DNA from: an uncultured Gallionellaceae bacterium
GTDB lineage: Bacteria; Pseudomonadota; Gammaproteobacteria; Burkholderiales; Gallionellaceae
DNA: 35,089 nt
Assembly (NCBI GenBank): GCA_903913145.1
Contig: CAIWKC010000171.1
Span: 1-35,089, forward strand
Reading direction: 5' to 3'
Shown here: positions 1 to 35,089 of the stretch, in pieces
Numbering within the stretch: position 1 is the stretch's first letter
How the letters are laid out: the number at the start of each line of letters is the position of its first letter
Program-made: the position numbers and the translations under genes
Notes under the pieces: model-generated
The model's input: only the letters and a program-made list of their open reading frames with translations
What the model was told of the DNA's origin: nothing
Databases searched by the model: none

Positions 1-1431
1 CAAGTTGATAGGGTAATACGGGAAATTATTCCCGGGCATGAGATTGCCTCTATCATTGACAATATCGGCTTGCCCTACAGCGGTATCAATTTATCCTACA
101 GCAACTCGGGTACGATTGGAACGCTTGATGCCGAAATTCTTATTTCGCTTAAACCAGACCACCATCCGAGCAGAGAATACATCGACAAAATTCCGGCAGA
201 ACTCGGCAAACGATTTCCGGGTGTTGAATTCTTTTTCCAGCCGGCAGATATCGTGGCGCAGATTCTGAATTTCGGTATTCCGGCAGCGATAGATGTGCAG
301 ATCTATGGCAGCAATGTAGCAGAAAATACTATTTTCGCCGGTAAGTTGATGAACAGAATAAAATCAATTAGCGGCGCAGTGGATGTACATATCCATCAGC
401 GCAACGATGCACCGGTAATCTCTCTCAGTATGGATCGCCCGCGTTTGCAAAGTATTGGAATCAGCCCTTTCGACGTCGCACAGAATATATTGCTGCCGCT
501 ATCCGGAAGTTTACAAACGCAGCCGATCTTCTGGCTCAATCCGGCAAATAGTGTGGTGTACAACATGACTGCACAGATGCCGCAATACAAGATAAATTCC
601 CTCGACGACATACTGCATCTGCCCGTGAATGCAGCAGGGGCGACTGGGAATCCATCTCAGGATTTGGGAAACCTGGTGAGGGTTGCGCCGACCAGAGAAG
701 CGGCAATTGTGACGCGCTACAACATTATGATTTCTGTCGATATATTCGCAAACGTGCGGGGTAGAGATCTGGGCTCGGTCGCCAAGGAAATACAAGCACT
801 CATCGAAGATGCGAAGCCAAATTTGCCAAAGGGAAGTCGCATCGCTTTGCGTGGGCAGGTACAGACTATGCAGTCGTCCTATATAGGTCTCGGTGTAGGT
901 ATATTGGGTGCCATTGTTTTGATTTATCTGCTGATTGTGGTTAATTTCCAATCGTGGCTAGATCCACTCATCATAATTTCTGCGCTTCCGGCTGCGTTAG
1001 CCGGGATTGCCTGGATGCTGATATTGACAGGAACGGATCTGAGCGTGCCAGCACTGACCGGTGCAATCATGACAATGGGTGTGGCGACTGCCAATAGTAT
1101 TCTCGTTATCGCTTTTGCGCGACAAAGGTTGGACGCTGGCTTGCCACCGCTTTCAGCAGCACTTGAAGCCGGTGCAACTAGACTACGTCCGGTGCTGATG
1201 ACAGCCATGGCAATGATTCTCGGCATGATACCGATGGCGATCGGCCTGGGTGAAGGTGCAGAACAGAATGCACCGCTAGGGCGAGCCGTGATCGGTGGTT
1301 TGGTTTTTGCCACCGTGTCGACACTCCTTTTTGTACCCATCGTTTTTGCCACATTCCATCAGCGGCTCGCAACGCGCAAAGCGCGTAAAAATAGCGACGA
1401 CGCTGCTAATCCCATTGACGCATCTGCCTAG
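1..1431 (+). CDS. RND efflux transporter permease subunit (AcrB/CusA-like), C-terminal part; 5' end lies outside the window
   Basis: Frame 1 is open from base 1 (QVDRVIREIIPGHEIASIIDNIGLPYSG...) into the listed ORF at 70. Typical RND C-terminal segments: GVGILGAIVLIYLLIVVNFQSWLDPLIIISALPAALAG, GAIMTMGVATANSILVIAFARQRL, RLRPVLMTAMAMILGMIPMAIGLGEGAEQNAPLGRAVIGGL. Confidence 0.93.
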   Translation, partial: QVDRVIREIIPGHEIASIIDNIGLPYSGINLSYSNSGTIGTLDAEILISLKPDHHPSREYIDKIPAELGKRFPGVEFFFQPADIVAQILNFGIPAAIDVQIYGSNVAENTIFAGKLMNRIKSISGAVDVHIHQRNDAPVISLSMDRPRLQSIGISPFDVAQNILLPLSGSLQTQPIFWLNPANSVVYNMTAQMPQYKINSLDDILHLPVNAAGATGNPSQDLGNLVRVAPTREAAIVTRYNIMISVDIFANVRGRDLGSVAKEIQALIEDAKPNLPKGSRIALRGQVQTMQSSYIGLGVGILGAIVLIYLLIVVNFQSWLDPLIIISALPAALAGIAWMLILTGTDLSVPALTGAIMTMGVATANSILVIAFARQRLDAGLPPLSAALEAGATRLRPVLMTAMAMILGMIPMAIGLGEGAEQNAPLGRAVIGGLVFATVSTLLFVPIVFATFHQRLATRKARKNSDDAANPIDASA

Positions 1432-1441
1432 GAAATAAAAC

Positions 1442-2617
1442 ATGAATGAAAAGCGCCATTCACATCAGGGTTTACCGGAATTTCATATTCACGGGGCTCA
1501 TCATCAAAGTGGCCGCCACCAAGTGGTTCGTTTTGCTTGGGTAGCCACAGCCGTTGTTTTTACATTGCTACTACTTGGCCTGGGCAGGGCAATGTTTGTT
1601 CGACATGCCGAGGCGGATATTTTAGCTGCACGTGCGATAGAAAGTGCAATTCTGCAAGTAAAGATAGTTCAACCGGGTACAAGTGGTTACGAAACTAAAT
1701 TGACCTTGCCCAGCAGCTTGCAAGGTATCAACCAGTCGCAGATTTACGCGCGTACCAACGGCTATGTAAAGCAATGGTTCAAAGATATCGGCCAGCCGGT
1801 AAAGAAGGGTGAGTTGTTGGCAATACTCGATATTCCCGATGTGAACAAACAGGTTGAAGAAGCAAATGCGAATTTTGAATTGGCCAAAATTGCTTACGAA
1901 CGTTGGGGTAGGCTACGCCAGCTTGATGCAGTTTCGCAACAAGAATATGACGATAAGGCAGGTGTCTATAAGCAAACAGAGGCGGTGTTAAAGCGTTTGC
2001 AAGAGCAACAAAATTTTGGAAAAGTAGTTGCGCCTTTTGATGGCATTGTGTCAAAACGAAATGTCGATAATGGTGATCTGATCAACGCTGGAAATGGCGG
2101 TACAGGGCAAGCGTTGTTTACGGTCTCACAAATTGACAAGTTACGCTTGTACGTATACGTGCCGCAAGATCGCGCCGCGCGAATACGCATTGGTGACAGC
2201 GTGGATATTTTGCGATCAGATGTGGCAGACAAACCAGCAAAAGGCCAGATCGTGCGTACAGCCGGGGCCATTGATCCAACCACAAGAACGTTGCAAATAG
2301 AAATCCAGGTGCCGAATGCGGACCATAGCCTCCTGCCAGGGGCCTATGTGGATGTTGCGCTAACGCTTAAAACCGAAAGCATTTTAATTTTGCCGACCAA
2401 CGCATTGAAGTTCAATTCCGCAGGTAGCTTGGTAGCGATTGTGCAACCGGACAATAAAATCAGAATGCAGCCAGTCACGTTGGGAATCGATTTCGGGCGC
2501 GATGTCGAAATCAAAAAAGGCCTGACAGCCGATGACAAAGTGGTAATGAATCCCCCTGATTCGATCAGCGATGGCCAAGCAGTTGCAATCGTTCCAGAGG
2601 TGCCCAAGGGAAAATGA
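1442..2617 (+). CDS. RND efflux membrane fusion (periplasmic adaptor) protein, HlyD/AcrA type
   Basis: N-terminal TM segment, lipoyl-like halves (IYARTNGYVKQWFKDIGQPVKKGELLAILD / GKVVAPFDGIVSKRNVDNGDLINAG), and C-terminal LLPGAYVDVALTL. Lies 10 bp after the permease. Confidence 0.93.
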   Translation: MNEKRHSHQGLPEFHIHGAHHQSGRHQVVRFAWVATAVVFTLLLLGLGRAMFVRHAEADILAARAIESAILQVKIVQPGTSGYETKLTLPSSLQGINQSQIYARTNGYVKQWFKDIGQPVKKGELLAILDIPDVNKQVEEANANFELAKIAYERWGRLRQLDAVSQQEYDDKAGVYKQTEAVLKRLQEQQNFGKVVAPFDGIVSKRNVDNGDLINAGNGGTGQALFTVSQIDKLRLYVYVPQDRAARIRIGDSVDILRSDVADKPAKGQIVRTAGAIDPTTRTLQIEIQVPNADHSLLPGAYVDVALTLKTESILILPTNALKFNSAGSLVAIVQPDNKIRMQPVTLGIDFGRDVEIKKGLTADDKVVMNPPDSISDGQAVAIVPEVPKGK

Positions 2618-4074
2618 ATAATCCAGGCTTTTTTACGATTACTTTGGGCGTGTCGCTTTTGTGTACGGCATGCGGTTCTGTGGGCCCGGATTACAATCGC
2701 CCTACGGTGGCGGATATACCAACGGAGTGGAAAATAGCAGCCAGTTGGCAGCAAGCGAGTCCGGCGGATGGAATTCCAAAAAAAGAATGGTGGAAAACAT
2801 TCGGAGACAAGAAGCTTGATGAACTAGAAGCCAATTGCCTGAAAGAAAACCCGAACTTGAAAGCAGCCGTGGCACGACTCGATCAGGCACTCGCACAAAG
2901 TAATGCACATGGTGCAGGAGCAACACCGACTGTAGCCCTGAATGCGGGTGCGTCGCGAAGTCTGATTTCAGCAAATCGGCCGCTGGGAAATTACGCTGTT
3001 CCCAACAACAGCACCGTGCAAAACGATTTCAAGCCGAATGTAACGGTAAGCTATGAAGTTGATTGGTTGGGGCACGTACGACGCGACATTGAGAGTGCGC
3101 GTGCAAGCGCAGAACAGGCCGCTGCGGATCGAGAAAATGTCCGCCTTGTATTAACTGCCCAAGTTGCATCAGCCTATTTTCAGCTGCGTCAATTGGATGA
3201 GGAAATTAGTTTTGTAACCAGTTCGATTACGTTGCAAGAAAAAGTTCTTGATTTGACTCGTATACGTCAAGAAAATGGTGCGGCAGCGGAGAGCGATGTG
3301 CTATTGCAAAGTGCAATGGCCGAGTCCAGTAGTGCACAACTCGAATTGCTCAAGAACCAGCGCAAGCAAGCCGAAGATCTGCTCGCAACTCTGACCGGTG
3401 TGCCTGCTGCAAGTTTTAGTTTGAGCAGTGGCACATTGCCTGTGGCACCACCTGTTGTTCCTGCCGGTGTACCAGCAAATTTGCTTGAGAGGCGTCCGGA
3501 TATTGCCTCGGCAGAACGCGCAATGGCAGCAGCTAATGCTCAGATTGGTGTTGCGAAGGCGGCGTATTTTCCCTCCCTGAATCTGACTCCTGCTCTGGCA
3601 GGATTTGAATCAAATAACCTGTCTACCCTCTTTTCTACACCTTCACTGGTTTGGTCTATCGGAGTGCAAGCCTCTCAGAACCTATTTGATGGCGGCAGAA
3701 ATCGAGCGGGTGTCGATTTCGCGAAAGCGGGTTACGTCGTAGCTCTCGCCAATTACAGGCAGTCAGTATTGGTGGCGATTCAAGAAACTCAGGATGCACT
3801 GAACACTTTGCATGGTTTGAGTGCCGCAAAACAAAAACAGGAAGCAGCAGTACGCAACCAAAACCGTGCTTATGAAATCACAGTGTTGCGCTACAAAGAA
3901 GGTCTGGACAATGCCTTGACGCTGGCAACTATCCAACAGAATCAATTATCAGCTTTGCGTGTGCAGTCACAGATACGCGGAGGACTGTTTCTCTCGGCTG
4001 TAAGTTTGCTTAAAGCATTGGGTGGTGGCTGGCAAGATTCTGAAATGAACGAAAACTCAAGAACAATGAACTGA
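2614..4074 (+). CDS. Outer membrane efflux lipoprotein, NodT/OprM family
   Basis: Lipoprotein signal LLCTACGSVGPDYNRP, NLLERRPDIASAERAMAAANAQIGVAKAAYFPSL motif, ATGA overlap with the upstream gene. Confidence 0.93.
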   Translation: MNNPGFFTITLGVSLLCTACGSVGPDYNRPTVADIPTEWKIAASWQQASPADGIPKKEWWKTFGDKKLDELEANCLKENPNLKAAVARLDQALAQSNAHGAGATPTVALNAGASRSLISANRPLGNYAVPNNSTVQNDFKPNVTVSYEVDWLGHVRRDIESARASAEQAAADRENVRLVLTAQVASAYFQLRQLDEEISFVTSSITLQEKVLDLTRIRQENGAAAESDVLLQSAMAESSSAQLELLKNQRKQAEDLLATLTGVPAASFSLSSGTLPVAPPVVPAGVPANLLERRPDIASAERAMAAANAQIGVAKAAYFPSLNLTPALAGFESNNLSTLFSTPSLVWSIGVQASQNLFDGGRNRAGVDFAKAGYVVALANYRQSVLVAIQETQDALNTLHGLSAAKQKQEAAVRNQNRAYEITVLRYKEGLDNALTLATIQQNQLSALRVQSQIRGGLFLSAVSLLKALGGGWQDSEMNENSRTMN

Positions 4075-4459
4075 AAGCAAAATTGTATAGCGCTATATTA
4101 AGTTGTCCAAGAGAATTGATATTGCTAAAAATTCGGACATATTGCGATTTGGCTTGCATAACTAATTAATTTCAAATCATTAAAAAGTAGCATAGCATTT
4201 ATATGCGCAATTAATTTATTCAGCATGGCTGATACAGTCAGCCGTAAATCACATAGTTATCTAGACCCTGTGGCAAGCATATAGACCAAATGGCATATTG
4301 TTTTTTTCAGTAAGTTGATGTAACTTTATTTCCCCACAAATATGACGGATGCTTCGCTATTTTTTACTATGAGCTACTCAATTTCGTTCTTAATTTGTTG
4401 GTGTTACGGCGCTTTAGCGCCCACTAGAAATAACTAAATATAAAGTTCAGGGAATAGTC

Positions 4460-5953
4460 ATGTTATTACCAGAAAATAAATCAAGCTATTCCAATTTGCC
4501 AAATCAGGGACAACTATCACCTCATTTAACTTCAGGCACACACCGTACTCATTCTTTGCAAAAGGAATCATCATCACTGTCGGAAGAAAAGAAATTTAAT
4601 GAGCTACGGATGGAAAATGCTGAATTGAGACGAGTGCAGGTTGAGCTTGAGAAAACTTTAGACCATTTCATTCAAATTTATGACAGTGCTCCGGTTGGAT
4701 ACTTTACGCTGAGCAGTAAAGGCATAATCGATGCAGTCAATTTAACAGGCGCTTCTTTTCTCGGATTAGAACGCGACAAATTGCTCAGGAAATTTCTTTC
4801 ACGTTTTATTTCTCCTGAAGATAAAAATAACTGGCAACAGTTCTTTGCCGACGCTCAGACTGGCAGCGGTAAACTTGATCGAGAGTTAACTTTAGTTAAA
4901 AACGACGGCTCAAAATTTTATGCGCATTTGGAATCCAATCGCGCGATAAATGATATGAATGAACCGGAATTTCGTATTGTGTTAACTGATATTTCAAAAA
5001 GAAAGCACGCTGAATATGCATTGCGTGAACAGGAAGTATTTTTTAACATGATCGCGGAGAACTCAGACGAGTTTGTAGCTGTATTGGACTTGAAGGGGAG
5101 AAGACTCTACAACAGCCAGTCATACGGTAAACTATTTGGAAATGTAGATACTCTGATCGGAACGGACTCCTTCGCCGAGATTCATCCTGAGGATAGGAAA
5201 TATCTGCAGCAGGTATTCAACGAGACTGTGCAAACAGGCCACGGCATGCAGGCGGACTTTCGCTTTGTATTACCCGATGGCAATATTCGGCATATGGAAT
5301 CGCGTGGAACGCTGGTGAGAAACAGCAATGGTATAGCGTTAAGAGTAGTTGTAGTTTCACGTGATATAACCGAGCGAATTCTGGCAGCGGAGAAGATCAG
5401 TAGCTTGGCCTTATATGACGCGCTCACTGGAAAATCGAATCGTCGTTTGTTGCACGACCGGCTTGAACATGTCATGACGGAAAATAAACGCAGAGGAAAT
5501 TTCGGTGCATTGCTTTTCATTGATCTTGATAACTTCAGGATTTTCAATGAACAATTTGGCAAAGCAATCGGAGATTCATTGTTGGTTGAAGTGGCTAGCC
5601 GTCTCAGTAATTGTGTGCGTGAGGTTGACACGGTATCGCGATTGGATGGAGATGAATTCGTGGTAATGCTTGGCGAGTTAAATGCAGATAAAGTCGCTTC
5701 ATCTAATCAGGCAGGTGTGGTGGCTGAAAAAATCCACAATGTTTTAGCAGAGCCCTATATTTTGACTGTCGGGAATGAAGGCAGTGAGATTACCGGCAAG
5801 AAGTATTACATTACTGCGAGCATTGGCGTTTTTTTATTTAGTCATACCGATAGTGGAGCCGGCGATATTCTAAAACGTGCGGATATGGCGATGTTTCAGG
5901 CTAAAAACAAAGGAAAAAATTTGATTTGTTTTTTTGATTCAAATTCAGACTAA
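4460..5953 (+). CDS. PAS-PAS-GGDEF sensor protein (putative diguanylate cyclase with variant motif)
   Basis: Two PAS segments (YDSAPVGYFTLSSKGIIDAVN; FFNMIAENSDEFVAVLDLKG) then a GGDEF-type domain (ALYDALTGKSNRRLLHDRL...FIDLDNFRIFNEQFGKAIGDSLL...VSRLDGDEFVVMLGEL). Confidence 0.88.
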   Translation: MLLPENKSSYSNLPNQGQLSPHLTSGTHRTHSLQKESSSLSEEKKFNELRMENAELRRVQVELEKTLDHFIQIYDSAPVGYFTLSSKGIIDAVNLTGASFLGLERDKLLRKFLSRFISPEDKNNWQQFFADAQTGSGKLDRELTLVKNDGSKFYAHLESNRAINDMNEPEFRIVLTDISKRKHAEYALREQEVFFNMIAENSDEFVAVLDLKGRRLYNSQSYGKLFGNVDTLIGTDSFAEIHPEDRKYLQQVFNETVQTGHGMQADFRFVLPDGNIRHMESRGTLVRNSNGIALRVVVVSRDITERILAAEKISSLALYDALTGKSNRRLLHDRLEHVMTENKRRGNFGALLFIDLDNFRIFNEQFGKAIGDSLLVEVASRLSNCVREVDTVSRLDGDEFVVMLGELNADKVASSNQAGVVAEKIHNVLAEPYILTVGNEGSEITGKKYYITASIGVFLFSHTDSGAGDILKRADMAMFQAKNKGKNLICFFDSNSD

Positions 5954-6003
5954 GTCTGTTCAGCTTTAAAAGCTAAGTCCGGGAACAACTCAAAATCACT
6001 CAG

Positions 6004-6999
6004 TCAAGCAGATATTGTCTTGGAAGCGCTTCGAGGAACAAGCACAAATGGGTCGGCGTAAATGTTTCCAGTGGAAGCACCAGCCAAGAAAGCGAGTTTC
6101 TTGCCGGTTGACACCATTTTAGGATGACCACACAGAAAAACACGCCACCCGGAAAGATCCTGATTTTCTTTGAATGCAACCTCTTGAGCTCTTCCGGCAG
6201 CAAAACCCTGTGGAACAGTTTTTCCGGAAATGCAGGGCGTGTAGTTGAAATGGTCAAATTGTAATGCCAGCGATTTTAATTCCTCGGATAGGTAGACTAA
6301 GTCGGGCGAGTTGCTGCCGTGATACAACTTAATCGTGCCACTGTGTCCTTGGAAAAGCGCGTCACGAACGATGCCATATAACGGGGCTAGCCCTGTTCCG
6401 GTCGCAATGAGCAAGAGTTTCTGGTCGGGCATATCCGGTACGTAAAAACAATCACCGCTCGCGTCTGATATATCGACATTGTCGCCAACTTTCAGATCAT
6501 GATGAACCCAATGACTGACTAAACCATCGGGGAGTTTTCTGATGTGAAACTGAAGTTGATCATCAATTCCAGGCACGCTTGCCAAAGAATAAGCTCGGGA
6601 TGTGGCATTGTCCTTGAACAAGTTGATGAATTGACCGGCTTTATAATTAAATTTGGTATTGAGCGCTAATTTGAGGCGAACAATTTGAGTGTTCAAAAAA
6701 TCTATCTCAGCAACGGTAGCAGAAAGTTTTCCTAATCCGGTCATTGGAAGTCTGATCTGCACGTCTTCCTGCGGGTGGAAAGAACAGGCTAGAAAATAAT
6801 TTTGCGCTACGAGTGTGTTTTTTAAACCGGGTTGTGCAGTTGCGGGAATATTGCCTGAAATTGCCTGCATCAAACAAGTTTGACAAATTCCAGCATGACA
6901 CGAAGATGGAATAGACACGCCATGGGCAGTCAAACAGTCGAGCACAGATTCTTGCTCCTTGCACTGGTATGACTGCCCCTGGTAAGTGATACATGGCAT
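6004..6999 (-). CDS. Two-component-type oxidoreductase: N-terminal [2Fe-2S] ferredoxin domain plus FAD/NAD(P)H ferredoxin-reductase domain
   Basis: Plant-type ferredoxin cluster CHAGICQTC (C-x4-C-x2-C) with a downstream Cys, FAD motif RAYSLASVPG, nucleotide motif ATGTGLAPLYGIVRDAL, C-terminal VFLCGHPKMV. Confidence 0.88.
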   Translation of the reverse strand: MPCITYQGQSYQCKEQESVLDCLTAHGVSIPSSCHAGICQTCLMQAISGNIPATAQPGLKNTLVAQNYFLACSFHPQEDVQIRLPMTGLGKLSATVAEIDFLNTQIVRLKLALNTKFNYKAGQFINLFKDNATSRAYSLASVPGIDDQLQFHIRKLPDGLVSHWVHHDLKVGDNVDISDASGDCFYVPDMPDQKLLLIATGTGLAPLYGIVRDALFQGHSGTIKLYHGSNSPDLVYLSEELKSLALQFDHFNYTPCISGKTVPQGFAAGRAQEVAFKENQDLSGWRVFLCGHPKMVSTGKKLAFLAGASTGNIYADPFVLVPRSASKTISA

Positions 7000-7013
7000 G
7001 TCGTGTTACTTGA

Positions 7014-7379
7014 CTATTTTCCTAAAACATCATTACGCGTACTTTCGGCAACAGCAGCGGCTTGACCGATCAAATCTGCCGGCACATTGAGTTCTTTCAG
7101 CGTTGCCCCCAGATGTTCCATTACAGCATCAAAATGAGAATCATTGAGGCCATTTTTAACCAAATGCGCATGGCCTTTTCTCATGTCTTCGCCACTGTAC
7201 TTATTTGGTCCACCAAAAGCAACGGTCAAAAATGCTTTTTGCTTTGCCGCCTGCTTCGCCATGTCAACACCATCAAAAAAATGCTTTATGCGATCATCTT
7301 TTAATACTTTACGGTAGAAAATATCAACTGCAGCATTAACTGCACCCTCACCACCAATTTTTTCGTATAAGCTACTCAT
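7014..7379 (-). CDS. Group 1 truncated hemoglobin (trHbN-like)
   Basis: MSSLYEKIGGEGAVNAAVDIFYRKVLKDDRIKHFFDGVDMAKQAAKQKAFLTVAFGGPNKYSGEDMRKGHAHLVKNGLNDSHFD is a classic trHb1 sequence. The start at 7379 has an upstream SD (AGGGGGAAAAAATATG) and is preferred over the listed 7412. Confidence 0.92.
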   Translation of the reverse strand: MSSLYEKIGGEGAVNAAVDIFYRKVLKDDRIKHFFDGVDMAKQAAKQKAFLTVAFGGPNKYSGEDMRKGHAHLVKNGLNDSHFDAVMEHLGATLKELNVPADLIGQAAAVAESTRNDVLGK

Positions 7380-7478
7380 ATTTTTTCCCCCTAATATTCT
7401 GTTTAACTTCAATTTTTAATCATACATTCAATTAACCAATAACAAATTTGCGTTACATTCAAAATCGAACAAACATTT

Positions 7479-7501
7479 AAAATGTACTGCAAATGCATCT
7501 T
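7479..7501. promoter_or_regulatory. Putative NsrR (NO-sensing repressor) binding site upstream of the truncated hemoglobin
   Basis: AAAATGTACTGCAAATGCATCTT against the consensus AAGATGYATTTNAAATRCATCTT (as recalled): 19 of 22 informative positions, right half-site 11/11. It lies about 100 bp upstream of the divergent (minus-strand) trHb start. Confidence 0.62.
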
Positions 7502-7901
7502 ATTTGAAGAATCGATTTGATGTCAAGTCGAAAGATTAATCAGACTCAAGGGGGCGTTTCAAAAATAAACTCTACATGCCATGATGATGTTGAAGGGGAA
7601 ATTTTTGATCGGGACAATGTTTTTTGATAACAAGCGGGCCGCGAAACAGAATCAGGCAAAAATAGAATGTTTAAAGGGGGCCGCACAATTTAGCAGCCAT
7701 AAATAATTGCAGAGGTGCATTTTTTTAAAAAGACTAAGGGAAGTTAAGGGTACACTCACAATAGATTCTAAATAGCCTTTTGCGGCAAAATTTAAAGGAT
7801 GATTGTTTTATTGAGAAGTTTAATATTTTGGTAATTAACGTAGTTGGCAGAATAAAATTGACTATTTGGAAAATCACCACAAAACATATGGAGAAATATT
7901 A

Positions 7902-8465
7902 ATGAGTAAAAATCAATTCAGAATTATTTTGACAGTTGCAGTTCTTGGTATGGCAAAGCTTAGTCTGGCAGCCGGAATGGCAAGCTATGTTGGTATCGGG
8001 TTAGGAAATACTTCAGCCGAAGTGAACGGCACTTCAGGTCAAGTCACTGCATCCGGTGCAGGATACCGCTTGGTTGCGGGTAGTCAGATTGCGCAGACGT
8101 TGTCTGTAGAAACAGAATATGTTGACCTTGGGGAATTCGCAGGCTCAACCACCAATGTTGCGGCCAAAGCGCTGGGTGTTTCTGGTGTGCTCACAATGCC
8201 TGTAACAGGTATGCTTTCAATTTATGGCAAAGCAGGACTTGCGAGAGTCGAAACCACAGTTGCAACCCATGCGGGCGCAACTGCCACCACTCCTTTATCA
8301 GATGCGGTAGTCGGGATGACGCTTGGCTACGGCATTCAAATTGACGTTGCGCCAAATGCTAGCATTCGCTTGGCATGGGATCGATATAAAAGTTCGCCGC
8401 TGGCAGGGCCGTTTTCAGACAGGATTAATATGAATAGTTCAGGATTATTCATATTAAGGTTTTAG
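7902..8465 (+). CDS. Outer membrane beta-barrel protein (OmpA/OmpW-like porin family, 8-stranded type)
   Basis: MSKNQFRIILTVAVLGMAKLSLAAG signal peptide, alternating beta-strand pattern, terminal SSGLFILRF ending in Phe. Start at 7902 has an SD-like GGAGA. Confidence 0.8.
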   Translation: MSKNQFRIILTVAVLGMAKLSLAAGMASYVGIGLGNTSAEVNGTSGQVTASGAGYRLVAGSQIAQTLSVETEYVDLGEFAGSTTNVAAKALGVSGVLTMPVTGMLSIYGKAGLARVETTVATHAGATATTPLSDAVVGMTLGYGIQIDVAPNASIRLAWDRYKSSPLAGPFSDRINMNSSGLFILRF

Positions 8466-8519
8466 ATACGACTGACAACCAAAATTGGCATACCTGGGTA
8501 GATCAAAAGCTATTGATAG

Positions 8520-9860
8520 CTAACCTAACGCTTTTAAGAGCTTCTCATGGATACCGCCAAAACCACCGTTGCTCATAACCAGGACGTGGTCACCCTCTGC
8601 GGAAGAGGCGACGATGGCGTCGATCAACTCGCTCAGGTCATCCATCACGACGGCTTTGTTACCCAGAGGTGCCAGAGCACCACGCGCATCCCAGCCAAGA
8701 CTTCCCGCATAGCAAAAAATGAGATCAGCATCTTGCAGGCTTGCGGGTAGTGAATCTTTCATCACACCCATCTTCATTGTGTTGGAACGCGGTTCAAGTA
8801 CAGCGAAAATACGAGATTTTCCAACCTTGCGCCGCAACCCGGCGATGGTGGTATCAATTGCGGTAGGGTGATGAGCAAAGTCATCGTAGATCGTTATGCC
8901 TTTGACCTTGCCGCGAACTTCCATGCGTCTCTTGACATTCTTGAATTGACTCAGCGCAGCCAAACCATGAGAGACGGGTACGCCGGCATGACGAGCAGCG
9001 GCTAGTGCAGCCAAGGCATTCATAAGGTTGTGATTCCCCATTAGTTCCCACTCTAACTTACCCTGGGCTACACCATTTAGGGTTACACAATTTTGGGCAT
9101 CCACGTTCCAACCATCAGCAGTGCCTAATTTTTCAACGGGTGTCCAACAGCCGCGATTTAGAACACGCAATAAGGAATCCTCTTGGCCGTTGCTGATCAC
9201 GAGTCCGTTGCCAGGTACGGTTCTGACCAAGTGATGAAACTGAGTCTCAATACTGGACAAATCGGCAAAAATGTCAGCGTGGTCGAATTCCAGATTGTTA
9301 AGAATTGCGGTGCGCGGATGATAATGTACAAATTTGGAACGCTTGTCGAAGAAAGCCGTGTCGTATTCATCTGCCTCGATGACAAAAATAGGAGAATCCG
9401 TTATGCGGGCAGAAATGCCAAAATTTTGCGGTACGCCACCGATTAGAAAACCGGGATTCAAACAGGCATATTCTAGTATCCAGGCAAGCATAGAGGTGGT
9501 GGTGGTTTTGCCGTGGGTACCTGCAACGGCCAGCACCCATTTATCACGCAACAGATTGTCCGCCAGCCATTGTGGGCCGGAAGAATAGGGAAGATTTCGG
9601 TTGAGAATTTCTTCCATCAACAAATTGCCACGTGAGACAACATTACCGACAATAAACACATCAGGATTAAGATCGAGTTGCTTAACGCTAAATCCTTCGA
9701 TTAACTCAATGCCTTGAGATTCGAGTTGCGAACTCATTGGAGGATAAACGTTGGCGTCGCAACCCGTAACGCGATATCCCGCCTGTTTGGCAATGGCGGC
9801 AATACCACCCATGAAAGTGCCGCAAATGCCAAGGATATGAATATGTTTGGGTAAGTTCAT
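8520..9860 (-). CDS. mpl: UDP-N-acetylmuramate:L-alanyl-gamma-D-glutamyl-meso-diaminopimelate ligase
   Basis: MNLPKHIHILGICGTFMGGIAAIAKQAGYRVTGCDANVYPPMSSQLESQGI, AGTHGKTTTTSMLAWILE, YDDFAHHPTAIDTTI, typical Mpl. Start at MNLPKHIH preferred over 9893. Confidence 0.95.
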   Translation of the reverse strand: MNLPKHIHILGICGTFMGGIAAIAKQAGYRVTGCDANVYPPMSSQLESQGIELIEGFSVKQLDLNPDVFIVGNVVSRGNLLMEEILNRNLPYSSGPQWLADNLLRDKWVLAVAGTHGKTTTTSMLAWILEYACLNPGFLIGGVPQNFGISARITDSPIFVIEADEYDTAFFDKRSKFVHYHPRTAILNNLEFDHADIFADLSSIETQFHHLVRTVPGNGLVISNGQEDSLLRVLNRGCWTPVEKLGTADGWNVDAQNCVTLNGVAQGKLEWELMGNHNLMNALAALAAARHAGVPVSHGLAALSQFKNVKRRMEVRGKVKGITIYDDFAHHPTAIDTTIAGLRRKVGKSRIFAVLEPRSNTMKMGVMKDSLPASLQDADLIFCYAGSLGWDARGALAPLGNKAVVMDDLSELIDAIVASSAEGDHVLVMSNGGFGGIHEKLLKALG

Positions 9861-9864
9861 TGGT

Positions 9865-10218
9865 TTACGCTCTAAAAATAAAATATACCGCACCCATCAG
9901 GCATAGCGCAGCATATAGATAATCAAATTTTAATGGTTGGTTCATGTAAAACACAGCAAATGGAACAAATACCGCCAGAGTGATTACTTCCTGCAAAATT
10001 TTTAATTGTCCCAGATTAAGTTCTGTATAACCTATACGGTTTGCAGGAACTTGAAGCAGATATTCAAACAGCGCTATGCCCCAACTTATCAGAGCGGCAA
10101 CATACCAAGGCGATTGCGAAAAATTCTTAAGATGTCCGTACCACGCTAACGTCATGAATAAATTGGAAGCAATAAGCATCAGCACCGTGAGTAAAAGCGG
10201 TTGTGATGTTAGAGTCAT
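9865..10218 (-). CDS. DUF486/DMT family small membrane protein
   Basis: Four hydrophobic segments. ...LMLIASNLFMTLAWYGHLK...WGIALFEYLLQVPANRIGY...LKILQEVITLAVFVPFAVFYM is characteristic of the DUF486 family. Confidence 0.9.
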   Translation of the reverse strand: MTLTSQPLLLTVLMLIASNLFMTLAWYGHLKNFSQSPWYVAALISWGIALFEYLLQVPANRIGYTELNLGQLKILQEVITLAVFVPFAVFYMNQPLKFDYLYAALCLMGAVYFIFRA

Positions 10219-10360
10219 TTATTCTCCCAAGTCATATAGTGACGGCGGCAAATGGTGAATGAATTTGATGCTCAATGCCAGTAGCACCTAAAAATTGAGA
10301 GTGACAAATAGGCATTGAGAAGAAGACCGCACGATTAAATATTTTGCAGTATTGATGAAA

Positions 10361-10813
10361 TTAGTGAGTGCCGAGCAGTTCGACATCAAAAACCAATGTT
10401 GCATTCGGCGGTATAACACCACCCGCGCCGCGCTTACCGTAACCCATCTCGGCAGGAATGATTAGCGTGCGTTGCCCACCTACCTTCATGCCTTCAACAC
10501 CTACGTCCCATCCCTTGATGACTTGTCCCGCACCTAGATGAAACTCAAAAGGATCGTTCCGATCACGCGAACTGTCGAATTTTTTGCCTTTGTGTTCTGC
10601 AGCAGCTTCATCATAAAGCCAACCTGTGTAATGAACAGAAACAAGGTGTCCAGCGGCAGCTACTTCTCCACTACCCACTTTGCTGTCAGTTTTAATAAGT
10701 TCGGTCACTTTGCTATTCTCCTTGGAAGATGATGTCTGCTCAGAGCAGGCGGTGGTTGAAAAAATGCTGATTGAAAACAAAAAGGCCAACGGCAAAAAAG
10801 AAATACATTTCAT
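10361..10813 (-). CDS. FKBP-type peptidyl-prolyl cis-trans isomerase (exported or lipoprotein)
   Basis: Signal/lipobox region ([12 protein letters not shown]), then [64 protein letters not shown]. Confidence 0.93.
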
Positions 10814-10845
10814 ATAATATTAGCTCCTGATTTTTAATAATAAAA

Positions 10846-11472
10846 TTAGCAAATTCCACGTTGACTAACAAGCTCAGCAACGGCGATTGCATCAGAAAGC
10901 CCTGATTTTTTAAGCCCCTCGGCTACGCTCGCCTGATTTTGTAAAGGCTGATTCTGGCTTACTTTCCATTTGCCGGAAAGCTTTGTAATAACAATTTCAA
11001 TCCCGACAACCATCTCAATTAGCTTTTCAGTATACTCATGTGGTGCATCAGAAACAGCCCAAGGTTCCGGGAAATTCTTTTCATTTTGATTAGTCAGAAT
11101 TTCAAGCTGAGCACGCACCCAAGACGCATCATCAATCAGTCGCAATGTTCCGTAGGCATGCACAACGACATAGTTCCACGTAGGAACAACTTTTCCGGTT
11201 TGGCTTTTCGTGGAATACAAAGAAGGTGAAATGTAAATATCAGGGCCATGAAAAATAGCCAACGCTTCGAAGTCCGAGCGAATTATATTTGATCTGGCAA
11301 TATGACCCCGCAGTGTGCCAAATGGAGCGGGTTCTTCTGTGAGATGAAGTGGAATGTGGTTTGCGACAAGTCCGCTAGAGTCGAAAGTAACAATTGTCGC
11401 CAGAGGTCTTGCACGCATTAATTCGTGCATAACCTCAACTCTGGGTTCATCAAAATGTTTGGGAATATACAT
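10846..11472 (-). CDS. FMN-binding negative transcriptional regulator, PaiB family
   Basis: MYIPKHFDEPRVEVMHELMRARPLATIVTFDSSGLVANHIPL...TLRGHIARSN...VPTWNYVVVHAYGTLR is diagnostic of PaiB-like proteins. Confidence 0.92.
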   Translation of the reverse strand: MYIPKHFDEPRVEVMHELMRARPLATIVTFDSSGLVANHIPLHLTEEPAPFGTLRGHIARSNIIRSDFEALAIFHGPDIYISPSLYSTKSQTGKVVPTWNYVVVHAYGTLRLIDDASWVRAQLEILTNQNEKNFPEPWAVSDAPHEYTEKLIEMVVGIEIVITKLSGKWKVSQNQPLQNQASVAEGLKKSGLSDAIAVAELVSQRGIC

Positions 11473-11483
11473 AAGGTAGATGA

Positions 11484-14400
11484 TTAATAGCTAAGCACTG
11501 GCGCCAACCATCTTTCCGCTTCTTCCACACTCCAGTCTTTGCGCTTGGCATAATCCGAAACCTGATCCCGATCGATCTTGCCGGTCGCAAAATACTGTGC
11601 CTGCGGATGAGAGAAATAGAACCCACTCACAGCGGCGGTGGGCAGCATTGCGTAGCTGTCGGTAAGCGTGATGCCAGCGTTGAGCGGGGCTTGCAACAAT
11701 TCGAAAAGTGCTCCCTTTTCAGAGTGTTCTGGACAGGCGGGATATCCGGGAGCTGGACGAATGCCGCGATATTTTTCGGCGATCAGGGCGTCATTGTCCA
11801 AAGCTTCGCCAGTTTCATAACCCCAGAATTCGTGGCGTACGCGGGCATGCAGTAATTCAGCAAAGGCTTCAGCCAGCCGGTCAGCAAGCGCTTTTAGCAT
11901 GATCGCACTGTAGTCATCGTTTTGCCTTTCGAACTCGGCAACGCGAGAGTCGATACCAATTCCAGTAGTGACAGCAAATGCACCAATGTAATCCTTGACT
12001 TTAGAGACTTTGGGAGCAATATAATCCCCCAAACAGAAGTTGGGAATATCGGCCGGCTTCTTGGTTTGTTGACGCAGATTGTGCCAGGTAATCGACACTT
12101 TTTGGCGCAACTCGTCGGTATAAATTTCAATATCGTCACTATTTACCGTGTTGGCAGGGAATATCCCGAACACGGCATTCGCACTGAGCCATTTTTCATC
12201 GATGATTATCTTTAACATCGCCTGCGCATCAGAAAAAAGTTTGCGAGCTTCATCACCTACAATTTGATCTTGCAGAATTTTTGGGTAACGCCCGACCAGT
12301 TCCCACGCCTGGAAAAATGGAGTCCAGTCAATGTACTCGGCAATTTTGTCGAGTGGATAGTCCTCAAACTTATGGACGCCAGTTAGATGTGGTTTTGGGG
12401 GAGCGTATTTCTTCCAATCAGTCTTTACGCCGCGAGCTCTAGCCTCCTCAAGTGCGACGTAAGAGGCTTTCCCTTTTTTGCCTTCGTGCAGTTCGCGTGC
12501 CGAAATATAGTCGGCTTTAATTCCTGCAATGTAATTATCACGCATTGTGTTGCTCAGGAGATTGCTGCAGACGCCGACCGCGCGCGAGGCATCGTTGACA
12601 TAAACAGTCGTGCCACTCGGGTAGTTAGGTTCGATCTTGACGGCTGTGTGAACGCGTGAAGTTGTTGCGCCACCGATGAGAAGCGGAATTTTGAAACCCT
12701 GGCGTTCCATTTCTTTAGCTACATGCGCCATCTCTTCCAATGAAGGAGTAATAAGACCGGACAAACCAATCACGTCTGCGTTGTGCTCTCGTGCAGTGTC
12801 CAGAATTTGCTGGCATGGAACCATCACACCCATGTTGACCACTTCAAAATTATTGCACTGCAAAACAACAGTGACAATATTCTTGCCGATATCGTGAACA
12901 TCACCCTTCACCGTTGCCATCACGATCTTGCCTTTGGTACTGGTATCGCCCGAGCGCAATTTTTCAGCTTCGATGTAAGGTATCAAATGTGCCACAGCCT
13001 GTTTCATGACGCGTGCTGATTTAACCACTTGCGGCAGAAACATTTTTCCCGCGCCAAACAGATCACCAACAACATTCATACCAGTCATCAGCGGGCCTTC
13101 AATCACCTCCACCGGGAACTTGGCTTGTACGCGAGCTTCTTCTGTATCCTCAACGATAAACGTGGTGATGCCGCGCACTAGCGCATGGGTAAGGCGTTCT
13201 TGCACAGAGCCCTTGCGCCAATCCAGATCTTCAACTTGTTCCTTGCCGCCACCTTTGACGGATTCCGCCAGTTTGACCAGTTTTTCACCAGCCTCTGCAG
13301 TTCGATTCAGCACAACATCTTCAACGGCATTCCGCAAATCGCGTGGTATTTCTTCATAGACTCCGAGTTGCCCGGCATTAACAATTCCGATGTTCATACC
13401 CGCCTTGATGGCGTGATACAGGAATACAGTGTGGATCGCTTCACGCACGGGCTCATTGCCACGGAAGCTGAATGACACGTTGGAAACCCCGCCGGAAATT
13501 TTGGAATAGGGCAGTTGTTTGCGTATCCACGCGGTTGCTTCAATGAAATCAACCGCGTAATTATTGTGTTCCTCTATACCAGTAGCAATAGCAAAAATGT
13601 TCGGGTCAAAAATAATGTCTTCAGGTGGAAAACCAACTTTGTTGACCAGAATGTTATAGCTCCGTTGGCAGATTTCCGTTTTGCGCTGGTAGGTATCGGC
13701 TTGTCCTTGTTCGTCAAACGCCATCACCACAGCAGCAGCACCATAGCGGCGCACAAGCGTGGCTTGTTTAATGAAATTCTCTTCGCCTTCTTTAAGCGAA
13801 ATCGAATTGACAATGGATTTGCCCTGTATGCACTTCAGGCCCGCTTCGATGATGCTCCACTTGGAAGAGTCGATCATCAGGGGTACTTTGGAAATATCCG
13901 GTTCAGAAGCAATCAGATTGAGAAACTTCACCATCGCGGCTTCGCCATCAAGCATTGCCTCGTCCATGTTGATGTCGATTACTTGCGCACCGGTTTCAAC
14001 TTGTTGCTTGGCCACTTCGAGTGCCGCGTCGTACTGACCCTCTAAAACAAGGCGCTTGAATTTCGCTGAGCCGGTGACATTGGCACGTTCGCCGACATTG
14101 ACGAAAAGTGATTCATCGCCGATGTTAAATGGTTCCAGGCCGGACAAACGGCACTTCTTTTCCAGATCGGGCAGTTTGCGCGGAGGCACATCTTTCAGCG
14201 CATCGGCAATGGCTTTAATGTGTGCGGGAGAAGTACCACAACAACCGCCCGCGATATTAAGAAAGCCGCTGGTGGCAAATTCCTTTATCAGGCGCGCAGT
14301 TTTCTCCGGCGGCTCATCGTATCCCGTTTCCGACAAGGGATTAGGCAAACCGGCATTTGGGTGCGCACTAACATAGCAGCTTGCAACGTTCGACATTTCT

Positions 14401-15239
14401 TCCACATAAGGGCGCATCAGTTCAGCACCAAGCGCGCAATTGAGGCCAATGGAAAGCGGCTTAACATGAAGCAACGAATTACAGAAGGCTTCGGTGGTTT
14501 GGCCGGAAAGCGTACGGCCGGAAGCATCGGTGATAGTACCGGAAATCATGATCGGAACACGTACGTTATGCTGTTCGAAGTGTCGTTCAATCGCAAATAA
14601 TGCAGCCTTGGCATTCAGGGTGTCGAAAATGGTTTCAACCATCAAGATATCTGCACCACCGTCAAGCAGACCGCGTAACGCTTCTGCGTAACTTGCCACT
14701 AACTCATCGAAAGTCACATTGCGAGCGCCGGGATCATTCACGTCTGGAGAAATGGAGGCTGTACGTCCTGTCGGTCCAAGTACACCCGCGACAAAGCGCG
14801 GCTTGTCCGGCGTGGAAAACTCATTACACAAGTCGTGCGCCAGTTTTGCCCCGGCCACATTCAGTTCGTAAACCAAATGCTGCATCTGATAATCCGCCAT
14901 TGAAACAGCGTTTGAGTTGAAGGTACAGGTTTCCAGAATATCTGCACCCGCTTCCAGATATTCGCGGTGTATACCGCCTACAACGTGAGGTTGCGTCAAT
15001 AGTAAAAGGTCGTTGTTACCTTTCACGTCAATAGGGTGTTCTGCGAAGGTTTTTCGAAAGCCACTGAACTCGCCATATAACTCCGTGCCACGATAATGCG
15101 CTTCCGTCAGCTTGTGGCGCTGGATCATCGTGCCCATCGCACCGTCAAGAATCAGGATGCGCTGCTGCAGGAGCTTTTCAATGAGATGAGTAGATCTTTT
15201 CATAATGGTTGGCGTAGTCATAGAAAGAGATTTTACCAT
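11484..15239 (-). CDS. metH: Cobalamin-dependent methionine synthase
   Basis: About 1,240 aa with homocysteine ([22 protein letters not shown]), folate ([15 protein letters not shown]), B12 (VHDIGKNIV) and activation (EYIDWTPFF) domain motifs. The start is possibly at [10 protein letters not shown] rather than 15239. Confidence 0.97.
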
Positions 15240-15394
15240 GCGAATGCAAGCACTATTAACTTCGATAATTCACCAGATTACAATTGAACAGATAACAAAT
15301 GTCTTGGAATTGGCAGAGAGCGCATAATTAGGATATTTCTCCTATAAGAAAGCGATGCAAATCCTATATAAATTTCATAATCTCAGTACTAATA

Positions 15395-15423
15395 TTGACT
15401 CAACAGAACATGCACGGTTAAGT
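15395..15423 (+). promoter_or_regulatory. Putative sigma70-type promoter for the small ORF at 15442
   Basis: TTGACT - 17 nt - TTAAGT, followed closely by an SD (GGGAGA) and ATG. Confidence 0.4.
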
Positions 15424-15441
15424 TGATAAGGGAGAATTGAA

Positions 15442-15615
15442 ATGGACGAACTTCAAAGTGACGATTTGTACATACCGGCTTTTCTTTTGAGTTTGCCATC
15501 AGATTTTGGAATTGATGAGCAAAATGCAGAGAACACAGAAGATTATGCTGAAAATTTTATGAAAAATATTGAAAATTGGTCTGAGTTTAGTTTGGTTGAA
15601 GAATCCTTAGAGTAA
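15442..15615 (+). CDS. Small acidic hypothetical protein (57 aa)
   Basis: ATG preceded by AAGGGAGAATTGAA. Translation MDELQSDDLYIPAFLLSLPSDFGIDEQNAENTEDYAENFMKNIENWSEFSLVEESLE*. Below the ORF-track size cut-off. Confidence 0.5.
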   Translation: MDELQSDDLYIPAFLLSLPSDFGIDEQNAENTEDYAENFMKNIENWSEFSLVEESLE

Positions 15616-15645
15616 TTAATATTAAAAATTAGAATTGAATAAATG

Positions 15646-15933
15646 TTACAGGGCTAAGACCGGTGACTGGCTTTTATTCATCATAACAAGTCGCAAGTAA
15701 AAGATATTCAACATTAAAGCAACCGCGGGATAAAACCCGTATTTCCAACTGCTTTGTGCTAATCGCGCCAGTGATATAGTATCCATTATCATCTCAAATA
15801 TGAAATAAGCGATCGCATCAATTTGCTGTGAGTAAAGTTCTGAGCAATCAGGATTACAGTAGAATTTGAGTTCCGAAGCGATCCGATAGCCAACATTCAA
15901 ACAAGATGTGTTCGGCAGCCAGCAGAAATTCAC
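15646..15933 (-). CDS. Hypothetical protein with hydrophobic segments (uncertain)
   Basis: 95-aa ORF in an otherwise non-coding strand context, GTG start with an upstream GATGGGG. No recognisable family. Confidence 0.25.
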   Translation of the reverse strand: MNFCWLPNTSCLNVGYRIASELKFYCNPDCSELYSQQIDAIAYFIFEMIMDTISLARLAQSSWKYGFYPAVALMLNIFYLRLVMMNKSQSPVLAL

Positions 15934-16048
15934 CCCATCAGTCGTTAATCTCTAGAAGTAAAAAACAAAAACTTACCTGCCAACCAGCTTCATACTCAGA
16001 CGGATTTAGACAAGCTGACGGTACAATTGCTAACTTAAGGAAAAGATA

Positions 16049-16186
16049 ATGAAAACTTTTATGATAGTAAGTCTACTGGCTGCATTGACTGCTTGCGCGC
16101 ACTTGGATGTTTCAGCCACTCATTCTGCCCCCATTAAATCGGGCGGGAATAATAGTGTGACTATTGGCGGTGGTATAGGAAGATGA
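16049..16186 (+). CDS. Small putative lipoprotein (45 aa)
   Basis: ATG after AAGGAAAAGATA. MKTFMIVSLLAALTACAHLDVSATHSAPIKSGGNNSVTIGGGIGR* has a signal peptide with lipobox LTAC. Below the ORF-track cut-off. Confidence 0.6.
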   Translation: MKTFMIVSLLAALTACAHLDVSATHSAPIKSGGNNSVTIGGGIGR

Positions 16187-16474
16187 TTCTCAAAAGGTGA
16201 ATAGTTGGGGCGGCTCACTGATTTATGCAAAGTCCTTATGTTTGAGCGTTTAAAAAATTGACGTAGATGTACGATCACGCTAAATATTCAATTTTTCTAG
16301 GTTCCGCTCCCTTTTTAGGAACAGACACTAAGCGTTTTGCACAGAATCTTTGGGTGCATCAATACATCAATTACGCCTTCTTTTGGTGCTTAAAATCCTG
16401 CAGTCATACATCAAAATAAATTAACCATTTGATCTCAAATAAGTAAATATTTTCGGCATGCGAATTGCTTCTTT

Positions 16475-16505
16475 AAATATTGATATAGTGCACTAATCAA
16501 TATTT
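16475..16505. promoter_or_regulatory. Perfect inverted repeat AAATATTGAT-N11-ATCAATATTT (candidate operator)
   Basis: Arms at 16475-16484 and 16496-16505 are exact reverse complements. The centre contains the palindrome TAGTGCACTA. The site lies just upstream of a short ORF with an SD. Confidence 0.5.
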
Positions 16506-16531
16506 GTTAAAGAAACGTTGAAGGAGCCAGA

Positions 16532-16648
16532 ATGCTGAAAAACAAGTTTATGAACTCGTGTATCGATTCAGCTGTTTCGTGGGCATCAACTATTGCGCGC
16601 CTGCCACTCCAAAGTTTAGGCGGTGTATTCGCTGGATTGTTTTCTTAG
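16532..16648 (+). CDS. Small hypothetical protein (38 aa)
   Basis: ATG preceded by AAGGAGCCAGA. MLKNKFMNSCIDSAVSWASTIARLPLQSLGGVFAGLFS*. Amphipathic or hydrophobic C-terminus. Confidence 0.4.
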   Translation: MLKNKFMNSCIDSAVSWASTIARLPLQSLGGVFAGLFS

Positions 16649-16736
16649 GCGAAATCGGAATAACAGCAGCGTGAATGCTTAATGCTTAAGTAATGAGAGC
16701 ATACATTTACTTAAGTAGCCATAATTGTCAGCTGAG

Positions 16737-17189
16737 TTATTCAGTTGTGGGTTCTTGCGCAATTTTTGGATCACTGACTAATTTATAGACAATACCGATT
16801 ACGAGTAGCGCGGCCAATAATAGTCCGTAATGAATGGGGCTAAAATTAGCTTCGTTACCAGGACTGCTAATAACCTGCACCGGTTGCACAATCATTTCAC
16901 GGATCACCGAGATCATGGCGACTTCGACAAAAACGCGTACATAAGTGCGACCAGTTTGCAGGTAATTCATTTCTGCTGAGATTAAAGTGGAAAGTGTCCA
17001 GAGAATGAATAATGAACCCAGCGCTTGAAAGAAACCGCTGGCGGCATTGCCGGAGTGCCAAGCTTCTGCGGCCTTTAATCCAAAGTCTCAAATTACCATC
17101 ACACAGGCCACACCCAAGGCTAACGCGAGTAAAACATGAATGAGTTGGTTAAAGTTTTTCATGCCGGCGATGAGTTTTTGGTCAAACAT
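16737..17189 (-). pseudogene. Phosphate-starvation-inducible PsiE-family membrane protein interrupted by one in-frame TGA
   Basis: From ATG 17189 (SD AGGGAG): MFDQKLIAGMKNFNQLIHVLLALALGVACVMVI*DFGLKAAEAWHSGNAASGFFQALGSLFILWTLSTLISAEMNYLQTGRTYVRVFVEVAMISVIREMIVQPVQV... The frame is maintained on both sides of the TGA at 17088-17090. The second half is PsiE-like. Confidence 0.75.
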
Positions 17190-17284
17190 GTAGCACTCCC
17201 TGAGTATTTGTAGTTTTGAAATAATCCTCGCGTAGCGCAACAGTATTGTGGCTTTGTCCGTTGCGCGGGATATTAGTACTTGCT

Positions 17285-17310
17285 CGATTCCCTCCTGCGC
17301 GGGAATGACG
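17285..17310. repeat. REP-like palindromic repeat (CGTCATTCCCGCGCAGGAGGGAATCG on the minus strand)
   Basis: Resembles the widespread 'CGTCATTCCCGCG..GCGGGAATC' proteobacterial dispersed palindrome. The spurious ORF reading RHSRAGGNR is the usual translation signature of that repeat. Confidence 0.6.
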
Positions 17311-17320
17311 AGTTTTAAGT

Positions 17321-18811
17321 CTATTTATCCATACGCCGATATTGTATCGCTTCTGCAATGTGAGCGATTTGAATTGATTCACTGCCCTCAAGATCGGCAA
17401 TAGTGCGTGCGACTTTAAGTACCCGATGATAAGCTCGGGCAGACAGGTTCAAGCGCGTAATCGCCTGGCGCAATAAGGTTTCGCTCTGCAAATCGGGTGC
17501 GCAGAAAGAATCGATTTCAGTGACGGTAAGTTGTGCGTTGGGTTTGCCTTGCCGGGCAAGTTGGCGTTGCCTTGCTGCTTCCACCCTGATCTTGATTTCA
17601 GCGCTGCTTTCCCCGTTTGTCTGTTTAAGCAAATCTTCTTGTGGAACAGCTGGGACTTCAATCTGAATGTCGATTCGATCCAGCAGAGGGCCGGAAATCT
17701 TGGCTCGATAACGTGCAACTTGATCCGGTGTACAACGGCATTTTCCATTGAAGTGACCAAGATAACCGCAGGGGCAGGGGTTCATCGCGGCAACCAGTTG
17801 GAATTGTGCTTTGAAATCCGCACGACGCGCGGCACGCGAAATAGTTATTCGCCCACTTTCCATAGGCTCACGCAATACTTCCAGAACGCCTCTGTCGAAC
17901 TCAGGCAGTTCATCCAAAAATAACACACCATGCATTGCGATTGATATTTCACCGGGGCGCGGATTACTGCCACCGCCGACCAAGGCGACTGCGGATGCGG
18001 TGTGATGAGGTGCCCTATAAGGACGCTGCTTCCAGTTTTCAACTTCAAACATACCGCCGAGTGATTGCATGGCGGCACTTTCCAGTGCTTCCTGCTGCGT
18101 CATCTCGGGCAAAATACCCGGAAATCGTGCGGCCAGCATGCTTTTCCCTGTGCCCGGTGGACCGGACATCAACACGCTGTGGCTGCCAGCTGCGGCAATT
18201 TCCAACGCACGTTTGGATTGTGCCTGGCCCTTTACCTCGCGCATATCCGGGTAACTCGGAGCTACGGTTTTGGTTTCAGGAATGTAGCGAGTTAAGGCAT
18301 CACGCCCGGAAAGATGTGCCGAGACTTGCAGCAAAGACTGTGCGGGGTAAACCGTCGCGTCTTCCACTAACGCGGCTTCCGGCGCATTCACCGCCGGCAG
18401 AATAAACGCTCTGCCGCTGTTTGCGGCACGATAGGTCATTGCCAGTGCACCGCGTATGGCACGCAGCTCACCGGTTAAAGCCAGTTCACCGGCGTATTCG
18501 TATTCAGCCAGTTTGTCAGAAGGTATCTGCCCTGATGCAGCTAAAATTCCAAGCGCAATGGGCAAATCAAAGCGCCCGCTTTCTTTGGGCAAATCGGCAG
18601 GGGCGAGGTTAACTGTGATGCGGCGGGCCGGAAATTCAAATTGGCAATTCTGCAAAGCAGCGCGCACACGATCTTTGCTCTCTTTTACTTCAGCCTCGGG
18701 AAGTCCAACAATGGTGAAATTAGGCAAGCCATTGGCGAGATGCACTTCGACGGTGACCAGCGCGGCATCCATGCCGGCCAGTCCCCGACTGTATAAAACA
18801 GCAAGTCCCAT
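17321..18811 (-). CDS. comM: YifB/ComM family Mg-chelatase-like AAA+ ATPase
   Basis: MGLAVLYSRGLAGMDAALVTVEVHLANGLPNFTIVGLPEAEVKESKDRVRAAL, SGPPGTGKSMLAARFPGILP, RPYRAPHHTASAVALVGGGSNPRPGEISIAMHGVLFLDELPEF, MNPCPCGYLG. Confidence 0.96.
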   Translation of the reverse strand: MGLAVLYSRGLAGMDAALVTVEVHLANGLPNFTIVGLPEAEVKESKDRVRAALQNCQFEFPARRITVNLAPADLPKESGRFDLPIALGILAASGQIPSDKLAEYEYAGELALTGELRAIRGALAMTYRAANSGRAFILPAVNAPEAALVEDATVYPAQSLLQVSAHLSGRDALTRYIPETKTVAPSYPDMREVKGQAQSKRALEIAAAGSHSVLMSGPPGTGKSMLAARFPGILPEMTQQEALESAAMQSLGGMFEVENWKQRPYRAPHHTASAVALVGGGSNPRPGEISIAMHGVLFLDELPEFDRGVLEVLREPMESGRITISRAARRADFKAQFQLVAAMNPCPCGYLGHFNGKCRCTPDQVARYRAKISGPLLDRIDIQIEVPAVPQEDLLKQTNGESSAEIKIRVEAARQRQLARQGKPNAQLTVTEIDSFCAPDLQSETLLRQAITRLNLSARAYHRVLKVARTIADLEGSESIQIAHIAEAIQYRRMDK

Positions 18812-18815
18812 TCAG

Positions 18816-19028
18816 TTAGGGTTGATTCTCCATCGCTGCGATACGGGCTTCCAGTTTTTCCAGGCGCAGTGCCAAAACTTCATACTCTTCGCGTGTCACC
18901 AGATCAAGTTTGGCAAAACCTTGTGCCATTAACGCGCGGGCATTTTTTTCGAAATCTTTAGCCGGGCTGTTGGCCACGGCTTCATTTAATTTCGACGACA
19001 TCTCTTCAAAGAATTTTGTGTTCAACAT
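18816..19028 (-). CDS. ubiK: Ubiquinone biosynthesis accessory factor UbiK (BMFP/YqiC family)
   Basis: MLNTKFFEEMSSKLNEAVANSPAKDFEKNARALMAQGFAKLDLVTREEYEVLALRLEKLEARIAAME. SD AAGGAGGG upstream of 19028; start preferred over 19106. Confidence 0.88.
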   Translation of the reverse strand: MLNTKFFEEMSSKLNEAVANSPAKDFEKNARALMAQGFAKLDLVTREEYEVLALRLEKLEARIAAMENQP

Positions 19029-19214
19029 GAGGACCCTCCTTAATATGGCTTTGCAAGATATACGTCTAGTGTAACAAACTTGTCGCCACGAACAACATAA
19101 GTGCACAGTTTAATTGTAGCTCTCAAAGGATATTTGAACTGGAGTGACTTGACAGGTGCTTCGGGAAAGAGGTTCGCTGCGTTTAACCACGTTTGAATTA
19201 AAGTAAGTACAGGT

Positions 19215-19230
19215 TGGGGCGAAAAATGCT
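19215..19230 (+). promoter_or_regulatory. Possible sigma54 (-24/-12) promoter upstream of the TorF-family gene
   Basis: TTGG-N10-GC arrangement (TTGGGGCGAAAAATGC) with correct GG/GC spacing. A TATAAT hexamer overlaps downstream (19233-19238), so the sigma factor is ambiguous. Confidence 0.35.
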
Positions 19231-19296
19231 TTATAATATACGGCTCTACGGTTGATTTGAATTGCGTATTTAAACTTCCAGAAAAAAGGAAAAGTC

Positions 19297-20067
19297 ATGT
19301 GGAAGATAAAAATATTCGTTTTTGCACTTTGTGCTGCGGCATCAGTATCTGTTCTGGCAGAAGAGGTTCCTGCCGTCGATCCTAATCCGGTTTCCTACAA
19401 CGTGGGATTATCCTCAGATTATATTTTTAGAGGCATCACTCAAACTACACACGCGCCGGCTGTGCACGGCGGGCTTGATTATTCCCATTCTACCGGCCTG
19501 TATGTTGGCACTTGGGCCTCCAACGTTAAGTGGATCAAAGATAGAGATGCAATAGCGACAGGTGATGCAAATGTTGAGTTGGACACTTATTTTGGCATCA
19601 AGAATTCAGTCGCAAATGACTATGGCTATGATGTGGGCTATGTCCGATACAACTATTTGGGTACGTACACGTCACAAGTTGGTTTCAACAATGCAGATAC
19701 GTCAGAAATTTACGGTGCAGCTTCCTATAAATTTGTTTCCCTGAAATATTCTTACAGTTTGCTGGATGGTTTTATGACCATCCCCGGCACAAAGGGCACA
19801 AATTACATTGATTTAAGTGCTTATTACCCGGTTGAAGATGCTGGCATGACAATAGGTGCACATATTGGCAAGCAAACGTTTGCCGGAACAGAGGCTTATG
19901 CTGTTAGTCCCAGTTACACCGACTACAAGCTGAGTGCTTCTAAAGATTTCAGTAGTTACATTTTAAGTTTGTCCTATACCAACACCAAGGGAGCGTCGTT
20001 CTGGACGCCCAATGGTGACCAGTGGGGCAGAGCAGCGACCGCGTTTTCATTAACGCATTTGTTCTGA
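19297..20067 (+). CDS. TorF family putative porin (Gcw_chp family)
   Basis: Signal peptide, then VSYNVGLSSDYIFRGITQTTHAPAVHGGLDYSHSTGLYVGTWASNVKW, C-terminal TAFSLTHLF. Confidence 0.92.
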   Translation: MWKIKIFVFALCAAASVSVLAEEVPAVDPNPVSYNVGLSSDYIFRGITQTTHAPAVHGGLDYSHSTGLYVGTWASNVKWIKDRDAIATGDANVELDTYFGIKNSVANDYGYDVGYVRYNYLGTYTSQVGFNNADTSEIYGAASYKFVSLKYSYSLLDGFMTIPGTKGTNYIDLSAYYPVEDAGMTIGAHIGKQTFAGTEAYAVSPSYTDYKLSASKDFSSYILSLSYTNTKGASFWTPNGDQWGRAATAFSLTHLF

Positions 20068-20200
20068 GTTAATTTGAGCAAACATCAATCAAGATTCCGG
20101 ATTGGCGATAAATTGCAAGTGTTAGTGCAGTTAATGCGAGCGAACGGTTTGTATGTCCCTATCCCAGCCTCACGCACTTAATCCAGTATAATAGATACAT

Positions 20201-21559
20201 ATGGACGATCCCTCAGTACCAAAACTTCTATTTTCATCCCTCGCGCTTGACCCGCTAATTCTTCGGGCTATCGAAGAAACGGGCTATACCGAGCCCACTC
20301 CCATTCAGGCACAAGCCATTCCACATGTCATCGCGGGACGTGATTTGATGGCGATGGCGCAGACTGGCACTGGCAAAACTGCAGCGTTTACATTACCGAT
20401 GTTGCAACGCCTATTGCCGCATGCAAGTACCAGTGCCTCTCCAGCACGGCATCCCATTAGAGCATTGGTGCTTGCGCCGACTAGGGAACTGGCGATACAG
20501 GTTCACGAGAGTGTGGTCACATATTCCAAAAATGTTCCACTTCGCACTACCGTGGTTTATGGTGGAACTGATATCAAGGCACAAAAACCCGCGCTGATGA
20601 ATGGCGTGGAAATTCTGGTTGCCACGCCCGGACGCTTGCTCGACCACGTTGAAAGTCGCAATTTGCAACTCAATCAAGTGCAAATTCTTATTCTGGACGA
20701 AGCAGATCGGATGTTGGATATGGGTTTTATGCCCGACCTCAAACGCATTCTTGCCTTGCTGCCAAAACAACGGCAGACACTGCTTTTTTCGGCCACTTTT
20801 TCAGACGACATAAAAAAGCTGGCACAGGATTTTCTCATTGATCCCATTACAGTCGAAACTGCGCGCCGGAACGCTGCGGGAGAAAACATCAAACAGTCGG
20901 TGTGCATGGTTGATCATCAAGATAAATTTCATGCTCTGGTGGAGTTGATCCGTTCGCGCGGTGTTAAACAAGTTCTAATATTTACGCGTACCAAATTGAC
21001 TGCAGCGCATGTTTCAAAACAACTTGAGCGTAGCGGAATAGCCGCTGATGCTATTCACGGAGACAAAACGCAGCAGGAGCGAATTAAAGCGCTGGATGCA
21101 TTCAAGTCGGGTGCCGTGATGGCGCTGGTGGCAACAGACGTGGCAGCGCGCGGACTCGACATTGACCAGCTACCGTTGGTCATTAACTATGAGCTGCCCA
21201 CGCATGCCGAAGACTATGTGCATCGTATCGGGCGTACCGGACGTGCCGGTGCTTCCGGTGAAGCGGTTTCTTTGGTGGACGGCGAAGAAGAGCGCCGCCT
21301 GGTTGAAATCGAAAAAATACTCAACCGGAAATTCCCTCGTGAAGCGGCCGTTGTACCCAGCGGCTATCAAAAGCATTTTAAATCTCCACCTGTCAGAAGT
21401 CACAAACATGCTCCTGCAGATGATTGGTTCTCCAAGCCGTATGAGCCCTCGGCAAGTAAAAAACATGATGAAGAGCAACAATCTTCTCCATTGGCTGTTC
21501 ACGGCAAACCACAGCAGCAAGTAGCTGCGCTCTTTAGAATCAGGAACTCGCAGATTTAA
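20201..21559 (+). CDS. rhlE: DEAD-box ATP-dependent RNA helicase, RhlE type
   Basis: TEPTPIQAQAIP, AQTGTGKTAAFTLPML, PTRELA, DEADRMLDMGF, SATF, ARGLDIDQLPLVINYELP, HRIGRTGRAG. Confidence 0.94.
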   Translation: MDDPSVPKLLFSSLALDPLILRAIEETGYTEPTPIQAQAIPHVIAGRDLMAMAQTGTGKTAAFTLPMLQRLLPHASTSASPARHPIRALVLAPTRELAIQVHESVVTYSKNVPLRTTVVYGGTDIKAQKPALMNGVEILVATPGRLLDHVESRNLQLNQVQILILDEADRMLDMGFMPDLKRILALLPKQRQTLLFSATFSDDIKKLAQDFLIDPITVETARRNAAGENIKQSVCMVDHQDKFHALVELIRSRGVKQVLIFTRTKLTAAHVSKQLERSGIAADAIHGDKTQQERIKALDAFKSGAVMALVATDVAARGLDIDQLPLVINYELPTHAEDYVHRIGRTGRAGASGEAVSLVDGEEERRLVEIEKILNRKFPREAAVVPSGYQKHFKSPPVRSHKHAPADDWFSKPYEPSASKKHDEEQQSSPLAVHGKPQQQVAALFRIRNSQI

Positions 21560-21620
21560 AGAGATATAGTTCCAGGCTAGCCGCAATTTAATTTGTCGGA
21601 GAAGTAAAATCGGCCGCGCT

Positions 21621-22529
21621 ATGATGATCGCCAGAAAATATCTCTATCTTATTGCCCTAGCTCGCGAAAAACATTTTGGTCGTGCTGCGCTAGCTTGCCA
21701 CATTTCCCCTTCCACTCTGTCGGCTGCGATTAGTGATCTTGAAGCCGAGCTTGGTGTAGCCGTAGTGGAACGTGGAAAAAATTTCGGGGGACTTACCCCG
21801 GAAGGACAATGTGTCGTCGACTATGCTCACCGCATGGCAGCTGGCGAGGAAGGCATGCGGCAAGAATTGGCCAAATTACGCCACGGGCTTAGCGGTCAAT
21901 TGCGCTTGGGGGTGATTCCTACGGCACTTACCGTGGTTGCTTCGCTTACTTCGGCCTTCGCACGACGATATCCGTTGGTGACGACGGAAGTATTATCGCT
22001 ATCAACTAACGAAATCGTGTCACGCATGCATGATTTCGAACTCGATGCTGGTATTATCTACGTTGAATCCGCATTGGCTTCACACCAACTCATGACTGTG
22101 CCGTTGTGGTACGAGAGTCTTATTTTGCTCACGCCATCGGGTGGTCCATTTGAAGGTCAAGAAAGTGTAAATTGGCTTGAAGTGAGGCAAGTGCCGCTGT
22201 GTATGCTAACCAAAGACATGCAGAATCGTAAAACAATTGATAAGGTCTTTGCGCAACTGGATTGTAAAGTGACGCCCACAATTGAGACAAATTCAATCGT
22301 CAGCATGCTGGCACATGTCAGTTCCGGTACGTGGTCAGCCATTTTGCCTCGCAGCGTGTTTGATCTGATAGGCATTCCTGCTGGTGTGCGAGCACTACCG
22401 TTGACCGAACCGAATGTGGTGTGGGCAACTGGATTGGTGATAGAGCGGCGTGAACCTAAATCGCCGATGTTGGAAGCCCTCTTGGTCGTAGCAAATAATC
22501 TGAGCGATTCCTTCGTCAAAGACGAATAG
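21621..22529 (+). CDS. LysR family transcriptional regulator (likely regulator of the adjacent formate cluster)
   Basis: N-terminal wHTH YLYLIALAREKHFGRAALACHISPSTLSAAISDLEAELGVAVVERGKNFGGLTPEG plus substrate-binding domain. Immediately upstream of the fds cluster, same strand. Confidence 0.93.
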   Translation: MMIARKYLYLIALAREKHFGRAALACHISPSTLSAAISDLEAELGVAVVERGKNFGGLTPEGQCVVDYAHRMAAGEEGMRQELAKLRHGLSGQLRLGVIPTALTVVASLTSAFARRYPLVTTEVLSLSTNEIVSRMHDFELDAGIIYVESALASHQLMTVPLWYESLILLTPSGGPFEGQESVNWLEVRQVPLCMLTKDMQNRKTIDKVFAQLDCKVTPTIETNSIVSMLAHVSSGTWSAILPRSVFDLIGIPAGVRALPLTEPNVVWATGLVIERREPKSPMLEALLVVANNLSDSFVKDE

Positions 22530-22698
22530 TCATTCGGAATTTTCCTCTTCCATATATAAATGGATTGTCGTAAATTAATTTTTGTGAACATAATATCCAG
22601 ACTTTACGGGCAATAACCGAATTACACGAGCTGCACGCGTAAAGTGCGATAGCAAAGTTTTGGGTAAATAATGAATAAATAATAAAGGAGGAAGTCAC

Positions 22699-24360
22699 AT
22701 GGCTAGTGCAATTGCATCGGCAGCACCCGCGACACCCGGTTTTTTAGAAAGAGAGCGAACTGTTGCGAAGCCCGGTTTTAACCGCTGGCTCGTTCCTCCT
22801 GCCGCATTGGCAATCCATCTTTGTATCGGCATGGCTTACGGCTTTTCGGTTTTCTGGCTGCCGCTATCCAAGGCTATCGGTATTACGCAACCACTTGCTT
22901 GCCCAAAGGACATGAGTTTCATCGCTGAGGTATTTTCCTCGACATGCGATTGGAAGATTTCAACTTTGGGGTGGATGTATACGCTGTTTTTCGTTTTTTT
23001 GGGATCTTCAGCAGCAATCTGGGGTGGTTGGTTGGAACACGCGGGTCCGCGTAAGGCAGGTGTCGTGTCAGCATTTTGCTGGTGTGGAGGATTGCTGATC
23101 TCGGCAGTGGGTGTTATCAACCATCAGATTTGGATGCTCTGGCTGGGTTCTGGAGTAATTGGCGGCATAGGTTTGGGTCTCGGATATATTTCTCCTGTAT
23201 CTACTTTGATCAAATGGTTTCCGGATCGTCGCGGCATGGCAACCGGCATGGCCATTATGGGCTTCGGTGGCGGTGCCATGATAGGCGCACCGCTCGCTGA
23301 CAAATTGATGAAATATTTTGCGACGCCAACATCGGTCGGTGTCTGGGAAACTTTCGTGACGCTAGCCGCTATCTATTTTGTGTTCATGATGGCGGGTGCG
23401 TTGGGTTATCGTGTGCCGGCCCCAAATTGGAAACCAGAAGGATGGGAACCTCCGGCAGAATCTACCGTTAAAAGCATGATTACTGATCGCCATGTCCATC
23501 TTGATGTGGCGTGGAGAACGCCTCAATTCTGGCTGGTTTGGGGAGTGTTGTGTCTTAACGTGACGGCGGGTATTGGAATTATAGGCATGGCTTCGCCGAT
23601 GTTGCAGGAAGTCTTTGCAGGCAAACTGATCGGCGTGGATTTGGCTTTCAATGATCTGAACCCGACTCAGAAGGGACAAATTGCTGCCATTGCTGCCGGA
23701 TTCACCGGTTTGCTGTCGCTGTTCAACATCGGCGGTCGTTTCTTCTGGGCATCACTCTCAGACAAGCTCGGACGCAAACTGACTTACTCGATATTTTTCC
23801 TGCTTGGTTGTTCACTCTATGCATCAATTCCGAGTATGGCTGCTGCGGGTAGTTTGGCTTTGTTCGTGGCATTCTTCTGTGTGATCTTGTCGATGTACGG
23901 CGGTGGCTTTGCTACGGTTCCCGCTTATCTGGCAGACATGTTCGGCACCAAAATGGTAGGCGCTATTCATGGTCGTTTGCTGACGGCATGGTCGACGGCT
24001 GGTGTATTGGGTCCGGTGCTGGTGAATTACATTCGTGATTATCAACTTGATCATGGGGTGCCTAAAGCTCAAGCTTATTCGATCACGATGTACATCCTTG
24101 CAGGACTATTGGTGTTGGGGTTCATTTGCAACTGGCTGGTGAAGACGGTTGCTGAACAACATTACATGACTGAAGAAGAATTGAAAAAAGAGGCGGAGTT
24201 GGCTCACGAAAATCAACATCATTTTGTCGCGAATGTTGAGACGCTGGCTCATGAAGCAACCCATAATGGGAAAGTATTTCTTGCATGGTTGGCTATCGGT
24301 ATTCCGCTTTCATGGGGTGTTTGGATGACCTTGCAAAAGGCAGCAATACTTTTCAAATAA
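22699..24360 (+). CDS. OFA family MFS transporter (oxalate/formate antiporter-like)
   Basis: 12-TM MFS with LCIGMAYGFSVFWLPLSKAIG, WFPDRRGMATGMAIMGFGGGAMIGAPLADKLM, GGRFFWASLSDKLGRK. SD AAAGGAGG. Next to formate dehydrogenase genes. Confidence 0.92.
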   Translation: MASAIASAAPATPGFLERERTVAKPGFNRWLVPPAALAIHLCIGMAYGFSVFWLPLSKAIGITQPLACPKDMSFIAEVFSSTCDWKISTLGWMYTLFFVFLGSSAAIWGGWLEHAGPRKAGVVSAFCWCGGLLISAVGVINHQIWMLWLGSGVIGGIGLGLGYISPVSTLIKWFPDRRGMATGMAIMGFGGGAMIGAPLADKLMKYFATPTSVGVWETFVTLAAIYFVFMMAGALGYRVPAPNWKPEGWEPPAESTVKSMITDRHVHLDVAWRTPQFWLVWGVLCLNVTAGIGIIGMASPMLQEVFAGKLIGVDLAFNDLNPTQKGQIAAIAAGFTGLLSLFNIGGRFFWASLSDKLGRKLTYSIFFLLGCSLYASIPSMAAAGSLALFVAFFCVILSMYGGGFATVPAYLADMFGTKMVGAIHGRLLTAWSTAGVLGPVLVNYIRDYQLDHGVPKAQAYSITMYILAGLLVLGFICNWLVKTVAEQHYMTEEELKKEAELAHENQHHFVANVETLAHEATHNGKVFLAWLAIGIPLSWGVWMTLQKAAILFK

Positions 24361-24394
24361 GCAAAAATATAGTCGCAACAGATTGGCGTAATCC

Positions 24395-24417
24395 CGGAGG
24401 GCGCATTTGGCCCTCCG
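24395..24417 (+). other. Intercistronic hairpin between the MFS gene and fdsG
   Basis: CGGAGGGC-GCATTTG-GCCCTCCG: perfect 8-bp GC-rich stem. No T-tract follows. Confidence 0.6.
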
Positions 24418-24447
24418 CGCCAAAAATAAGTTCATGGAATCGTTGCT

Positions 24448-24885
24448 ATGTTAAATACGTTGAATGCCATTTTCGCAAAGCACCGGCATCAGCCAGGTGC
24501 GCTGTTGCCTATCCTGCACGATATCCAGCATGAATTGGGTTATGTGCCTGATTTGGCCGTACCTGAAATCGCCAAAGAGTTAAATCTGTCGCGTGCAGAG
24601 GTTCATGGCGTGTTAACTTATTATCATCACTTTCGCCAGAGTCCTCCGGGCAAACATGTCGTTCATGTTTGCTGCGCCGAAGCGTGTCAGGCGAATGGCA
24701 GCGAAGCATTGGCTAATCATGCTGCGACTCGGTTGCTGAGTGGCGACATCAAAATGGAGCCAGTATATTGTTTGGGACTATGTTCTATAGGCCCCGCTAT
24801 CCAAATTGATGAACTTAAGCTGCATGCTCGTGTTACTCCGGAAAAGTTCGACAAGTTGATGCAAGAGTTGGAAGTGCGATCATGA
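24448..24885 (+). CDS. fdsG: NAD-dependent formate dehydrogenase gamma subunit (NuoE-like [2Fe-2S])
   Basis: LPILHDIQHELGYVPDLAVPEIAKELNLSRAEVHGVLTYYHHFR, VHVCCAEACQANGS, YCLGLCSIGPAI. Confidence 0.94.
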   Translation: MLNTLNAIFAKHRHQPGALLPILHDIQHELGYVPDLAVPEIAKELNLSRAEVHGVLTYYHHFRQSPPGKHVVHVCCAEACQANGSEALANHAATRLLSGDIKMEPVYCLGLCSIGPAIQIDELKLHARVTPEKFDKLMQELEVRS

Positions 24886-26375
24886 GTATAACTATTTTTG
24901 TTCCGGGTGATGCGGCCGCACTAGCGCTTGGAGCGGATGAAGTTGCGGTTGCTATTTCAACAGCAGCTGCGAAGCATAAATTGGACATAGAAATCGTGCG
25001 TAACGGTTCGCGCGGATTGTTCTGGCTGGAACCGTTGGTCGAGGTCATTACGGAGCAAGGCCGAATTGCATACGGCCCTGTGACTGTGGCCGACGTTCCA
25101 AGTCTTTTTAGCGCTAACATCACCCGCGGAGGAAAACATTCGCTTCGCCTGGGCGATATTGAAACGCTGTCTTATTTGGCAAAACAAAAACGAGTAACCA
25201 TGAGCCGTGTTGGTGTGATTGATCCAGCATCTCTCTCTGACTATAGAAAGCATGGCGGAGGCAAGGGGTTGGAACTCGCCCAAAGCATGACATCTGCAGA
25301 GATTGTGCGACTGGTAACCGATTCAGGTCTGCGCGGGCGCGGAGGTGCGGCTTTTCCTACGGGTATCAAATGGAAGACTGTGCTTGATACAACTGCCGAT
25401 CAAAAATACATCGTTTGTAATGCGGATGAAGGCGACTCGGGTACTTTTTCTGATCGAATGGTTATGGAAGGCGATCCATACTGCCTAATAGAGGGCATGG
25501 CGATAGCCGGTCTGGCCGTCGGCGCAAATAAAGGTTATATCTATGTTCGCTCCGAATACCCGCATGCCATTGCGGCGCTGAATGCGGCGTTGGACTCAGC
25601 GGGAGATTGGCTGGGCGATTTTCAAATTGAGGTGCGCAAGGCTGCAGGTGCTTATGTTTGCGGTGAAGAAACCGCTCTCTTGGAAAGTATCGAAGGTAAA
25701 CGCGGCATCGTACGTAGCAAACCACCACTCCCTGCCATCTCAGGTCTGTTCGGTCAGCCGACGGTCATCAATAATGTAATCTCGCTCGCCAGTGTGCCAG
25801 ACATCTTGGCGCAGGGCGCTGCGAACTATCGCGACCTGGGTGTGGGACGTTCGCGCGGAACCTTGCCATTTCAGTTGGCTGGAAATATCAAATATGGCGG
25901 GCTTGTCGAAGTTCCATTCGGACTCACGCTGCGAGAATTACTTTACGATTTTGGTGGCGGATCACGATCCGGTCGTCCGTTGCGGGCGGTGCAAGTGGGT
26001 GGACCACTCGGAGCGTATTTGCCGGAATCACAATTCGACACGATGCTTGATTACGAAGCTTTCGCTGCTATCGGTGCGGTTCTAGGTCACGGCGGGATTG
26101 TTGCGTTCGACGATACGGTGGACATGGCAAAACAGGCGCGTTACGCAATGAAATTCTGCGCAATCGAATCTTGCGGTAAATGTACTCCTTGCCGCATTGG
26201 TTCTACACGTGGCGTTGAAGTGATTGACCGCATTCGTGCCGGTGCGCATGAACAAATTCCATTGTTGCGCGACCTTTGCGAAACCATGACTTATGGCTCG
26301 ATGTGCGCGATGGGGAGCATGACGCCTTACCCTGTGTTGTCCGCGCTCAATCATTTTCAGGAGGACTTCCAATGA
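24882..26375 (+). CDS. fdsB: NAD-dependent formate dehydrogenase beta subunit (NuoF-like)
   Basis: SGLRGRGGAAFPTGIKWK, CNADEGDSGTFSDRM, GAYVCGEETALLESIEGKRG, ESCGKCTPCRIGSTRG. ATGA overlap with fdsG. Confidence 0.95.
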   Translation: MSITIFVPGDAAALALGADEVAVAISTAAAKHKLDIEIVRNGSRGLFWLEPLVEVITEQGRIAYGPVTVADVPSLFSANITRGGKHSLRLGDIETLSYLAKQKRVTMSRVGVIDPASLSDYRKHGGGKGLELAQSMTSAEIVRLVTDSGLRGRGGAAFPTGIKWKTVLDTTADQKYIVCNADEGDSGTFSDRMVMEGDPYCLIEGMAIAGLAVGANKGYIYVRSEYPHAIAALNAALDSAGDWLGDFQIEVRKAAGAYVCGEETALLESIEGKRGIVRSKPPLPAISGLFGQPTVINNVISLASVPDILAQGAANYRDLGVGRSRGTLPFQLAGNIKYGGLVEVPFGLTLRELLYDFGGGSRSGRPLRAVQVGGPLGAYLPESQFDTMLDYEAFAAIGAVLGHGGIVAFDDTVDMAKQARYAMKFCAIESCGKCTPCRIGSTRGVEVIDRIRAGAHEQIPLLRDLCETMTYGSMCAMGSMTPYPVLSALNHFQEDFQ

Positions 26376-29209
26376 ACGACCTCGATTACGGTACTCCTGC
26401 GGTGGTTGCTGACCGCAAGGTCACCTTGAATATTGACGGTGTTGCAGTCACAGTACCCGCAGGGACTTCTGTCATGCGCGCTGCAGTTCAGGCGGGAGTG
26501 ATGATCCCCAAACTTTGCGCCACCGATTCACTGGAACCATTCGGCTCCTGTCGCTTGTGTCTGGTAGAAATCGAAGGCCGGCGCGGTTATCCATCCTCAT
26601 GCACGACACCCGCAGAGGCGGGCATGAAAGTTCGCACACAATCCTCCAAGCTTGCCGACCTGCGTCGCAATGTGATGGAGCTATACATTTCAGATCACCC
26701 GCTCGATTGCCTGACCTGTGCCGCCAACGGTAATTGTGAATTACAAACGATGGCGGGCGAAGTCGGCTTGCGCGAAGTGCGCTATGGCATGGCGGGTGCC
26801 AACCATTTTACCAATGTGAAAAAAGACGAATCCAATCCTTACTTCACTTACGATCCGGCAAAGTGCATCGTGTGCAACCGCTGCGTGCGTGCGTGTGAAG
26901 AACAGCAGGGTACCTTCGCACTGACCATTTCCGGTAGGGGATTCGAGTCACGCGTGACGGCAGGGCAAAACAACAGCTTCATGGAATCCGATTGCGTTTC
27001 TTGCGGAGCCTGCGTCAATGCCTGCCCTACCGCAACGCTGATCGAAAAGACGGTGATCGCAAAAGGTCAGGCAGAGCACGAAATGATCACGACCTGCGCC
27101 TATTGCGGCGTTGGCTGCGGCTTCAAGGCAGAGATGCAAGGCAGCGAAGTTGTGCGCATGGTGCCGTGGAAAGACGGCCAGGCGAACGAGGGACATGCCT
27201 GCGTCAAAGGTCGTTTTGCCTGGGGCTATGCAACCCACCCGGACCGCATCACCAAGCCGATGATTCGGGAGAAAATCAGCGACCCATGGCGCGAAGTTTC
27301 CTGGGAAGAGGCGTTCACTTACGCAGCCGGCGAGTTCCGTCGCATTCAGGAGAAATACGGTAAAAACGCTATCGGAGCCTTAGTCTCCAGTCGCTGTACC
27401 AATGAAGAAGACTACCTCGTGCAGAAATTAGTTCGTGCAGCTTTCGGCAATAATAATGTGGATACCTGTGCGCGTGTTTGTCATTCGCCAACGGGTTACG
27501 GGCTTAAGCAGACGCTTGGTGAATCGGCCGGTACACAAACTTTCAAGTCGATTGAAAAGTCTAACGTGATCTTAGTGATTGGCGCAAATCCAAGTGAGGG
27601 CCATCCAGTCTTTGCTTCGCGTCTGAAACGTCGTGTGCGTGAAGGAGCCAAATTAATTGTCATTGATCCGCGTAACATTGATATCGTCAACGCGCCGCAC
27701 GTAAAAGCCAATTACCACTTAAAACTCAAACCTGGCACAAACGTCGCAGTGCTCACTTCGCTCGCGCATGTGATTGTAAGTGAAGGACTGCTGGCTGAAA
27801 GTTTTATTGCTGAACGCTGTGAAGATCAAGCTTTTAAAGACTGGCGCGAATTTGTTGCCCGTACTGAGAATTCGCCCGAAGCGATGGAAGCTCAATCCGG
27901 GGTACCTGCAGGCGAAGTTCGCGCCGCCGCGCGTTTGTATGCAACCGGAGGCAATGCAGCGATTTACTACGGACTCGGCGTGACCGAACATTCGCAAGGA
28001 TCAACCGCTGTGATTGCTATTGCGAATCTTGCTATGGCGACAGGAAACGTAGGGCGTGAAGGTGTCGGTGTCAATCCGTTGCGCGGACAAAACAACGTGC
28101 AAGGTTCTTGTGACATGGGCAGTTTTCCGCATGAGTTGCCAGGCTACCGTCATGTTTCCGACACGACTACGCGCGAACTGTTTGAAAATGCATGGAACGT
28201 CAAGATTCAATCCGAGCCTGGATTGCGTATTCCCAACATGCTGGAAGCCGCGCTCGATGGTAGTTTTTTAGGGCTTTATTGCCAGGGCGAAGATCCGGCA
28301 CAATCGGATCCCGATACACAACATGTTCAGGAAGCGCTAACGGCGATGGAATTCGTGGTGGTACAAGATCTGTTTCTAAATGAAACCGCCAAGTATGCAC
28401 ATGTCTTTTTGCCTGGTGCTTCTTTCCTGGAAAAAGATGGCACTTTTACTAACGCAGAGCGGCGCATATCACGCGTGCGCAAGGTAATGCCCCCGCTTGC
28501 GGGTAAAGCCGACTGGGAAGCAACAATGGGGCTCGCCAATGCGCTTGGCTACGCGATGCATTACGATCATCCTTCTCAGATTATGGATGAAATCGCGCAA
28601 TTGACGCCAACTTTTGCCGGTGTAAATTACGAAAAACTGGATCGTTTGGGCAGTCTGCAATGGCCGTGCAATGACGATACGCCGGAGGGTACGCCCATTA
28701 TGCATGTGGATAATTTCGTGCGCGGCAAAGGGCGCTTCCTTATTACCCAATATGTGCCGACCTCGGAGAAAGTGACACGTAAATTTCCGTTGTTGCTGAC
28801 AACGGGGCGTGTTCTATCGCAATATAATGTAGGGGCGCAAACGAGGCGCACGGAAAATGTTCAATTCTATGACGAAGATATTCTTGAGATTCATCCTCAT
28901 GATGCTGAGGAACGCGGAATCGTCGAGGGCAACTGGGTTGGGATTCAGTCACGCGCTGGAGATACTGTTTTGCGCGCAACCGTGACAACACGCGTGCAAC
29001 CCGGCGTTGTTTACACCACTTTTCATTTTCCAGAATCAGGGGCGAACGTGATCACCACCGACAACTCGGATTGGGCTACCAACTGCCCTGAATATAAAGT
29101 GACAGCAGTAGAGTTGGTGCGCGTCGATCAACCTTCCGAATGGCAAATGAGAAACGAACGCGAAGACAAAGAACAACATCGCTTACTGGCTGCGGTGGGC
29201 CTCGTATGA
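26372..29209 (+). CDS. fdsA: NAD-dependent formate dehydrogenase alpha (catalytic, molybdopterin) subunit
   Basis: NuoG-like FeS region (C-x-L..SCRLCLVEIEGRRGYPSSCTTPA), ferredoxin motifs CIVCNRCVRAC and CVSCGACVNACP, TTCAYCGVGCGF, active-site Cys variant DTCARVCHSPTGYGLK. Start at ATG 26372 (ATGA overlap) preferred over 26276. Confidence 0.96.
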   Translation: MNDLDYGTPAVVADRKVTLNIDGVAVTVPAGTSVMRAAVQAGVMIPKLCATDSLEPFGSCRLCLVEIEGRRGYPSSCTTPAEAGMKVRTQSSKLADLRRNVMELYISDHPLDCLTCAANGNCELQTMAGEVGLREVRYGMAGANHFTNVKKDESNPYFTYDPAKCIVCNRCVRACEEQQGTFALTISGRGFESRVTAGQNNSFMESDCVSCGACVNACPTATLIEKTVIAKGQAEHEMITTCAYCGVGCGFKAEMQGSEVVRMVPWKDGQANEGHACVKGRFAWGYATHPDRITKPMIREKISDPWREVSWEEAFTYAAGEFRRIQEKYGKNAIGALVSSRCTNEEDYLVQKLVRAAFGNNNVDTCARVCHSPTGYGLKQTLGESAGTQTFKSIEKSNVILVIGANPSEGHPVFASRLKRRVREGAKLIVIDPRNIDIVNAPHVKANYHLKLKPGTNVAVLTSLAHVIVSEGLLAESFIAERCEDQAFKDWREFVARTENSPEAMEAQSGVPAGEVRAAARLYATGGNAAIYYGLGVTEHSQGSTAVIAIANLAMATGNVGREGVGVNPLRGQNNVQGSCDMGSFPHELPGYRHVSDTTTRELFENAWNVKIQSEPGLRIPNMLEAALDGSFLGLYCQGEDPAQSDPDTQHVQEALTAMEFVVVQDLFLNETAKYAHVFLPGASFLEKDGTFTNAERRISRVRKVMPPLAGKADWEATMGLANALGYAMHYDHPSQIMDEIAQLTPTFAGVNYEKLDRLGSLQWPCNDDTPEGTPIMHVDNFVRGKGRFLITQYVPTSEKVTRKFPLLLTTGRVLSQYNVGAQTRRTENVQFYDEDILEIHPHDAEERGIVEGNWVGIQSRAGDTVLRATVTTRVQPGVVYTTFHFPESGANVITTDNSDWATNCPEYKVTAVELVRVDQPSEWQMRNEREDKEQHRLLAAVGLV

Positions 29210-29997
29210 TGGTTCAGGTACAACTTGAAGTGACTCGACCTGGCAGTGCGGCCAGTCTAGATGTTGTTGCCGAGGAAGTGCCTGTTGCATTTGAATTTAA
29301 CGGTATTTCACACACTGTCATGTTGGCTACGCCCAACGATCTTAAAGATTTTGCGCTTGGATTTAGTTTGACTGAAGGAATAGTCGAACGTCGTAGCGAG
29401 GTATTTGATATTGAAGTTGAAGAAGTACCAGACGGTATTACGCTACATCTGGAAATTGCGGGAGGAGCGTTCGCCCGACTAAAAGAGCGCCGCCGCAGTT
29501 TGGCAGGACGCACCGGTTGTGGCTTGTGCGGGGCAGAAAGTCTGCAACAAGTTATGCGCGATTTACCCCTTGTTACTGCCGGCGCTCCATTTCAACTCGC
29601 CGCGTTATTTGAAGGGATGCGTCGCTTACCGGCCCAGCAAGCTTTGCAGCAGTCTACGGGTGCGGTTCATGCTGCCTGCCATGTAGATCAAACTGGCAGC
29701 ATCAGCTATGTGCGCGAAGACGTAGGTCGGCACAATGCACTGGATAAGACGCTGGGCGCGTTGGCTGCAATCGATGCAACCAGTGAAGGCGCACTACTCA
29801 TCACCAGTCGTGCCAGCTTCGAAATGGTGCAGAAATGCGCTGCTCTGGGTTACGGCGTTCTTGCTGCTGTCTCGGCACCGACAGCAGCGGCTGTGAGACT
29901 TGCCGATAAACTTAACGTCACGTTGGTGGGTTTTTTGCGCGGTTCCAGTTGTGCAATTTATACGCATGCGCAACGTTTGCAAGGAAACACGATATGA
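29206..29997 (+). CDS. fdhD: Formate dehydrogenase accessory sulfurtransferase FdhD
   Basis: HTVMLATPNDLKDFALGFSLTEGIV, GRTGCGLCGAESL, REDVGRHNALDKTLG, LITSRASFEMVQKCA. Start ATG 29206 overlaps the fdsA stop; preferred over 29140. Confidence 0.95.
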   Translation: MMVQVQLEVTRPGSAASLDVVAEEVPVAFEFNGISHTVMLATPNDLKDFALGFSLTEGIVERRSEVFDIEVEEVPDGITLHLEIAGGAFARLKERRRSLAGRTGCGLCGAESLQQVMRDLPLVTAGAPFQLAALFEGMRRLPAQQALQQSTGAVHAACHVDQTGSISYVREDVGRHNALDKTLGALAAIDATSEGALLITSRASFEMVQKCAALGYGVLAAVSAPTAAAVRLADKLNVTLVGFLRGSSCAIYTHAQRLQGNTI

Positions 29998-30206
29998 AAC
30001 CGGCAAATCTGATTAAAATGGCGAATCAGATCGGCGACTTTTTCGATGCGATGCCAAACCGCGAACAGGCTGTAAAAGATGTTGCGGCGCATCTGCAAAG
30101 AAATTGGGAACCCCGCATGCGCGAGGCATTACATGCATACGTATATGAAACAGGCGATTCAGAACTGTCAAAAATAGTCCGAGATGCGTTGCCGCTAGTG
30201 AAATAG
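29994..30206 (+). CDS. fdsD: Formate dehydrogenase delta subunit
   Basis: MKPANLIKMANQIGDFFDAMPNREQAVKDVAAHLQRNWEPRMREALHAYV. Start 29994 overlaps the fdhD stop. Confidence 0.92.
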   Translation: MKPANLIKMANQIGDFFDAMPNREQAVKDVAAHLQRNWEPRMREALHAYVYETGDSELSKIVRDALPLVK

Positions 30207-30207
30207 G

Positions 30208-31200
30208 ATGACAGTGAATATTATTCATGACACCTTTGGTCGTAAGATAAATTATCTGCGCTTATCGGTAACAGACCGTTGCGATTTTCGTTGCACGTAT
30301 TGCATGTCTGAAAAAATGCAATTTTTGCCGCGTAGTGAAATTTTGTCTCTGGAAGAATGCCTGCTAGTGGCAAAGGCTTTTGTCCAATTGGGCGTCAAAA
30401 AAATTCGCCTTACCGGGGGAGAGCCGCTAACGCGCAAAGACTTGCCTTGGCTGGCAGCAAGAATAAGTGAATTGGAAGGTCTGCGCGAACTCACTCTCAC
30501 CACCAATGGTTCCCAATTAATCCACTTCGCCAAACCATTGGTTGAAGCCGGAGTTGACCGCGTTAACATTAGTCTTGATAGCCTCAAGGCCGAAACTTTT
30601 CATCGCATTACCCGTGTTGGTAATTTGCATCAGGTGTTGAGCGGAATCGATGCAGCAATAGACGCCTGGGGTTGCCGCCGCGTTAAAATAAATACGGTGG
30701 TGATTCGCAACATCAATCATGTCGAAACTTTTGATTTGGCGTTATTCGCGTTGACGCGCGGAATTGACATCAGCTTCATTGAACAAATGCCACTGGGAGA
30801 GACTGGATTTCATCATTCTGACTCGTTTTTCAGTAATTCAGATTTGCTGTCGCAACTGTCAACACGGTTCGATTTGATACCAAGTTTGGAGAATACCGGT
30901 GGCCCGGCGCGTTATTGGCGCTTGGCTGGACATGAGTCGCGCATTGGTTTCATTTCTCCGCATTCGCACAACTTTTGCGCAGACTGTAACCGCATGCGGG
31001 TTACTGCTCGCGGAGAGTTATTTCCCTGTCTGGGGAATGAGGGAATGGTTGATTTGCTAGCGGCAGCACGTGCGGATGATGAAGTTAGGCTGCGTGAATT
31101 GATCGCGCAAGCAGCGGCACTAAAACCCGAAGCACATACATTCGACATATCAAAGACAGAACCCCAAATTGTTCGATTCATGTCTCACACCGGCGGATGA
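30208..31200 (+). CDS. moaA: GTP 3',8-cyclase (radical SAM, molybdenum cofactor biosynthesis)
   Basis: DRCDFRCTYCMSEKMQFLPR, KKIRLTGGEPLTRKDL, C-terminal HSHNFCADCNRMRVTARGELFPCLG. Annotated ORF start ATG 30208. Confidence 0.96.
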   Translation: MTVNIIHDTFGRKINYLRLSVTDRCDFRCTYCMSEKMQFLPRSEILSLEECLLVAKAFVQLGVKKIRLTGGEPLTRKDLPWLAARISELEGLRELTLTTNGSQLIHFAKPLVEAGVDRVNISLDSLKAETFHRITRVGNLHQVLSGIDAAIDAWGCRRVKINTVVIRNINHVETFDLALFALTRGIDISFIEQMPLGETGFHHSDSFFSNSDLLSQLSTRFDLIPSLENTGGPARYWRLAGHESRIGFISPHSHNFCADCNRMRVTARGELFPCLGNEGMVDLLAAARADDEVRLRELIAQAAALKPEAHTFDISKTEPQIVRFMSHTGG

Positions 31201-31252
31201 TTACGCTTAAATGCTTCAATTAGCTTCGGGGTTGAATTGAGAAAAATACACT

Positions 31253-31753
31253 ATGGATGACTTGACTCATTTTTCCAACGCCGGGCGCGCCCGTATGGTG
31301 GATGTGTCTGCCAAAAGTGAAACCACGCGTGTTGCTATCGCCAGCGGCATTTTACGGATGCAACCGGCAACCCTGGAACGCATACGCTCAAAAAATGTTG
31401 CGAAAGGTGATGTGCTTACAGTCGCTGACGTAGGCGCGGTAATGGCCGCCAAACACACGCCGGATATAATTCCGATGTGTCATTCGATTGCCTTGTCAGG
31501 GGTCGACGTAGCATTCAGTGAAATTCTCGAAACTGATGCCGGCGGTTGTGTAGGAATTAAAGTGTTGACCACCGCATGTTGTGTCGGACAAACCGGCGTC
31601 GAAATGGAAGCCTTGTGTGCGGCCAGTGTTGCACTACTAACCATTTACGACATGTGCAAGGCAATTGATCGCGGTATGCGCATCGAGAACGTGCAATTAG
31701 ATGAGAAGCGAGGCGGAAAAAGTGGTGTATGGAAACGCGGTGAACCAGCGTGA
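31253..31753 (+). CDS. moaC: Cyclic pyranopterin monophosphate synthase
   Basis: LTHFSNAGRARMVDVSAKSETTRVAIASG, AAKHTPDIIPMCHSIALSGVDVAF, TGVEMEALCAASVALLTIYDMCKA. Confidence 0.96.
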   Translation: MDDLTHFSNAGRARMVDVSAKSETTRVAIASGILRMQPATLERIRSKNVAKGDVLTVADVGAVMAAKHTPDIIPMCHSIALSGVDVAFSEILETDAGGCVGIKVLTTACCVGQTGVEMEALCAASVALLTIYDMCKAIDRGMRIENVQLDEKRGGKSGVWKRGEPA

Positions 31754-31989
31754 TCAATGTGCTATTTTTTGGACCCGTGGCTGAGCGTATTGGCAAGAGT
31801 GCGTTGTCCGCAGATTATCGTCCCAATATGCGTATTCATGATTTGAATGATGAACTGGCCGCGCAATATCCTCAGGCATTCGAGCTGGTATGTTTCACGG
31901 CAATTAATGGCGAGCATATTCGCGACATGTCTACAATACTTCCAGACAACAGCGAAGTGGCGTACATGGCAAAATTTTCCGGTGGCTAG
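31750..31989 (+). CDS. moaD: Molybdopterin synthase small subunit
   Basis: 79 aa, INVLFFGPVAERIG..., C-terminal GG (KFSGG). Overlaps moaC end. Confidence 0.9.
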   Translation: MINVLFFGPVAERIGKSALSADYRPNMRIHDLNDELAAQYPQAFELVCFTAINGEHIRDMSTILPDNSEVAYMAKFSGG

Positions 31990-32060
31990 TTTGAATCCTG
32001 TTTTTCAATTTTTTCTAACCTTGAGTGATGAATGGCGGAAAATGAATCGGGGCCTGCGCG

Positions 32061-32486
32061 ATGAATGACCATGTGCGAATTCAGTTGGAAGATTTTTCCC
32101 AGGATGAAGAAATATCCGCACTCAAATCAACGTCAAAAAGCATGGGAGGTATTGGTACATTTTTGGGATGCGCCCGCGATTTTTCAGAAGGACGTGAAGT
32201 ATCGCAACTGAGCTTTGACGCCTACGGCAGCATGGCGCTGTCAGAGATGAATAAATTGCGCCGCGAAGCCATTGCGAAATTTGGTTTGTTGGATGCGCGT
32301 ATCGTGCACCGCATCGGCACCGTGAAGAGCGGTGATAACATTGTATTTATTGCGGCAGGGGCGGAGCATCGCTTAGCAGCTCTTGAAGCTTGCCGCTGGA
32401 TGATAGACGAACTGAAACAACGCGTGCCAATCTGGAAAAAAGAGATCACACCGCAAGGTGATTTGTGGGTGACGCAGCATCCCTAA
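32061..32486 (+). CDS. moaE: Molybdopterin synthase catalytic subunit
   Basis: GGIGTFLGCARDFSEG, VHRIGTVKSGDNIVFIAAGAEHRLAALEACRWMIDELKQRVPIWKKE. Confidence 0.92.
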   Translation: MNDHVRIQLEDFSQDEEISALKSTSKSMGGIGTFLGCARDFSEGREVSQLSFDAYGSMALSEMNKLRREAIAKFGLLDARIVHRIGTVKSGDNIVFIAAGAEHRLAALEACRWMIDELKQRVPIWKKEITPQGDLWVTQHP

Positions 32487-32576
32487 TATTGAAAATATTG
32501 AAGACGAATATACCGAATATATCCCCGGCTACCTAAGCTACCAAACCAACGATGCTACATTAGGAGTGAGCCACAG

Positions 32577-33128
32577 ATGTCTCAATCAGGACCCAATATA
32601 CCCGTACATCGCCTCGCACTGCGCGTGCGCGAGATTGCACAGTTATTTAACTCGATGGATCCAACACCATTTCTGAACAAGGATCTCGATCCTGGAGCCA
32701 ATACATTTATTGAAACTTGGGCTTCTGTCTATCCTTCCCGTAGTCACTTTCATATCACCATCCATCTGGAACAGTGGCCGGAGGATGGCGATCCAACCAG
32801 TATGCTAACTGAGGCGGTCCACAACCACTTTTCCTATAAAGCCGTGCAAACTCGCAAGTCACTGAAGCATCTGCTATTGCAAGGTCGTATAAGCTTCGCC
32901 ATTGGCATCGTATTCGTCTCGCTTTGTTTGCTTGGTGCAAACGCGATCGGTCGGCTCGGTGATTTTGAAGGTTTTTATATCGCGCGTGAAAGTCTTACCA
33001 TAGTCGGTTGGGTTGCCATGTGGCGCCCGATGCAAATCTTCCTTTACGACTGGTGGCCATTGCAAAAACAGATACGCCTTTACCTGAATCTTGGCCATGC
33101 ACATATTCAGGTAGTTCAGGGTAAGTGA
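32577..33128 (+). CDS. Conserved hypothetical protein with two predicted TM segments
   Basis: Good SD (AGGAGTGAG). RVREIAQLFNSMDPTPFLNKDLD...; hydrophobic FAIGIVFVSLCLLGANAI and LTIVGWVAMWRPMQIFLYDWWPL. Confidence 0.75.
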   Translation: MSQSGPNIPVHRLALRVREIAQLFNSMDPTPFLNKDLDPGANTFIETWASVYPSRSHFHITIHLEQWPEDGDPTSMLTEAVHNHFSYKAVQTRKSLKHLLLQGRISFAIGIVFVSLCLLGANAIGRLGDFEGFYIARESLTIVGWVAMWRPMQIFLYDWWPLQKQIRLYLNLGHAHIQVVQGK

Positions 33129-33426
33129 ATGCAACCAGAAATTACAATAACTAATTATTGGATTACGCGACAAGATACGATGAGTAACGAACTTCTTCGT
33201 TCGCGTTATCATCAAACTTCAATAACCGTAATGGGCTAGCCGGCAACGAAAGATGAAATTGAAAATGAATGACTGTAGCTGGTTCAGCGAGAGGAATTTA
33301 TAGAATTGAATTACGAATGAGAAATACAGTCCACAACCAGGATGTCGAAGATAGCGAAATATATCAATTTGCCTTTTTGGCACATCGTTGTAACTATGAA
33401 GATTGTAAGGAAAATGAGAGTTTGAT

Positions 33427-33657
33427 ATGACAACCGATGCCACACTGACCGGCAAGGGACACACTACTATACCGAAGGAAATTAGGGATAGTCTCAACAT
33501 GAAGGCAGGAGACCGGATGACCTTTACACTGATTCATGACGCATCTGCCGATTTTGCAGATTGTTTGATCGGCATCAGAAACAAGCGACTGGGTTGTCGT
33601 GCGACACTATCCTTCAATGCAAAAGCTGCCAAGCTAAATGGATTCTTAGCCACCTAA
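33427..33657 (+). pseudogene. Chimeric toxin-antitoxin remnant: AbrB/SpoVT-type antitoxin N-terminus fused in frame to a PIN-domain toxin C-terminus
   Basis: MTTDATLTGKGHTTIPKEIRDSLNMKAGDRMTFTLIHD (AbrB-like) joined to DFADCLIGIRNKRLGCRATLSFNAKAAKLNGFLAT (typical PIN/VapC tail). Confidence 0.72.
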
Positions 33658-33712
33658 ATATTGACGACTTTTCAATGGTAGTGATTTTGGCTTTGTCTGA
33701 TTGGAGATTTAA

Positions 33713-34528
33713 TTGAAAAACATTCGAATGTTATTCCTTGGCTTAATTGCCATGTTACTTTGCCTAAACATTTCTCATGCGAATACGCTTAATTTTTACA
33801 CCGGAGAAGAAAAATTTCTGAATCTGGAAACACCCCCCGAAAAGGTAGACTACTATCTGGATTTGAAGGGAACCAGCGGACTAAAACAACTGATGCTGGA
33901 AATCTCTAACTCCAAGGGTAAAATAAAACAGACTATACCTTTGAATCCTGATGGCAGCTTCGCTGTCCGATATTTGATTAAAACTGGGCCGGGAAATTAC
34001 CGGGTCAATCTTTTCGGTTCCAAATCTGCGACAAGCCTTAGTTATGATGGTCTGGCTTACTTCGATCTTTTGGTAACAGGATCTCCCCCAGAGCAAACCG
34101 GGGATACGCTCAACCAGAAAGTGTTGGACTTTGTGAATTCGGTAATGGGAAAAACTGTTGGACGGGGTGAGTGTTGGGACGTGGCACAGGAGGCGTTGGA
34201 TAGTGAAGGAGCGGATTGGACTCGTCCGGTGAGTTTCGGAAAACTGCTCGATCCGATGAAAGACAAGATTCTTCCGGGTGATGTCATCCAATTCCGCACA
34301 TTTGAGATTAAAGAAAAATTTTCGGATGGGCGCACACGAACGGAGATTCTGGGAGCCCCAGATCATACGGCTATTGTCTATGAAGTTCTCGGTCCTTTGC
34401 ACTACAAGTTAGCTCATCAAAATCTCGGAGGGAAACGGATTGTCCAAGTTACTGAACTGAATTTAAACTATAAGACTTCAGGACAGTACTGGATATACCG
34501 ACCAGTTCCGGCGTTCCAAAAGCTCTAA
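33713..34528 (+). CDS. Secreted protein with C-terminal cysteine-peptidase/CHAP-like domain (putative)
   Basis: TTG start after GGAGATTTAA. Signal peptide LFLGLIAMLLCLNISHA. C-terminal GRGECWDVAQEALD...PGDVIQFRTF...DHTAIVYEV...HQNLGGKRIVQ...SGQYWIYRPV. Confidence 0.65.
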   Translation: MKNIRMLFLGLIAMLLCLNISHANTLNFYTGEEKFLNLETPPEKVDYYLDLKGTSGLKQLMLEISNSKGKIKQTIPLNPDGSFAVRYLIKTGPGNYRVNLFGSKSATSLSYDGLAYFDLLVTGSPPEQTGDTLNQKVLDFVNSVMGKTVGRGECWDVAQEALDSEGADWTRPVSFGKLLDPMKDKILPGDVIQFRTFEIKEKFSDGRTRTEILGAPDHTAIVYEVLGPLHYKLAHQNLGGKRIVQVTELNLNYKTSGQYWIYRPVPAFQKL

Positions 34529-34601
34529 GGCTTTTTTAATATTGGAACGGTATCCGCAGAAAGTGCCAGCACCTTAGCAACAATGGCATTATTTTCGTAT
34601 T

Positions 34602-34622
34602 AGGGAAACGCCGATTAAGTCC
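34602..34622. repeat. IS5-like terminal repeat remnant, copy 1
   Basis: AGGGAAACGCCGATTAAGTCC. Similar to the second copy 52 bp downstream and to IS5-family terminal ends (GGAAGGTGCGAACAAGTC...), as recalled. Confidence 0.4.
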
Positions 34623-34653
34623 ACGAATTGAATCATAGTGCGTTAATAGCTCT

Positions 34654-34675
34654 AAGGAAGCGCCGAACAAGTACC
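34654..34675. repeat. IS5-like terminal repeat remnant, copy 2
   Basis: AAGGAAGCGCCGAACAAGTACC. Same orientation as copy 1. Confidence 0.4.
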
Positions 34676-34769
34676 TAAAAGCCCAAGGATTGACAGTATC
34701 TGTGTTCCAATTTAGACGGCTTCAGTTAGAATATTTGAAAATTCAGCGCACTAAGGATGAACGAATACT

Positions 34770-35089
34770 ATGAGCGAATATGAGGCTTTCGGCAGAATGG
34801 AGCGAAGCAACTGGTCTCAATCGACTAAAGTTTTAAATTATGTGAATCTATTTTCCTCTGTCACCGACCAAACCATAGATTCGATTTTGGAAACCATCAT
34901 AATTGAAAATAGTCACAAGGCACTGGATGTGTGTTGTGGACAAGGTACTTTATCTGCGGCATTGAAGGCTAAGGGATATGCAGTCAGTGGTCTCGATTTT
35001 TCCCCAGCAATGCTTGAGATGGCGCGTCAGCGAGTACCGGAAGTAAATTTTGTGGACGGGGACGCGCAGAATCTCCCATTTTCAGATAA
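34770..35089 (+). CDS. Class I SAM-dependent methyltransferase, N-terminal part (runs off the window)
   Basis: Open from ATG 34770 to window end: MSEYEAFGRMERSNWSQSTKVLNYVNLFSSVTDQTIDSILETIIIENSHKALDVCCGQGTLSAALKAKGYAVSGLDFSPAMLEMARQRVPEVNFVDGDAQNLPFSD. Motif I LDVCCGQGTLS. Confidence 0.88.
   Translation, partial: MSEYEAFGRMERSNWSQSTKVLNYVNLFSSVTDQTIDSILETIIIENSHKALDVCCGQGTLSAALKAKGYAVSGLDFSPAMLEMARQRVPEVNFVDGDAQNLPFSD

Follow-up and report, generated by a model that had tools for sequence, protein, structure and literature searches.

A truncated haemoglobin and [2Fe-2S]-FAD reductase gene pair of Gallionellaceae as a predicted two-chain NO dioxygenase

A gene pair in the genome of an uncultured Gallionellaceae bacterium probably forms one NO-induced transcription unit for a two-chain NO dioxygenase that works like the flavohaemoglobin Hmp. 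The pair lies on the minus strand of the stretch of DNA analysed here (the window; 35,089 nt), where the gene for a truncated haemoglobin of group 1 (trHb1, of the cyanoglobin type) precedes that for a [2Fe-2S]-FAD-NAD(P)H reductase. It resembles Hmp in its predicted action and stands outside the Hmp family. The original prediction had proposed that globin and reductase form a dedicated NO-detoxification pair, and its conservation, an NsrR-type box, a neighbouring nsrR-like gene in relatives, the absence of Hmp, and natural fusions of the two proteins all argue for this proposal.

The two genes and their products

The globin gene (7014..7379, minus strand) encodes 121 aa and starts at an ATG at 7379 (minus), upstream of which a Shine-Dalgarno-like AGGGGG was read directly at 7387..7392 (minus). 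The gene for the reductase, the proposed electron donor of the globin (6004..6999, minus strand; 331 aa), follows after a spacer of exactly 14 bp, TCAAGTAACACGAC (7000..7013, minus strand; direct reading). These coordinates agree with the earlier claim that a trHb1 and a ferredoxin reductase lie 14 bp apart on the same strand. A separate promoter for the reductase is improbable because the spacer is too short, and its length is similar in all 41 Gallionellaceae pairs. The pair is flanked by a GGDEF/PAS gene (4460-5953; Pfam) and an OmpA-like gene (7866-8465; Pfam match run on 7899-8465), both encoded on the plus strand, which leaves room in the transcription unit for the globin and the reductase only. 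We infer that the two genes would be cotranscribed. A single terminator-like match was located inside the globin gene and was discarded, as this number is expected by chance.

The globin matched Bac_globin in Pfam (PF01152, E 7e-20), and its closest PDB match was Synechocystis cyanoglobin (1s69, E 2e-41). Numbered after Synechocystis GlbN, its haem pocket contains Tyr22 (B10), Gln43 (E7), Lys46 (E10), Gln47 (E11), and His70 (F8); the helix names follow GlbN, in which His46 (E10) serves as a bis-histidyl ligand. The lysine at E10, where cyanobacterial GlbN has a histidine, excludes bis-histidyl capping via this position. Of the 115 distinct paired globins compared, 114 have the complete Y/Q/K/Q/H set and all have His70. 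Family, length (~120 aa), HisF8, TyrB10, and polar residues at E7 and E11 together place the protein among the group 1 truncated haemoglobins (trHbN/GlbN), while in NCBIfam it reached no equivalog.

In the reductase, Pfam identified a Fer2 [2Fe-2S] domain at aa 7-76 (6772..6981, minus strand; PF00111, E 6.6e-11), an FAD-binding domain at aa 102-186 (FAD_binding_6; 6442..6696, minus strand; PF00970, E 5e-9), and an NAD(P)-binding domain at aa 197-297 (NAD_binding_1; 6109..6411, minus strand; PF00175, E 7e-13). The protein is therefore of the [2Fe-2S]-FAD-NAD(P)H type, as had been predicted. Its closest PDB match was a [2Fe-2S]/FAD P450 reductase (5ogx, E 4e-38), and its best solved relatives are [2Fe-2S]-FAD reductases from P450 and dioxygenase systems. 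Across 15 aligned orthologues, with identities to the window reductase down to 42%, the cluster cysteines (Cys34/39/42/72), the flavin motif (R135-Y137-S138), and the nucleotide motif (G201-x-G203-L204 and C290-G291) were invariant. Given that key residues are kept in both globin and reductase, both proteins appear to be functional. PRK05713, BenC, and MmoC were rejected as identities of the reductase because its scores fell far short of the curated cut-offs; the top NCBIfam match, PRK05713, reached 189 bits against a cut-off of 338, and no equivalog cut-off was reached.

Conservation of the pair and its fused and variant forms

Among 150 Gallionellaceae genomes, a reductase orthologue (E < 1e-70) was found in 41 and a strong trHb1 in 41, and the two sets of genomes were identical. 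All 41 pairs are adjacent, co-oriented, and in the same order, with 9-51 nt between matches. The chance of a 41/41 co-occurrence is ~1e-37 when relatedness is ignored, with the caveat that counts of related genomes are phylogenetically non-independent. The pairing of globin and reductase is beyond chance. At the class level, where at least 280 bits were required for the reductase, it adjoined a globin in 38 of 40 genomes, and one of the two exceptions ends at a contig edge. The best 80 named loci, which were retrieved with an alignment of paired reductases and are thus biased toward orthologues, were all paired (within 200 bp in 79 of them, at 200 bp in the remaining one) and include Gallionella, Sideroxydans, Sulfuriferula, Methylobacter, Methylococcus, and Methylomonas. 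The pair also occurs in Methylococcaceae and Sulfuriferula, and the gene-neighbourhood survey suggested alongside the original prediction finds it conserved in relatives within the family, across the class, and among the named loci.

In a set of 18 loci from another class of the phylum, the reductase is preceded by one, two, or three trHb1 genes in 17, and an nsrR-like gene is present in 14; Mariprofundus trHbN copy numbers (PMC3770913) suggest that this class is the Zetaproteobacteria. One family of that class (L240-L258) has two to three successive trHb1 genes and then the reductase, mostly with a divergent nsrR-like gene. The pair was also found on a Methylocystis rosea plasmid, and the reductase on two further Methylocystis plasmids. 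On the mobilizable M. rosea plasmid (NZ_CP044330.1; L259:3483-5951), a sigma-factor gene precedes the trHb1-reductase pair.

Six natural fusions carry the same parts in one chain of ~510-550 aa, ordered Fer2-FAD-NAD-truncated globin and with a C-terminal CxxC...CxxC stretch. Four are from Gallionellaceae (L036:3599-5248, L037:3172-4737, L038:2880-4445, and L039:1828-3423) and two come from other members of the class (L219:3165-4757 and L239:1492-3027). Bac_globin scored above the Pfam cut-off in all three fusions scanned, and TyrB10, LysE10, GlnE11, and the proximal His were kept in all five that were aligned. Compared with Hmp, the order of reductase and globin is reversed. At the level of sequence, the fusions provide good evidence that this type of reductase and a truncated globin cooperate. 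The fused proteins may be sensors instead of detoxifiers. An ABC-ATPase/phosphatase-like protein was observed near L036-L039 and L219 and an MglA/Ras-like GTPase near most of them, with neighbours noted for these loci and their Pfam names obtained from L219 only. A literature search returned no paper on a one-chain reductase-trHb fusion or its GTPase neighbours, and this fusion is the least familiar part of the system.

Adjacency and co-regulation could be all that the two genes share, with the reductase serving an oxygenase, Fe-S repair, or a ferredoxin while other cell reductases reduce the globin. A few reductase paralogues do adjoin other redox partners (molybdenum-type oxidoreductase genes, hemerythrin). 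Twelve class genomes have the globin and no reductase, so the dependence is one-sided and the globin can act alone or with another donor. The reductase without a globin, however, was almost never seen (41/41 paired in the family, 38/40 in the class), and the fusions join the two in a single chain. We regard mere adjacency as very improbable and favor a dedicated pair.

Several other arrangements were observed in the course of the survey. Tandem trHb1-trHb1 proteins in one frame of ~270-330 aa occur away from the reductase (L042, L044:2510-3445, L224:3015-3830, and L225-L228), and the one in L044 begins with a hydrophobic stretch. One reductase paralogue lies near a hemerythrin gene (L221:2553-4337), and the two may be a different type of O2-carrier and donor pair. 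Another lies behind genes that read as molybdenum-type oxidoreductase-like, with ferredoxin and membrane subunits (L220:144-4221).

Predicted control by NO and proposed function

A predicted NsrR-type operator, AAGATGCATTTGCAGTACATTTT, is located upstream of the globin at 7479..7501 (minus strand) and agrees at 12 of 14 positions with the NsrR consensus gATGyAT-N5-ATrCATc published by Rodionov et al. (PMC1274295). It was the only match in the 35-kb window at ≤3 mismatches, where shuffles expect 0. It was also the sole 0-mismatch site in the 3.6-Mb genome, which was scanned with one 23-bp pattern at ≤2 mismatches, a search that degenerate sites could escape. A consensus scan placed a sigma-70-like promoter, TTGACA-18-TAAGAT (10/12), at 7497..7526 (minus strand), with the −10-like TAAGAT at 7497-7502 and a perfect TTGACA 18 nt away; the count of promoter-like matches in this stretch was no higher than in shuffles. 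The box starts within TAAGAT, and overlap with the −10 is the position expected of a repressor operator.

The box recurs in relatives, where at least 12 of 14 positions matched in 63% of the upstream regions of paired globins, versus 0.7% of dinucleotide shuffles and 7% for unpaired trHb1. A divergent nsrR-like gene adjoins the globin in 61 of the 80 named loci, and a same-strand one in none. The closest homologues of the nsrR-like regulator occur in 33 family genomes, every one of which is a pair genome. NF008240 NsrR was the best model for the NsrR-like proteins scored, at 134-151 bits, which is under the cut-off of 182. The upstream NsrR-like box of the original prediction is thus corroborated, and the conservation in relatives of both box and nsrR-like neighbour points to shared rather than unrelated regulation of the two genes. 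In the genome of the window, the nsrR-like gene is situated away from the pair (C51; L238:2391-3429). From a reading of the sequence, it adjoins an apparent cyclic-nucleotide-binding protein gene.

In the proposed mechanism, NsrR would sit on the box over the −10 in the resting state and keep the promoter off, and NO would destroy or nitrosylate the iron-sulphur cluster of NsrR, upon which the pair would be expressed. Hydride from NAD(P)H would be passed to the reductase FAD and onward, as single electrons, via the reductase's own [2Fe-2S] cluster to the ferric haem of trHb1. O2 would then bind to ferrous trHb1, held by TyrB10 and GlnE7/E11, and NO would be converted to nitrate with return of the haem to the ferric state. 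Powered by the same electron route, the pair could instead serve mainly to reduce NO to N2O under anaerobic conditions, or to reduce peroxynitrite or hydroxylamine. Such a role would share the identical induction logic; Hmp itself reduces NO slowly, the [2Fe-2S] centre permits one-electron delivery, and the Bradyrhizobium haemoglobin Bjgb has been proposed to act both ways (PMC4724949). The TyrB10/Gln pocket, however, is typical of O2-stabilising trHb1, and Hmp-type anaerobic NO reduction proceeds at ~1% of the dioxygenase rate (PMC4724949). A mainly reductive role is therefore quite unlikely, and NO dioxygenation is the reading that we prefer.

Hmp was expected to be absent, and none was found in the window's genome (93% complete); 40 of the 41 pair genomes likewise have none. 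Seven of the 150 family genomes, all from one genus, encode a true Hmp (an eighth copy was cut short), and only one of these has the pair. A match to the Hmp model in the window's genome (G000) covered the reductase part only (model positions 149-396) and was rejected as Hmp. NnrS was found in the same genome, and the argument that the pair is its sole NO defence was consequently dropped.

Emerson et al. (2013) viewed the trHbN of Sideroxydans ES-1 as more probably part of a terminal oxidase, as NO reductases are also present (PMC3770913). By this logic, trHb1 would deliver or buffer O2 for a terminal oxidase in microaerobic respiration, with the reductase acting as a metHb reductase that keeps trHb1 ferrous. 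The organisms are indeed microaerophilic iron oxidisers (PMC3770913), the window's genome encodes a cbb3 oxidase, trHb1 binds O2, and unpaired trHb1 copies are known. In contrast, the NsrR box on the promoter and the adjoining divergent nsrR-like gene suggest that the signal is NO and not O2; the unit contains no oxidase gene, and methanotrophs have the pair too, as does Legionella according to published work. Many bacteria have both Hmp and NO reductases, so the presence of NO reductases is no argument against an aerobic NO dioxygenase. We consider O2 delivery an unlikely function, and NO dioxygenation remains our preferred interpretation of the pair.

Significance and comparison with known systems

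The idea of a two-piece NO detoxifier is not new and was predicted in 2005 for Legionella (PMC1274295). Rodionov et al. (2005) described the glbN-lpg2536 operon, coding for a cyanoglobin and a ferredoxin reductase, as the sole NsrR target of Legionella pneumophila, which is without hmp, and suggested Hmp-like NO oxidation (PMC1274295). Gardner (2012) restates this proposal and notes that electron donors are known for few globins (PMC3820574). New here are the breadth of the pair, the residue-level evidence, the fused forms, and the evidence against a terminal-oxidase role of Sideroxydans trHbN (PMC3770913), a view against which the NsrR box, the nsrR-like neighbour, and the reductase jointly argue. 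With the putative donor gene nearly always beside its trHb1, including in culturable methanotrophs, the question becomes directly testable. The results also suggest that aerobic NO removal is relevant to microaerophilic iron oxidisers and methanotrophs. On a broader and more tentative reading, which is possible yet somewhat doubtful when taken as a whole, Proteobacteria would have a widespread second NO dioxygenase architecture, made up of trHb1 and its dedicated [2Fe-2S]-FAD reductase, which takes the place of Hmp in methanotrophs and iron oxidisers, together with a rarer one-chain version turned gas or redox sensor.

Hmp and the window pair both combine a globin with an FAD/NAD reductase, and NsrR control and NO detoxification are predicted here for the pair as for Hmp. 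Hmp, however, is one chain with a 3/3 globin domain and no [2Fe-2S] domain, whereas the pair comprises two ORFs, separated by a stop and 14 bp, with a truncated 2/2 globin (PF01152) and an extra N-terminal [2Fe-2S] domain in the reductase. The [2Fe-2S]-FAD oxygenase reductases (BenC, MmoC, 5ogx, and PRK05713) share the Fer2-FAD-NAD order and the cluster cysteines, but the partner of BenC/MmoC-type reductases is an oxygenase, while the proposed partner of the window reductase is a globin. Legionella glbN-lpg2536, by its published description, is likewise a trHb1-ferredoxin reductase bicistron with an NsrR site in an organism without hmp. It belongs to another order of Proteobacteria, and Legionella is said to be without nnrS, which the window's genome has. 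The raphidophyte NR2-2/2HbN, as cited in PMC3820574, unites a truncated globin and an FNR-type flavin reductase in one chain, built in that account on a eukaryotic nitrate reductase scaffold without the bacterial Fer2 domain. The nearest experimentally supported two-gene system is Bjgb-Flp of Bradyrhizobium, in which a haemoglobin and a flavoprotein are encoded by separate genes, as in the window, and lie in one operon, and in which genetic evidence indicates that both are required for NO-donor tolerance (PMC4724949). It differs from the window pair in its 3/3 single-domain globin and in its control by NasS-NasT instead of NsrR, and Flp has also been proposed to feed nitrate reductase (PMC4724949).
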